Source: Solicola gregarius (GTDB lineage Bacteria > Actinomycetota > Actinomycetes > Propionibacteriales > Nocardioidaceae). Taken from it: 64,000 nt of DNA. The DNA lies in the NCBI RefSeq assembly GCF_025790165.1, contig NZ_CP094970.1:2914001-2978000 (forward strand). The letters are read 5' to 3'. A program made the position numbers and the translations under genes. Below, in pieces: positions 1 to 64,000 of this stretch. Within the stretch, counting starts at the first letter, position 1, and the number at the start of each line of letters is the position of its first letter. The notes beneath the pieces were generated by a model. It saw nothing but the letters and a program-made list of their open reading frames with translations. It did not search any database and was not told where the DNA came from.

Positions 1-74
1 GCTACGTAACAAGCCGACCGGCAGCAGGCGCCACACGGCGCCGACCAGCAGTACGACCGACAGAGGACACTCCA

Positions 75-245
75 GTGGCCAGCAAGAGTTCAGACGTCCG
101 CCCCAAGATCACCTTGGCTTGCACCGTGTGCAAGGAGCGGAACTACATCACCAAGAAGAACCGCCGTAACGATCCGGACCGGATGGACCTCAAGAAGTAC
201 TGCCCGCGTTGCAAAGAGCACACCGAGCACCGCGAGACCCGCTGA
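75..245 (+). CDS. rpmG: 50S ribosomal protein L33 (bL33)
   Basis: Component of the large ribosomal subunit near the E site. The 56-residue product has the bL33 length and a zinc-ribbon pattern: Cys16-x2-Cys19 and Cys43-x2-Cys46, so this is the zinc-binding (C+) paralogue. GTG is taken as start because it directly precedes the conserved [11 protein letters not shown]-terminus and no other start fits. It is first in the actinobacterial order rpmG-hadA-hadB-murB, but a hairpin right after it suggests that it is largely transcribed alone. Confidence 0.95.
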
Positions 246-260
246 CCCGTCGGCGCACCA

Positions 261-296
261 CGGCACCCCCACGTACGCACGTGGAGGGTGCCGTTT
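261..296 (+). terminator. Hairpin terminator after rpmG
   Basis: CGGCACCC-CCACGT (261-274) pairs with ACGTGG-A-GGGTGCCG (279-293) around loop ACGC, with one bulged A, followed by TTT. It lies 15 nt after the rpmG stop, so hadA probably has its own promoter in the short remaining gap. Confidence 0.7.
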
Positions 297-318
297 CGCG
301 TACCGATAGCCTCCTCCC

Positions 319-717
319 ATGGCCCTGGACCCCGACCTCGCCGGGCGCACCTTCGCGCCGACCGCGCCGTACGACGTGAGCCGACACGAGATCGCGGAGT
401 TCGCTGCGGCGGTGGGCTACCCGCCCGATGCCGATGAGGCGCCGCCGACCTTCCCGATCGTGATCGCGTTCCGGGCGATGACGGCTCTGATGGCCGATCC
501 CGAGGTCGGCATCGAGCTGCGCAACGTCGTACACGCCGATCAGCGGTTCGTCTCGGAGCGGGCGATCCGTGCGGGTGACGTGCTGACCGCGCAGCTGCAG
601 ATCGAGAAGCTACGGCACATGGCGGGCACCGACATCGTCACAACCCGCAGCGACATCACGACGGTCGAGGGTGAGCACGTGTGCTCGGCGTACGCGACGC
701 TCGCTCACAAGGGATGA
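319..717 (+). CDS. hadA: MaoC-like dehydratase subunit HadA (FAS1 dehydratase N-terminal type)
   Basis: Non-catalytic or substrate-binding hotdog subunit of a heterodimeric (3R)-hydroxyacyl dehydratase. The 132-aa protein begins LDPDLAGRTF and carries the F..MTALM hotdog helix, but has no D-x4-H dyad; that dyad is in the next gene. The order rpmG-hadA-hadB matches the known mycobacterial arrangement, where HadAB acts in FAS-II; outside mycolate producers the physiological substrate is uncertain. There is no clear Shine-Dalgarno before ATG 319, so the mRNA may be leaderless. Its stop is 4 nt before the hadB start, implying translational coupling. Confidence 0.85.
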   Translation: MALDPDLAGRTFAPTAPYDVSRHEIAEFAAAVGYPPDADEAPPTFPIVIAFRAMTALMADPEVGIELRNVVHADQRFVSERAIRAGDVLTAQLQIEKLRHMAGTDIVTTRSDITTVEGEHVCSAYATLAHKG

Positions 718-721
718 GTAC

Positions 722-1120
722 ATGAGCCTCGAACCAGGGAGCGAGCTCGGCCCGCTCGCGTACCCGATCACCCGCGCCGATCTCGTGCGGTACGCGGGGG
801 CGAGCGGCGACTTCAACCCGATCCACTGGTCCGATCGGGTCGCGATGTCGGTGGGGCTTCCGGGCGTGCTCGCGCACGGCATGTACACGATGGCGCTGGC
901 CGGTCGCGCCGTCGAGTCCTGGCTCGACGACGGCCAGCAGGTGGTGGAGTTCGCGGTGCGGTTCACCAAGCCGGTCCTCGTGCCCGATGACGAGGCCGGT
1001 ACGCAGATCGAGGTGTCCGGACTCGTCAAGGACGTCACCGACGGACGCACGCGCATCGACCTCACGGTCCGGTGTGGCGAGGAGAAGGTGCTCGGGATGG
1101 CGAGGGCGTTCGTTGCGTGA
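722..1120 (+). CDS. hadB: MaoC-like (3R)-hydroxyacyl dehydratase catalytic subunit HadB
   Basis: Hotdog-fold hydratase/dehydratase that should pair with the preceding HadA. Residues 25-45 hold the MaoC signature GASGDFNPIH, giving catalytic Asp30 and His35, followed by GLPGVLAHGM. Start ATG 722 was chosen over an upstream in-frame ATG at 671 because the latter lies inside hadA, while 722 follows the hadA stop with GGGATGAG as ribosome binding site. The product is 132 aa, normal for the family. Its 3' end overlaps the proposed murB start. No hadC-like third gene follows, unlike in mycobacteria. Confidence 0.88.
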   Translation: MSLEPGSELGPLAYPITRADLVRYAGASGDFNPIHWSDRVAMSVGLPGVLAHGMYTMALAGRAVESWLDDGQQVVEFAVRFTKPVLVPDDEAGTQIEVSGLVKDVTDGRTRIDLTVRCGEEKVLGMARAFVA

Positions 1121-2150
1121 GCGAAGCGACGTCCCGCTCGCACCGCTGACGACCCTGCGTCTCGGCGGGCCGGCTCGTCGACTCCTCGAGGTCGCGTCGG
1201 AGGCCGAGCTCCTCGCCGCCGTACGCGATGCCGACGCTGCGGGCGAGCCCGTGCTCGTCCTCGGCGGGGGCAGCAATGTGCTGATCGCCGACGACGGCTT
1301 CGCCGGCACGGTCGTCCTGGTCCGGGCGCGCGGCGTCGACGTCGAGGCAGACGCGTGCAGCGGTGCGATGGTGACGCTCGCGGCCGGCGAGCCGTGGGAC
1401 CCGTTCGTGGAGCGGGCGGTTCGAGAGCACTGGGTCGGCATCGAGGCGCTGTCGGGCATCCCCGGCCTCGCGGGTGCGGTCCCGATCCAGAACGTCGGTG
1501 CGTACGGCCAGGAGGTTTCCCAGACGATCGCCGGCGTACGTTCGTACGATCGCGTCGAGGACCGGGTGCGGACGTTCGCGGCGGCCGACTGCGACTTCGC
1601 GTACCGGATGAGCAGGTTCAAGCGCGAGCCGGGCCGGTTCGTCGTGGTGTCCGTGACGTTCCAGTTCGCGCTCGGCGAGCTGTCCGCACCCGTCGCGTAC
1701 GCCGAGCTTGCCCGCCGCCTCGGCGTCGAGCAGGGCGAGCGGGCGAAGGCCGCCGACGTACGCGAGGCCGTCCTTGCGCTGCGGCGGGGCAAGGGGATGG
1801 TGCTCGACGAGCACGACCACGACACGTGGAGCGCAGGGTCGTTCTTCACCAACCCGATCCTGACCGCCGACGAGGCGGCAGAGCTTCCCGACGATGCTCC
1901 GCGTTTCGCGCAGCCCGACGGCACCGTCAAGACCAGCGCGGCCTGGCTGATCGACCACGCGGGCTTCGAGAAGGGCTACGCGCGGGGCGCGGCGGCCCTG
2001 TCCACGAAACATGTGCTCGCGCTGACCAACCGGGGCGGTGCGAGCGCCGCCGAGCTGGTCGATCTCGCACGTGAGGTACGCGACGGCGTGCGCGCCGCGT
2101 ACGGCATCACGCTGCGCAACGAGCCGGTCGTCGTCGGGGCGAGTATCTGA
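1113..2150 (+). CDS. murB: UDP-N-acetylmuramate dehydrogenase
   Basis: Cytoplasmic FAD enzyme reducing UDP-GlcNAc-enolpyruvate to UDP-MurNAc with NADPH in peptidoglycan synthesis. The 345-aa product shows the FAD-binding GGGSNVL motif near residue 52, SGIPGLAGAVPIQNVGAYGQE near 115-135 (read as two adjacent motifs), the catalytic-serine segment SAGSFFTNP, and the C-terminal LRNEPVVVG with the catalytic Glu. TTG 1113 is the only start that gives an N-terminus of family length (RERSDVPLAPLTTLRLGG); it overlaps hadB by 8 nt, pointing to coupled translation. Earlier in-frame starts lie deep within hadB. Confidence 0.93.
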   Translation: MRERSDVPLAPLTTLRLGGPARRLLEVASEAELLAAVRDADAAGEPVLVLGGGSNVLIADDGFAGTVVLVRARGVDVEADACSGAMVTLAAGEPWDPFVERAVREHWVGIEALSGIPGLAGAVPIQNVGAYGQEVSQTIAGVRSYDRVEDRVRTFAAADCDFAYRMSRFKREPGRFVVVSVTFQFALGELSAPVAYAELARRLGVEQGERAKAADVREAVLALRRGKGMVLDEHDHDTWSAGSFFTNPILTADEAAELPDDAPRFAQPDGTVKTSAAWLIDHAGFEKGYARGAAALSTKHVLALTNRGGASAAELVDLAREVRDGVRAAYGITLRNEPVVVGASI

Positions 2151-2208
2151 GCCGAGGCATCCAGATCGTGGGTTTGGGCGTCCTTGGCATGGTGTGTGCG
2201 TGAGATCG

Positions 2209-3681
2209 ATGGGAGACATGACACGGCTCGGTGCCGCGGTGGCGGCGGTTCTGGTGACGATTGCGGCATGCGCGCCGCAGTCGGACTCGACCGCGGGCGA
2301 ACCGACCGAGGATCCGGCGGCGTCGGAGGAGGCCGCGGACGTCCAGGAGTTCGTCGGCCGCCCCGATCTGCCGGCGCCGATGATCGACGTCACCGGTGAC
2401 ACGTCGAAGGCCGCCCCGGGTCTGGTCTTCCTGGCGCCGAAGGGCGCGGACGACCCGATGCACGGCCCGACTATCGTCGACTCCGATGGAGACCCGGTGT
2501 GGATCAACCCGGTCGGAGACCGCTGGACGTACGACTTCCGGATGCAGCATTACCAGGGCAAGCCGGTGCTCACGTGGTGGCAGGGCAAGCACCTGGCCGG
2601 CGGCTACGGTCGTGGCGAGTACGTCCTGATGGACACGTCGTACAACGAGATCGCAACCGTCACGACTCCGGGCCTCGGAGCCGACTTCCACAACATGACG
2701 CTGACCTCGCACGGCACGGCGCTGATGACGAGCTTCCCGATCGTACGCCGCGACCTGCGCGACATCGGCGGTCCGAAGAACGGCTACGTCGCCAACTGCG
2801 TGGTGCAGGAGGTCGACGTCAAGACCGGCAAGGTGCGGTTCCGCTGGAACATGCTCGACCACGTGCCGCTCACCGAGACGATCGAGGATCCCGAGCACAA
2901 CCCGGAGGAGCCGGGTACGAAGCAGGCGCCGCTCGACCCGTACCACGTGAACTCCGTCAACGAGGACGGCAAGGACGGTCTGCTCGTCTCGGCGCGCAAC
3001 ACCAGCGCCCTCTACCGGATCGATGAGTCGACCGGGAAGGTCGACTGGACACTCGGCGGGTCCGGGAGCGACTTCGAGATGACCGGCAACTCCGAGTTCG
3101 CGTACCAGCACGACGCGCAGCGACAGCCCGACGGCACCATCACGCTGTTCGACAACGAGGCCTGGCCGCAGGTCGGTGACGAGTCGCGCGGACTGCGGCT
3201 GGCGCTCGACGAGAAGCACCACACGGCACGCGTGGTCGAGGAGTACCTGCCGCCCGACGACCGGTTGTCGTCGAGTCAGGGCAACATGCAGGTGCTTCCC
3301 GGCGGGCACGTGGTCATCGGCTGGGGCTCCGAGGAGTACTACTCCGAGTACACCCACGGCGGCAAGCTGCTGTACGACGCGGCAGTCGACGGTCAGAGCT
3401 ACCGGGTGCACCGCAGCCAGTGGCACGCGACGCCGACGGAGCCGCCGAAGGTGGTCTACGAGGACGGCACCGCGTACGCGAGCTGGAACGGCGCGACGGA
3501 GGTCGCCTCGTGGCGGTTCGTCGCGGGTAGTGACAAGGCGAGCGCGCGTGTGGTGGCGACCGTGCCGCGGGACGGGTTCGAGACGTCGGTCGACATGCCC
3601 GACCGGCCGTACGTCGCCGCACAGGCGCTCGACGCGAAGGGCAAGGTGCTCGCGACCGCCGAGCCCGGCCTCTGGCCGTAG
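2209..3681 (+). CDS. Arylsulfotransferase (ASST)-like secreted lipoprotein
   Basis: About 490 aa with a lipoprotein signal peptide: hydrophobic AAVAAVLVT followed by lipobox I-A-A-C, so it should be anchored outside the membrane. The rest resembles arylsulfotransferase family beta-propellers, with repeated short blades (for example DSDGDPVWINP, TGKVDWTLGGSGSDF, YQHDAQRQPDGTITLFDN). The His of YQHDAQ is typical of the family; whether it is a sulfotransferase or only shares the propeller cannot be told. ATG 2209 has a weak GTGAG upstream; ATG 2218 or GTG 2200 are alternatives that leave the lipobox unchanged. It follows murB in the same direction but has its own function. Confidence 0.75.
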   Translation: MGDMTRLGAAVAAVLVTIAACAPQSDSTAGEPTEDPAASEEAADVQEFVGRPDLPAPMIDVTGDTSKAAPGLVFLAPKGADDPMHGPTIVDSDGDPVWINPVGDRWTYDFRMQHYQGKPVLTWWQGKHLAGGYGRGEYVLMDTSYNEIATVTTPGLGADFHNMTLTSHGTALMTSFPIVRRDLRDIGGPKNGYVANCVVQEVDVKTGKVRFRWNMLDHVPLTETIEDPEHNPEEPGTKQAPLDPYHVNSVNEDGKDGLLVSARNTSALYRIDESTGKVDWTLGGSGSDFEMTGNSEFAYQHDAQRQPDGTITLFDNEAWPQVGDESRGLRLALDEKHHTARVVEEYLPPDDRLSSSQGNMQVLPGGHVVIGWGSEEYYSEYTHGGKLLYDAAVDGQSYRVHRSQWHATPTEPPKVVYEDGTAYASWNGATEVASWRFVAGSDKASARVVATVPRDGFETSVDMPDRPYVAAQALDAKGKVLATAEPGLWP

Positions 3682-3695
3682 CCTCCCTGACCGCC

Positions 3696-3758
3696 CCGTG
3701 GGCATGACGTTCGGGCGGAGACACACGGCGTGTTGCCGCCCGAACGTCATGCCCACGG
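3696..3758. repeat. Perfect 23-bp inverted repeat with 17-nt palindromic loop
   Basis: Arms 3696-3718 and 3736-3758 are exact reverse complements; the 17-nt loop (3719-3735) contains ACACACGGCGTGT. It separates two convergent genes and could terminate both. The loop resembles the GACACGCCGGCGTGTC core of the element at 4868, so I read it as a variant of the same nested-palindrome family with different stems. Confidence 0.85.
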
Positions 3759-3779
3759 TGGGGGCCGGGTGTCGGGTGG

Positions 3780-4253
3780 TCAGGCGCCGAACCACGCCTG
3801 GGCGTCCAGGCGGTACGCGTGCGCGCCGACCACGGTGCGCAGGTCTGTCTCCATCGCGCGTAGTCGCTCCGCGCCGAGCGTGCGTACCCAGCTCGCGCGC
3901 AACTCGTCGAAGATCTCCGCCGAGCGCCGCAGCACGTCGATGCCGTCGTCGGTGAGCACGACCAGCTTGCGGCGGGCGTCGTGCTCGTCGGCGGTACGCG
4001 CGACGTACCCGAGCCGCTCGAGCCCGTCGATCGTCTTGCCGGCCGCCTGCTTGGAGACACCCAGTCGCCGCCCGACCTCGCTCGCCGTCGCGCCGTCGAC
4101 CCCGATCGCCTGCATCGCGAATCCGTGGACCGGGCGCGCGTCCGGGTGTCCCTGCTCGCGCAGCCGGGCATGGAGCTCGTCGATCAGGGTGCGGAAGCCA
4201 CCGAACAACAGCAGCGGCAGCTCGTACCCGGGATTGTCAGGTCGGCTTGGCAT
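3780..4253 (-). CDS. MarR-family transcriptional regulator
   Basis: 157-aa winged-helix repressor type. Residues about 50-100 carry the DNA-binding part ATASEVGRRLGVSKQAAGKTIDGLE read as helix-turn-helix, then GYVARTADEHDARRK with the wing Asp-x-Arg typical of MarR. ATG 4253 is preferred; TTG 4262 would add three residues. It is divergent from an AhpD-like gene, and the 60-bp gap contains two palindromes of MarR operator type, one overlapping its own start region. It therefore probably represses both itself and the neighbour. The ligand may be an oxidant or a phenolic compound; this is inference only. Confidence 0.85.
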   Translation of the reverse strand: MPSRPDNPGYELPLLLFGGFRTLIDELHARLREQGHPDARPVHGFAMQAIGVDGATASEVGRRLGVSKQAAGKTIDGLERLGYVARTADEHDARRKLVVLTDDGIDVLRRSAEIFDELRASWVRTLGAERLRAMETDLRTVVGAHAYRLDAQAWFGA

Positions 4254-4291
4254 ATCCGACAACCAGGTTTACTATTTGGACAACCATGTTG
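4247..4291 (+). promoter_or_regulatory. Promoter of the ahpD-like gene with two MarR-type operators
   Basis: TTGGCA (4247-4252), 17-bp spacer, TACTAT (4270-4275). Palindrome CAACCAGGTTT (4260-4270) lies in the spacer and CAACCATGTTG (4281-4291) just downstream of the -10 box, 21 bp apart centre to centre, i.e. on the same DNA face. Binding would block both this promoter and the divergent MarR start. Confidence 0.7.
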
Positions 4292-4315
4292 ACCAATCTA
4301 CCGCAAGGGGGACTC

Positions 4316-4861
4316 ATGACCTTTCCCATCCACACGATCGACTCCGCGCCGGAGCGGGCACGGCGCCGGATGGGCGCCATCGAGGGCGCGTTCGGCTACC
4401 TGCCGGCGGGTGTCGGCCTGATGGCGACCTCGCCGGAGGTGCTCGACGCGTTCAGCGCGGCCAACGCGCAGTTCGAGCGCGCGACGCTCGACCCGGTCTC
4501 CCGCGAGGTCGCCGTGATGACGATCGTGGCCCGGTACGAGTGCCACCTGTGCGTGGCGATGCATTCGGCACGGCTCGAGCGCCTCGACGCGCCCCAGGCA
4601 CTGATCGCGGCGCTGCGCGAGCGTCGGCCGCTCGACGACGAGCGGTACGAGGCGCTGCGTACGTTCACGCTCGCGGCCATCGACGGTCGCGGCGTGGTCG
4701 ACGAGGCGACCTTCGCGCAGTTTTGGCGCGCGGGGTACGACGAGCAGAACGCGCTCGAGATCGTCCTCGCGATCGGTGTGTACACGATCAGCGCGTTCGC
4801 CAACCGGATGACCGGAGCCCCGCTCGACGAGCAGCTCGCGTCGTACGCCTGGACCGCCTGA
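4316..4861 (+). CDS. AhpD-like carboxymuconolactone decarboxylase family protein
   Basis: 181-aa alkylhydroperoxidase-like protein. The pattern E-x11-C-H-L-C-x3-H (Cys-Cys near residues 77-80) exactly fits the AhpD redox site, so thiol-dependent peroxidase or disulfide reductase activity is plausible. ATG 4316 follows AAGGGGGA at good spacing; the upstream in-frame ATG lies inside the promoter and operators. It is controlled by the divergent MarR gene, a common pairing in oxidative-stress loci. The gene ends 6 nt before a hairpin repeat shared with the convergent add gene. Confidence 0.85.
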   Translation: MTFPIHTIDSAPERARRRMGAIEGAFGYLPAGVGLMATSPEVLDAFSAANAQFERATLDPVSREVAVMTIVARYECHLCVAMHSARLERLDAPQALIAALRERRPLDDERYEALRTFTLAAIDGRGVVDEATFAQFWRAGYDEQNALEIVLAIGVYTISAFANRMTGAPLDEQLASYAWTA

Positions 4862-4867
4862 GCCCCC

Positions 4868-4926
4868 GTGGGCCGCACGTTCTGGAGCGACACGCCGGCG
4901 TGTCCCCGCACAAGCGTGCGGCCCAC
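4868..4926. repeat. Nested-palindrome repeat, copy 1
   Basis: Outer stem GTGGGCCGCACG (4868-4879) with CGTGCGGCCCAC (4915-4926); inside is the perfect 16-bp palindrome GACACGCCGGCGTGTC (4889-4904). Flanking GCCCCC and GGGGGC can extend the stem. It lies between convergent genes and could terminate both, but the same element recurs at 11408 and 12537, the latter in a divergent setting. Confidence 0.85.
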
Positions 4927-4938
4927 AGGGCGGGGGCG

Positions 4939-5973
4939 TCAGTCTGCGGGCGGTTCCGGGTCGGGCGTACGCAGCCAGGCGTCGATGCCCTTGAGCCCCG
5001 ACTCGACGACGTCGCTCGGCGCCCGCGCCGAGCGCAGGGACATGCGCGCGAGCTCCGCGAGCTCGTCGTCGGTGAACGACTGCGCGGCCCGCAGGATCGA
5101 GTACTGAGCCGCGAGCCGCGACCCGAACAGCAGCGGGTCGTCGGCGCTGATCCCGAGCTGTGCGCCGGCCGCGACCAGCTCGCGTACCGGCACCTCCTGG
5201 TAGGTGTCGTACACGCCGAGCGAGACGTTCGACGCGGGGCACACCTCGAGCGGGATGCCCGCCGTCGCGATCCGTTTGAGCAGCCGGGGATCTTCGATGC
5301 TGCGTACGCCGTGGCCGAGTCGGTCGGCATGCAGGTGCGTGAGGCACGCGTCGATGTTGGCCGGGCCACGCAGCTCGCCGCCGTGTGGCAGGCTCGCGAG
5401 GCCGGCGTGGCGGGCGATCGCGAACGCCCGCTCGAAGTCGGCGGTCGTTCCTCGCCGCTCGTCGTTGGACAGCCCGAACCCGATCACGCCGCGGCCCGCG
5501 TACTGCGCCGCCAGCCGCGCGAGCGTACGCGCGTCGAGCGGATGCTTCGTGCGGTTGGCCGCGATGATCACGCCGATGCCGATCCCGGCCGTTCGCTCTG
5601 CCTCGCGCGCCGCGTCGAGCACCAGGTCGGTGAACGCCGTGATGCCGCCGAACAGCCCCGCATAGCCCGACGGGTCGACCTGGATCTCCATCCAGACCGA
5701 CCCGTCGTCGCGGTCGTCCTCGGCGGCCTCGCGCAGCAGCCGGCGTACGTCGCCCTCCGTACGCAGCACCGAACGCGCAACGTCGTACAGCCGCTGGAAC
5801 CGGAACCAGCCCTTCTCGTCGGCCGCGCTCAGCTGCGGCGGCCAGTCTTCGACCAGCGCGGTGGGCAGCCGGACGCCGTCGCGCTCGGCGAGCTCCACCA
5901 GCGTGGTGTGCCGCATCGAGCCGGTGAAGTGCAGGTGCAGGTGAGCCTTCGGAAGGGTCGCGACCGGTCGCAA
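4939..5973 (-). CDS. add: Adenosine deaminase family protein
   Basis: Zinc hydrolase deaminating adenosine (or a related purine) in salvage. In the 344-aa protein the metal and catalytic motifs are in order: H13-L-H15 of the HxH motif, H197-GG-E200, H221 in LGHGVRS, and Asp278-Asp279 in SADDP. A TTG start at 5973 is forced, since no other start exists before the upstream stop and the HxH motif begins only 12 residues later. The gene lies 4 nt behind the aminotransferase gene, probably as one transcript. Adenine deaminase or aminofutalosine deaminase specificity cannot be excluded. Confidence 0.83.
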   Translation of the reverse strand: MRPVATLPKAHLHLHFTGSMRHTTLVELAERDGVRLPTALVEDWPPQLSAADEKGWFRFQRLYDVARSVLRTEGDVRRLLREAAEDDRDDGSVWMEIQVDPSGYAGLFGGITAFTDLVLDAAREAERTAGIGIGVIIAANRTKHPLDARTLARLAAQYAGRGVIGFGLSNDERRGTTADFERAFAIARHAGLASLPHGGELRGPANIDACLTHLHADRLGHGVRSIEDPRLLKRIATAGIPLEVCPASNVSLGVYDTYQEVPVRELVAAGAQLGISADDPLLFGSRLAAQYSILRAAQSFTDDELAELARMSLRSARAPSDVVESGLKGIDAWLRTPDPEPPAD

Positions 5974-5977
5974 GGCG

Positions 5978-7207
5978 TCAGGCCGTGCCGAGCAGCTTCT
6001 GGATGCGGGACACGCCCTCCACCAGATCGTCGTCGGACAGCGCGTACGACAGCCGCAGGTAGCCCGGCGTACCGAACGCCTCCCCGGGTACGACGGCGAC
6101 CTCCACCTGCTCGAGGATCGCGGCCGCCAGCTCGACCGACGTCGTCGGCGTGATCTCGCCGACCGGACGGCCGAGAGCAGCCTTCACGGAGGGGTACGCG
6201 TAGAACGCGCCGGTCGGTGTCGGGCAGGTGAACCCGTCGATCGCGTTGAGCATCTCGACGATCGTGCGCCTCCGCCGGTCGAACGCCGCCCGCATCTCGT
6301 CGACCGCCGACAGGTCGCCGGTCAGAGCAGCGATCGCGGCCCGCTGCGAGACGTTCGCGACGTTGGAGGTGGCGTGCGACTGCAGGCTCGTCGCGGCCTT
6401 GATCACGTCGCGCGGGCCGATCGCCCAGCCGACCCGCCAACCGGTCATCGCGTACGTCTTGGCGACGCCGTTCAGCACCACGCACGTGTCGGCGAGCTCC
6501 GGCACCACCACCGGCATCGACGCGGACTCGACCCCGTCGTACGTCAGGTGCTCGTAGATCTCGTCGGTGACGACCCAGAGGCCATGCTCGACCGCCCAGC
6601 GGCCGATCGCCTCGACCTGCTCGCGCGGATAGACCGCGCCGGTCGGGTTGGACGGCGAGCAGAACAGCAGCACCTTCGTACGCTCGGTGCGGGCGGCCTC
6701 GAGCTGCTCGACGGTCACGAGATAGTCCTGCGTCTCGTCGGCGACGACGTCGACGGGTACGCCGCCCGCGAGCCGGATCGACTCGGGGTACGTCGTCCAG
6801 TACGGCGTCGGCAGCAGCACCTCGTCGCCCGGGTCGAGCAGCGTCGCGAACGTCTCGTACACCGCCTGCTTGCCGCCGTTGGTCACCAACACCTGTGCGG
6901 CCTCGACCTCGTACCCGGAGTCGCGGGCGGTCTTGGCAACGATCGCGTCCTTGAGCGCGGGCAGGCCGCCGGCGGGCGAGTAGCGGTGGTTGGCCGGGTC
7001 ATGACACGCGGCAGCGGCGGCGTCGACGATGTAGGCGGGCGTCGGGAAGTCGGGCTCGCCGGCGCCGAACCCGATCACCGGACGGCCGGCGGCCTTGAGC
7101 GCCTTGGCCTTGGCGTCGACCGCGAGCGTCGCGGACTCGGTGATGCCGCCGATGCGAGCTGACACCCGGTGTTCGATGGTGGTGGGGGAAGGGGCCGACT
7201 GAGTCAT
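5978..7207 (-). CDS. aspC: Class I pyridoxal-phosphate aminotransferase (aspartate aminotransferase type)
   Basis: 409-aa fold-type I aminotransferase. Landmarks are GEPDFPTP near residue 50, [11 protein letters not shown] near 184-194, [12 protein letters not shown] near 214-225, and the Schiff-base lysine K250 in [16 protein letters not shown]. These fit the aspartate/prephenate aminotransferase subgroup (AspC/AAT I-gamma). ATG 7207 gives the normal family start; the open frame runs 40 codons further upstream into the region shared with the tRNA promoter. Substrate specificity is inferred only at subfamily level. It heads a two-gene minus-strand unit with add. Confidence 0.87.
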
Positions 7208-7298
7208 GTGCCTATCGTTGCACCGCGCCGACGCGCGCGCTACGCGGTATCCGCCGTCGGTGCTGTCGCGCTCCGCGAAGCGTCGTGCACCGCCTCGG

Positions 7299-7328
7299 TT
7301 CGACTGCGAACGGCGGCTCCCGTACACT
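7299..7328 (+). promoter_or_regulatory. Candidate promoter of tRNA-Trp/secE
   Basis: TTCGAC (7299-7304), 18-bp spacer, TACACT (7323-7328), about 90 nt before the tRNA. It lies in the divergent gap between the aminotransferase and tRNA-Trp. Confidence 0.5.
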
Positions 7329-7415
7329 CGTCTCGCGGTGGATTTCCACGCTAGGTCGTCATGCCCTCACCCCTTCAGGTGATGTACAGCCGCGACCGCG
7401 CGGGCGATTCGCTTT

Positions 7416-7488
7416 AGGGCAGTAGCTCAACTGGCAGAGCATCGGTCTCCAAAACCGAAGGTTGGGGGTTCAAGTCCCTCCTGCCCTG
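7416..7488 (+). tRNA. trpT: tRNA-Trp (anticodon CCA)
   Basis: A full cloverleaf can be drawn: acceptor AGGGCAG (7416-7422) with CTGCCCT (7481-7487), D stem GCTC/GAGC, anticodon stem TCGGT/ACCGA with loop CTCCAAA (anticodon CCA at 7449-7451), a T arm with TTCAAGT, and discriminator G7488. No CCA is encoded. Its place just before secE-nusG is the standard actinobacterial order. Confidence 0.97.
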
Positions 7489-7551
7489 CGAAAGGTCCCG
7501 GCCACCCGGTCGGGCGTACGAGATGAGTCGACGAGTGGTAGGTGGAATGTG

Positions 7552-7779
7552 GTGAGCGAGACACGCGCCTCGACCCCGAGTGGGAAGAGCGGCGGGCGTA
7601 CGTCGCCGGCCACGTTCTATCGGCAGGTCGTCGCCGAGCTGCGCAAGGTCGTCTGGCCGACGCAGAACCAGGTCGTGACGTACTTCTTCGTCGTGCTCGT
7701 CTTCGTACTCGTGATGATGGCGATCGTCGCCGGGCTGGACTTCGCGTTCGGCAAGGCGATGTTCGCAGTGTTCGCCTGA
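7552..7779 (+). CDS. secE: Preprotein translocase subunit SecE
   Basis: Small membrane subunit stabilising SecY in the SecYEG channel. The 75-aa protein has a charged N-terminus, the conserved amphipathic stretch FYRQVVAELRKVVWPTQNQ, and one transmembrane helix (VVTYFFVVLVFVLVMMAIV, about residues 47-65), matching single-helix SecE. GTG 7552 has GGTGGA 5 nt upstream; the adjacent GTG 7549 is too close to that site. It is co-oriented with nusG, 38 nt ahead. Confidence 0.95.
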   Translation: MSETRASTPSGKSGGRTSPATFYRQVVAELRKVVWPTQNQVVTYFFVVLVFVLVMMAIVAGLDFAFGKAMFAVFA

Positions 7780-7817
7780 CCCCCGGGTCGGCCGTAGCGA
7801 AGGTGGCGTAACCAACC

Positions 7818-8756
7818 GTGTCCCAGCCGTACAACGAGCCCGAGCTCGAGCAGCCTGTCGAGGACGTCGCACCCGAGGGTGAGTCCGACCTCGAGCAGGA
7901 CGTCGAGGTCGACGAGGTCGAGATCGGGCTGGACGCTGCCCTCGAGGCGACCGAGACCGCCGGTGAGCCCGGCGAGCAGGCGTACGACCCCGCGGTCGAG
8001 GCCGAGGCGTCCGACGCCGACGTTGCCGATCCCGAGGCCGATGCTCTCGTCGAGGACGCGGCAGGCGAGCCCGAGGCAGCAGGCGAGGCCGGTGCCGATG
8101 AGGCGGAGGCGGCCGACGAGGCCGCGCCCGCGGCAGCGCCCGACCCGCTCGACGAGTTCCGCCAGGAGCTACGCAGCAAGCCGGGCGACTGGTTCGTCGT
8201 GCACACGTACTCCGGCATGGAGAACCGCGTCAAGGCGAACCTCGAGAACCGCGTGACCTCCCTGAACATGGAGGACTTCATCTTCGAGGTCATCGTGCCG
8301 ACCGAAGAGGTCGCCGAGATCAAGAACGGCCAGCGCAAGATGGTCAAGCGCACCGTTCTCCCCGGCTACGTCCTCGTGCGCATGGACCTCAACGACGAGT
8401 CGTGGGGCGCCGTACGCCACACGCCGTCGGTCACCGGCTTCGTGGGGCACTCCCACCAGCCGGTGCCGCTGAGCCTGGCCGAGGTCGAGAACATGCTCGC
8501 CCCGACCATCGAGCCGGAGGCCGAGCCCGAGGCCGCGGCCGGAGCCGGCTCCGAGCAGCAGGCGAAGACCCCGAAGGTCGAGTTCACCGACTTCGTGGTC
8601 GGCGACTCCGTCATGGTGGTCGACGGCCCGTTCGCGACGCTGCACGCAACGATCACCGAGATCAACGTCGACGCCGCCCGGGTCAAGGCCCTGGTGGAGA
8701 TCTTCGGCCGGGAGACGCCGGTCGAGCTCAGCTTCTCCCAGATCCAACGGGTCTGA
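7818..8756 (+). CDS. nusG: Transcription termination/antitermination factor NusG
   Basis: Binds RNA polymerase and couples it to Rho or ribosomes. The 312-aa protein is longer than the roughly 180-aa enterobacterial form because of an acidic, Ala/Glu/Asp-rich N-terminal extension of about 115 residues, usual in Actinobacteria. The NGN domain starts at [17 protein letters not shown] (about 123) and the C-terminal KOW domain at [18 protein letters not shown] (about 258). GTG 7818 begins the extension. It is followed by rplK and rplA in the conserved order. Confidence 0.96.
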
Positions 8757-8801
8757 GACGCCGACGTACGCAACACCGAAAACCGAGACAAGGACCCCAC
8801 C

Positions 8802-9233
8802 ATGCCCCCCAAGAAGAAGATCGCCGCACTGGTCAAGGTGCAGCTCCAGGCCGGCTCCGCCACCCCGGCGCCGCCGGTCGGCACCGCGCTCGGCCCGCAC
8901 GGCGTCAACATCATGGAGTTCTGCAAGGCGTACAACGCCCAGACCGAATCCATGCGCGGCAACGTCGTCCCCGTCGAGATCACGATCTACGAGGACCGCT
9001 CGTTCGACTTCATCACCAAGACGCCGCCGGCGGCGGAGTTGATCAAGAAGGCGGCCGGACTCGCCAAGGGCTCGTCGGTCCCGCACAAGGACAAGGTCGG
9101 CAAGATCACCCGCGACCAGGTCCGCGAGATCGCGAGCACCAAGCTCCCCGACCTCAACGCCAACGACGTCGACGGCGCGATGAAGATCGTCGAGGGCACC
9201 GCCCGCTCGATGGGCGTCACCGTCGACGGCTGA
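8802..9233 (+). CDS. rplK: 50S ribosomal protein L11 (uL11)
   Basis: Forms the GTPase-associated centre with 23S rRNA; target of thiostrepton-class antibiotics and required for the stringent response. The 143-aa product has the proline-rich N-terminal domain [20 protein letters not shown] and the C-terminal RNA-binding domain ending SMGVTVDG. The ATG follows AAGGACC. Lies 45 nt after nusG. Confidence 0.97.
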
Positions 9234-9353
9234 CCCCGCACCGTCGGGAGTCGAAGCACACAACGCAACAACCGAACCGTGGTAGGGCGCACGCTGGCCC
9301 GCACACCACACCTGGTACGCCGCGCAGGCGGCGATGAGAGAGAGAAGAAGCCA

Positions 9354-10067
9354 GTGGCACAGCGCAGCAAGTCGTACAACGCGATCGCCAAGAAGATCGA
9401 CAGCGACGCCCTCTACAGCCCCGTCGACGCGGTGAAGCTCGCCAAGGAGTCGGGCAGCATCAACAAGTTCGACGCGACCATCGACGTCTCGATGCGTCTC
9501 GGTGTCGACCCGCGCAAGGCCGACCAGATGGTGCGCGGCACCGTCAACCTCCCCAACGGCACCGGCAAGACCTCGAGGGTCCTGGTCTTCGCCACCGGCG
9601 CCAATGCGGAAGCCGCCCGTGAGGCCGGCGCCGACTTCGTCGGCGACGACGACATGGTCGAGAAGGTCAGCGGCGGTTGGCTCGACTTCGACGCGGTCGT
9701 CGCGACGCCCGACATGATGGGCAAGGTCGGCCGTCTCGGTCGCGTCCTCGGTCCGCGCGGCCTGATGCCGAACCCGAAGACGGGCACCGTCACGACCGAC
9801 GTGAGCAAGGCCGTCGGCGACATCAAGGGCGGCAAGATCGAGTTCCGCGTCGATCGGCACGCCAACCTGCACTTCATCATCGGCAAGGCGTCGTTCTCCG
9901 AGCAGCAGCTCGCCGAGAACTACGCCGCCGCGCTCGACGAGGTGCTGCGACTCAAGCCGGCCAGCTCGAAGGGCCGCTACCTGCGCAAGGTGACGCTCTC
10001 GACCACGATGGGCCCGGGCATCCCGGTCGACCCGAACCGCACGCGCTCGGTCGCCGACGAGGACTGA
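9354..10067 (+). CDS. rplA: 50S ribosomal protein L1 (uL1)
   Basis: Forms the L1 stalk that guides release of deacylated tRNA, and often represses its own operon by binding mRNA. The 237-aa protein has the conserved [30 protein letters not shown] region (two adjacent motifs, about residues 120-148). GTG 9354 ([13 protein letters not shown]) was chosen because of the purine-rich GAGAGAGAAGAAG just upstream and homologous N-termini; the frame is open to 9279 but that part looks non-coding. Confidence 0.96.
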
Positions 10068-10184
10068 CCCGGCAGATAGCGTTCGCGTACGTAGCACCAA
10101 AGGGGGAGGGCTGCGGCGGAACCGTTGGGTACGCTGGACCGTCATACGGACGCGAAACGATCACCGATGCTCAGGGGCAATCCG

Positions 10185-11030
10185 ATGAAGGTACGCAAGA
10201 CTCTGGTCGCGCTTGGCGCGGCCGCAACACTCTCCCTCACGGCGTGCGGCAACGCCGAGGACGTCGTCGGCGTTGACTCGTCGGTTGGCGGTGACTCCGC
10301 CGCGGCGCAGGCGTCCGGCGCCCTGACGCAGGACACCTTCGCCTCCTCGGTCTCCGACGCCCAGAGCAAGGCCCAGACGGCGCATCTGGAGATGGACATC
10401 GAGGCGTCGGGCATGGAGATCAGCGGGTCGGGCGACATGGCGATGGACCCCGAGTCCGACGACCCCAAGGACTCCAAGATGGCGATGACGATGGAGATGC
10501 CGATGATCGGCGATCTCGAGATGCGCCTCGTCGACGGCATTGCGTACGTCAACATGGGCTCGTACACGCAGGACAAGTTCGCCACGTTCGACCTGACCGA
10601 CGACAGCAACCCTCTCGGCACGTCGCTCGACGAGATCACCAAGCAGGCCGACCCGAACGCCATGGTCAAGCAGCTCTCCGGTTCCCTCAAGGACTTCGAG
10701 AAGACCGACGAGACCGAGGAGATCGACGGCGTCGAGGCGACGAAGTACGAGCTGACGATGGACGGCTCCGAGCTCGGCGGCATGATGCAGCAGGCCGAGG
10801 GCAGCTCGCTGAGTGGTGGCAGCGTCGATATGCCGAAGAAGGTCGTCGCGTACGTCTGGATCGGTGACGACGACCTCCTCCGCAAGATGACGATGGACCT
10901 CGACTCGGGTTCCATGCCGATGAGCATGGAGATGACGTTCACCAAGTGGGGCGAGCCCGTCGAGGTCGAGGCGCCGCCCGCGGACGAGACCATCGACGGC
11001 TCGGAGCTCGACCTCGGCACCACGATGTGA
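10185..11030 (+). CDS. LppX/LprAFG-like lipoprotein
   Basis: 281-aa exported lipoprotein. MKVRKTLVALGAAATLSLTAC gives a positively charged start, a hydrophobic core and lipobox L-T-A-C. The mature part is acidic and methionine-rich (SKMAMTMEMPMIG) and has the alternating DGIAYV, VEATKYELTMDG and VWIGDDDLLRKM strands of the LppX/LprG fold, which binds lipids or glycolipids in mycobacteria. ATG 10185 has GGGG upstream. It stands alone after rplA; a link to the nearby Mce importer is possible but unproven. Confidence 0.7.
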   Translation: MKVRKTLVALGAAATLSLTACGNAEDVVGVDSSVGGDSAAAQASGALTQDTFASSVSDAQSKAQTAHLEMDIEASGMEISGSGDMAMDPESDDPKDSKMAMTMEMPMIGDLEMRLVDGIAYVNMGSYTQDKFATFDLTDDSNPLGTSLDEITKQADPNAMVKQLSGSLKDFEKTDETEEIDGVEATKYELTMDGSELGGMMQQAEGSSLSGGSVDMPKKVVAYVWIGDDDLLRKMTMDLDSGSMPMSMEMTFTKWGEPVEVEAPPADETIDGSELDLGTTM

Positions 11031-11032
11031 CG

Positions 11033-11386
11033 ATGGCCCGAACGTCTCGGATCGACGCGACCGGCGCGCCAGTCGTCGCGGGTAGCGTCGGCCTGCTGCT
11101 CGGCTGGCTGGTCAGCGGCATCGCGTACGCGAGCGGGCCGCTGCCCGACGCGCTGTGCGCGCTGGTGTGGCTGCTGGTGGCGGGCGGCATCGCGTACTGG
11201 CTCTATCAGCGGATGACCGGGCCGTACGCCGACTGGACCGACGACAAGCTGGTCAACACGCGCCTCGGCAGGTGGATCGTGACGGTCGCCGCGCTGCTCG
11301 CGCTGGTGACGGTCATCCGCATCATCACCGGCATCGGCAACGACGACGACCTCGGCCTGATGCTCTGGGGCTTCCAGCCGCTCTAG
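11033..11386 (+). CDS. Small membrane protein of unknown function
   Basis: Not recognised. 117 aa with three likely membrane segments: PVVAGSVGLLLGWLVSGIAYA, LCALVWLLVAGGIAYWLY and WIVTVAALLALVTVIRIITG (each read as one segment). ATG 11033 lies 2 nt after the stop of the LppX-like gene, so the two are probably co-translated and perhaps function together. A short acidic patch (GNDDDLG) precedes the C-terminus. Confidence 0.65.
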   Translation: MARTSRIDATGAPVVAGSVGLLLGWLVSGIAYASGPLPDALCALVWLLVAGGIAYWLYQRMTGPYADWTDDKLVNTRLGRWIVTVAALLALVTVIRIITGIGNDDDLGLMLWGFQPL

Positions 11387-11407
11387 CCGCCCGCCCGGTG
11401 AGCCGCC

Positions 11408-11478
11408 CGCCCCGTGAGCCGCCCGCTCGTGCGGCGACACGCCGGCGTTTCCCACAAGAGCGTGCGGCCCACGGGGCG
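11408..11478. repeat. Nested-palindrome repeat, copy 2, at the 3' end of the first DUF559 gene
   Basis: Outer arms 11408-11427 and 11459-11478 pair at 18 of 20 positions; the core GACACGCCGGCGTTTC lies inside. It ends one base before the stop codon of the minus-strand nuclease gene. It aligns in direct orientation with the copy at 12537 with about eight differences over 61 positions. A short GTGAGCCGCCCG duplication sits on its left side. Confidence 0.85.
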
Positions 11479-11479
11479 C

Positions 11480-12469
11480 TCAGTCCCAGCGGCGGCCGGG
11501 AGGCCAGGTCCGCCACCACGCCGGCTTCTCGGTCGTCCAGGTTTGCCGACCCATCGAGTGCGCACGCTCGAAACCCAGCCGGAGCCGTTGCCGGGTTTCA
11601 GGACGCTCGCTGCGGCTGAGCTGGGCCGAGCCGATACGCACCACCGCCGACCCGTGGTTCTCCAGCGCTTCTTCGCGGACGTTGTCGGCATTGTGTACGC
11701 CGATGTCGCGGTGGTCGCCGCCATCGGACTCGATCACGAGACCCGAGTCGGGATCGAGCAGGTCGGGGATCCCAAGCAGCTTCTCGCGTTGGTCGAACAC
11801 CGGCACGTTGACGTGCCAGGTCTCGATGCCGAGAGTCTCGGTCGCGAGGACGCGGGTACGCGTCTCCCAGGGGCTTGCCGATCTGGTGCTCAAGTGAGCG
11901 AGTGCCCATCGAGCCTGAACCCGACCCCGAGTCTTCACGTGCGCGTCGAAGACGGCTCGTACGTTCCCGGCCGCTGTCCGGGCTTGCTCGATGATCGTGC
12001 TCGTCGCCATTTCGACCGCCACCAGGGCCTCGATGCGGTTCGGTGCGTCCAGCATGTCGTCGTAGGCCGCGCGGGCGATGGTCGCGACGACGACGTCGTC
12101 GAGGTCAACCACCTCGCCGGGGACCCAACGCCTCTCGCGCGGTCGTGTGCCTGGCTGGCGGCGCAGCCGAGCGCCAGGGCCGCACAAGAACGTCACCGGC
12201 AAATCCTTGCCGTACCGTTCGCCGTCGCAATAGGCCTGGCCCTGCAGCCATCGCGATGCCCACCCGGTCAGCACGCAGCCGTCGGTCATCAACCCGAGGG
12301 CGTCGGCGATTCGGGTGGCGGGCTGGTCGATGGAGATTCCCGCAGGGCGACGCAGCCCGCGAAAGGGGGTCTCGTACTGCTCGCCCCGAAGAGCCCACGC
12401 GGTAACACCGTCGTCGCGAAGCCTGGACGTGCGTCGGGTCAGCTGGGGGACGTACGAAATGTCGCGCAT
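11480..12469 (-). CDS. DUF559-type (Vsr-like) endonuclease domain protein, cassette 1
   Basis: 329 aa. The C-terminal half fits a PD-(D/E)xK/Vsr-like nuclease of the DUF559 type: Glu202 in [11 protein letters not shown], Asp236 in [11 protein letters not shown], then Glu247-x-Asp249-Gly in [10 protein letters not shown]. The N-terminal half, about residues 1-190, resembles the regulator-like domain usual in actinobacterial members, but has no clear partner toxin next door. ATG 12469 has no Shine-Dalgarno and may be leaderless. The gene is bounded on both sides by hairpins of one family, and its leader shares motifs with the gene at 45979. Codon use is somewhat less biased than that of the ribosomal genes around it, consistent with transfer. 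Confidence 0.7.
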
Positions 12470-12536
12470 ACTGGCAATGTGCCGCCGCGGAACTCGATCG
12501 GCGCGCGTATCCACAGGCACGCACAGCCCAATCTGC
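12470..12536 (-). promoter_or_regulatory. Conserved leader of nuclease cassette 1
   Basis: On the minus strand, reading towards the gene: CAGATTGGGCTGTG (12535-12522), TGTGGATAC (12515-12507, one mismatch to the DnaA box complement TGTGGATAA), TCGAGTT (12497-12491) and CATTG (12479-12475), then ATG. The same blocks in the same order precede the nuclease gene at 45979. Confidence 0.7.
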
Positions 12537-12593
12537 TGAGCCCCACGCTCGTGCGGCGACACGCGGGCGTGTCGCACAACAGCGTGCGGCTCA
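12537..12593. repeat. Nested-palindrome repeat, copy 3, upstream of the first DUF559 gene
   Basis: Outer arms 12537-12549 and 12581-12593 pair with one mismatch; the inner stem GCGACACGC (12556-12564) and GCGTGTCGC (12567-12575) is perfect with a GG loop. Here the flanking genes diverge, so a simple terminator role does not explain it. It ends 5 bp before the rplJ -35 box. Confidence 0.85.
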
Positions 12594-12598
12594 CGGAT

Positions 12599-12628
12599 TT
12601 GGCGTGAGCGCTGCCCACCCGATATGCT
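12599..12628 (+). promoter_or_regulatory. Promoter of rplJ-rplL
   Basis: TTGGCG (12599-12604), 18-bp spacer, TATGCT (12623-12628). It would give an untranslated leader of roughly 180 nt before rplJ. Confidence 0.65.
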
Positions 12629-12813
12629 GGCCGCTGCCGAAGACCGCTGGTCATGACGAAGGTCCCATTCAGGTGGGCGGCCCGCGCAGGACACTGAATC
12701 GCAAGACGTCTCGTACGTCTTTCGCCCCGTGCGCCTGCGCCGGGGCTTCTTTCCTGTCCGGGCCCCTCGTACGCCAGCTCATTCGGCGCAACCGACGAAT
12801 GAGAAGGAGACCC
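12629..12813 (+). promoter_or_regulatory. rplJ leader (probable L10 autoregulatory leader) with attenuator-like hairpin
   Basis: Contains GCCCCG (12724-12729) pairing with CGGGGC (12741-12746), followed by TTCTTT (12747-12752), which looks like an intrinsic terminator inside the leader. L10-L12 leaders are a known class of ribosomal-protein-binding mRNA elements; this assignment rests on position and hairpin, not on a covariance match. The strong ribosome binding site AGAAGGAGA closes the leader. The 344-nt gap from 12470 holds no gene. Confidence 0.5.
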
Positions 12814-13423
12814 ATGGCGCGCCAGGACAAGGCAGCCGCGGTCGCCGAGCTCGCTGAGGAGTTCCGCAGCAGCAACGGTGCCGTGCTGACCGAGTACCGC
12901 GGTCTCACCGTGAAGCAGCTGCAGGATCTGCGGCGCTCGCTCGGTGAGGACGTCAGCTACGCCGTGGTGAAGAACACCCTGACCAAGATCGCGGCCCGCG
13001 AAGCCGGCGTCGATGCCTTCGACGACCTGCTCACCGGACCCTCGGCCATCGCCTTCATCAAGGGCGACCCGGTCGAGGCCGCGAAGGGTCTGCGTGACTT
13101 CGCCAAGGCGAACCAACCTCTCGTGATCAAGGGTGGCGTGCTCGACGGCAAGTCGCTCGATGCCGATGAGATCAAGAAGCTGGCCGACCTCGAAGTCGCG
13201 CGAGGTCCTCCTCGCCAAGCTCGCAGGTGACATGAAGGCCAGCCTCAGCCAGGCCGCCGCGCTCTTCAACGCCCCGTTGGCCCAAGCGGCCCGCGCGGTC
13301 GGAGCGCTGCAGACCAAGGCCGAGTCCGACCCGTCCGTGATCGCCGGCGCGGGCGAGGCCCAGTCCGAGGAGCCCGCCGCCGCGCCGGCCGACGACGCCG
13401 CCGAGGCCGAGTCGAAGGACTGA
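12814..13423 (+). CDS. rplJ: 50S ribosomal protein L10 (uL10), with an apparent one-base frameshift
   Basis: Base of the L12 stalk. The first frame encodes [17 protein letters not shown] to KKLADLE and then runs into [11 protein letters not shown] and a stop at 13230. The +1-shifted frame continues the normal protein: [19 protein letters not shown] to the Ala/Glu-rich tail ending AEAESKD at 13423. Removing one A of 13193-13194 restores LESREVLL and a 202-aa L10 of normal length. As read, the product would be 138 aa and lack the L12-binding helix. L10 stalk function is needed for growth, so a sequencing insertion is the simplest explanation; a real or programmed shift is less likely. Confidence 0.9.
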
Positions 13424-13475
13424 CCGCACCACCCTCACGTACCAAGCACCACCACCCCAGGAAGGAACCGCCACC

Positions 13476-13868
13476 ATGGCGAAACTGAGCACCGACGAGC
13501 TGCTGGACACGTTCAAGGAGATGACCCTCCTCGAGCTCAGCGAGTTCGTGAAGCAGTTCGAGGACACGTTCGACGTCACCGCAGCCGCGCCCGTCGCGGC
13601 CGTTGCCGCCGCCCCGGCCGCCGGAGGCAATGCCGCCGACGAGGCCGCTGCCGAGCAGGACGAGTTCGACGTGGTCCTCGAGGCCGCCGGCGACAAGAAG
13701 ATCCAGGTCATCAAGGAGGTCCGCGGACTCACCAGCCTCGGCCTCAAGGAGGCCAAGGACCTCGTCGAGGGCGCGCCGAAGGCCATCGTCGAGAAGGTCA
13801 ACAAGGAGGCCGCCGAGAAGGCCAAGGAGGCCCTCGAGGGCGCCGGGGCCACCGTCTCGGTCAAGTGA
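13476..13868 (+). CDS. rplL: 50S ribosomal protein L7/L12 (bL12)
   Basis: Multicopy stalk protein that recruits translational GTPases. The 130-aa protein has the N-terminal dimerisation and L10-binding part ([20 protein letters not shown]), an Ala-rich hinge around residues 38-58, and the C-terminal factor-binding domain ([21 protein letters not shown]). GGAAGGA precedes the ATG. Lies 52 nt behind rplJ in the same transcript. Confidence 0.97.
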
Positions 13869-13896
13869 CATCGCACGGGCTGCTCGCAGCCTGAGG

Positions 13897-13931
13897 ACGG
13901 GCGGCCAGCCATTGCGGCTGGCCGCCCGTTT
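13897..13931 (+). terminator. Intrinsic terminator after rplL
   Basis: Perfect 14-bp stem: 13897-13910 with 13916-13929, loop ATTGC, followed by TTTC. It separates the rplJL transcript from the mce operon. The rest of the 323-nt gap (13869-14191) holds only the promoter below. Confidence 0.9.
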
Positions 13932-13983
13932 CGCGTACCTACGTGCCCCCCGCAACGGTGCGGTAACACCACGACACCGGGGG

Positions 13984-14013
13984 TTGTAACCCCGGGTTAC
14001 CGTCAGGTAGCAT
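13984..14013 (+). promoter_or_regulatory. Candidate promoter of the mce operon
   Basis: TTGTAA (13984-13989), 18-bp spacer, TAGCAT (14008-14013). A near-palindrome CCGGGGGTT/AACCCCGG (13977-13995) overlaps the -35 box and could bind a regulator. Confidence 0.45.
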
Positions 14014-14191
14014 CCACGCTTGATTAGGATGCGCGTCACACGCCATCCGGGAGTAGCCGCAGAGATCGACGTGTCGGCAAGGGCGCGAGACACAAGTTCG
14101 TGACGGGCCGCGTGGCCCGAGCACAAAGAAAACCCAGGGGTGCGGACGCCGCAGTGCGGCGGCCGCACCGTGCAGGCAAGGAGGCACGTGC

Positions 14192-15151
14192 GTGGGTGTA
14201 GCAGTGCAGGTCGAAGGGCTCACGAAGTCCTTCGGCAACCAGCTCATCTGGGGCGATGTCACCCTCACGCTGCCACCCGGCGAGATCTCGGTGATCCTCG
14301 GGCCGTCGGGCACCGGTAAGTCCGTTTTCCTGAAGACCCTGATCGGTTTGCTCAAGCCCGACCGGGGCTCGGTGGTCATCGAGGGCACCGACGTCGCCAC
14401 CTGCAAGGAGAAGGAGCTCTACGAGATCCGCAAGCTGTTCGGCGTGCTGTTCCAGGACGGCGCGATGTTCGGCTCGATGAACCTCTACGACAACGTCGCC
14501 TTCCCGCTGCGCGAGCACACCAAGAAGCCCGAGTCCGAGATCCGTCAGATCGTGATGGAGAAGATGGAGATGGTCGGCCTGGTCGGGGCCGAGACCAAGC
14601 TCCCCGGTGAGATCTCCGGCGGTATGCGCAAGCGCGCCGGCATCGCCCGCGGCCTGGTGCTCGAGCCCGAGATCATCCTGTTCGACGAGCCCGACTCCGG
14701 CCTCGATCCCGTACGTACCGCGCTGATCAGCCAGCTGATCATCGATCTCAACTCGCAGATCGACGCGACGTTCCTGATCGTCACCCACGACATCAACACC
14801 GCGCGTACCGTGCCCGACAACATCGGCATGCTCTATCACCAGCACCTCGCGATGTTCGGTCACCGCGAGATGCTGCTGTCCAGCGACCAGCCCGCCGTAC
14901 GCCAGTTCCTGAACGCGCAGAAGGCCGGCCCGATCGGCATGACCGAGGAGAAGGACGAGGACGAGCTCGCCCAAGAGGCGCACTACGAGATGCCGCCGCT
15001 CCCGCCGATCCCGATGCAGGTGATGCCGTCCGACGGCAGGCCGCGCCGCGGGCAGCGTCCTCCCGGCGAATGGTGCCGGCAGAACGGTGTCACACCGCCT
15101 CCGGGCTCGTTCCGCCAGACGATGTCGATGGCGCCCGGTGGTGCTGCGTGA
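14192..15151 (+). CDS. mceG: Mce lipid-import ABC transporter ATPase (MceG/Mkl)
   Basis: Cytoplasmic ATPase that should power the YrbE permeases encoded next. 319 aa with Walker A GPSGTGKS at 37-44, Q-loop LFQDG near 86-90, signature ISGGMRKRAG at 141-150, Walker B IILFDEPDSGLDP at 161-173 and H-loop THD at 198-200. A proline-rich C-terminal tail of about 70 residues follows. GTG 14192 has AAGGAGG upstream. In mycobacteria mkl also lies between rplL and rpoB but apart from its mce genes; here it heads the whole operon. Confidence 0.92.
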   Translation: MGVAVQVEGLTKSFGNQLIWGDVTLTLPPGEISVILGPSGTGKSVFLKTLIGLLKPDRGSVVIEGTDVATCKEKELYEIRKLFGVLFQDGAMFGSMNLYDNVAFPLREHTKKPESEIRQIVMEKMEMVGLVGAETKLPGEISGGMRKRAGIARGLVLEPEIILFDEPDSGLDPVRTALISQLIIDLNSQIDATFLIVTHDINTARTVPDNIGMLYHQHLAMFGHREMLLSSDQPAVRQFLNAQKAGPIGMTEEKDEDELAQEAHYEMPPLPPIPMQVMPSDGRPRRGQRPPGEWCRQNGVTPPPGSFRQTMSMAPGGAA

Positions 15152-15305
15152 GCTCAGTGCCCCGGCCACCAACGCACACCCTGTTGCGCGACGCCCGGAC
15201 GGGCGCCTCGCTGCGTTCTCGTCGGTCGAAGGTGGATCGGCACCGACTTCCCTTCTCGGCCTTGCGATGCATCCCGCCGGACGCCGCTCTCGACGGGCAG
15301 CGTTG

Positions 15306-16088
15306 ATGGCCGGGGCACTAAACGCCGTCGCGAGGCCCATCGGGGTCGCGGGCAGCCTCTTCGCCTTCGGGCTCGATGTCATCGTCTCGATCTTTCGTCG
15401 CCCGTTCCAGCTGCGCGAGTTCCTGAACCAAGCGTGGTTCATCGCGTCGGTCACGATCTTCCCGACCGCCCTGGTCGCGATCCCGTTCGGTGCGGTGATC
15501 GCGCTGCAGACGGGCTCGCTGATCAGCCAGTTCGGCGCCCAGTCGTTCACCGGCTCCGCAGCGGTGATCGCGATCGTACGCAACGCCGGGCCGATCGCCA
15601 CGGCCCTGATGGTCGCCGGCGCCGGTGGCTCGGCGATCGCCGCCGACCTCGGAGCGCGCAAGATCCGCGAGGAGCTCGACGCGATGCAGGTGCTGGGCAT
15701 CGACCCGATCCAGCGCCTGGTCGTACCCCGGGTGCTCGCCTGCATGCTGGTCGCAGTCTTCCTCAACGGCCTGGTCAGCATCGTCGGCGTGATCGGCGGG
15801 TACGCGTTCAACGTCATCCTGCAAGGGGGTACGCCCGGCGCGTACCTCGCCTCGTTCACTGCGCTGGCCCAGTTACCCGATCTCTGGCAAGGGATGGCGA
15901 AGGCGCTCGTCTTCGGTCTGGTCGCCGCGGTCGTCGCTGCCTACAAGGGCATGAACGCGAAGGGCGGACCGAAGGGTGTCGGTGACGCCGTGAACGAAGC
16001 CGTGGTGATCACGTTCATGTTGCTGTTCGTGATCAACTTCTTCATGTCTGCCATGTACTTCCAGATCGTGCCCGAGAAGGCGATATAG
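15306..16088 (+). CDS. yrbEA: Mce permease YrbEA (MlaE/DUF140 family)
   Basis: Membrane subunit of the Mce transporter, homologous to MlaE. 260 aa with about five hydrophobic segments, the EELDAMQVLGIDPIQRLVVPR coupling region (EExDAMxVxGIDP), and GAGGSAIAADLGARKIREEL before it, typical of the family. ATG 15306 gives the normal length; the frame is open further upstream through the 154-nt gap, but that part lacks family similarity. Two nucleotides separate it from yrbEB. Confidence 0.9.
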   Translation: MAGALNAVARPIGVAGSLFAFGLDVIVSIFRRPFQLREFLNQAWFIASVTIFPTALVAIPFGAVIALQTGSLISQFGAQSFTGSAAVIAIVRNAGPIATALMVAGAGGSAIAADLGARKIREELDAMQVLGIDPIQRLVVPRVLACMLVAVFLNGLVSIVGVIGGYAFNVILQGGTPGAYLASFTALAQLPDLWQGMAKALVFGLVAAVVAAYKGMNAKGGPKGVGDAVNEAVVITFMLLFVINFFMSAMYFQIVPEKAI

Positions 16089-16090
16089 CC

Positions 16091-16918
16091 ATGGCAGATC
16101 TGCGTACTCTCTATCAGCGCCCGCTCGGCGGGGTCGACGACCTCGGGCGCCAGCTCGCGTTCTACATCCGCGCGCTGATCTGGGTGCCGCGGGCGCTCGT
16201 GCGCTACCCGAAGGAGATCCTGCGGCTGCTGACCGAGGTCACCTTCGGTTCGGGCGGCCTCGCCGTCATCGGCGGCACGATCGGCGTCATCACCGCGATG
16301 TCGTTCTTCACCGGCACCGAGGTCGGCCTGCAGGGGTTCACGGCGCTCGACCAGTTGGGTACGTCCGCGTTCACCGGGTTCATCTCGGCGTACTTCAACA
16401 CCCGCGAGATCGCGCCGCTCGTCGCCGGTATCGCGCTCGCCGCCACGGTCGGCTGCGGCTACACCGCTCAGCTCGGCGCGATGCGGATCAGCGAGGAGGT
16501 CGACGCCCTCGAGGTGATGGCCATCCCGTCGCTGCCGTACCTCGTCACGACGCGGGTGATCGCCGGGCTCGGCGCGATCATCCCGCTGTACATCGTCGGA
16601 CTGCTCGCGTCGTACTTCGCGACCAGGTTCGTGGTCACCGTCGCGTACGGGCAGAGTCCCGGCACGTACGACCACTATTTCGACCTGTTCTTACCTCCCG
16701 GTGACGTGCTGTGGTCGTTCTTCAAGGTGCTCATCTTCGCCGTCGTGGTGATCATGATCCACTGCTTCTACGGCTACTACGCCACGGGTGGCCCGGCCGG
16801 TGTCGGTGTCGCCGTCGGCCACGCCGTACGTACCTCGATCGTTGCGATCAACGTCGTCGACCTGCTGCTGTCGATGGCGATCTGGGGTACGACGACGACG
16901 GTTCGATTGGCGGGTTAG
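16091..16918 (+). CDS. yrbEB: Mce permease YrbEB (MlaE/DUF140 family)
   Basis: Second membrane permease, expected to form a heterodimer with YrbEA. The 275-aa protein contains GCGYTAQLGAMRISEEVDAL, VMAIPSLPYLVTTRVIAG and several hydrophobic helices. It starts 2 nt after yrbEA and ends 4 nt before mceA. One TTA leucine codon (16691) is present, rare in this genome. Confidence 0.9.
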   Translation: MADLRTLYQRPLGGVDDLGRQLAFYIRALIWVPRALVRYPKEILRLLTEVTFGSGGLAVIGGTIGVITAMSFFTGTEVGLQGFTALDQLGTSAFTGFISAYFNTREIAPLVAGIALAATVGCGYTAQLGAMRISEEVDALEVMAIPSLPYLVTTRVIAGLGAIIPLYIVGLLASYFATRFVVTVAYGQSPGTYDHYFDLFLPPGDVLWSFFKVLIFAVVVIMIHCFYGYYATGGPAGVGVAVGHAVRTSIVAINVVDLLLSMAIWGTTTTVRLAG

Positions 16919-16922
16919 CGCG

Positions 16923-18119
16923 ATGGCCCGTACCCCTGTGCTCGAACGCACCTCGACTGTGCGCACGCTCGGCATCGCCTTCATCGTGCTGATGCTGATC
17001 GTGCTGTGGATCACGTGGGGAATCTTCAACAAGTCGTTCCGCGACACGGTCGAGGTGTCGATGCTCGCGCCGTCGTCCGGCCTGCAGCTCTCCGAGGGCG
17101 GCGACGTGAAGATGCGCGGCGTACTCGTCGGCGAGGTCGAGTCGATCGAGCTCGCATCCGACGGCGAGGGCGCGCAGATCTCACTCGATCTCGATCCCGA
17201 CAAGGTCGACAAGATCCCGGCGGACGTCGCGGCGCTCATCGTCCCGAAGACGCTCTTCGGGCAGAAGTACGTCGACCTGCAGATTCCCGAGGGTGCGGTG
17301 ACAACGCCGATCGCCCAGGGAGACGTCATCTCGCAGGCGAAGGTGCCCGCCGAGGTCGAGACGCTGCTCAACGACCTGTACCCGCTGCTGCGTGCGGTCA
17401 AGCCGGCCGACCTGTCGAAGACGCTCAACGCGCTCGCGACGGCGCTCGACGGGCGCGGTGAGGAGATCGGCGAGAACCTCGAGAACCTCAACGACTACCT
17501 GGGCAAGCTGAACACCGTCTCGCCCGAGCTGGTCGACGACATCGTCAAGCTCGGCGACGTCTCCGAAACGTACGCCGACGCCATGCCCGATATCGGCACG
17601 CTGCTGCGCAACGCGGTCGAGACGGGCGACACGATCGTCGAGAAGCAGGATCAGCTGGCCGAGGTGTTCTCCGCGGTGAGTGACTTCTCCGACGTCGGCC
17701 GCAGCTTCTTCTCGTACAACGGCACCGGGCTGATCCGGCTCAATCACCAGGCGCGGCCGACGATGTCGCTGCTGGCGGAGTACTCGCCGATCGCGCCGTG
17801 CGTCACCAAGGGTGCGGCGAAGATCCTGCCGCGGCTGAACCAGGCGCTGCGCGGCAACACCCTGCATGGCCGAGTGATGTACCCGGTCAAGCAGCCCACT
17901 CCGTACACCGGCAGCGAGACGCCGATCCTGCCGCCGATGAGCGACCAGTCGTCGCTGCTCGCGCCGAACTGCCTCTCGGCGCCGGACTCCCCGTACGGCA
18001 ACGGCAACCCGTCGCCGGGCGCGCCGTTCGAGCTGCTGCAGAAGTTCGGCATCGACAACGACCACAACAAGTACCCCAGCCTCGGCCGGCCGGCTCCCGT
18101 CGTGGGAGGTGTCCGCTGA
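16923..18119 (+). CDS. mceA: Mce family protein MceA
   Basis: First of six MCE-domain proteins thought to form a hexameric lipid tunnel outside the membrane. 398 aa: one N-terminal membrane anchor (TLGIAFIVLMLIVLWITWGI, about 15-34), the MCE domain about 40-120 with LSEGGDVKMRGVLVGEVESI, a long helical part about 135-290, and a Pro/Gly-rich tail. ATG 16923 follows yrbEB closely. Its stop overlaps the mceB start (TGATG). Confidence 0.92.
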   Translation: MARTPVLERTSTVRTLGIAFIVLMLIVLWITWGIFNKSFRDTVEVSMLAPSSGLQLSEGGDVKMRGVLVGEVESIELASDGEGAQISLDLDPDKVDKIPADVAALIVPKTLFGQKYVDLQIPEGAVTTPIAQGDVISQAKVPAEVETLLNDLYPLLRAVKPADLSKTLNALATALDGRGEEIGENLENLNDYLGKLNTVSPELVDDIVKLGDVSETYADAMPDIGTLLRNAVETGDTIVEKQDQLAEVFSAVSDFSDVGRSFFSYNGTGLIRLNHQARPTMSLLAEYSPIAPCVTKGAAKILPRLNQALRGNTLHGRVMYPVKQPTPYTGSETPILPPMSDQSSLLAPNCLSAPDSPYGNGNPSPGAPFELLQKFGIDNDHNKYPSLGRPAPVVGGVR

Positions 18120-19201
18120 TGCGCAAGGGTCTCGACCGCCAGAGCGCGGGCTCGCTCGCGAAGCTGCTGGTGTTCATCCTGGTGACGACGCTGGCGACGG
18201 CCGTGCTCGCGATCACGATCGGCAACATCTCGTTCGAGAGCCGCGAGACATACAAGGCCGAGTTCAGCGATACGACGAGCCTGATCAAGGGCGACGACGT
18301 TCGCATCGCGGGCGTACGCGTCGGCACGGTCGAGAGCGTCGATCTGGGCGACGACAACCAGAGCTCGATCGTGACGATGGCGGTCGACGACAGTACGACG
18401 CTTCCGCAGTCGACCGAGGCGACGATCAAGTACCGCAACCTGATCGGCCAGCGCTACATCTCGCTCGAGCAGGGCTCGAAGGGCTCCACCGAGCCGATGG
18501 AGTCCGGCGACATGATCCCGCTCGACCAGACCACGGAGGCGCTCGATCTGTCGGCGCTGTTCAACGGGTTCAAGCCGCTGTTCCAGGGCTTGTCGCCGGA
18601 GGACACCAACAAGCTCGCGAACGAGCTGGTCCAGGTGCTGCAGGGCGAGTCCGGCACGATCGAGACGCTGCTGTCGCGTACGGCATCGGTGTCGCAGACG
18701 TTCGCCAACCGCGACAAGCTGATCGGCAGCGTCATCACCAACTTCAACGACCTGCTCGACACGCTCAACAACCGCGACGAGGAGCTCGACGACACCATCG
18801 TCACCGTGCAGAAGTTCATGAGCGGGCTGAACGACGACCGCGGCGCGATCACGACGGCGCTCGACTCGATCGACGATCTGACGACGGAGACCGCATCGCT
18901 GGTCACCGACGTACGTCCCGCGCTGACGACCGACATCAAACAGCTGCGTGAGCTGTCGACCCGCCTCGACCAACCGGCCCTGCGCCACGAGCTCGACGAC
19001 ATCATCAAGATCCTGCCGATCAAGGCGACGAAGCTGGGTCTGACGGGCGACTTCGGGCCACTGGGTGGCGTTGTCCCCTGCGAGATCCGGAGTGACATCA
19101 CTATTCCGGCGATTCCAGGAATTTCGGGCTATGAACGGCCGAGGAACATTTTCAGCGGGGTCGTCGTAAATAACCCGAAGTTCTCCGGCAGGTGCGACTG
19201 A
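18119..19201 (+). CDS. mceB: Mce family protein MceB
   Basis: 360 aa with an N-terminal anchor (LAKLLVFILVTTLATAVLAI), an MCE domain with LIKGDDVRIAGVRVGTVESV near 54-73 and a helical domain. GGGAGG lies ahead of ATG 18119. The final 40 codons are less GC-biased than the rest, marking where the operon composition begins to change. Confidence 0.92.
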   Translation: MRKGLDRQSAGSLAKLLVFILVTTLATAVLAITIGNISFESRETYKAEFSDTTSLIKGDDVRIAGVRVGTVESVDLGDDNQSSIVTMAVDDSTTLPQSTEATIKYRNLIGQRYISLEQGSKGSTEPMESGDMIPLDQTTEALDLSALFNGFKPLFQGLSPEDTNKLANELVQVLQGESGTIETLLSRTASVSQTFANRDKLIGSVITNFNDLLDTLNNRDEELDDTIVTVQKFMSGLNDDRGAITTALDSIDDLTTETASLVTDVRPALTTDIKQLRELSTRLDQPALRHELDDIIKILPIKATKLGLTGDFGPLGGVVPCEIRSDITIPAIPGISGYERPRNIFSGVVVNNPKFSGRCD

Positions 19202-20178
19202 TGAAGCCGTTCCGGGAACGCAACCTCGTGGTCGTCGGCCTCGTCTCGATCGCCGTCATCGCGGTGATGATGCTCGCCGCATTCCGAGCCGACTCCCTGC
19301 CGCTGATCGGCGGCGGTAACACCTACTACGCGGAGTTCAGCGAGGCCGGCGGTCTGCGCGCGGGCGACGACGTGCGCGTCGCGGGCATCAAGGTCGGCGA
19401 GGTCAAGGACATCACCCTCGAAGGCGATACCGTTCGGGTCGCGATGCTCGTCGAGGACGGCGTCGACCTCGGGTCGGAGTCGCTCGCGGCGATCAAGGTG
19501 AAGACCGTGCTCGGCGCGATGATGGTGTCGATCGAGTCCGACGGCGATGACACCATGGGGGCCGGAGACGAGATCCCGGTCGACCGCACGACTCCGCCTT
19601 ATGACGTGGTGCAAGCATTTTCCGACCTGTCGACGACGACGCAGGAGATCGACACCAAGCAGTTGGGCAAGTCCTTCGACACCCTCGCCGACGTGATGGA
19701 CGACGTGCCCGACGACTTGCGGGGCACGCTCGATGGCGTTTCGCGGCTGTCGAAGAACCTCGCGGCGCGGGACCAGCAGATCAATACGTTGCTGAAGAAC
19801 GTCGATGATCTATCCGGGACGCTCGCCGACCGCAACGAGGAGCTGATCACGCTCTTCGAGGACAGCAGCACGCTCTTCCGAGCTCTTTCGTCACGGCGCC
19901 AGGCCATCCATGACATCCTCGTCTCCACCCGCAAGCTTGCGGACGAGATGGGCACCCTCGTGGACGATACACGCGGAGATCTGAAGCCCGCGCTGGACCA
20001 TCTTCGCGGAGTGGTGCAGGTATTGCAGAACAACCATGATCAGATCGATCGAGCACTCGATGCCCTTCCCAAGTACTACACAACCCTGGCAGGTCAATCA
20101 GGCAACGGCCCGTGGCTTGACTCCTGGGCAGAGGGCCTGGGCATCATTCTGCAGACGGGAGAGGGAGCGTCATGGTGA
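19201..20178 (+). CDS. mceC: Mce family protein MceC
   Basis: 325 aa: anchor LVVVGLVSIAVIAVMMLAAF, MCE domain with LRAGDDVRVAGIKVGEVKDI near 58-77, then a helical region (TLADRNEELITLFEDSSTLF). Its start and stop overlap the neighbouring genes (1 nt and 7 nt), consistent with tight translational coupling of the six MCE proteins. Confidence 0.92.
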   Translation: MKPFRERNLVVVGLVSIAVIAVMMLAAFRADSLPLIGGGNTYYAEFSEAGGLRAGDDVRVAGIKVGEVKDITLEGDTVRVAMLVEDGVDLGSESLAAIKVKTVLGAMMVSIESDGDDTMGAGDEIPVDRTTPPYDVVQAFSDLSTTTQEIDTKQLGKSFDTLADVMDDVPDDLRGTLDGVSRLSKNLAARDQQINTLLKNVDDLSGTLADRNEELITLFEDSSTLFRALSSRRQAIHDILVSTRKLADEMGTLVDDTRGDLKPALDHLRGVVQVLQNNHDQIDRALDALPKYYTTLAGQSGNGPWLDSWAEGLGIILQTGEGASW

Positions 20179-21437
20179 CACGTGGACGCTTGACTCTGCT
20201 GTTCGGCGCTCTATTAGTGGCGATAGCGATAATCGCAGGTCTCCTGTTAGTGGTACGCCCTGGCGACGGCCGTACGCACTTGACTGTTGATTTTGACCGG
20301 ACAGTATCGCTTTACGAGGGCGCAGACGTCCGGATCCTCGGAGTACCGGTTGGAAGCGTCGACTCCGTCGATCCGATGGGCGAGAAGGTACGAGTTGAAT
20401 TGTCCTGGGACTCGGACTACCAGGTTCCGGCGGATGCAAAGGCCGTGATCGTCTCGCCGGCGATCGTCGGTGACCGCTATATCCAGCTGACACCCGCGTA
20501 CAAGTCTGGACCGGAGATGAAGGACGACACGGTCCTCGACGCGTCCCGCACCGCCATTCCAGTGGAGCTCGATCAGGTCTACGACTCGCTCGATCAGCTG
20601 GCGACCGCTTTAGGACCCGAAGGCGCGAACAAGGACGGTTCACTGGACCGGCTCCTGAGCAGTAGCGCGACGGCGTTCGACGGCCAGGGAAAGAAGTTTC
20701 ACCGCACCCTGAAGGACCTATCGAAGCTCACCGGGACACTCGACGACAACAAGGACGAGCTGTTCGGGAGCATGACGCAACTCGAGCGTTTCGTCGGCGC
20801 CCTCGCGGATAATGACAACGCCGTCCGCGAGTTCAACAGCAGCCTGGCCGAGGTGTCCAGCATGCTGTCCGGCGAACGCGAAGACCTGGCCGGCGCCCTT
20901 CGTGCGCTGGGCGGATCGCTTGACAAGATCCGCTCCTACGTGCGGGAAAATCGTGGCTCTCTGAAGAGCAATGTCAACGCGCTCGTCGATGTTACTGATC
21001 AGCTCGTTGATCAACGACGCAATCTCGCAAGGATCTTTGACACTGCGCCGACAGCGCTCAGTAACCAGGTTCTCGCGTACGATCCGTCTGTCGGCGCGCT
21101 GGACGCGCGAACGAACATGTCTCCTCGCGTCGGTGTCGCCACATCTGGCTACAAGGACGGCCTCGTAACACCTGCTAACACGGGCTTCTGGTCTGCAGCG
21201 GTCAATGCAGCATGCGGCTTCCTTGCTCGGAATCCGGGCGGGATCTCATCCAGCATTCCGGGCTACCCTGAGAAACGACAATGCGTGTCAAGGATGTCGG
21301 CTGTGTCGAGCCACCTTCTGCTTACGCGAGGCCTCCCGCCAGGCGAGCAAGGCGACTACCTGCGAACGCCGATGATGGAGCGCTCGGACGCGTCAGCGGG
21401 TGTAGCGCAACTTCTGACGATTGGGTCCGCTGAATGA
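20172..21437 (+). CDS. mceD: Mce family protein MceD
   Basis: 421 aa: anchor LTLLFGALLVAIAIIAGLLL, MCE domain with LYEGADVRILGVPVGSVDSV, long helical domain and a C-terminal tail with several cysteines. Three TTA leucine codons (20214, 20247, 20610) and freer third positions differ from mceA and mceB, suggesting a different recent origin for this half of the operon. ATG 20172 overlaps mceC by 7 nt. Confidence 0.92.
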   Translation: MVTRGRLTLLFGALLVAIAIIAGLLLVVRPGDGRTHLTVDFDRTVSLYEGADVRILGVPVGSVDSVDPMGEKVRVELSWDSDYQVPADAKAVIVSPAIVGDRYIQLTPAYKSGPEMKDDTVLDASRTAIPVELDQVYDSLDQLATALGPEGANKDGSLDRLLSSSATAFDGQGKKFHRTLKDLSKLTGTLDDNKDELFGSMTQLERFVGALADNDNAVREFNSSLAEVSSMLSGEREDLAGALRALGGSLDKIRSYVRENRGSLKSNVNALVDVTDQLVDQRRNLARIFDTAPTALSNQVLAYDPSVGALDARTNMSPRVGVATSGYKDGLVTPANTGFWSAAVNAACGFLARNPGGISSSIPGYPEKRQCVSRMSAVSSHLLLTRGLPPGEQGDYLRTPMMERSDASAGVAQLLTIGSAE

Positions 21438-22609
21438 CACTGTCAAACACAGTTCGTGGACTTGTACTTGGCCTCGGCGTAGGCCTAATTGTGTCGAGTT
21501 GCGGCTTCAGCTCGGTGTATGACGTGCCTCTGCCGGGTGGCGCAGACGTCGGCGCTAACCCTACAACTCTCGAGCTCGAGTTCCGAGATGTTCTTGATCT
21601 GGTTCCGCAGAGTGCCGTCAAGGTCGACGATGTGACCGTCGGTAAGGTCACGGATATCGAGATGAAGGATTGGGATGCGATCGTCACCATCGAGATGCGC
21701 AACTCAGTCGAGCTGCCATCGAACGCAACGGCAGAGATTCGGCAAACAAGCATCTTAGGCGAGAAGTTCGTGTCCCTTGAGTCCTCCGATCAGCCGGCGC
21801 GTGACAAACTCGAGTCCGGCGATACCATACCACTTTCTCGGACCGGTCGTAATCCGGAAATCGAGGAGGTACTTGGCGCACTCTCGATGGTGCTGAACGG
21901 GGGCGGCGTTGCTCAACTGCAGACAATCACGAGAGAAATGAACCGCATTTTCGATGGCCGTGAAGACGAGGTCAAGTCGGTTCTTCGGCGCCTGAGCAAG
22001 TTTATGGGCGATATCGACCGGCAGAAACCCGAGTTGGTGTCCGCGCTGCGCAAGGTCGACCGCCTTGGTAGGAACGCAAATGACCAGACAGATGCGATCG
22101 AGTCAGCTCTTGACGATATACCGGAGGCCGTTCGAGTGCTCGACGATCAGCGAGACGCATTCGTCCGAATGCTCGGCAAACTCGACCGTTTCAGTAATGT
22201 CGGGACGGCGGTGATTCGCAGGTCGAAAGCGGACACGATCGCGAACTTGCAGGACCTCGCGCCCCTGCTGCGGAACCTGAACCGTAGTGGCGATTCCCTG
22301 GTGAAGTCGTTGCGGCTGCTCCTGACGGCGCCGTTCCCAGATTCACTCGTCGGTGAAACTCCTAGGGAGGCCCGCGCGTACGACAACGGCGCGTTCATCA
22401 ACGCTAGCTTGACATTCAATCCGGAGTTTGAGATCGCGATCGATGATATGTCACCAGCGGAGCGGAGTCGGTTTGTCAGGTCCTTGGACTGCGGTGAGTA
22501 CTTGCTCGCGCCAACCGCTGGGTGCATGCAGTCACGGACGGCCCCGAGTGCGCCTGATGCGGCTGACGGCCTTGGCCGACTGCTGTTGGATGGGGGTGCC
22601 GCAGAGTGA
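21434..22609 (+). CDS. mceE: Mce family lipoprotein MceE (LprK-like)
   Basis: 391 aa. The lipoprotein signal (VLGLGVGLIVSSC, lipobox V-S-S-C) identifies this as the MceE position, lipid-anchored like LprK of mycobacteria. The MCE domain contains VKVDDVTVGKVTDIEMKDWD. The gene overlaps mceD by ATGA and has one TTA codon at 21755. Composition is visibly lower in GC (33 of 60 bases at 22081-22140). Confidence 0.92.
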   Translation: MTLSNTVRGLVLGLGVGLIVSSCGFSSVYDVPLPGGADVGANPTTLELEFRDVLDLVPQSAVKVDDVTVGKVTDIEMKDWDAIVTIEMRNSVELPSNATAEIRQTSILGEKFVSLESSDQPARDKLESGDTIPLSRTGRNPEIEEVLGALSMVLNGGGVAQLQTITREMNRIFDGREDEVKSVLRRLSKFMGDIDRQKPELVSALRKVDRLGRNANDQTDAIESALDDIPEAVRVLDDQRDAFVRMLGKLDRFSNVGTAVIRRSKADTIANLQDLAPLLRNLNRSGDSLVKSLRLLLTAPFPDSLVGETPREARAYDNGAFINASLTFNPEFEIAIDDMSPAERSRFVRSLDCGEYLLAPTAGCMQSRTAPSAPDAADGLGRLLLDGGAAE

Positions 22610-23871
22610 TCACGCAGGCGACAAGGGTTCGGCTCCTCATCTTCGCGGTTATTACTTTGGTCGGGATCGCGTACGTCGGAGCGCGCTACGCGCAGGTTGA
22701 TCGATTGTTCGTCGATCGCACCTACGACGTGACGGTCGACCTATCGGAGTCTGGCGGGATCTTTGTCGGTGCGGACGTGTCCTATCGCGGCGTCAGTGTA
22801 GGCAGGGTGAGCGAGCTAGAACTGTCCGAGACAGGAGTCCACACCACCCTGAGTATTGATGACTCTCACGAAAACATCCCGAGCGATCTCGAAGCGGTCG
22901 TGGCCGACAAGTCGGCTGTGGGCGAGCAGTACGTTGATTTGCAACCACGAACGGACTCGGAGCCGTACCTTGCGGATGGGTCCGTCATCGAGCAGGCGGA
23001 CACGAGTACGCCGATCTCGACGCAGGACTTGCTCGCGAACGTGTCCAGTTTTGTCGGGTCGGTGAATACTCGCGATCTCCGCACGGTGGTGCATGAGCTC
23101 GGCGTGGGGTTCGACGGCACCGGGCAGGACATCAGCAAGATCATCGACACCTCGAACTCGTTCATCGAGACCGCAAATGACGAGTTTGGAGTGACGGCTC
23201 AACTGATCCGCGATGGCTCGACGGTGCTCGACGGTCAGCTCGCGGTCGGAAGCAGCATCCGCTCCTTCAGCCGAGACCTCGCCGACTTCTCCGATGCGCT
23301 TCGTGATTCCGATCCGGACCTGCGGTCGGTGCTTGAGGACGCTCCTGAGAGCGCGGACGAGATCAGTGCGCTGCTCGACGAGAACAAGAAGAGCATCGGC
23401 GAGCTGATCGGAAATTTCCAGAGCCTGAACCGACTCGTAGTGACGCGGCTACCTGGGCTTCGAGGTGTACTCGTACTTGCACCGTACGCAGTTGAGAACG
23501 GCTTCAGTGTGTTGTCGAAGGACAGAAACGGAAAGTACGAGATCCGGCTCGCAATGGCCGTCAGCTCGAAGCCGCCCTATTGCAAGAGTGGCTACCTCTC
23601 GGGCGCTGACGTACCAGACCCGTCCGACACTAGCCCCGGCAAATTGGTTGGCCGCGTCTGCAACGAGCCCGCGTCGAAGACGAATGCGCGAGGGGTACAG
23701 AACGCCGCGTCTACGCGTACTGCCCCCGTTGCCGGTGTGTACGACGAGGTGACCGGAGAATTCAGCACCGACGTACCCGACGGTCTTTACCGGACCGCGC
23801 CGTCGACCGACGACGCGCCACCCTCGGACTCGTGGACGAACCTGCTGATGGCACCATCGGTTACTCAATGA
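22606..23871 (+). CDS. mceF: Mce family protein MceF
   Basis: 421 aa: anchor LLIFAVITLVGIAYVGARYA, MCE domain with IFVGADVSYRGVSVGRVSEL, helical domain, and a C-terminal region with YCKSGYLSG. It is last of the six MCE proteins and overlaps both neighbours by 4 nt. Composition returns to high GC near its 3' end. Confidence 0.92.
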   Translation: MITQATRVRLLIFAVITLVGIAYVGARYAQVDRLFVDRTYDVTVDLSESGGIFVGADVSYRGVSVGRVSELELSETGVHTTLSIDDSHENIPSDLEAVVADKSAVGEQYVDLQPRTDSEPYLADGSVIEQADTSTPISTQDLLANVSSFVGSVNTRDLRTVVHELGVGFDGTGQDISKIIDTSNSFIETANDEFGVTAQLIRDGSTVLDGQLAVGSSIRSFSRDLADFSDALRDSDPDLRSVLEDAPESADEISALLDENKKSIGELIGNFQSLNRLVVTRLPGLRGVLVLAPYAVENGFSVLSKDRNGKYEIRLAMAVSSKPPYCKSGYLSGADVPDPSDTSPGKLVGRVCNEPASKTNARGVQNAASTRTAPVAGVYDEVTGEFSTDVPDGLYRTAPSTDDAPPSDSWTNLLMAPSVTQ

Positions 23872-24503
23872 GCGAAGAAGACAACGCCGAGGTCGAGACG
23901 TCAGGAGACGAGCCGACATCCGGCGAAACCGATGAGCGCGCTCGAGGGTCCGCACTCCCGGTCGCGATTGCGCTGCTGGTGGTCGCAGCCGTCGCAGCCG
24001 GCGTGGGGATTTGGCTGATCACGGCGCCACCCGAGACACCGGAGGAGGCGAACGACTCCCGGCGGCAGGATGCGATCGTGTCCGCCGAGCGGTTCGCGAA
24101 CGTCCTCACCAGCTACGACGCGACGAAGGACACCGACGCCTACGCCGACGAGTTGACCGACCTCCTCGCCGACGGCACGGACAGTCCCTGCTGGTCGACC
24201 GTGGCCGGGTTCGTCCCCGCCGTCGCCGACGAAGCGACGGCTCAAGCCGCCGAGCAGCGCAAGCAGTTGTACGAGGGTGAGGTACGCGAGCGCGCCGTCG
24301 AGACCGTCGACCCGGACTCGGCCCGGGTGATTCTCGCCGTCGACTTCGCGACCTCGGCGGAGATGAAGGGTAAGCGGGTGCCTTTGTTGGCTCAGCCGCT
24401 GCGTTTCCGGGTCGATCTCGAGGCGGACGGTGACGACTGGCTGGTATCGAACTGCACTTTGGTCGCGGCCGGTGCCGGCGAAGACGACGGAGGTGACCAG
24501 TGA
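23868..24503 (+). CDS. Mce-associated membrane protein 1
   Basis: 211 aa: acidic cytoplasmic N-terminus, one membrane helix (LPVAIALLVVAAVAAGVGIWLI, about 37-58) and an extracytoplasmic domain containing SPCWSTVAG and ending SNCTLVAAGAG. This is the layout of mycobacterial Mce-associated (Mam) proteins thought to stabilise the Mce complex. ATG 23868 overlaps the mceF stop; an upstream in-frame ATG lies inside mceF. Confidence 0.8.
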   Translation: MSEEDNAEVETSGDEPTSGETDERARGSALPVAIALLVVAAVAAGVGIWLITAPPETPEEANDSRRQDAIVSAERFANVLTSYDATKDTDAYADELTDLLADGTDSPCWSTVAGFVPAVADEATAQAAEQRKQLYEGEVRERAVETVDPDSARVILAVDFATSAEMKGKRVPLLAQPLRFRVDLEADGDDWLVSNCTLVAAGAGEDDGGDQ

Positions 24504-25309
24504 TGGCACCGAACCCACCGGGGAGCGGTCGCCGTCGGATCGCCGGCGACGCCGCTCGACGACGCCGCGACACTGCGGGTGAGCCCGACGCCGAGGCAGT
24601 TGAGGAAGCAACAGGGGCCGCCACGACCTCGCCAGAGAGCGAGGAGTCTCCCGCGGAAAGCAGCACCGAAGCCGACGCCGGTCCCGCCACCACAATGGAT
24701 GCGGCGACTGAGGCTCCAGCCGAAGTACGCAAGCGCAGCCGTCTCCTTGCTCCTCCACCGCGGGAGTCAGGGTGGTGGCTGGGCGCGCTGGCCGTCGTCA
24801 CGATCGCCGCCCTGGTGTTCGTCGCAGTAGTGGGCTTCCGCTATCTCGGCGAGAGAAGCGACGACCAGGCGTTCGTCGACGGTCGCGACGATGCCACCTC
24901 GGCCGCCGCGACGTCGGCCGAGACGATCCTCAGCTACAGCTACCAGAGCCTGGACGACGATCGTGCTGCAGCCGAGAAGGCGATGACCGACGACTTCGCC
25001 AAGGAGTACGGCGAGCTGTACACGAAGCCGTACTGCGAAGCGTTCCCCGTGCAGGGCGATTGCACCGTCGAGGGCAGCTTCCCGCAGGTCGTCGAGCGCA
25101 ACAAGCAGCAGACCGAAGCGTCGGCGGTCGATGTCGCCCCGATGGAATGCGGCGACGAATGCAGCGACACGAAGGCTTCCGTGCTCATGTTCATCGACCA
25201 GACGAGCACCTCCAACGGTGATCAGCAGGACCCGATCGGGAACCGCGCCGTGTTCAGCATGGTCAAGCAGAACGGCGACTGGCTCGTCGACGGCATCCGC
25301 TACGTCTAG
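24500..25309 (+). CDS. Mce-associated membrane protein 2
   Basis: 269 aa: a long cytoplasmic N-terminus (about 90 residues, Arg-rich then Glu/Ala-rich), a membrane helix (WWLGALAVVTIAALVFVAVVGF), then a NTF2-like extracytoplasmic part with SAAATSAETILSYSYQSLDDD and a C-terminal VFSMVKQNGDWLVDGIRYV, typical of Mam proteins. GGAGGTGA precedes GTG 24500; ATG 24503 is possible. It is the last gene of the operon. Confidence 0.8.
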   Translation: MMAPNPPGSGRRRIAGDAARRRRDTAGEPDAEAVEEATGAATTSPESEESPAESSTEADAGPATTMDAATEAPAEVRKRSRLLAPPPRESGWWLGALAVVTIAALVFVAVVGFRYLGERSDDQAFVDGRDDATSAAATSAETILSYSYQSLDDDRAAAEKAMTDDFAKEYGELYTKPYCEAFPVQGDCTVEGSFPQVVERNKQQTEASAVDVAPMECGDECSDTKASVLMFIDQTSTSNGDQQDPIGNRAVFSMVKQNGDWLVDGIRYV

Positions 25310-25321
25310 TCCGGCCGGGTA

Positions 25322-25382
25322 GGAGTTCGCGGACTTTTCGGTGCTGGGTACGCCGTGCACCACCGAAAAGTCCGCGAACTCC
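25322..25382. repeat. Perfect 22-bp inverted repeat with 17-nt loop after the mce operon
   Basis: Arms 25322-25343 and 25361-25382 are exact complements. The loop length equals that of the element at 3696, and the complement of the loop shares CACGGCGT with it. It lies 13 nt after the last mce gene, so it may terminate the operon, though no U-run follows. Confidence 0.85.
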
Positions 25383-25459
25383 GCCTCGCGGCGCGGGCTC
25401 GCTGACGCCACGACCACGTACGAGGGCTGGCGTACACCCAACCCGCCGGGGTACGGTGC

Positions 25460-25523
25460 TTGACGTGCGGTTCGCAACCGGGCATAGTCGCGGGTTGCGT
25501 TCTTCCCGTTCTGGGTCTAGACT
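25460..25523 (+). promoter_or_regulatory. Tandem promoters of rpoB-rpoC
   Basis: P1: TTGACG (25460-25465), 17 bp, CATAGT (25483-25488). P2: TTGCGT (25495-25500), 17 bp, TAGACT (25518-25523). Both are well placed in the 344-nt gap 25310-25653, which holds no gene. A leader of about 125 nt precedes rpoB. Confidence 0.6.
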
Positions 25524-25653
25524 GCTTATTTGCGCTGCCTGCATCCTGCCTTGGTCCCCTTGACTGGGGCGTTGTGGCCTGCGCGGAATCCGAAACGGAT
25601 TCCCAGCCGGATGAGCTTCATCGAGACCAGCGAGCCCTCGGAAGGACCCCCTC

Positions 25654-29118
<3,465 letters not shown>

Positions 29119-29210
29119 GCGGTGGGGCCTATGAGCGAGCTGGTAGGCCCCAACCCTCGGCTTCTGACCTTGCGTAGTTTCAGTAACAACATTGAGGATG
29201 CGAAGACAAC

Positions 29211-33038
<3,828 letters not shown>

Positions 33039-33052
33039 CACGCTGTCCGCGT

Positions 33053-33092
33053 AAGTGGCGGCCGCTCCCGTGAGGGGGTGGCCGCCACTTCG
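33053..33092 (+). terminator. Terminator after rpoC
   Basis: Perfect 11-bp stem AAGTGGCGGCC (33053-33063) with GGCCGCCACTT (33080-33090), starting 14 nt after the rpoC stop. Confidence 0.8.
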
Positions 33093-33153
33093 CATGCCGC
33101 CGATGCGTCAATCCCGCGCGCGGAATCGGGCGGGGTAAGGTCCGCGCGGCGGT

Positions 33154-35028
33154 CTAGTCGAGCACCGTGAACACCATCGTCCGCGTGAACTCTCGCCCGT
33201 ACGCGTCCGTCGCCGTCACCTCGGCACGGTGCGTACCCTCATCGAGCGTCGTGGACAGCTCGAGCCGCCACAGGTGCATGGTCCGGTCGGCGACGCTGCC
33301 GCCGTTGACGAGTTGCTGGGCGACCGCGTGCGGGTCCGACCACTGCGGACCGACCCGCTGGTCCTCGCCCTGCATCGGTTGCGTACGCACGGCCTCGTCC
33401 GCGGGCTCTCCGTCGATGCTCACCTCGACCGTCGAGCCGGTCGAGCCCATCCAGAAGTTCGTCGTCAACCAGCTGCCTTCCTGCAGGTCGGCGCGGGTGA
33501 TGCGGCGCAGGTCGCCGAGCTCGGGTGCCTCGCCCTGCTTGTCGTCGTTCCACTTGCTCCGCGCGACGTACCACTTGCGGTACGTCGGCGAGTTGACGCT
33601 CAGTTGCAGCTGGTAGTCGTCCTCCTTGCCGGTGACGGTGTAGCGCTCCTCGAACGAGCTGCCGTCGACGTCGAGCGTCAGGATTCCCGGCCGCCCGCCG
33701 TCGCGGCCGACCGATACCGGGTAGCCCTCGGGCGTCAGCTCGCCGGAGTACCAGTCGCCCGCGATCGCGCCGGCGACGATGTGCGGGAACGGCAGGCCGT
33801 CGATGCCGAAGATGTCCTTCCAGCCCTTGACCAGGTCGCCCGTCACCATGTTCTCGATCGAATGCGTGTGCCCCGCCACCGCGACGGCCTCGCGGCCCTC
33901 GAGCAGGTCGTAAACCTTGCGTAACTGGTCGGTCTGATGGATCGGGCTGCCCTCGTCGGCGAACGTCAGCAGCGGGATGTGGCTCGCCACGACGACGAGC
34001 TTGTCGTTCGGCACAGTCGCGAGGTCGCGCTCCAGCCAGGCGAGCTGCTCCTTGCCGAGCCGGCCGTTGTACGCGGGGTCGCTCTTCGGGTTCTCGCACT
34101 CGGGATGGTTGCCGTCGCCGTTGTCGACGTCGGGCGTGCACGGGTAGCGAACGGTGTTGAGCGCCACCACGTGTGCGTCGCCTACGTCGTACGAGAAGTA
34201 CGTCGGGGCGAGCTGCTCGCGGAAGGTGTCGAAGGAGTGGTCGGCCGTCGGCGAGTCGTAATCGAGGTCGTGGTTGCCGGGCAGGAACCGCACCGGCCCG
34301 TTGAGGTGCTCGACGAGCCCGCGTACGTCCGGGTAGAGCGAGAGGTCGTCGCCAACGACGTCGCCGATGAACAGCGAACCGCATCCGGCGTAGTCGGTGC
34401 GGTTCGACAGGTCGGTGATGGCGCCGTCGCGCGCGTACCCGATCTCGGTCTTGTCGTACGGCTGCAGGTCGCCGGCGATGACGCAGCTCTGCTCGGCCGC
34501 GGCGGTGTCTTCGCTCGGCGTGAGCGGGAAGTTGACGGCGCCCGGCAGCGGGCCGGTGGGCTTGATCCCGCCGTACTTCAGTTTCGGAGAGCCCTCGGGG
34601 AGATGCGTGTAGTGGAACTGTGCGACGTTCGACTCGTCGACCGGCACCTGGTACCCGGCCGGCTGAGTGATGAACACGGTCATGTTGTCGTACGCGGGTA
34701 GTTCGTATCGTCCCTGCCGGTCGGTGGTGACGACGTCACGGCCGTTCGACACGGTGACACCGGCGAGGCCGCGCTCGGGGGAGTCGCTGCTGCTGTCGTG
34801 GTCGCGGTCGACGAAGACGCGGCCGGAGAGGGTGTTGTCGTTCGAGGCTGCGCCGGGCTGGCGTACGACCTCGACGTGGCCGCGGTACGCGCTGGCGTCC
34901 CAGGTCTCGGGGGCGGCAGCGTGCGCGGTCGGCGAGGACGACGGGCCGGCGGTGGAGAGGGCGGCGACAGCGATGGCGCCGGATGCGATGAGTGCGAGGC
35001 TGGTTCGACTTCGGTGCGGAGCGGACAT
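33154..35028 (-). CDS. Secreted calcineurin-like metallophosphoesterase
   Basis: 624 aa with a Sec signal peptide (SLALIASGAIAVAALSTAG, cleavage near TAHA-A). N-terminal beta-sandwich domain with SGRVFVDRDHDSSSDSPERG, then the dinuclear-metal phosphoesterase core: GDVVGDD, GNHD, SHIP and GHTH in order, and a C-terminal domain ending in an all-beta FTVLD part. This matches the three-domain MetallophosN-Metallophos-MetallophosC type; the substrate is unknown. ATG 35028 has GGGAGGTCA upstream. It is convergent with rpoC. Confidence 0.85.
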   Translation of the reverse strand: MSAPHRSRTSLALIASGAIAVAALSTAGPSSSPTAHAAAPETWDASAYRGHVEVVRQPGAASNDNTLSGRVFVDRDHDSSSDSPERGLAGVTVSNGRDVVTTDRQGRYELPAYDNMTVFITQPAGYQVPVDESNVAQFHYTHLPEGSPKLKYGGIKPTGPLPGAVNFPLTPSEDTAAAEQSCVIAGDLQPYDKTEIGYARDGAITDLSNRTDYAGCGSLFIGDVVGDDLSLYPDVRGLVEHLNGPVRFLPGNHDLDYDSPTADHSFDTFREQLAPTYFSYDVGDAHVVALNTVRYPCTPDVDNGDGNHPECENPKSDPAYNGRLGKEQLAWLERDLATVPNDKLVVVASHIPLLTFADEGSPIHQTDQLRKVYDLLEGREAVAVAGHTHSIENMVTGDLVKGWKDIFGIDGLPFPHIVAGAIAGDWYSGELTPEGYPVSVGRDGGRPGILTLDVDGSSFEERYTVTGKEDDYQLQLSVNSPTYRKWYVARSKWNDDKQGEAPELGDLRRITRADLQEGSWLTTNFWMGSTGSTVEVSIDGEPADEAVRTQPMQGEDQRVGPQWSDPHAVAQQLVNGGSVADRTMHLWRLELSTTLDEGTHRAEVTATDAYGREFTRTMVFTVLD

Positions 35029-35152
35029 GTTCGGGTGACCTCCCGGTTGCGAAGTGCCGCGGCCGGGTTTCGGCCGCTACGCAGGTGATTCCCGGGAGGG
35101 CTGAACGTGCGGCGAGGCTTGGTGGAACTGTCGGTGACCGCTCGGTGGCGTG

Positions 35153-35262
35153 TGCGGGAGCGACGGCTCGGCGGTGCGGGAGCGACGGCTCGGCGCGTCA
35201 ACTCCGACGACTCGGCGGTGCGGGAGCGACGACTCAGCGGTGCGGGAGCGACGACTCAGCGT
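35153..35262. repeat. Five 22-bp tandem repeats across the 3' end of an acyltransferase gene
   Basis: Units start at 35153, 35175, 35197, 35219 and 35241; the base unit is TGCGGGAGCGACGGCTCGG plus CGG. Unit 3 is divergent in its first half and units 4-5 carry GACTCAG. The stop codon of the minus-strand acyltransferase lies in unit 4 (35234), so the repeats encode its last residues and its 3' untranslated region. Confidence 0.85.
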
Positions 35263-36304
35263 CCCCGTCGGCGCGGAACAGCCAGCGCAGCCGTGGCTCG
35301 AACAGCGGGCGGAAGCCCTCGGACACCGCGCGGGTCATCAGCAGGTTCGCGAGTACGAGCGCGGCAAGGGCGGCGATCCCGATGCCGATGGACCCGTGGT
35401 CGCCCAGGTACGAGAACGCGCCGTAGTACGACAGCGCCAGCACCACGAATCCGTGCAGCAGGTAGCAGTACAGCGTGCGCTGCCCCATCGTCGAGTACCA
35501 CGCCCGCCTGTGCGGTACGAGCGCGAGCACGGCGGCCGCGAGCACGAACCCGATCGCGAGCAACGCGCCGCGGGTCGCGATCCCGTCCAGCGCACCGGCA
35601 TCGAGCGGCGACTCCGAGTACGCGTCGCGCCAGTACAACCACGACATCGTCCAGTGCTCGGGCTCCTGCACGCAGGCGTACGCCGCCGCGCCCAGCACCG
35701 CGAGCGCGCCGATGCGCACGCGCAGATCGCGGAGCCGTTCGAAGTGCTCGCGGCGCAGTTGCATGCCCACGACGTAGAACGGCAGGTAGCCGATGATCTG
35801 CGGGATGGCGAGAACGTCACTCACGGGTGCGAGCCCGCCGACCAGCGAGCATCCGATCGCCACCGGGATCGGCCAGCGGACCGCTCGCCAGATCGGCGTG
35901 GTCAGCCGCCACACGAACAGCGCCGCGATGAACCACGTGAGCCACTCCGGCTCGAGCACGTGCAGGCTCAGCGGCTCATCGGCGAGCCACGCCTCGAACG
36001 CCTCGAGGCCGATCTCCACCAGCAGGTACGGCACGACGAGCGTGCCCACCATGCGGCGCACCTCGCGCGGCGTACCGCTGTAACGGCGCCCCAGGTAGCC
36101 GGAGATGAGGATGAACACCGGCATGTGGAAGAGGTAGATCCAGCGGTACGCGGCGCGTGCTTCGTCGAGCGCGAGCAGCGCCGTCAGGAAGTGGCCGACG
36201 ACCACGAGCAGCATCACCCAGTACCGCGCGTTGTCGAGGAACGGGTCTCGGGCCGTCGCCGCTCGGGGACGTGCGACGTCGGTCGACGGGGCCGTAACAC
36301 TCAT
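35234..36304 (-). CDS. Acyltransferase-3 family integral membrane protein
   Basis: 356 aa with about ten hydrophobic segments. Start FLDNARYWVMLLVVVGHF contains the conserved His of the acyltransferase-3/fucose O-acetylase family, followed by FHMPVFILISGYLGRR. Such proteins acetylate surface sugars or peptidoglycan-linked glycans; the acceptor is unknown here. ATG 36304 lacks a clear ribosome binding site. The C-terminus (DGDAESSLPHR) is encoded within 22-bp tandem repeats, so the tail length may vary between strains. Confidence 0.8.
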   Translation of the reverse strand: MSVTAPSTDVARPRAATARDPFLDNARYWVMLLVVVGHFLTALLALDEARAAYRWIYLFHMPVFILISGYLGRRYSGTPREVRRMVGTLVVPYLLVEIGLEAFEAWLADEPLSLHVLEPEWLTWFIAALFVWRLTTPIWRAVRWPIPVAIGCSLVGGLAPVSDVLAIPQIIGYLPFYVVGMQLRREHFERLRDLRVRIGALAVLGAAAYACVQEPEHWTMSWLYWRDAYSESPLDAGALDGIATRGALLAIGFVLAAAVLALVPHRRAWYSTMGQRTLYCYLLHGFVVLALSYYGAFSYLGDHGSIGIGIAALAALVLANLLMTRAVSEGFRPLFEPRLRWLFRADGDAESSLPHR

Positions 36305-36397
36305 AGGGGATCGCGGTATGTCCTCTTCTCGCTCGTGTGGTCGCTCCCCACCGTGCCAGTTACCGATTCGTTACTCAAAGCCGAGTAGCGTGACGGC

Positions 36398-36895
36398 GTG
36401 AGTGAGGAATCCCACCCCGTACGACGCCAGCGCGTCGCCGCGTACGCGCGGGTGATCCGCGACGGCGCGGTGCTGCTGACCCGGATCTCGCGCCGCGGCC
36501 ACCCTGCCGGGGCATGGACCCTGCCCGGCGGCGGCGTCGACCACGGCGAGAGCCCGCGCGACGCGCTGGTCCGCGAGGTGTACGAGGAGACCGGGCTACG
36601 CGCCGAGGTCGGCGCCCTGCTCGACGTACACGACACGCACTTCACCGGCATGGCGCCGACGGGGACGCTCGAGGACTATCACGGCATCCACCTGGTCTTC
36701 GCCGCGACGGTGCCCGACGACGAGCCGCTACGGGTGACCGAGACCGACGGTACGACCGACGCCGTGCGCTGGGTCCGGCTGGCCGACGTCGCCGATCAAC
36801 CCGTGCTCGAGGTGGTCGGCTTCGCGCTCGGCTTGTCGGACCCGTCCTTGTCGGGCTCGTCGCCCTCGGACCCGCCCGACTTGTCACGCTTGTAG
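36398..36895 (+). CDS. Nudix hydrolase
   Basis: 165 aa. The Nudix box G-x5-E-x7-REVYEETGL is complete at residues 45-67 (GGGVDHGESPRDALVREV at its start), which coordinates the metal for hydrolysis of nucleoside diphosphate derivatives; ADP-ribose or oxidised nucleotides are possible. The last 20 or so residues (LSDPSLSGSSPSDPPDLSRL) are low complexity and lie antisense to the 3' end of the convergent lipoprotein gene, a 100-bp overlap. GTG 36398 starts just before the conserved part. Confidence 0.83.
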   Translation: MSEESHPVRRQRVAAYARVIRDGAVLLTRISRRGHPAGAWTLPGGGVDHGESPRDALVREVYEETGLRAEVGALLDVHDTHFTGMAPTGTLEDYHGIHLVFAATVPDDEPLRVTETDGTTDAVRWVRLADVADQPVLEVVGFALGLSDPSLSGSSPSDPPDLSRL

Positions 36896-38179
36896 CCCGG
36901 CGTCGGACCCGGCGGCGAGTTCGAGCCGTCGGAGAACAGCAGCTCGATGTAGTTGCCTCGGCCCGTCGCAACGGCCGTCACGGCGACGGCCGGACCCGAA
37001 CCGTCGTTACGCGGCGTGTACGTGATGCTGCGCTCGTTGCGGTCCTCGACCTCGTCGATCTTGGGCGTCGTGGCCTCGTCGGCGAACGCGCGTACGTACG
37101 CGCGGGCGATCCGCTCTGTGTCCGCGCCGTCCTTGACGGCCAGCATCGCTACCTTGGGCGTCGCGCTGCTGAGGATGACCTCCGTGTTCGGGCGGATCTT
37201 CCACTCGGGAGTGAGGATCCAGTCGCCCGGCATCGCCGGTCGTTCGCGCTTCATCGTCGGCCACTTGGGCTCGGACTGTTCGTCGGGAGACGAGTCCTCG
37301 CCGTCCTCGGACTCGCCCTCGTCGGTCGGGTCGCCGCCCTCGTCGCCGGTGTCCGCGTCCTCATCGTCGGCGGAATCGGACGATTCGTCGCTCGCATCGC
37401 TGACGCCGGTCTTGCCCTGCGCGTTCTTGGCTCGTTCCTGCGCGATCGCGTCCCGCTGTGCCTGCTGCGCGTCGATCGCGTTCTGCTCCTCACGCGCCTG
37501 TGAGTCGGGGGGGTTCGCCGTCGCCGTGGTCGGCAGGCTTCGCCACCTGCTCGAGCGTCAGCACCATGACCGGCCGGAGCAGGGAACCCGCCGCCGCGAG
37601 GCGGGAGCCGTGGTCGCCCGGGTACACGGTCAGCTCGACGGCGACGTGCTCGTCATCGTCGGTCGTACCCCGGGCCGCGAGCCGGCAGCCGACGTACACG
37701 CCGTTGTCGACCGCGCAGTAGTCGCGCCAGTGGTCGGCGTCGATCTCGCTGCCCTCCAAGGCGTCGGCGAGCTCCGAGATGGTGGCGTGGACCACCTCGG
37801 AGGGGTCGTCGTCGACGCGGAGCATCGCGGTGGTGAAGTCCGGCGGCGTCGGCTCCTCCGGGTCGCGGGTCTCCGGGTTGGTCTCGTCGTCGTGTTCGTC
37901 TGTGAACGCGTTGGCCCGGCCGTCTGCGGCGTCGATGACACTCTCGACGTCGACCCGGCGCTGCCGGATCAGCGGACCGACCTGCACCGCGCCGTCCGGG
38001 ACCTCGATGCCGAACGAGATCGGCGTGCCGGACGCGGCCTCGTGGCGTACGACCTCGTCGGGTTCGACCGCGACATGCTTGGTGGGAGTGTCAGAGGCGT
38101 CGGTGTCCGACCCGGACGTACACGCCGTCGCGACCGTGAGCAGGGCACACGTCGCGATGCCGGTGACGACACGTCTCAT
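36796..38179 (-). CDS. Large lipoprotein, reading frame broken at a G7 run
   Basis: Function not recognised. The first part (38179 down to 37490) encodes a lipoprotein signal (VVTGIATCALLTVATACTSG, lipobox V-A-T-A-C) and a domain with DYCAVDNGVYVGCRLAARG, and stops after HGDGEPPRLTGA. The second open part continues to 36796 with a Gln/Ala/Arg helix, a long Asp/Glu/Ser linker, then a domain WILTPEWKIRPNTEV and a Lys/Asp/Ser tail. Dropping one base of the G7 run 37507-37513 joins them as GEPPDSQAREEQ in a 460-aa protein. It is either a sequencing error, a mutation or a phase-variable tract. GAAGGG precedes ATG 38179. Confidence 0.7.
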
Positions 38180-38463
38180 GACTACCCTTCGGCCGGGAGA
38201 GGACAACTCAGCGGCGGCCGATCCGCGACGCTCGGACGAGGACGCAGTGAAGTCGGCCAACGTAACGTAGGTTACCGGTGCGCGAACGGCGGACGCGATG
38301 CGTGACGGTGGGGTTCCCATCACAATCGGACAACCTTGGCCGCACGAGCGTCGCACCGGCGCCGATGGCCACTGCGCGGACGCGTATCTCACGCCCCCGG
38401 CCCGCCCCCTAGTCTGTCCTGCGAGGCAGCCCGATGGCGGGCGGTGAAGGGGTGGGACTTGCG

Positions 38464-41286
38464 ATGACGGTGGTGGAGACGGCGACCGGCGACGTCGTCG
38501 CGGCGCTGCGCCGAAACGGTGTCGGCGACGTCGACGACTCGAGCCTGGCGCGGGCGTTGTACAGCAGCGACGCGTCGCTGTACCGGGTCACTCCGCGCGT
38601 CGTCGTACGTCCGCGGGCGATCGAGGAGGTGCTCGCAACCGTCGCCGCGTGCTCCGAGACCGGCACACCTCTCACCGCACGCGGCGCGGGTACGTCGATC
38701 GCGGGCAACGCGGTCGGTACGGGGGTGGTGCTCGACTTCCGCAGACACCTCGGCGCGGTCGAGCACATCGACCCCGAGGCGCGTACCGCCGTCGTACAAC
38801 CCGGCACGGTGCACGCCGCACTGCAGAAGGCTGCCGCACCGCACGGCCTGCGCTTCGGGCCCGACCCGTCGACACACACCCGCTGCACCATCGGCGGGAT
38901 GATCGGCAACAACGCGTGCGGCTCCCGCGCGCTCGGGTACGGCCGGATGGCCGACAACGTCGCCGCGCTCGACGTCGTCACGATCAACGGCGAGCGCCTC
39001 GACCTCGTCCGCGGAGCGCGTACGTCGTCGCCGACCCTCGACGCGCTCGGCGACGTGGTCAGCGACGGCCTGTCCACGATCCGCACCGAGTTCGGCCTGT
39101 TCGGACGACAGGTCTCGGGCTACAGCCTCGAGCACCTGCTGCCCGAGAACGACTTCGACATCGCGACCTTCATGACCGGCACGGAAGGCACCCTGGCGAT
39201 CCAGCTCGGCGCCACCGTCGACCTGGTACGCGACGCACCGCACCGCGTACTCGTCGTGCTCGGATATCCGTCGATGGCGCACGCCGCGGATGCCGTACCC
39301 GCGCTGCTGCCGTTCGGCCCCATCGCCTGCGAGGGCCTCGACTCGCGCATCGTCGACGTCGTACGCGCACAGCGCGGCGCGCATGCCGTGCCCGAGCTGC
39401 CCGACGGCCAGGGTTGGCTGTTCGTCGAGCTCGCCGGGGAGGAGCCGGCCGAGCTCGCGTCGATCGCCGACCAGGTGTCGCGCGCGTCGGACGCCGTCGC
39501 CAGCCGCACCGTCGAGGCCGCGGGCGAGCGCGCGGCCCTGTGGCGGATCCGCGAGGAGGGCGCCGGGCTCGCCGCGCGTACGCTCGACCGCCCAGCGCTG
39601 TCGGGTTGGGAGGACGCCGCCGTTCCACCCGACAAGCTCGGCGGCTACCTCCGCGAGTTCGAGGCGTTGCTCGCGGACCACGATCTGCAGGGCATCCCGT
39701 ACGGCCACTTCGGCGACGGATGCGTGCACATCCGGATCGACTTCCCGATCGACGAGCCGGGCGGTACGACCGTGTTCCGCGGGTTCCTCGAGGAGGCCGC
39801 CGACCTGGTCGCACGCCATGGCGGCACGCTGTCCGGCGAGCACGGCGACGGCCGCGCGCGCTCCGAGCTGTTGCCGCGGATGTACTCCGCCGACGCGATC
39901 GGCCTGTTCGAGCGGGTCAAGGCGGTCTTCGACCCCGACGACCTGCTCAACCCCGGCGTCCTCGTACGCCCGCGCGCGCTCGACGCCGACCTGCGAATCT
40001 CCGGGCGCGGGGCCGTACGTGATCGACTCGCGCTGAAGCTGATTCACGACGGCGGTGACTTCGGCGCGGCGGTCCATCGGTGTACGGGGGTCGGCAAGTG
40101 CATCGCGGACTCCACCGGCACCGGGGGCGTGATGTGCCCGTCGTACCTCGCGACCCGCGACGAGAAGGACTCGACCCGCGGCCGCGCGCGCGTACTGCAG
40201 GAGATGGTCGACGGTCGCACCGTGACGAAGGGGTGGAAGTCGCCCGAGGTGCACGAGGCGCTCGACCTGTGCCTGTCCTGCAAGGGTTGCGTCAACGACT
40301 GCCCGACCGGCATCGACATGGCCACGTACAAGGCCGAGGTGCTGCACCAGACGTACCGCGGGCGACTGCGGCCCCGTAGCCACTACCTGCTCGGCTGGCT
40401 GCCGCGGTGGGCGCGGCTGTCGGCGCCGATCGCCTGGCTCACGAACCTGATGCTGATGACACCGGGCCTGCGCTCGGTCGCCCGCTGGGTCGCCGGGGTC
40501 GACCAGCGTCGCAGCCTGCCGCGGTTCGCGACCACGACCTTGCGCCGCTGGGCGAAGCGCCGCGGCGTACGCGGGCCCGGCCGGCACGGCGACGTCGTGA
40601 TCTGGGCCGACTCGTTCACCGACTACTTCTCGACCGACGCGGGCAAGGCCGCGATGAGCGTGCTCGAGGACGCCGGCTACTCGGTGCGCGTACTCGACAA
40701 GTCCGCTTGCTGCGGGCTGACCTGGATCTCCACCGGACAGCTCGATGCGGCCCGAAAACTGGTGGGCAACACGATCGGGGTGCTGCACGAGGTCGTCGCG
40801 TCGGGTACGCCGGTCGTCGGGCTGGAGCCGTCGTGTCTCGCGGTGCTCCGCTCCGATGCGCTCGAGCTGGTCGACGATCCTCGCGCGCAGGAGGTCGCCG
40901 AGGGCGTCCTCACCCTCGCCGAGCTGCTCGAGCGTACGGACGACTGGACTCCGCCCGACCTGTCCGGCACCGAGATCGTGGCTCAACCGCACTGCCACCA
41001 CGCGTCCGTGCTCGGCTGGCGAGCCGACGCGGCCCTGCTCGAACGGTCGGGCGCCACCGTGAGCAGGATGGGTGGCTGCTGCGGTCTCGCCGGCAACTTC
41101 GGCGTCGAGAAGGGGCACTACGAGGTTTCGGTCGCCGTCGCGGAGCACCAGCTGCTGCCGGCAGTACGCGCGGCGGGCCCCGACACTGTCGTCCTCGCCG
41201 ATGGGTTCTCCTGCCGTACGCAGCTCGACGACCTCGCAGGCGTACGCGCGAAGCACCTGGCCGAGCTGCTCGCCGAGCAGCGGTGA
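38464..41286 (+). CDS. Fused FAD-linked 2-hydroxyacid dehydrogenase / iron-sulfur oxidoreductase
   Basis: About 940 aa in two parts. The N-terminal half is a vanillyl-alcohol-oxidase-type FAD domain (GAGTSIAGNAVGTG near residue 74, then a cap and HGDGRARSELLPRMY). The C-terminal half has two Fe-S motifs, CTGVGKC...CP near 540 and CLSCKGCVNDCP near 602, and two CCG-type cysteine clusters, SACCGL near 748 and GGCCGLAG near 870. It is a GlcD-GlcF/D-2-hydroxyglutarate or D-lactate dehydrogenase fusion, electrons passing to quinone. ATG 38464 is preferred over 38434 because GAAGGGG precedes it. Confidence 0.85.
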   Translation: MTVVETATGDVVAALRRNGVGDVDDSSLARALYSSDASLYRVTPRVVVRPRAIEEVLATVAACSETGTPLTARGAGTSIAGNAVGTGVVLDFRRHLGAVEHIDPEARTAVVQPGTVHAALQKAAAPHGLRFGPDPSTHTRCTIGGMIGNNACGSRALGYGRMADNVAALDVVTINGERLDLVRGARTSSPTLDALGDVVSDGLSTIRTEFGLFGRQVSGYSLEHLLPENDFDIATFMTGTEGTLAIQLGATVDLVRDAPHRVLVVLGYPSMAHAADAVPALLPFGPIACEGLDSRIVDVVRAQRGAHAVPELPDGQGWLFVELAGEEPAELASIADQVSRASDAVASRTVEAAGERAALWRIREEGAGLAARTLDRPALSGWEDAAVPPDKLGGYLREFEALLADHDLQGIPYGHFGDGCVHIRIDFPIDEPGGTTVFRGFLEEAADLVARHGGTLSGEHGDGRARSELLPRMYSADAIGLFERVKAVFDPDDLLNPGVLVRPRALDADLRISGRGAVRDRLALKLIHDGGDFGAAVHRCTGVGKCIADSTGTGGVMCPSYLATRDEKDSTRGRARVLQEMVDGRTVTKGWKSPEVHEALDLCLSCKGCVNDCPTGIDMATYKAEVLHQTYRGRLRPRSHYLLGWLPRWARLSAPIAWLTNLMLMTPGLRSVARWVAGVDQRRSLPRFATTTLRRWAKRRGVRGPGRHGDVVIWADSFTDYFSTDAGKAAMSVLEDAGYSVRVLDKSACCGLTWISTGQLDAARKLVGNTIGVLHEVVASGTPVVGLEPSCLAVLRSDALELVDDPRAQEVAEGVLTLAELLERTDDWTPPDLSGTEIVAQPHCHHASVLGWRADAALLERSGATVSRMGGCCGLAGNFGVEKGHYEVSVAVAEHQLLPAVRAAGPDTVVLADGFSCRTQLDDLAGVRAKHLAELLAEQR

Positions 41287-41307
41287 GGGCCGCCGTCGGC
41301 CCCCGTT

Positions 41308-41336
41308 TTGACCGGGATACCGGGAGCCGGTAGTCT
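41308..41336 (+). promoter_or_regulatory. Promoter of the str operon
   Basis: TTGACC (41308-41313), 17-bp spacer, TAGTCT (41331-41336), about 160 nt before rpsL. The remaining leader contains no gene. Confidence 0.7.
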
Positions 41337-41495
41337 TGTCCGATGTGCCTGGGCTTCCCAGGCCATCTAGTGTGCCAAGACGCCGTCAAAGTACGGCGGG
41401 CACGACACGCCCGAGTGCGGGGGTCGGGGCGCAAGCCGCTCACCCCACCTGGGCACGTGCATGACCCAGCAGCCCGCCAGAGAAGGAAGTATGTA

Positions 41496-41870
41496 GTGCC
41501 CACGATCCAGCAGCTGGTCCGCAAGGGCCGTCAGGACAAGGTGGCTAAGCAGAAGACACCGGCCCTGAAGGGTTCGCCACAGCGTCGCGGCGTATGTACG
41601 CGCGTGTACACGACGACGCCGAAGAAGCCGAACTCCGCGCTGCGCAAGGTGGCACGCGTCAAGCTCTCGAGCGGCATCGAGGTCACCGCGTACATCCCGG
41701 GTGTCGGCCACAACCTGCAGGAGCACTCGATCGTGCTCGTGCGTGGCGGTCGCGTCAAGGACCTCCCCGGTGTGCGTTACAAGATCATCCGCGGCTCGCT
41801 CGACACCCAGGGTGTGAAGAACCGCAAGCAGGCTCGCAGCCGTTACGGCGCGAAGAAGGAGAAGAGCTGA
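41496..41870 (+). CDS. rpsL: 30S ribosomal protein S12 (uS12)
   Basis: Decoding-centre protein. 124 aa with [16 protein letters not shown] and [16 protein letters not shown]; Lys43 and Lys88 are present, i.e. the streptomycin-sensitive type. GTG 41496 with AGAAGGAAG upstream gives the conserved [11 protein letters not shown] start. Its stop overlaps the rpsG start (TGATG). Confidence 0.98.
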
Positions 41871-42340
41871 TGCCGCGCAAGGGCCCCGCACCGAAGCGAC
41901 CGATCGAGATCGACCCGGTCTACAGCAGCCCGCTGGTCACCCAGCTGGTCAACAAGGTGCTCGAGGACGGCAAGAAGCAGGTCGCGCAGCGCATCGTGTA
42001 CGCGGCGCTGGAGGGCACCCGCGAGAAGACCGGCACCGACCCGGTCGTCACGCTCAAGCGCGCGCTCGACAACGTCAAGCCGAGCCTCGAGGTCCGCAGC
42101 CGCCGCGTCGGCGGCGCGACGTACCAGGTTCCCGTCGAGGTACGCGCCGGCCGCCCGACGACGCTGGCCCTGCGCTGGATCGTCAAGTACTCCAGCGAGC
42201 GCCGCGAGAAGACCATGTCCGAGCGGCTCATGAACGAGCTCCTCGACGCCTCGAACGGTCTGGGTGGCAGCGTGAAGAAGCGCGAAGACACCCACAAGAT
42301 GGCCGAGGCCAACAAGGCATTCGCTCACTACCGCTGGTGA
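41870..42340 (+). CDS. rpsG: 30S ribosomal protein S7 (uS7)
   Basis: Head-assembly initiator of the small subunit, binding 16S rRNA and contacting the E-site tRNA. 156 aa with [17 protein letters not shown] at the start and the conserved [15 protein letters not shown] loop. It may bind its own mRNA to control the operon, as in other bacteria. It overlaps rpsL by one base. Confidence 0.98.
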
Positions 42341-42402
42341 GCACCCCACACATCAGCACTGCGTACGACGCAGACATTCATCAGTAAGGGAAGAAACTCC
42401 AG

Positions 42403-44511
<2,109 letters not shown>

Positions 44512-44583
44512 TCTCCGACCTGTAATAGGGTCGGTGCGCGCTCAACCGCACGGCGTACGACATTCAATCGAGGAGGAGCCCCA

Positions 44584-45777
44584 GTGGCTAAGGCGAAGTT
44601 CGAGCGGACTAAGCCGCACATGAACATCGGCACCATCGGTCACATCGACCATGGGAAGACGACTCTGACGGCGGCGATCACCAAGGTACTGCACCAGAAG
44701 TACCCGGATCTGAACGATGACTACGCGTTCGATTCGATCGACAAGGCGCCCGAAGAGAAGCAGCGCGGCATCACGATCTCGATCGCGCACGTCGAGTACC
44801 AGACCGAGAACCGCCACTACGCGCACGTCGACTGCCCGGGGCACGCCGACTACGTGAAGAACATGATCACTGGTGCGGCGCAGATGGACGGTGCGATCCT
44901 GGTCGTCGCCGCGACCGATGGGCCGATGCCGCAGACGCGTGAGCACGTGCTGCTCGCCCGCCAGGTCGGCGTTCCCGCGATGGTCGTCGCCCTGAACAAG
45001 TGCGACATGGTCGACGACGAGGAGATCCTGGAGCTCGTCGAGCTCGAGGTCCGCGAGCTGCTCTCCGAGCAGGAGTTCGACGGTGACAACGTCCCGGTCG
45101 TCAAGGTCTCCGCGTACCAGGCGCTGCAGGGTGACGAGAAGTGGGCCGACGCGATCATCGAGCTGATGGACGCGGTCGACTCCTACATCCCGCAGCCCGA
45201 GCGCGAGACCGAGAAGCCGTTCCTGATGCCGGTCGAGGATGTCTTCACCATCACCGGGCGCGGCACGGTCGTCACCGGCCGGATCGAGCGCGGTGTCGTC
45301 AAGGTGAACGAGACCGTCGACATCGTCGGTATCCGCGAGGATAAGCAGACGACGACGGTCACGGGCATCGAGATGTTCCGCAAGCTTCTCGACGAGGGCC
45401 AGGCGGGCGAGAACGTCGGCCTGCTCCTGCGCGGTACGAAGCGCGAGGACGTCGAGCGCGGCATGGTCGTCATCAAGCCGGGTTCGACCACTCCGCACAC
45501 GGAGTTCGAGGGCCAGGTCTACATCCTGTCCAAGGACGAGGGCGGCCGTCACACGCCGTTCTTCAACAACTACCGGCCGCAGTTCTACTTCCGTACGACG
45601 GACGTCACCGGCGTTGTCACGCTGCCCGAGGGCACCGAGATGGTCATGCCCGGCGACAACACCGAGATGTCGGTAGAGCTGATCCAGCCGATCGCCATGG
45701 AGGAGGGCCTGCGCTTCGCCATTCGCGAGGGCGGTCGTACCGTCGGCGCCGGCCGGGTCACCAAGATCAACAAGTGA
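44584..45777 (+). CDS. tuf: Elongation factor Tu
   Basis: Delivers aminoacyl-tRNA to the ribosome; 397 aa. [12 protein letters not shown] at 19-30, [12 protein letters not shown] near 80-91 and NKCDMV near 135-140 are the GTPase motifs; domains II and III follow. GAGGAG precedes GTG 44584. Last gene of the str operon, closed by a strong terminator. Confidence 0.98.
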
Positions 45778-45792
45778 TCTAGCGACCAAACC

Positions 45793-45831
45793 AAGGGCCC
45801 CGAAATCCGCTCCGCGGGTTTCGGGGCCCTT
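45793..45831 (+). terminator. Terminator after tuf
   Basis: Perfect 13-bp stem AAGGGCCCCGAAA (45793-45805) with TTTCGGGGCCCTT (45819-45831), 15 nt after the tuf stop. Confidence 0.9.
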
Positions 45832-45850
45832 GTCTATGGTGCGTCGAACC

Positions 45851-45912
45851 CGCCGAGGTACGGATTCCTGCCAATAGAAGTGGCCCTAGTGGCAGGACGA
45901 CGTACCTCGGCG
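45851..45912. repeat. 62-bp hairpin element, left copy, bracketing the second DUF559 gene
   Basis: Outer stem CGCCGAGGTACG (45851-45862) with CGTACCTCGGCG (45901-45912); inner stem CCTGCCA (45867-45873) with TGGCAGG (45890-45896). Aligned to the reverse complement of the element at 46953 it matches at about 49 of 62 positions without gaps, including TGCCAATAG and a 23-nt right end with one difference. Confidence 0.88.
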
Positions 45913-45978
45913 AGTAGTTCAGCCAGATTGGGCTGTGGATAACCGCTTTCGCAGGTCGAGTTGCGCCATTGTTCTCCC
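45913..45978 (+). promoter_or_regulatory. Conserved leader of nuclease cassette 2
   Basis: CAGATTGGGCTGTG (45924-45937), overlapping TGTGGATAA (45934-45942, exact complement of the DnaA box TTATCCACA), TCGAGTT (45956-45962) and CATTG (45967-45971), then ATG 45979. The order and blocks match the leader at 12536-12470; the total length differs by one base (66 and 67). Confidence 0.7.
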
Positions 45979-46929
45979 ATGCCGGTGATCAAGGACATTC
46001 CACCCGAGCTCAAGACCGAGCCCGTACTCGAAGCCGATGCGCGCGCTTTTGGATTGACGACGAAGTTGCTCCAGCGCTCCGGATTCCGTCACGTGCACCG
46101 TGGCGTCTTCGTCTGGCGCGGACTGGAGGACTCTCCCGAACTGCAGTACGACGCCGCGCAACTCACGATGGACCGGATCGCGCTCGCGTCTCACCAGACC
46201 GCCGCGCAACTGCACGGTCTTCCGGTGCCAGGGCCCAAGACACCGCACTTCTGGCTTCCGGAAGGCGAGAAGGGCCGAGACACCCGTGGCCTCCATGTGC
46301 ACTGGTACAAAGTCGGCCAGGTACCGGCGTACACGATGGTCGACAACCGTAGAGCAACAACGATCGGCAAGACGTTCGTCGACCTGGCGACACAGCTCGG
46401 GTTGTTCGACCTTGTGGCTTATGGTGACGCTGCCATCAAGCGACCGGGCGTCACGATCGACCTCCTTCGCCAGCTGTCCCTCGAGCGTGGGCGCCGCCAC
46501 ATTCGCAAGGCGCGCCAGGCCGTCGATCTCATCCGTGACCGCGTGGACTCTCCGCCCGAGACGCACCTGCGCCTGCTCATGCTGCTTGCAGGGCTGCCCG
46601 AGCCGAAGGTGAACCTCAAGGCGTACGACGCGGCCGGCGAATGGATCGCGACGCCGGATCTGAGCTACCCGGAGGTGAAGCTCGCGATCGAGTACGACGG
46701 CAGCCATCACGGCCGGCGACGTAAGCAATGGAAGCGCGACGTCGATCGCAACGCGATCTACCTCGACAACGGTTGGATCGTCATCGTCGTACTGGCGGAG
46801 CACCTGTACCAACGCCCCCATCTGCTCCTCGACCGAATCGTCGGTCACCTGCGCGATCGTGGCCTCCCCGATCTGCCCGACGTGCTCAGTGGGGCATGGG
46901 AGCCGTACCTGCGTGAGATCCGCAATTGA
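45979..46929 (+). CDS. DUF559-type (Vsr-like) endonuclease domain protein, cassette 2
   Basis: 316 aa. N-terminal half (about 1-185) looks like the regulator-like part of AbiEi/DUF559 proteins, with GFRHVHRGVFVWRG and ASHQTAAQLHGLPVPG. The C-terminal nuclease part has Glu194 in DSPPETHLRLL, Asp227 in ATPDLSYPEV, and Glu238-x-Asp240 in LAIEYDGSHH, fitting a PD-(D/E)xK fold. No AbiEii-like toxin is adjacent. ATG 45979 is preferred over TTG 45961. There is no Shine-Dalgarno. It is bracketed by inverted copies of a 62-bp hairpin, 66 bp upstream and 23 bp downstream. Confidence 0.72.
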   Translation: MPVIKDIPPELKTEPVLEADARAFGLTTKLLQRSGFRHVHRGVFVWRGLEDSPELQYDAAQLTMDRIALASHQTAAQLHGLPVPGPKTPHFWLPEGEKGRDTRGLHVHWYKVGQVPAYTMVDNRRATTIGKTFVDLATQLGLFDLVAYGDAAIKRPGVTIDLLRQLSLERGRRHIRKARQAVDLIRDRVDSPPETHLRLLMLLAGLPEPKVNLKAYDAAGEWIATPDLSYPEVKLAIEYDGSHHGRRRKQWKRDVDRNAIYLDNGWIVIVVLAEHLYQRPHLLLDRIVGHLRDRGLPDLPDVLSGAWEPYLREIRN

Positions 46930-46952
46930 ACTGGCGTTTCGCGCGGGCTTAG

Positions 46953-47016
46953 CCGCCGAGGTACGTCGTCCGGCCACCAGACGGCGCCCTATTGGCACGA
47001 GTTCGTACCTCGGCGG
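46953..47016. repeat. 62-bp hairpin element, right copy (inverted), bracketing the second DUF559 gene
   Basis: Perfect 13-bp stem CCGCCGAGGTACG (46953-46965) with CGTACCTCGGCGG (47004-47016). In reverse complement it aligns with 45851-45912. Both ends share the same outer stem, so the pair gives the gene terminal-inverted-repeat-like borders. Confidence 0.88.
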
Positions 47017-47054
47017 GATCGGCGAGCCCAATGCCGCGCGGGGAGCAAGCGAAA

Positions 47055-47090
47055 GCCCACCGCTCCGGAGGGAAAGAGGGAGCGGTGGGC
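47055..47090 (-). terminator. Terminator for the META-domain gene
   Basis: 12-bp stem GCCCACCGCTCC (47055-47066) with GGAGCGGTGGGC (47079-47090); on the minus strand it is followed by TTTCGCTT, 50 nt past the stop of the minus-strand gene. Confidence 0.75.
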
Positions 47091-47140
47091 CTTCACGGGC
47101 CCCTACGCCGGAGTGGGTGGCGCAGGGGTGGCTGTGCGGA

Positions 47141-48064
47141 TCAGTTCGCGGTGTACACCAGCGCACCGTCCTTCGTCTTGATCCGGAGCTGGGCGCCGTC
47201 GATCTCGTAACCGACCGAGCCGTCGAGAACTTCCCGAACGCTGCGATCGACGGCCTTCTTCGACGCAGCGCAGTTGGCCGAGGAGCCCGCCGAGTCGCCA
47301 GTGACCTGGATCGCGTCGCTCGAAACGTCGACCTCGGCGGTTTCGGTGCTGCAACCGGTCGAGACGGCGAGCTCGTCAGAACCGTCGTACGACAGCGTCG
47401 CCGGCCTGCCTTGTGGCGCGCTCGACACGACGTCGCCCGAGACGATCGAGTCGAGCTGCCACCGCGTACCCGCCAGCGACTTGTCGTCGATCGACTCGAC
47501 CGCGAGCGCGACGTCGCTCTCACCGTTGTCGAGGTTCAGCCGATCGCCGTCGATGCTGACCTGCGGACCGGAGTCGAGGAACGACTCGAGCCACGCATCG
47601 GATCCGGCCCGGCCGGGGCAGAAGGCCATCGTCTGGCCCATCGACGAGGAGACGAGTACGTCGTCGCTCATGTCGTAACGCCCGTTGAACGTGTTGCAGC
47701 CCGCCGATGCGGAGTACGTGCCCTTCTCGAACGAGATCTCGACGTCGGCCTTCTTGGGCAGGCCACTGGACTCGGCGTCGTCGAGTACGTAGGTGTTGCC
47801 CGCCACCGTGACCGGATCGGGCAACGAGGCGCCGAACCCGGCCGCGGAGTCCGCACCCGCAACGTCGGTCGCGGGATCGTCGGCCCACGGCTGGCCGACG
47901 GCCAGCCCGACCGCGCCGGCGACGACCGCAACGCTCGCGATCGGCGTCGCGACCTGGCTGCGGACGCGACGCCGCTGTGCGCTGGTGAGCGCCTGGGTCA
48001 CATCGCCCGTGGGCTCGACGGCGTCGCCGGCCTGGCGGTAGAGGTCCTTCAGCTGCGTGTTCAT
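47141..48064 (-). CDS. META-domain membrane protein cotranscribed with a sigma factor
   Basis: 307 aa: a cytoplasmic N-terminus of about 40 residues, one membrane helix (PIASVAVVAGAVGLAVG), then an extracytoplasmic part with an HslJ-like META domain (SASAGCNTFNGRYDMSDD) and a second, weaker one (STGCSTETAEVDV). Its start overlaps the sigma factor stop (ATGA), so it is made together with it. The topology would allow it to sense envelope state and act as a partner or anti-sigma factor, but no known anti-sigma domain is seen. Confidence 0.72.
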   Translation of the reverse strand: MNTQLKDLYRQAGDAVEPTGDVTQALTSAQRRRVRSQVATPIASVAVVAGAVGLAVGQPWADDPATDVAGADSAAGFGASLPDPVTVAGNTYVLDDAESSGLPKKADVEISFEKGTYSASAGCNTFNGRYDMSDDVLVSSSMGQTMAFCPGRAGSDAWLESFLDSGPQVSIDGDRLNLDNGESDVALAVESIDDKSLAGTRWQLDSIVSGDVVSSAPQGRPATLSYDGSDELAVSTGCSTETAEVDVSSDAIQVTGDSAGSSANCAASKKAVDRSVREVLDGSVGYEIDGAQLRIKTKDGALVYTAN

Positions 48065-48582
48065 TCGGCTACCTCGACTGATTCGGCGGTGAGCAGATGC
48101 GGTGCGGTTTCGCGGAGCTTGGCGAGCGCCGCGTGTGACTGACTCTTGACAGTGCCCGTGGAGCAGCCGAGCAGGCGCGCCGTCTCGGCCTCGGAGAGGT
48201 CTTCGTAGTAACGGAAGTACAGCGTTGCGCGTTGTCGCGCGGTCAGGGTCTGCAGCGCCCGGCCGAGTGCGGACTTCGCGACGACCGCGGACTCTATGTC
48301 GTGACCGGACTGGCGCTCGGGCACCTCATCGGTGGCGTACTCGGAGATCTTCTGTCGCCGGCGCCAGCGGGACCGGACGAGGTTCAGCATCACCTGGCGC
48401 ACGTACGCATCCGGATTGCCGTCCGGATGGATGCGGTGCCACTTTGCGGCTGTCTTCACCATCGCCTCTTGTAGTAGATCCTCGGCCGCGTTGTCGTTGC
48501 CGGTCAGGAAGAAGGCGGTCCTGGACAGGTCGGAACGCCGCGCCGCGAAGAACTCGCGGAACCCGTCGTAGCGATCTGTCAT
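48061..48582 (-). CDS. SigE-family RNA polymerase sigma-70 factor
   Basis: 173-aa two-domain extracytoplasmic-function-like sigma factor. Region 2 includes FFLTGNDNAAEDLLQEAMVKTAAKW (two motifs) near 25-50 and VRSRWRRRQK; region 4 (LTARQRATLYFRYYEDLSEAE and GCSTGTVKSQSHAALAKLRE) is near 112-155. This is the SigE family of Streptomyces-type annotations, often without a classical anti-sigma gene. ATG 48582 has GGAGGGAAGG upstream. It heads a two-gene unit with the META-domain gene. Confidence 0.88.
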   Translation of the reverse strand: MTDRYDGFREFFAARRSDLSRTAFFLTGNDNAAEDLLQEAMVKTAAKWHRIHPDGNPDAYVRQVMLNLVRSRWRRRQKISEYATDEVPERQSGHDIESAVVAKSALGRALQTLTARQRATLYFRYYEDLSEAETARLLGCSTGTVKSQSHAALAKLRETAPHLLTAESVEVAE

Positions 48583-49099
48583 CTGCCTTCCCTCCGGTGA
48601 CTCACCCCCCTAGTACGCACGAGTGCCGAGAATGGTTGGCCGTCGTCGGCATCCGCGAGAACAGACATTGGCGGGGCCGCCGCCGGGCCCACGAGACGGG
48701 CGCGATCACGCCGAATCCGGGGAGCAGTACGCCGGTGCGGGCGAGCCCGGGAGAGGTGCCGGACACCTCGATTTGGCATCGGCCGGTGAAGTCTGTCAGA
48801 CTGTTGCGGTTGCTCCGGTGGAGTTGCCGGGGTGAGCGCTGCGTGCAGTGCCTCGCCGTACCAGGAGACTCCATCCGGCTCGATGCAGTTCAGGTCGGGC
48901 CCAACTACCTAACTCGAGAAGTGTGTGCCGTCGTGTGCCTTGCAGCCACCGCGACACGCCCGACCTCGGGGGTCGGAAGACCCGCGCTGTCGGAGTCGGG
49001 CGGTTGCCGGAGCGCGAGGCACGGCTCACCCGAGGCGTGACGAGACCAAACCTGGCACGACGCTAGGCCCGGCACCAAGAAAGGGACGAAGCGAGCGCT
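48583..49099 (+). promoter_or_regulatory. 517-nt gap upstream of the S10 operon
   Basis: No gene is supported here; the open frames are short and lack codon bias. A candidate promoter for rpsJ is TTGGCA (48773-48778), 18 bp, CAGACT (48797-48802), leaving a leader of about 290 nt. The final AAAGGGACGAAG lies just before the rpsJ ATG. A leader this long fits regulation of the S10 operon by a ribosomal protein, which is inference. Confidence 0.4.
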
Positions 49100-49408
49100 A
49101 TGGCGGGACAGAAGATCCGCATCAGGCTCAAGGCCTATGACCACGAGGTGATTGACACCTCGGCGCGGAAGATCGTGGACACCGTGACGCGGACCGGCGC
49201 GACCATCGCCGGGCCGGTGCCGTTGCCGACCGAGAAGAACGTTTTCTGTGTCATTCGTTCGCCGCACAAGTACAAGGACAGCCGCGAGCACTTCGAGATG
49301 CGTACGCACAAGCGACTCATCGACATCATCGACCCGACGCCCAAGACCGTCGACTCGCTGATGCGGCTCGACCTGCCCGCCGGCGTCGACATCGAGATCA
49401 AGCTCTGA
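49100..49408 (+). CDS. rpsJ: 30S ribosomal protein S10 (uS10)
   Basis: 102 aa, [17 protein letters not shown] to VDIEIKL; small-subunit head protein that also pairs with NusB/NusG in antitermination. First gene of the 12-kb S10-spc cluster. Contains [17 protein letters not shown], the conserved loop. Confidence 0.98.
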
Positions 49409-49421
49409 GGACCGAACACCC

Positions 49422-50090
49422 ATGAGCAAGCAGCTGAGTAACCAGAAGGCAGACGTACGCGGTCTGCTCGGGCGCAAGGTCGGCATGACGCAGACCTGGG
49501 ACGCCGACAACCGCGTCGTACCCGTCACCGTGATCGCCGCCGACACCAACGTCGTCACACAGATCCGCAAGGCCGAGACCGACGGCTACACCGCCGTGCA
49601 GATCGGTTTCGGCGAGATCGACGGCCGCAAGGTGAGCAAGCCGCGCGCGGGCCAGTTCGAGAAGGCAGGCGTCACGCCTCGTCGTACCGTCGCCGAGATT
49701 CGTACCGGCGCGATCGACGGCTTCGAGGTCGGGCAGCAGATCAGCCCCGACATCTTCGCCGTCGGTGACATCGTCGATGTCACCGGTACGAGCAAGGGCA
49801 AGGGATACGCCGGCGTGATGAAGCGACACGGCTTCTCCGGCGTCGGCGCGTCCCACGGCGCTCACCGCAACCACCGCAAGCCGGGCTCGATCGGTGGCTG
49901 TGCCACCCCGGGTCGCGTCTTCAAGGGATTGCGGATGGCCGGCCGGATGGGCAACGATCGCGTCACCGTGCAGAGCCTTTCGATCCACGCGGTCGACACC
50001 GACAAGGGCCTCATCCTGATCAAGGGCGCCGTGCCCGGAGCCAAGGGCTCGACGGTCATGATCCGCTCGGCCGCCAAGAAGGGAGCCTGA
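49422..50090 (+). CDS. rplC: 50S ribosomal protein L3 (uL3)
   Basis: 222 aa; binds near the peptidyl-transferase centre and starts 50S assembly. Contains [14 protein letters not shown] and the long internal loop [21 protein letters not shown] that reaches the A-site. ATG 49422 is 13 nt after rpsJ; the N-terminus carries about eight extra residues (SKQLSNQK), with ATG as the only good start. Confidence 0.97.
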
Positions 50091-50092
50091 TC

Positions 50093-50707
50093 ATGAGCAT
50101 CGTCAAGGTCGATCTCCCCGCAGAGATCTTCGACTCACCTGTGAACGTACCGTTGATCCACCAGGTCGTCGTGGCGCAGCAGGCGGCCGCCCGCCAGGGC
50201 TCGCACGCCACCAAGACCCGCGGCGAAGTCCGCGGCGGTGGCGCCAAGCCGTACCGCCAGAAGGGCACCGGCCGGGCCCGCCAGGGCTCGACCCGCGCGC
50301 CGCAGTTCGCCGGCGGTGGCGTCGTGCACGGCCCGACGCCGCGGTCGTACGCCCAGCGCACGCCGAAGAAGATGAAGGCCGCCGCACTGCGTGGTGCGCT
50401 CTCCGACCGCGCCCGCAACGAGCGGGTGCACGTCGTCGACGCGCTCGTCTCCGGTGAGACCCCGTCGACGAAGGCGGCGCTCGCCGCCGTTCGCGAGGTC
50501 ACCGAGCGGACGCACGTACTCGTCGTCCACGCCCGCGACGACGAGCTCACGGTGAAGAGCCTGCGCAACGCACCGTCGATCCACCTGCTGCCGTCCGACC
50601 AGCTGAACACCTACGACGTGCTTCGCAACGACGACATCGTGTTCACCAAGGCGGCCTACGACGCGTTCATCGAGCGCGTGGCACCTGCGAAGGAGGCTGC
50701 CAAGTGA
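50093..50707 (+). CDS. rplD: 50S ribosomal protein L4 (uL4)
   Basis: 204 aa; lines the exit tunnel and in some bacteria represses the S10 operon. The tunnel loop [20 protein letters not shown] is intact with the macrolide-contacting Lys/Gly residues. Starts 2 nt after rplC and its stop overlaps the rplW start. Confidence 0.97.
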
Positions 50708-51009
50708 GCACGCTGCACGGCGACCCGCGCGACGTACTCCTCGCGCCGGTCGTGAGCGAGAAGAGCTACGGCCTGCTCGACGAGAACAAGTACACGTTCG
50801 TCGTCGCGCCGGACGCCAACAAGACGCAGATCAAGATCGCCGTCGAGAAGATCTTCGACGTCAAGGTCACCGGCGTGAACACGCTCAACCGCCCCGGCAA
50901 GCGCCGCCGTACCCGCACCGGGTGGGGCAAGCGTCCCGACACCAAGCGCGCGGTCGTCAGCGTGGCCGAGGGCCAGAGCATCGACATCTTCTCCGGACCG
51001 GGCGCCTGA
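50704..51009 (+). CDS. rplW: 50S ribosomal protein L23 (uL23)
   Basis: 101 aa; located at the tunnel exit where trigger factor and SRP dock. Contains [20 protein letters not shown] and [21 protein letters not shown] 50704 overlaps the rplD stop by GTGA. Confidence 0.97.
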
Positions 51010-51028
51010 GGGACACGAGGACGACATC

Positions 51029-51859
51029 ATGGCTATTCGCAAGTACAAGCCGACCACCCCGGGCCGTCGCGGCTCGTCGGTCGCCGACTTCGCCGAGATC
51101 ACCCGCACGACTCCCGAGAAGTCGCTGACCCGCCCACTGCCGAAGAAGGGCGGCCGCAACAACCAGGGCCGCATCACCACCCGGCACCAGGGCGGCGGTC
51201 ACAAGCGTGCGTACCGCGTCATCGACTTCCGTCGCTACGACAAGGACGGCGTGCCGGCGAAGGTCGCACATATCGAGTACGACCCCAACCGCACCGCGCG
51301 CATCGCGCTGCTGCACTACGTCGACGGCGAGAAGCGCTACATCATCGCGCCGCAGGGCCTCGCGCAGGGCGCGACGGTCGAGGCCGGTGTGAAGGCCGAC
51401 ATCAAGCCGGGCAACAACCTACCGCTGCGCAACATCCCGGTCGGCACGATCGTGCACGCGATCGAGATGCGCCCCGGCGGCGGAGCCAAGCTCGGTCGCT
51501 CCGCGGGTGCCGCAGTCCAGCTGGTCGCCAAGGAAGGTAACCGCGCGCAGCTGCGGCTGCCGTCGGGCGAGATGCGCTACGTCGACGTACGTTGCCGCGC
51601 CAGCATCGGCGAGGTCGGCAACGCCGAGCAGTCCAACATCAACCTGGGCAAGGCCGGCCGCAACCGCTGGAAGGGCAAGCGCCCGAGCGTGCGCGGCGTC
51701 GTGATGAACCCGATCGACCACCCACACGGTGGTGGCGAGGGTCGTACGTCCGGTGGCCGGCACCCAGTGTCGCCGTGGGGCAAGCCCGAGGGCCGTACGC
51801 GCAAGCGCAAGGCCAGCGACAAGTTGATCGTCCGCCGCCGCAAGACCGGCAAGCGCTGA
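51029..51859 (+). CDS. rplB: 50S ribosomal protein L2 (uL2)
   Basis: 276 aa; essential for subunit joining and peptidyl transfer. Contains [15 protein letters not shown], the conserved [15 protein letters not shown] loop with the key His, and a basic C-terminus RKTGKR. Confidence 0.98.
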
Positions 51860-51881
51860 GACCGGAAGAGACGAGAAAGCA

Positions 51882-52163
51882 ATGCCACGCAGCCTCAAGA
51901 AGGGCCCGTTCGTCGACGACCATCTGGTCAAGAAGGTCGACGCGCAGAACGAGCAGGGCAGCAAGAACGTGATCAAGACGTGGTCGCGTCGCTCGATGAT
52001 CGTGCCGTCAATGATCGGCCACACGATCGCCGTGCACGACGGCCGCAAGCACGTCCCGGTGTTCGTGACCGAGGCGATGGTCGGGCACAAGCTCGGCGAG
52101 TTCGCCCCGACGCGTACGTTCCGCGGGCACGAGAAGGACGACCGAAAGGCGCGTAGACGATGA
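51882..52163 (+). CDS. rpsS: 30S ribosomal protein S19 (uS19)
   Basis: 93 aa; small-subunit head near the A site. [18 protein letters not shown] at the start, [16 protein letters not shown] near the end. Its stop overlaps the rplV start (ATGA). Confidence 0.98.
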
Positions 52164-52596
52164 GCACCATGGAGCGCGGACGCGTGAGCGCTCGGCGAGA
52201 CAGCCTCCTGGGCGACCAGGACGGCGCGTTCGCCGTCGCGCGATTCGTCCGAGTCACGCCGATGAAGGCCCGCCGGGTCGTCGACCTCGTGCGCGGCATG
52301 CCCGTTGACGAGGCGCTCGGTGTCCTGCAGTTCGCACCGCAGGCGGCCGCCGAGAACGTCCGCAAGCTGCTCGAGAGCGCCGTGGCAAACGCCGAGGTCG
52401 GTGAGGGTCTCGACGTTTCGACGCTCGTCGTCAGCAAGGCGTTCGTCGACGAGGGCCCGACGCTCAAGCGTTGGCGCCCGCGCGCACAGGGGCGGGCGTA
52501 CCGCATCCGTAAGCGCACCAGCCACATCACGATCGTCGTCCAGCCCGAGGACGTCGTCGCAGACAACACCGCCGGAAGCAAGGGGAGGACCCGCTA

Positions 52597-52597
<1 letters not shown>
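52160..52597 (+). CDS. rplV: 50S ribosomal protein L22 (uL22)
   Basis: 145 aa with the tunnel-lining beta-hairpin ([20 protein letters not shown]). The first about 25 residues ([22 protein letters not shown]) are an unusual extension before the normal start at [17 protein letters not shown]; no in-frame internal start with a good ribosome binding site is seen, so the extension is kept. Confidence 0.95.
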
Positions 52598-53436
<839 letters not shown>

Positions 53437-53439
53437 ACC

Positions 53440-53859
53440 ATGCTGATCCCCAAGCGGGTCAAGCACCGCAAGCAGCACCACCCGACGCGGCGTGGTGTCG
53501 CCAAGGGCGGCACGTCGCTGGCGTTCGGCGACTACGGCATCCAGGCCACCGAGGGCAGTTACGTGACCAACCGGCAGATCGAGTCGGCACGTATTGCGAT
53601 GACCCGGCACATCAAGCGTGGCGGCAAGGTGTGGATCAACATCTACCCCGACCGTCCGTTGACCAAGAAGCCCGCCGAGACCCGCATGGGTTCCGGTAAG
53701 GGCTCGCCCGAGTGGTGGGTCGCGAACGTCAAGCCCGGACGCGTGATGTTCGAGCTGTCCGGGGTCTCCGAAGACGTCGCGCGCGAGGCGCTGCGCCGCG
53801 CGATGCACAAGCTTCCGATGAAGTGCAAGTTCGTGAGCCGTGAGGCAGGTGACATCTGA
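53440..53859 (+). CDS. rplP: 50S ribosomal protein L16 (uL16)
   Basis: 139 aa; helps place A-site t[20 protein letters not shown] at the start, [19 protein letters not shown] in the centre. Three nt after rpsC; the stop overlaps rpmC by one base. Confidence 0.98.
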
Positions 53860-54107
53860 TGGCAACGTCCACACCGGCCACCGAGCTGCGTACGTTGAAC
53901 GCAGACGATCTCGCCGAGAAGCTCGCCGAGCACAAGGCCGAGCTGTTCAACCTGCGGTTCCAGGCAGCGACCGGCCAGCTTGAGAGCCACGGTCGGCTGC
54001 GTACGGTGCGGCGCGACATCGCCCGCATCTACACGGTGATCCGCGAGCGCGAGCTCGGCATCATCGAGGCCGACGAGCCGACCGACGAGAGCGAGGGTGC
54101 GGCATGA
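53859..54107 (+). CDS. rpmC: 50S ribosomal protein L29 (uL29)
   Basis: 82 aa; at the tunnel exit. Contains [20 protein letters not shown] and [20 protein letters not shown], with a short acidic tail. Its stop overlaps the rpsQ start. Confidence 0.97.
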
Positions 54108-54406
54108 GCGACCAGCAGACCGAAGTTGAGAAGGACACCGTGGTAGAAGCAAAGGGCCGTAGCGCACGCAAGGTGCGCGAGGGACTCGTCGTGAGCGACA
54201 AGATGGACAAGACCGTCGTCGTCGACGTCGAGGACCGTGTGAAGCACCCGCTGTACGGCAAGGTCTTGCGCCAGAACACCAAGCTCAAGGCCCACGACGA
54301 GACCAACCAGTGCGGCACCGGTGACCGCGTCCGCATCATGGAGACGCGTCCGCTGTCGGCCACCAAGCGTTGGCGCGTCGTCGAGGTTCTTGAGAAGGCG
54401 AAGTAA
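54104..54406 (+). CDS. rpsQ: 30S ribosomal protein S17 (uS17)
   Basis: 100 aa; 16S rRNA-binding protein. About 18 acidic and basic residues precede the core [19 protein letters not shown]; the end is [13 protein letters not shown]. The coding sequence for the last eight residues is repeated 83 nt downstream, in a short ORF starting 2 nt after this stop. Confidence 0.97.
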
Positions 54407-54408
54407 AG

Positions 54409-54489
54409 ATGTACGCGGTGTTGAAGGGCCTCTCGAGGACCGAGACGACCATTCAACACAGCGTCGAGGTCCTCGAGAAGGCCAAGTAA
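54409..54489 (+). CDS. 26-codon ORF repeating the S17 tail
   Basis: ATG 54409 begins 2 nt after the rpsQ stop and encodes MYAVLKGLSRTETTIQHS followed by VEVLEKAK, identical to the last eight residues of S17. The two DNA copies of the tail differ only at three third-codon positions. Two stems interleave: GTGTTGAA (54418-54425) with TTCAACAC (54452-54459) and CTCGAGGACC (54432-54441) with GGTCCTCGAG (54468-54477), so an H-type pseudoknot or two alternative hairpins can form. Whether it is translated or is only a regulatory RNA segment before rplN is unknown. Confidence 0.45.
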   Translation: MYAVLKGLSRTETTIQHSVEVLEKAK

Positions 54490-54556
54490 CTAATCGTTCC
54501 GCAAGGCTCACCCGGACGAGCCGGTTGAGAACCAGTGAGACAACAGGAGATATCCG

Positions 54557-54928
54557 ATGATCCAGCAGGAGTCGCGGCTCAAGGTCGCCGACAACACCGG
54601 TGCCAAGGAAATCTTGTGCATCCGCGTGCTCGGCGGCTCCGGCCGCCGCTACGCCGGGATCGGCGACACCGTCGTTGCCACCGTCAAGGATGCGATCCCG
54701 GGCGGCAACGTGAAGAAGGGTGACGTCGTGAAGGCAGTCGTCGTGCGCACCGCCAAGGAGCGGCGTCGTCCCGACGGTTCGTACATCCGGTTCGACGAGA
54801 ACGCCGCCGTCATCCTCAAGAGCGAGGGCGGCGAGCCGCGCGGTACGCGCATCTTCGGCCCGGTCGGGCGCGAGCTGCGCGACAAGCGCTTCATGAGAAT
54901 CATCTCGCTGGCACCGGAGGTGCTCTGA
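54557..54928 (+). CDS. rplN: 50S ribosomal protein L14 (uL14)
   Basis: 123 aa, slightly longer than most L14 at the N-terminus by one residue. Contains [21 protein letters not shown] and [16 protein letters not shown] at the end. First gene of the spc part; 150 nt separate it from rpsQ, with the small ORF in between. Confidence 0.98.
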
Positions 54929-55311
54929 TGGCCAAGAAGAACGCCAGCCTGAACATCAAGAAGGGCGACCAGGTCCGCGTCGTCGCCGGCAAGGACAAGG
55001 GCGTCGAGGGCAAGGTCATCGCCGTCATCCCCGAGCGTGACCGCGTGATCGTCGAGGGCGCCAACCGCATCAAGCGGCACACCAAGGTGCAGCAGCAGGG
55101 TGGCCGCGCCGGCAATACCGGCGGGATCATCACCCAGGAGGCGGCGATCCACGTCTCGAACGTCATGCTCCTGGTCGACCACGACGGCGAGAAGACGACG
55201 TCGCGGGTGGGCTTCCGCCGCGAGGACGTCACCAAGACGCGCCCCGACGGTTCGACGTACGAGGCGCAGCGCAGTGTCCGGGTCGCGAAGCGCACCGGCG
55301 AGGAGATCTGA
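54928..55311 (+). CDS. rplX: 50S ribosomal protein L24 (uL24)
   Basis: 127 aa; assembly initiator with a KOW motif ([20 protein letters not shown]). Overlaps rplN and rplE by one base each. The product is a little longer than average because of the tail [18 protein letters not shown]. Confidence 0.97.
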
Positions 55312-55880
55312 TGAGCACCACCACCGAGACGGCCCCGGCGCCGCGGCTTCGCGCGCGATACCGCGAGGAGATCGTTCCCGCGCTGCGCGAGCAGTTCGGC
55401 TACGACAACATCATGCAGGTCCCGGGCCTGACCAAGATCGTCGTCAACATGGGTGTCGGCGAGGCTGCCCGCGACTCGAAGCTGATCGACGGCGCGGTCA
55501 ACGATCTCGCCCTGATCGCCGGCCAGAAGCCGGCGATCACGAAGGCGCGCAAGTCGATCGCGCAGTTCAAGCTGCGTGAGGGCATGCCGATCGGTGCGCA
55601 CGTGACCCTGCGCGGCGCCCGCATGTGGGAGTTCCTCGACCGGCTGCTGTCCGTTGCGTTGCCCCGCATCCGCGACTTCCGCGGCCTGTCGCCGCGGCAG
55701 TTCGACGGTCGTGGCAACTACACCTTCGGGATGACCGAGCAGGTCATGTTCTACGAGATCGACCAGGACAAGATCGATCGAAGCCGCGGCATGGACATCA
55801 CCGTCGTGACGACCGCGACCAACAACGACGAGGGCCGGGCGCTGCTGAAGCAGCTCGGCTTCCCCTTCAAGGAGAACTGA
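55311..55880 (+). CDS. rplE: 50S ribosomal protein L5 (uL5)
   Basis: 189 aa; binds 5S rRNA in the central protuberance. Contains [19 protein letters not shown] and [17 protein letters not shown]. The stop overlaps the rpsN start by one base. Confidence 0.98.
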
Positions 55881-56065
55881 TGGCCAAGACAGGACTGCGA
55901 GTCAAGGCGTCGCGCAAGCCGAAGTTCGCGGTGCGCGCGTACACCCGCTGCCAGCGGTGCGGCCGGCCCCAGGCCGTGTACCGCAAGTTCGGCCTGTGCC
56001 GCGTGTGCCTTCGTGAGATGGCGCACCGCGGCGAGCTCCCCGGCGTCACCAAGAGCAGCTGGTAA
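55880..56065 (+). CDS. rpsN: 30S ribosomal protein S14, type Z (uS14, zinc-binding)
   Basis: 61 aa, [16 protein letters not shown] to GVTKSSW. Four cysteines in CQRC and CRVC make this the short zinc-binding form. ATG 55880 overlaps the rplE stop; GGAGAA lies upstream. Confidence 0.97.
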
Positions 56066-56128
56066 CCACCACCGAGACTGAACGCCGCAGGTCGCAACCG
56101 CGAAACCGTGGCGGGAAAGATTCACACC

Positions 56129-56536
56129 ATGACGATGACCGATCCGATCGCGGACATGCTCGCGCGTGTACGCAACGGCAACCAGGCCTTCCACGACGAC
56201 GTGCGCATGCCGTACAGCAAGCTCAAGGTCGGCGTAGCGGAGATCCTGCAGCAGGAGGGTTACATCACCTCCTACGAGATCGACGAGCCCGCTGAGGGCG
56301 TCGTCGGCAAGTCGCTGACCGTGACGCTGAAGTATGGCCCGCACCGCGAGCGCTCGATCTCGGGCATCCGCCGCATCAGCAAGCCGGGCCTTCGGGTGTA
56401 CGCGAAGGCGAACAGCCTGCCCAAGGTTCTCGGAGGCCTCGGCGTCGCGATCATCTCGACCAGCCAGGGCCTGCTGACGGACCGCCAGGCGAATCAGAAG
56501 AAGGTAGGCGGGGAAGTCCTCGCCTACGTCTGGTAA
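56129..56536 (+). CDS. rpsH: 30S ribosomal protein S8 (uS8)
   Basis: 135 aa; central 16S-binding protein that controls the spc operon in E. coli. [18 protein letters not shown] at the start, [12 protein letters not shown] and GGEVLAYVW at the end. ATG 56129 is preferred to the upstream GTG 56108 because GGGAAAG lies 9 nt before it. Confidence 0.96.
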
Positions 56537-56558
56537 GGCCGGAGCGAGGAGGAACGTA

Positions 56559-57098
56559 ATGTCACGCATTGGCAAGTTGCCCGTCGTCGTGCCCGCCGGA
56601 GTCGAGGTCACCATCGACGGCCAGGACGTCACGGTGAAGGGCCCGAAGGGCTCGCTCAACCACACGGTTGCCACACCGATCACGGTCAAGCTCGGCGACG
56701 ACGGTGTCGAGGTGTCGCGCCCGAACGAGGAGCGCGAGAGCAAGGCGCTGCACGGCCTGTCCCGCACGCTGATCCAGAACATGGTCACCGGTGTCACCGA
56801 CGGCTATGAGAAGAAGCTCGAGATCGTCGGCGTCGGTTACCGCGTACTCGCGAAGGGCCCGTCTGCGGTCGAGCTGAACCTCGGCTACAGCCACCCGGTC
56901 AACTTCGAGGCACCCGACGGCATCACGATCGCGGTCGAGTCCGCGACGAGGTTCTCGGTGCAGGGCATCGACAAGCAGGCCGTCGGCGAGGTCGCCGCGA
57001 AGATCCGTAAGCTCCGTAAGCCCGAGCCGTACAAGGGCAAGGGTGTCCGTTACGCCGGCGAGCACGTCCGCCGCAAGGTCGGAAAGGCTGGTAAGTAG
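56559..57098 (+). CDS. rplF: 50S ribosomal protein L6 (uL6)
   Basis: 179 aa; two L6 domains near the sarcin-ricin loop. [16 protein letters not shown] at the start and [20 protein letters not shown] at the end. GGAGGAA precedes the ATG. Confidence 0.98.
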
Positions 57099-57100
57099 GA

Positions 57101-57484
57101 ATGGCCATTGCTCTGAAGCATCGCCGCAACCTCGCGACGCGTACCGCGTCGAAGGCACGCCGACAGGTGCGCGGTCGCAAGAAGCTCACCGGAAGCACCG
57201 AGCGTCCGCGTCTCGTCGTGACCCGCTCGAGCCGGCACATCGTCGCTCAGGTCGTCAACGACCTCGAGGGTCGTACGCTTGCCTCGGCATCCTCGATGGA
57301 GGCCGACCTGCGTGGGCTCGACGGCGACAAGACCGCGAAGGCACACAAGGTCGGCGAGCTTGTCGCCGACCGGGCGAAGGCCGCCGGCGTCGAGACCGTC
57401 GTCTTCGACCGGGCGGGAAACAAGTACCAAGGTCGCGTAGCGGCTCTGGCCGACGGCGCCCGCGAGGGCGGCCTGGCCTTCTGA
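57101..57484 (+). CDS. rplR: 50S ribosomal protein L18 (uL18)
   Basis: 127 aa; 5S rRNA-binding. Contains [20 protein letters not shown] and ends with [17 protein letters not shown]. Starts 2 nt after rplF. Confidence 0.98.
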
Positions 57485-57512
57485 TGAGGACACAGATTAT
57501 GAGGAGTTCGAA

Positions 57513-58094
57513 ATGAGCGGATCGCAGCGCCGCAGCGGTGGCGGCGGTGACCGTCGAGGCCGCGACCGGTCGGCGGACAAGACCGCCTACATCGAGAAGG
57601 TCGTCGGTATCAACCGCGTCGCCAAGGTCGTGAAGGGCGGTCGCCGGTTCAGCTTCACCGCGCTCGTGGTCGTCGGAGACGGCGACGGCATGGTCGGTGT
57701 CGGCTACGGCAAGGCCAAGGAAGTGCCGACCGCTATCGCGAAGGGTGTCGAGGAGGCCAAGAAGAGCTTCTTCCGCGTCCCGCGCATCCAAGGCACCATC
57801 CCGCACCCAGTACAGGGTGAGAAGGCGGCCGGCGTCGTGCTGCTGCGTCCGGCCTCGCCCGGTACCGGAGTCATCGCCGGTGGGCCGGTGCGCGCCGTGC
57901 TCGAGGCCGCGGGCGTACACGACGTGCTGAGCAAGTCGCTCGGGTCGGCGAATGCGATCAACATCGTGCACGCGACCGTCGAGGCGCTCCGCATGCTCGA
58001 GTCGCCGGAGTCGGTTGCCGCGCGTCGTGGCCTGCCCGTCGAAGATGTCGCTCCGAGCGCGCTGCTGAAGGCACGCGCGGAGGTGACGTCCTGA
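57513..58094 (+). CDS. rpsE: 30S ribosomal protein S5 (uS5)
   Basis: 193 aa; decoding accuracy and mRNA entry. A basic Gly/Arg-rich N-terminus of about 25 residues, then [20 protein letters not shown] and the central [20 protein letters not shown] precedes the ATG; the stop overlaps rpmD. Confidence 0.98.
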
Positions 58095-58276
58095 TGGGAT
58101 CGGTCAAGGTACGCCAGGTGCGCTCGACGATCGGGCGCAAGAAGAACCAGCGCGAGACCCTGCGTACGCTCGGTCTCAAGCGCATCGGAGACGAGGTCGT
58201 CCGCGAGGATCGCCCCGAGGTCCGGGGCATGCTTGCGACCGTGACGCACCTCGTCGATGTCGAGGAGGTCGACTGA
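58094..58276 (+). CDS. rpmD: 50S ribosomal protein L30 (uL30)
   Basis: 60 aa, [19 protein letters not shown] to [15 protein letters not shown]; the short bacterial form. Overlaps rpsE by one base and is 1 nt from rplO. Confidence 0.97.
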
Positions 58277-58277
58277 C

Positions 58278-58718
58278 ATGGCGCTCAAGCTCCACCACCT
58301 GCGCCCTGCGCCGGGAGCCAAGACGGCGAAGACCCGGGTAGGACGCGGCGAGGCCAGCAAGGGCAAGACCGCGGGCCGCGGCACCAAGGGCACGAAGGCC
58401 CGCAACCAGGTGCCCGCGACGTTCGAGGGTGGCCAGACGCCGCTGCACATGCGGCTGCCGAAGATGAAGGGCTTCAAGAGCCCGTTCAAGGTCGAGTTCC
58501 AGGTCGTCAACCTCGACCGGCTCTCGGCCCTCTACCCCGACGGCGGAGCGGTCGGAGTCGATGACCTCGCCGCCAAGGGTGCCGTACGCTCAGGGCGTCC
58601 GGTCAAGGTCCTCGGCACCGGCGACATCGAGGTTGCGGTGCAGATCAGTGCACACGCGTTCTCGGCGTCTGCACGGCAAAAGATCGAGGCCGCTGGGGGC
58701 ACGGTCACCCAGCTGTGA
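58278..58718 (+). CDS. rplO: 50S ribosomal protein L15 (uL15)
   Basis: 146 aa; late assembly protein. [20 protein letters not shown] and [20 protein letters not shown] are typical. ATG 58278 directly follows the rpmD stop; GAGGAGG lies upstream. A hairpin follows before secY. Confidence 0.97.
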
Positions 58719-58741
58719 CCGGCATGATGGAATTGACGGAG

Positions 58742-58781
58742 AGGCGTGTCTTCGCGGGCGGCTGCGAGTGACACGCCTTTT
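58742..58781 (+). terminator. Hairpin between rplO and secY
   Basis: AGGCGTGTC (58742-58750) pairs with GACACGCCT (58770-58778), with TCGC/GCGA pairing inside the loop, followed by TTTTCG. It may partly terminate or adjust output between the ribosomal genes and secY. Confidence 0.65.
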
Positions 58782-58865
58782 CGCAATGACTTCTCGGCCG
58801 AACGCGATCCGGATCCTCCGGGTCGCCCGTGACAAGCGCCCCGACGGGGTACGTGGGAGGACTTG

Positions 58866-60170
58866 GTGCTAGGCGCCTTCGTCAACGCGTTCAAGACGCC
58901 CGACCTGCGACGCAAGTTGCTGTTCGTGCTGTTCATCATCGTGTTGTTCCGGCTCGGCTCGACTCTCCCCGCGCCGGGCGTGGACGTCGCGAATGTCGAG
59001 GCCTGCTTCACCAGCGCCTCCGAGGGCAACCAGGCCGGCCTCTTCACCCTGATCAACGTCTTCTCCGGCGGTGCACTGCTGCAGTTGACGGTCTTTGCGC
59101 TCGGCATCATGCCCTACATCACGGCGAGCATCATCCTGCAGCTGCTGACCGTCGTCATCCCGCGGCTGGAGGCCCTGAAGAAGGAGGGGCAGTCCGGCCA
59201 GGCGAAGATCACCCAGTACACCCGGTACCTCACGCTCGGCCTCGCGGTCCTGCAGGGCACCGGCATCGTCGCGCTCGCGCGTTCGGGCAACCTGTTCGGC
59301 AGCTCCTGTGACCTACCGCTGCTGCACGACCCCGACAGCATCGTGCAGTTCCTGATCACGGTGCTCACGATGGTCGCCGGCACCTCGGTGATCATGTGGT
59401 TCGGCGAGCTGATCACCGACCGCGGCATCGGCAACGGCATGTCGATCATGATCTTCACCCAGGTCGTCGCGACGTTCCCGGGTGCGATGTGGACGATCCG
59501 CCAGCAGAGCGGCTGGCGTACGTTCGCGATCGTCATCGTGATCGGCCTCGCGGTCGTCGCCGCGGTGATCTTCATCGAACAGGCGCAGCGACGCATTCCG
59601 GTGCAGTACGCGCGCCGGATGGTCGGGCGCCGCATGTTCGGCGGCTCCTCGACGTACATCCCGCTGAAGGTCAACCAGGCCGGCATCATCCCGGTCATCT
59701 TCGCCTCCAGCCTGATGTACATCCCCGCGCTCATGTCGCAGTTCAACCAGGACGCACCATGGTCGGGGTGGGTCAACAGCCACTTCGTCAAGGGTGACCA
59801 CCCGCTCTACATGGCGACCTATTTCGCGCTCATCATCTTCTTCACGTACTTCTATGTGTCGATCACCTTCAACCCCAAGGAGGTGTCCGACAACATGAAG
59901 AAGTACGGCGGCTTCATCCCCGGGATCCGGGCGGGCAAGCCGACGGAGGAGTACTTGGGGTACGTCCTGTCCCGTATCACGCTGCCGGGTGCGCTCTACC
60001 TCGGCCTGATCTCGATGATCCCGCTGATCGCGTTCGTACTGATCAACGCGAACCAGAACTTCCCGTTCGGCGGTACGACGATCCTGATCATCGTCGGTGT
60101 CGGGCTCGACACCGTCAAGCAGATCGAGAGCCAGCTGCAGCAGCGCAACTATGAAGGGTTCCTTCGCTGA
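58866..60170 (+). CDS. secY: Protein translocase channel subunit SecY
   Basis: 434 aa with ten membrane helices; forms the SecYEG pore. Contains LGIMPYITASIILQLLTVVIP near TM2, the cytoplasmic loop EALKKEGQSGQAKITQYTRY, and the conserved FIPGIRAGKPTEEYL before the last helices. GTG 58866 has GGGAGG 5 nt upstream; TTG 58863 is too close to it. The stop overlaps adk (TGATG). Confidence 0.96.
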   Translation: MLGAFVNAFKTPDLRRKLLFVLFIIVLFRLGSTLPAPGVDVANVEACFTSASEGNQAGLFTLINVFSGGALLQLTVFALGIMPYITASIILQLLTVVIPRLEALKKEGQSGQAKITQYTRYLTLGLAVLQGTGIVALARSGNLFGSSCDLPLLHDPDSIVQFLITVLTMVAGTSVIMWFGELITDRGIGNGMSIMIFTQVVATFPGAMWTIRQQSGWRTFAIVIVIGLAVVAAVIFIEQAQRRIPVQYARRMVGRRMFGGSSTYIPLKVNQAGIIPVIFASSLMYIPALMSQFNQDAPWSGWVNSHFVKGDHPLYMATYFALIIFFTYFYVSITFNPKEVSDNMKKYGGFIPGIRAGKPTEEYLGYVLSRITLPGALYLGLISMIPLIAFVLINANQNFPFGGTTILIIVGVGLDTVKQIESQLQQRNYEGFLR

Positions 60171-60781
60171 TGCGTATGTTGTTGATGGGCCCGCCCGGCG
60201 CCGGCAAGGGCACGCAGGCCGTCCGGTTGTCCGCGATGTTGTCCGTGCCGCAGATCTCGACGGGCGACATCTTCCGCGCGAACGTGTCCGAGGGCACCGA
60301 GCTCGGCAAGACGGCGCAGTCGTACATGGACGCCGGCGAGTACGTACCCGACGAGGTCACGAACGCGATGGTGCGCGACCGGCTGAACCAGGACGACGCG
60401 CGTCGCGGATTCCTGCTCGACGGCTACCCGCGCACGCTCGACCAGGTGCGTACGCTCGACGACATCCTCGCCGAGCAGCACGGCGAGCTCGATGCCGTGC
60501 TCGAGCTGTCCGTCGACTCCGAGGAGCTCATCGGGCGGTTGCTCAAGCGCGCGCAGGAGTCGGGGCGCGCCGACGACACCGAGGACGTCATCCGGCACCG
60601 CCAGGAGGTGTACGTCGAGCAGACGGCGCCGCTGGTGGCGACGTACGAGCAGCGCGGGCTGCTGGTACGCGTCGACGGCATGGGTGACGTCGACGAGGTC
60701 GGTGTCCGCATCACCGCCGCGCTCGCGGAGCGGGGCATCACGGCACCGAGCGAAACCGCGGTGTCCGACGAAGGCGCCTGA
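60170..60781 (+). CDS. adk: Adenylate kinase
   Basis: Interconverts ATP, ADP and AMP. 203 aa with P-loop GPPGAGKGTQ at 7-16, AMP-binding STGDIFRANV, and DGYPRTLDQ. The LID (AQESGRADDTEDVIRHR) is short and lacks the zinc cysteines, as in other actinobacterial enzymes. Overlaps secY by one base. Confidence 0.97.
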   Translation: MRMLLMGPPGAGKGTQAVRLSAMLSVPQISTGDIFRANVSEGTELGKTAQSYMDAGEYVPDEVTNAMVRDRLNQDDARRGFLLDGYPRTLDQVRTLDDILAEQHGELDAVLELSVDSEELIGRLLKRAQESGRADDTEDVIRHRQEVYVEQTAPLVATYEQRGLLVRVDGMGDVDEVGVRITAALAERGITAPSETAVSDEGA

Positions 60782-60949
60782 CCAGGTCGTGTCTCCCTAT
60801 ACCTCGCCGGCTCGCGTGCCTCCGCATCCCGCCTGGCTGCGTTACGGTCGCTCTCAGGAGAATCCAACTACAGCTTCGCTCCCGCGCCTTGCCAGATCGG
60901 GCGCGGAGCCCCGCTCGCTGATCGACGAGGCACAAGGAGACACGACCTA

Positions 60950-61768
60950 GTGGGCCTGCTCGACCGGGGCATCGAGATCAAGCGTCCCGAGCAGATCGAG
61001 CGCATGCGCGAGGCGGGCATCGTCACGCGTGAGGCGCTCGACCTCGTGCGTGACCATGTACGTCCGGGCGTGACGACCGGAGAGCTCGACGAGATCGCCG
61101 AGACGCACATCCGCTCGCGCGGTGCCGTGCCCAACTTCAAGGGATATCACGGCTTTCCCGGCACGATCTGCACGTCCGTCAACGACATCGTCGTCCACGG
61201 CATCCCGGGCGATCGGGAGCTGCGCCGGGGCGACATCATCTCGATCGACTGTGGTGCGATCGTCGACGGCTGGCACGGCGATGCGGCGATCACCGTCGCC
61301 GTCGGGCCGGTGCCCGACGAGGTGCTCGAGATGATGGCCGTCTGCGAGGAGTCGATGTGGCGCGGCATCGCCGCCGCTCGGCTCGGCGGGCGGGTCACCG
61401 ACATCGGTCACTCGATCGAGACGTACGTGCGCGAGCGCGGCTCGTACGGGATCGTGGAGGACTACGTCGGCCACGGAATCGGGTCGGCGATGCATCAGCC
61501 GCCGAACGTACCGAACTACGGCAAACCCGGGCGCGGGCCGAAGCTGGTCACGGGGCTCGTACTCGCGGTCGAGCCGATGATCACCCAGGGAACGATCGAC
61601 ACCCGGGTGCTCCCCGACGAGTGGACGGTCGAGACGGTCGACGGGTCCTGGTCGGCCCACTACGAGAACACCTTCACGCTCACCGACGCCGGCACCTGGG
61701 TGCTCACCGAGCTCGACGGCGGCAAGGCGAAGCTGTCCGACCTCGGCATCCCCTACGGCGGACGGTGA
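60950..61768 (+). CDS. map: Methionine aminopeptidase type I
   Basis: Removes N-terminal Met during translation. 272 aa; metal ligands Asp100, Asp111, His175, Glu208 and Glu239 are in place (for example IISIDCG, WHGDAA, VGHGIGSAMH, AVEPM, YENTF). GTG 60950 has AAGGAGA upstream. The 168 nt to adk hold no gene. It is the end of the ribosomal cluster here: infA and rpsM do not follow. Confidence 0.95.
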   Translation: MGLLDRGIEIKRPEQIERMREAGIVTREALDLVRDHVRPGVTTGELDEIAETHIRSRGAVPNFKGYHGFPGTICTSVNDIVVHGIPGDRELRRGDIISIDCGAIVDGWHGDAAITVAVGPVPDEVLEMMAVCEESMWRGIAAARLGGRVTDIGHSIETYVRERGSYGIVEDYVGHGIGSAMHQPPNVPNYGKPGRGPKLVTGLVLAVEPMITQGTIDTRVLPDEWTVETVDGSWSAHYENTFTLTDAGTWVLTELDGGKAKLSDLGIPYGGR

Positions 61769-61923
61769 GGAGAGAGAGTTCTGGCCCCGTGAGGAGAGGA
61801 TCCCCGCCCGGTGAGGAGTGGATCCCGCCGGTGAGGAGTGGATCCCGGCCCGGGACGCCGGCCCGAAATCTCTCGCCGCAGGGCCGCAAGTCTCTCCTCA
61901 CGGGGCCAGAACCCTCTCCTCAC
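61765..61923. repeat. Long inverted repeat with internal tandem GTGAGGAG motifs after map
   Basis: Arms 61765-61798 and 61892-61923 are reverse complements with a small difference near position 10. Between them the motif GGTGAGGAGTGGATCCCG occurs twice in tandem, and GTGAGGAG four times in all on the plus strand, plus two inverted copies. The left arm covers the map stop codon. The whole 341-nt gap 61769-62109 has no gene. Confidence 0.85.
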
Positions 61924-62036
61924 CGTGCGTAGTACCTGGCGCGGCGCGGTTGCCCTCTCGACCCAACTCGGGTAGATGTTGCGCCCGTGCCCGCCGAAGG
62001 GTGGTCACGTGACACTCGCGTCGGTAGGGTGTCGGA

Positions 62037-62066
62037 TTGTCAACAAAACTACGAACCTTGTACGAC
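62037..62066 (+). promoter_or_regulatory. Candidate promoter of the MFS transporter
   Basis: TTGTCA (62037-62042), 18-bp spacer, TACGAC (62061-62066), 44 nt before the ATG. Confidence 0.5.
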
Positions 62067-62109
62067 GGCCGCGTGAACGCGTCGGTCGACTCGACTGAGG
62101 GAGTGGGCG

Positions 62110-63492
62110 ATGGCCTCCACCGGACCGGACGAAGCGACGGGGAATGCGCAGGAAGACGTGCCCCCGGGCGTCCTCAAGCGCGCCGTTGCCGCCTCTGCGA
62201 TGGGCAACGCGACCGAGTGGTTCGACTACGGTGTATACGCCTACGTTGCTACCGAGATCGGCGCCAACTTCTTCCCGGGCGACCATGAGAACCTTGGCGC
62301 GTTGCTCGGTTTCGCCGTTTCCTTTGTGTTGCGCCCGATCGGCGGGATCGTCTGGGGTCCGCTCGGCGACAAGCTCGGTCGATCGACCGTGCTCGCGACG
62401 ACGATCCTGTTGATGAGCTCCGCGACGTTCTGTGTCGGCCTCGTACCGAGTTACGACACGATCGGTATCTGGGCACCGATCATCCTGATTCTGCTCCGAA
62501 TCGTCCAAGGGTTCTCCACCGGCGGCGAGTACGGAGGCGCGGCGACGTTCATGGCGGAGTACTCGCCGGACAAGCGGCGGGGGTTCTGGGGCAGCTTCCT
62601 CGAGTTCGGAACCCTTGCGGGGTTCTCGGCAGGATTGATCGTTGTCGGTGGCCTGCGCCTCTGGATCGGCGACGACGCTATGGAGGACTGGGGATGGCGT
62701 ATCCCCTTCTTCATCGCTGGTCCGCTCGGAGCGATCGGCCTCTATCTACGGATCAAGATGGAGGACACCCCGGTCTTCCGCGACCTCGAGGAGAAGGGCG
62801 AGGTCGAGCACGAGGCAACCGGCGCCCTGAAGGACCTGCTGGCGCAGTACTGGAAGCCGATTCTCCAGCTCTTCGGGCTGGTCATCGCGCTCAACGTCGC
62901 GAACTACACATTGCTGGCGTACATGCCGACCTATCTCCCGGACACCATCGGCATGGACAAAGGCAAGGCCGAGTTCATGGTGCTCATCGGGCAACTCTGC
63001 ATGATGCTGGTCATCCCCTTCGCAGGGTCCCTTTCCGACCGGATCGGACGAAAGCCATGCTGGTGGTACTCGCTGGTCGGGCTGTTCGTTCTCGCGCTCC
63101 CGATGTTCTGGCTGATGGCCCAGAACCTGGCACTCGCGATCGTTGGGTTCACGGTGCTGGGTGTCGTGTACGTACTGCAACTCGGCACCATCTCGGCGAC
63201 GTTCCCGGCAATGTTCCCGACGCACGTGCGCTATGCGGGTATGGCGATCTCGTACAACGTCGCGACGGCCGCGTTCGGAGGCACAGCCCCACTGGTGAAT
63301 GAGGCCCTCATCGATGCGACCGGAAACTCCTATATCCCGGCGTTCTACATGATGGGTGCATGTGTCATCGGGATGATCGGGCTGTACTACGTCGTTGAGA
63401 CGAAGGGCGCGTCTCTCCAGGGACGAGGCGTACCCGGGGTCCCGGCGACGCCGCCCGGGCCACTCCCTGGCGACCGCACCGCCGACGCCTGA
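62110..63492 (+). CDS. MFS transporter, metabolite:H+ symporter (MHS/ProP-like)
   Basis: 460 aa with twelve predicted helices. N-terminal NATEWFDYGVYAYVATEI is the MHS family signature; GPLGDKLGRSTVLATTI is the loop 2-3 motif, and GSLSDRIGRKPCWWY its second-half copy. Such carriers import proline, betaine, citrate or other small metabolites with protons; the substrate is not deducible. The C-terminal tail is Pro/Gly-rich. GAGGGAG precedes the ATG. Strong terminator after it. Confidence 0.88.
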   Translation: MASTGPDEATGNAQEDVPPGVLKRAVAASAMGNATEWFDYGVYAYVATEIGANFFPGDHENLGALLGFAVSFVLRPIGGIVWGPLGDKLGRSTVLATTILLMSSATFCVGLVPSYDTIGIWAPIILILLRIVQGFSTGGEYGGAATFMAEYSPDKRRGFWGSFLEFGTLAGFSAGLIVVGGLRLWIGDDAMEDWGWRIPFFIAGPLGAIGLYLRIKMEDTPVFRDLEEKGEVEHEATGALKDLLAQYWKPILQLFGLVIALNVANYTLLAYMPTYLPDTIGMDKGKAEFMVLIGQLCMMLVIPFAGSLSDRIGRKPCWWYSLVGLFVLALPMFWLMAQNLALAIVGFTVLGVVYVLQLGTISATFPAMFPTHVRYAGMAISYNVATAAFGGTAPLVNEALIDATGNSYIPAFYMMGACVIGMIGLYYVVETKGASLQGRGVPGVPATPPGPLPGDRTADA

Positions 63493-63511
63493 CCGTCAAG
63501 CAGGCAACAAG

Positions 63512-63544
63512 GAGGGCCCCCGCCGCATGGCGGGGGCCCTCTTC
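63512..63544. terminator. Bidirectional terminator between the MFS and aminotransferase genes
   Basis: Perfect 13-bp stem GAGGGCCCCCGCC (63512-63524) with GGCGGGGGCCCTC (63529-63541), loop GCAT, then TTCT. Flanking genes converge. Confidence 0.9.
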
Positions 63545-63563
63545 TGCTCGTACGAGCGAAGCG

Positions 63564-64000
63564 TCAGCCGACGACGGCGTCGACCGCCTCGCCCCAGAGG
63601 CCGGCGGCCTCGTCGACGTTCGCGGTCTCGACCACGAGCGCCGGGATGAACCGGACGACCTGACCCCAGGCGCCGCAGGTGAGCAGCAGCAGTCCGCGCT
63701 TGGCGGCCTCCTGCTGCGCGGCCGCAGCGGTCGCGCCGTCGGGGTTGCCGTCGGCGTCACGGAACTCGTTGCCGAGCATCAGCCCGAGCCCGCGTACGTC
63801 GGTGATCTGGTCGTGCTTGGCCGCGACCGCGGACAGCGCCGAGCGCAGCTCGTCGCCGCGGTCGGCGGCGTTCTGCACGAGCTTCTCCTCCTCGATCACG
63901 TCGAGGGTGGCGAGGGCGGCGGCGCAGGCGACGGCGTTCGCGCCGTACGTGCCGCCCTGCGAGCCCGGCCACGCCTTCGCCATCAGCTCCGGAGACGCCG
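63564..64000 (-). CDS. gabT: Class III aminotransferase, 4-aminobutyrate aminotransferase type (3' part only)
   Basis: The window ends inside the gene; about 145 C-terminal residues are visible, including VSGELMAKAWPGSQGGTYGAN and ACAAALATLDVIEEE, typical of GABA/acetylornithine-type class III enzymes just after the PLP lysine. The family end GLWGEAVDAVVG is intact. The upstream part and the catalytic lysine lie outside the window, so the substrate assignment is tentative. Confidence 0.75.
   Translation of the reverse strand, partial: ASPELMAKAWPGSQGGTYGANAVACAAALATLDVIEEEKLVQNAADRGDELRSALSAVAAKHDQITDVRGLGLMLGNEFRDADGNPDGATAAAAQQEAAKRGLLLLTCGAWGQVVRFIPALVVETANVDEAAGLWGEAVDAVVG

Follow-up and report, generated by a model that had tools for sequence, protein, structure and literature searches.

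The two nuclease genes described here probably belong to a REP-like family of repeats, in which each gene, together with palindromes of its own, forms a coding unit, and in which the leader of the gene is a leaderless promoter carrying a box for a shared regulator. The family is a large actinomycete one of DUF559-type nucleases with cognate palindromes. Both genes lie in the window, by which we mean the whole stretch of 64,000 nucleotides analysed here, and their features are collected in Table 1. An earlier note had singled out the two genes by their leaders and had set aside their "different hairpins"; the hairpins are indeed different, and they are the main feature of the system.

Table 1. 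Features of genes 1 and 2 and of the recognised solo palindromes in the window
Feature	Position in the window	Strand	Remark
Gene 1 (316 aa)	45979..46929	+	AbiEi-like head and Vsr/EDxHD nuclease domain (predicted)
Upstream palindrome of gene 1	45850..45914		cognate family CCGCCGAGGTACG...CGTACCTCGGCG; from paired-base count
Downstream palindrome of gene 1	46953..47015		same family as the upstream one of gene 1
Box CTGTGGATAAC of gene 1	45933..45943	+	TGTGGATAA within it reads as a perfect DnaA box, TTATCCACA, on the reverse strand
-10-like CATTGT of gene 1	45967..45972	+	6 nt 5' of the start codon; putative leaderless promoter
Gene 2 (329 aa)	11480..12469	-	same family; C-terminus weakly matches DUF559
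Upstream palindrome of gene 2	12537..12596		family CCGTGAGCCGCACG...CGTGCGGCTCACGG
Downstream palindrome of gene 2	11415..11474		same family as the upstream one of gene 2
Box CTGTGGATACG of gene 2	12506..12516	-	from comparison of homologous leaders
-10-like CACATT of gene 2	12476..12481	-	from leader alignment
Solo palindrome	3696..3758		family flanking the paralogue L036 (G000:C1:3667776)
Solo palindrome	4866..4925		family of gene 2
Solo palindrome	25322..25382		family flanking L102 (relative G001)

The two proteins are only distantly similar, as the earlier note had said: BLASTP aligns 69 residues at 35%, and there is little similarity elsewhere. Both give weak C-terminal matches to DUF559 and MTES_1575 that fall below the Pfam cut-offs, and NCBIfam gave no match. 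An AlphaFold2 model was made of the gene 1 product only (mean pLDDT 93.9). Among the matches listed from the fold libraries searched, residues 2-186 of this model align with the AbiEi structure 6y8q (Z 12.5, rmsd 7.0, 179 residues aligned), residues 191-296 with the homing endonuclease I-Bth0305I (3r3p; Z 12.1, rmsd 2.4, 96 aligned), and residues 189-295 with Vsr bound to DNA (1cw0; Z 9.7, rmsd 2.5, 100 aligned). In profile comparisons, the nuclease domain matches 3r3p at an E value of 0.022 and the related 3hrl at 7.7e-6. Residues E238, D240, H244 and D254 are invariant across 46 sequences, in the pattern E-x-D-G-x-x-H ... D, and we take them to be the catalytic residues of the EDxHD/Vsr superfamily. 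The predicted fold and these residues place the gene 1 protein in that superfamily of nucleases, and the model gives its head the AbiEi fold.

Homologues were collected by querying 78 genomes with each protein and fetching further loci, and 125 loci were read. L033 and L038, which had no tblastn match, were read by hand, and L034, which is the same place as L039, was dropped from the counts. An independent replicate set was taken from named contigs; its 80 loci included 7 duplicates and 5 that were too short, leaving 68 usable.

A family gene typically has a copy of its own locus-specific repeat, mostly a palindrome, on either side. When the 200 bp upstream and the 200 bp downstream of the same gene are compared, a matching repeat with a score of at least 12 is found at 105 of the 125 loci, compared with 21 of 374 mismatched upstream/downstream pairs; the corresponding figures in the replicate set are 57 of 68 loci and 7 of 201 mismatched pairs. 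The same comparison gave no match around 18 other open reading frames of the window and one around 26 SAF-domain genes. At the threshold used, 20 of the 125 and 11 of the 68 loci lack a flank match. Long inverted repeats (score at least 12) occur upstream at 56 and downstream at 52 of the 125 loci and in none of the three controls (0/125, 0/124 and 0/125); note that the scores are ungapped, so that bulged hairpins are underestimated. Many of the upstream palindromes end about 60-70 bp 5' of the start. This genome (G000) contains at least 11 family genes; for 9 of the 11 counted, the repeats on the two sides match; L032 has a repeat downstream only, and L033 upstream only.

At some loci (L099, L104, L110, L149, L150, L153 and L155), an array of tandem direct repeats stands upstream and an inverted one downstream; the L099 type is found at ten further places in this genome. 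L032 (G000:C1:481189-482016), an 84% identical homologue of L102, has neither a box nor an upstream palindrome, and the palindrome downstream of it is one of the kind that flanks L102. Over all loci, similarity of palindromes and similarity of proteins are uncorrelated (Spearman -0.002). Close proteins do have palindromes in common more often (18 of 62 pairs of the highest similarity bin, and 2-8% of pairs in the other seven), a result that shared descent alone could give.

The palindromes also occur away from the genes, and the window contains three such solo copies that were recognised. The two palindrome families tested abound only where the cognate gene occurs. In particular, the arm CCGCCGAGGTACG of the gene 1 palindrome has 50 copies here; G001, whose orthologue of gene 1 is 69% identical, has 29, and 47 other genomes have 0-9. 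A control with the reversed pattern gives 0-3 per genome. G006 and G022, in which the best homologues of gene 1 are 46-48% identical, have 2 and 0 copies, respectively. The arm CGAGTGGCGCAGAT of another unit has 17 exact copies here, mostly within palindromes of 59-60 bp with sharp edges, and 20 in G014, and is absent from 42 of 49 genomes. Among the seven genomes that contain it, G000, G001 and G014 hold a family gene flanked by that class of palindrome, and G030 holds one (L154) flanked by a shorter variant; the other three have no recognised cognate gene, yet contain a few exact arms (4 in G006, 1 in G022 and 1 in G061). A joined query of eight palindromes of this genome's own loci found extra copies for gene 1 (five), gene 2, L036, L099 and L100; the palindromes of L031 and L037 had no copies outside their own loci among the 40 of 269 candidates that were scored, and for the same reason all copy numbers from this query are lower bounds.

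Three paralogues of this genome correspond to three palindrome types, and each of the 14 solo copies compared fits one type best, although likeness to a type was what had led to 13 of these copies and an unbiased scan to one. We placed 38 solo copies relative to genes called by a simple codon score; these were the copies fetched by earlier searches rather than a random sample. Thirty-five are intergenic (14 between convergent, 19 between tandem and 2 between divergent genes), and 3 overlap a predicted gene; 28 of the 38 lie within 35 bp of the 3' end of a gene. For comparison, 10% of the intergenic bases of the window are convergent and 23% divergent.

Transposition of the whole unit was considered for G014, where three pairs of palindromes stand about 850-900 bp apart. 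What the pairs enclose are not DUF559 genes; they are presumably genes for a transposase, for a membrane protein and for a VapBC-like pair. At L252 of that genome, a transposase gene that we take to be IS30-like stands between two arms of a CGAGTGGCGCAGAT-type palindrome, and at L253 a gene pair that we take to be VapBC-like stands between two CGAGTGGCGCAGAT-type copies. A viral source of the family was also sought: 600 stretches of viral_contigs matched a pattern, and none was confirmed as a relative.

In the two palindrome families that were aligned, the arms are 23-29 bp long and the palindromes about 60 bp. Among nine palindromes of the gene 1 type, 8 of 27 base pairs are changed on both sides, and the covariation is 0.185 vs 0.084 in shuffled alignments, none of 500 shuffles reaching it. 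In the 20 copies of the CGAGTGGCGCAGAT family, the covariation is slight (0.099 vs 0.086, reached by 27 of 500 shuffles). Exchange between the arms could also produce such paired changes. In the alignment of L185-L209 (A3), where columns 16-17 face columns 50-51, one pair of the stem is mismatched in 15 of 20 copies, and the pair beside it is G-T in 11 of 20. Vsr enzymes act at T-G mismatches, so a G-T pair in the stem beside a mismatch may matter for recognition.

The leaders of the family have a box in common. In the interval from -140 to +60 around the expected start, TGTGGA or its reverse occurs at 111 of the 125 loci, compared with 6 loci that have it in the downstream 200 bp and 5 that have it within the gene; in the replicate set the core is upstream at 54 of 68 loci, and is found at 1 downstream, at 4 inside the gene and at 1 of 66 far upstream. 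The proposal that the leaders hold a common site resembling a DnaA box is supported by these counts. The replicate set includes 14 loci that lack the core, 11 of which are from Mycobacterium (L316, L325, L333, L334, L339, L340, L343, L344, L346, L347 and L351), and 9 of these 11 retain matching flanking repeats at a score of at least 12. When both sets are pooled (193 loci, interval -110 to -5), the core is present at 158 loci, forward at 108 and reversed at 57, with 7 loci counted under both directions. Each direction has its own preferred distance from the start: -45 to -50 for forward sites (89 of 109) and -56 to -59 for reversed ones (45 of 74). The consensus is CTGTGGA followed by Y, R, R and C, most boxes read CTGTGGAYRRC or its reverse, and the C before TGTGGA is 92% conserved among forward boxes. 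Usually there is a single box; in some loci a second one stands about 28 bp from the first. In 87 start-aligned forward leaders, A occurs at -11 in 71% and T at -7 in 74%, which gives a CAnnnT-like -10 element at -12 to -7. Because this element stands six bases before the start codon, we infer that the family leader is a leaderless promoter. The earlier note would have taken absence of the pattern from other DUF559 genes of the genome as a refutation; of the 11 family genes read here, 10 have the core near its usual place, 7 forward and 3 reversed, and L032 is without it.

For the two leaders themselves, the earlier note had claimed four shared blocks, namely the 14-mer CAGATTGGGCTGTG, GTGGATA, TCGAGTT and CATTG. 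All four are present, and in both leaders the last three follow one another in the order given; of the four, only the one that belongs to the box is conserved among the homologues. Of 89 homologous leaders in which the box is forward, 2 have an exact TCGAGTT and 4 an exact CATTG, so neither is conserved, CATTG being one form of the -10 element; ATTGGGC just 5' of the box occurs in 5 of 89. The identity of the 14-mer in both leaders is confirmed by exact copies at 45924-45937 (+) and 12522-12535 (-), which are also the only 2 matches in the whole window at up to two mismatches. Shuffled sequences gave a mean of 0.28 such matches, with two or more in 6 of 100 shuffles, and the genome-wide count of exact copies is at least 2. 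The 14-mer of gene 2 stands 3' of the upstream palindrome and 5' of the box, with a second CTGTG after it. Because the CTGTG inside this 14-mer is not the CTGTG of the box, the 14-mer as a single conserved functional block is ruled out.

Two readings of the leader are not supported. One is that it serves the mobilising machinery: the core is missing within about 120 bp of all 32 solo palindromes checked, and the box was rejected as a part of the mobile repeat. The other is that it is specific to the nuclease. CTGTGGAYRRC occurs 26 times in the genome, compared with 24 for the reversed pattern, so it is not enriched genome-wide, and it also stands away from family genes, which 6 of the 26 precede. 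Elsewhere, the start of a SAF-domain gene and that of a DinG-like helicase gene have the box about 47-50 bp 5' of them; the distance is about 42 bp at a DUF4192-like gene and larger at a second SAF-domain gene; these names were assigned by reading translations and are our assumption, as is the view that the SAF-domain genes are CpaB-like. The first SAF-domain gene has matches in 26 of 30 genomes, and the core is found in the 120 bp upstream of 19 of the 26 orthologues (L362-L387), inside 1 and far upstream of 1. Because these orthologues also carry the core, the box would mark a regulon, to which, in this genome, the DinG-like helicase and DUF4192-like genes may belong.

Its position and conservation suggest that some protein binds the box, for which DnaA is one candidate. 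Binding by DnaA would tie expression of the genes to the initiation of replication, and it would be compatible with the REP-like reading as a whole; we regard it as a tentative proposal with somewhat less than an even chance. The DnaA-box 9-mer is exact in the leader of gene 1 and has one mismatch in that of gene 2. Family boxes read on the reverse strand include both TTATCCACA and TTGTCCACA, which are tabulated as high-affinity DnaA boxes in the part of PMC4285127 available to us. A dnaA gene, sought first at the contig ends, where none was recognised, was located at 2.008 Mb of the contig, and TGTGGATAA and TGTGGACAA sites adjoin it. The role of DnaA is weakened because of the additional conserved C, which precedes only 1 of the 6 TGTGGA sites found directly upstream of dnaA and in the dnaA-dnaN interval. 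Unlike a DnaA box, moreover, the family box is usually single, and its register and distance are those of a promoter element, or it is reversed; the genome-wide count, little different from its control, also tells against this candidate.

The palindromes themselves admit of other readings. They might be operators, the AbiEi-like head repressing its own promoter at the upstream repeat and the solo copies being operators of other genes. The likeness of the head to 6y8q (with the large rmsd given above) and the position of many upstream palindromes, 60-70 bp 5' of the start, fit this, and AbiEi antitoxins bind inverted repeats in their own promoters and thereby autoregulate, according to the portion of PMC7319586 that we could consult. 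As a full account we consider it unlikely, in view of the matching downstream copy that most genes also have and of the solo copies, 33 of 38 of which are between convergent or tandem genes. The arms, moreover, are longer than the usual operator half-site. It is possible that the upstream copy acts as an operator, and this need not exclude the REP-like reading. That the hairpins are transcription terminators or 3' hairpins of mRNA, kept by the host and only incidentally placed around the genes, agrees with their length and with the many solo copies directly after stop codons, and is nevertheless improbable: a separate terminator-like hairpin (45792-45832) follows tuf ahead of the gene 1 palindrome, two palindrome families track the nuclease gene across genomes, and the other open reading frames of the window lack matching flanks. 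We give as little credence to a role in defence or restriction, as an AbiE-like or REase-like system with incidental palindromes. PADLOC does match gene 1 to AbiEi at 3.4e-10, and one of the two matched Pfam nuclease models has a restriction-type domain in its name; against this, gene 2 has no PADLOC match at an E value of 0.1, and the 11 family genes of this genome are diverse, 9 of them with matching repeats on both sides.

The REP-like reading is favoured by the flanking repeats, the solo copies, the co-occurrence with the gene in two families, the paired arm changes in one and the predicted fold. By analogy, the protein would recognise, cleave and bring about the copying of its palindrome in the following way. 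The box, about 48 bp (about 57 bp when reversed) 5' of the start, together with the -10 element, would put the family genes under a regulator common to other genes. The AbiEi-type head would recognise the palindrome of its own unit, which may then be in hairpin or cruciform form, and the nuclease would nick or cut at or near it. Repair or replication would then copy the palindrome to new intergenic sites, as has been proposed for RAYT/REP. No Y1 transposase (Y1_Tnp, PF01797) was found in six genomes at an E value of 0.001, which rules out a RAYT as the mobiliser in those six.

Repeats of the REP palindrome kind are common in bacterial genomes. The chances are about even that Actinomycetes have a second, independently evolved REP-like system, in which an EDxHD/Vsr nuclease with an AbiEi head multiplies the palindrome, each paralogue has palindromes of its own, and the genes share a box that is perhaps controlled by DnaA; such a nuclease may be the missing enzyme of REPs without a RAYT. 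If this is true, a different nuclease family with cognate palindromes suggests that the strategy arose more than once, and DUF559-type proteins gain a role. In the open-licence PMC literature covered, as far as its text was available, no dedicated REP enzyme other than RAYT is named, and no description of DUF559 genes with flanking palindromes was found. One large class, the CGTC REPs, is apparently without a dedicated transposase according to the part of PMC3733652 available.

Compared with known proteins, the catalytic domain has the predicted fold of I-Bth0305I and of the Vsr nickase, and differs from both in that the gene 1 protein is fused to an AbiEi-like head, free-standing and flanked by palindromes. 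The head, about 186 N-terminal residues, has a fold in common with AbiEi, the antitoxin of a type IV toxin-antitoxin system; unlike AbiEi, the protein carries a nuclease domain, and its repeats are on both sides of the gene and dispersed. The closest likeness in architecture is to the REPtron, which also has a gene flanked by its own palindromes. Solo copies that are intergenic and near the 3' ends of genes (PMC3733652), and a gene whose presence is tied to the abundance of a repeat with changes in both arms (PMC2817692, PMC3733652), are further points in common, as far as the accessible parts of these papers go; it was from the same architecture that the link between RAYT and REP was drawn (PMC2817692, likewise in part). 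Unlike in the REPtron, the enzyme is AbiEi-like and Vsr-like rather than a Y1 HUH transposase, one solo family aligned (20 copies) has no conserved bases, such as a GTAG-type tag, outside its arms, and the palindromes of the two aligned families are about 60 bp long vs the 20-40 bp given for REPs in the literature available to us. On this comparison, the architecture is like that of a REPtron in which an unrelated nuclease takes the place of the transposase.
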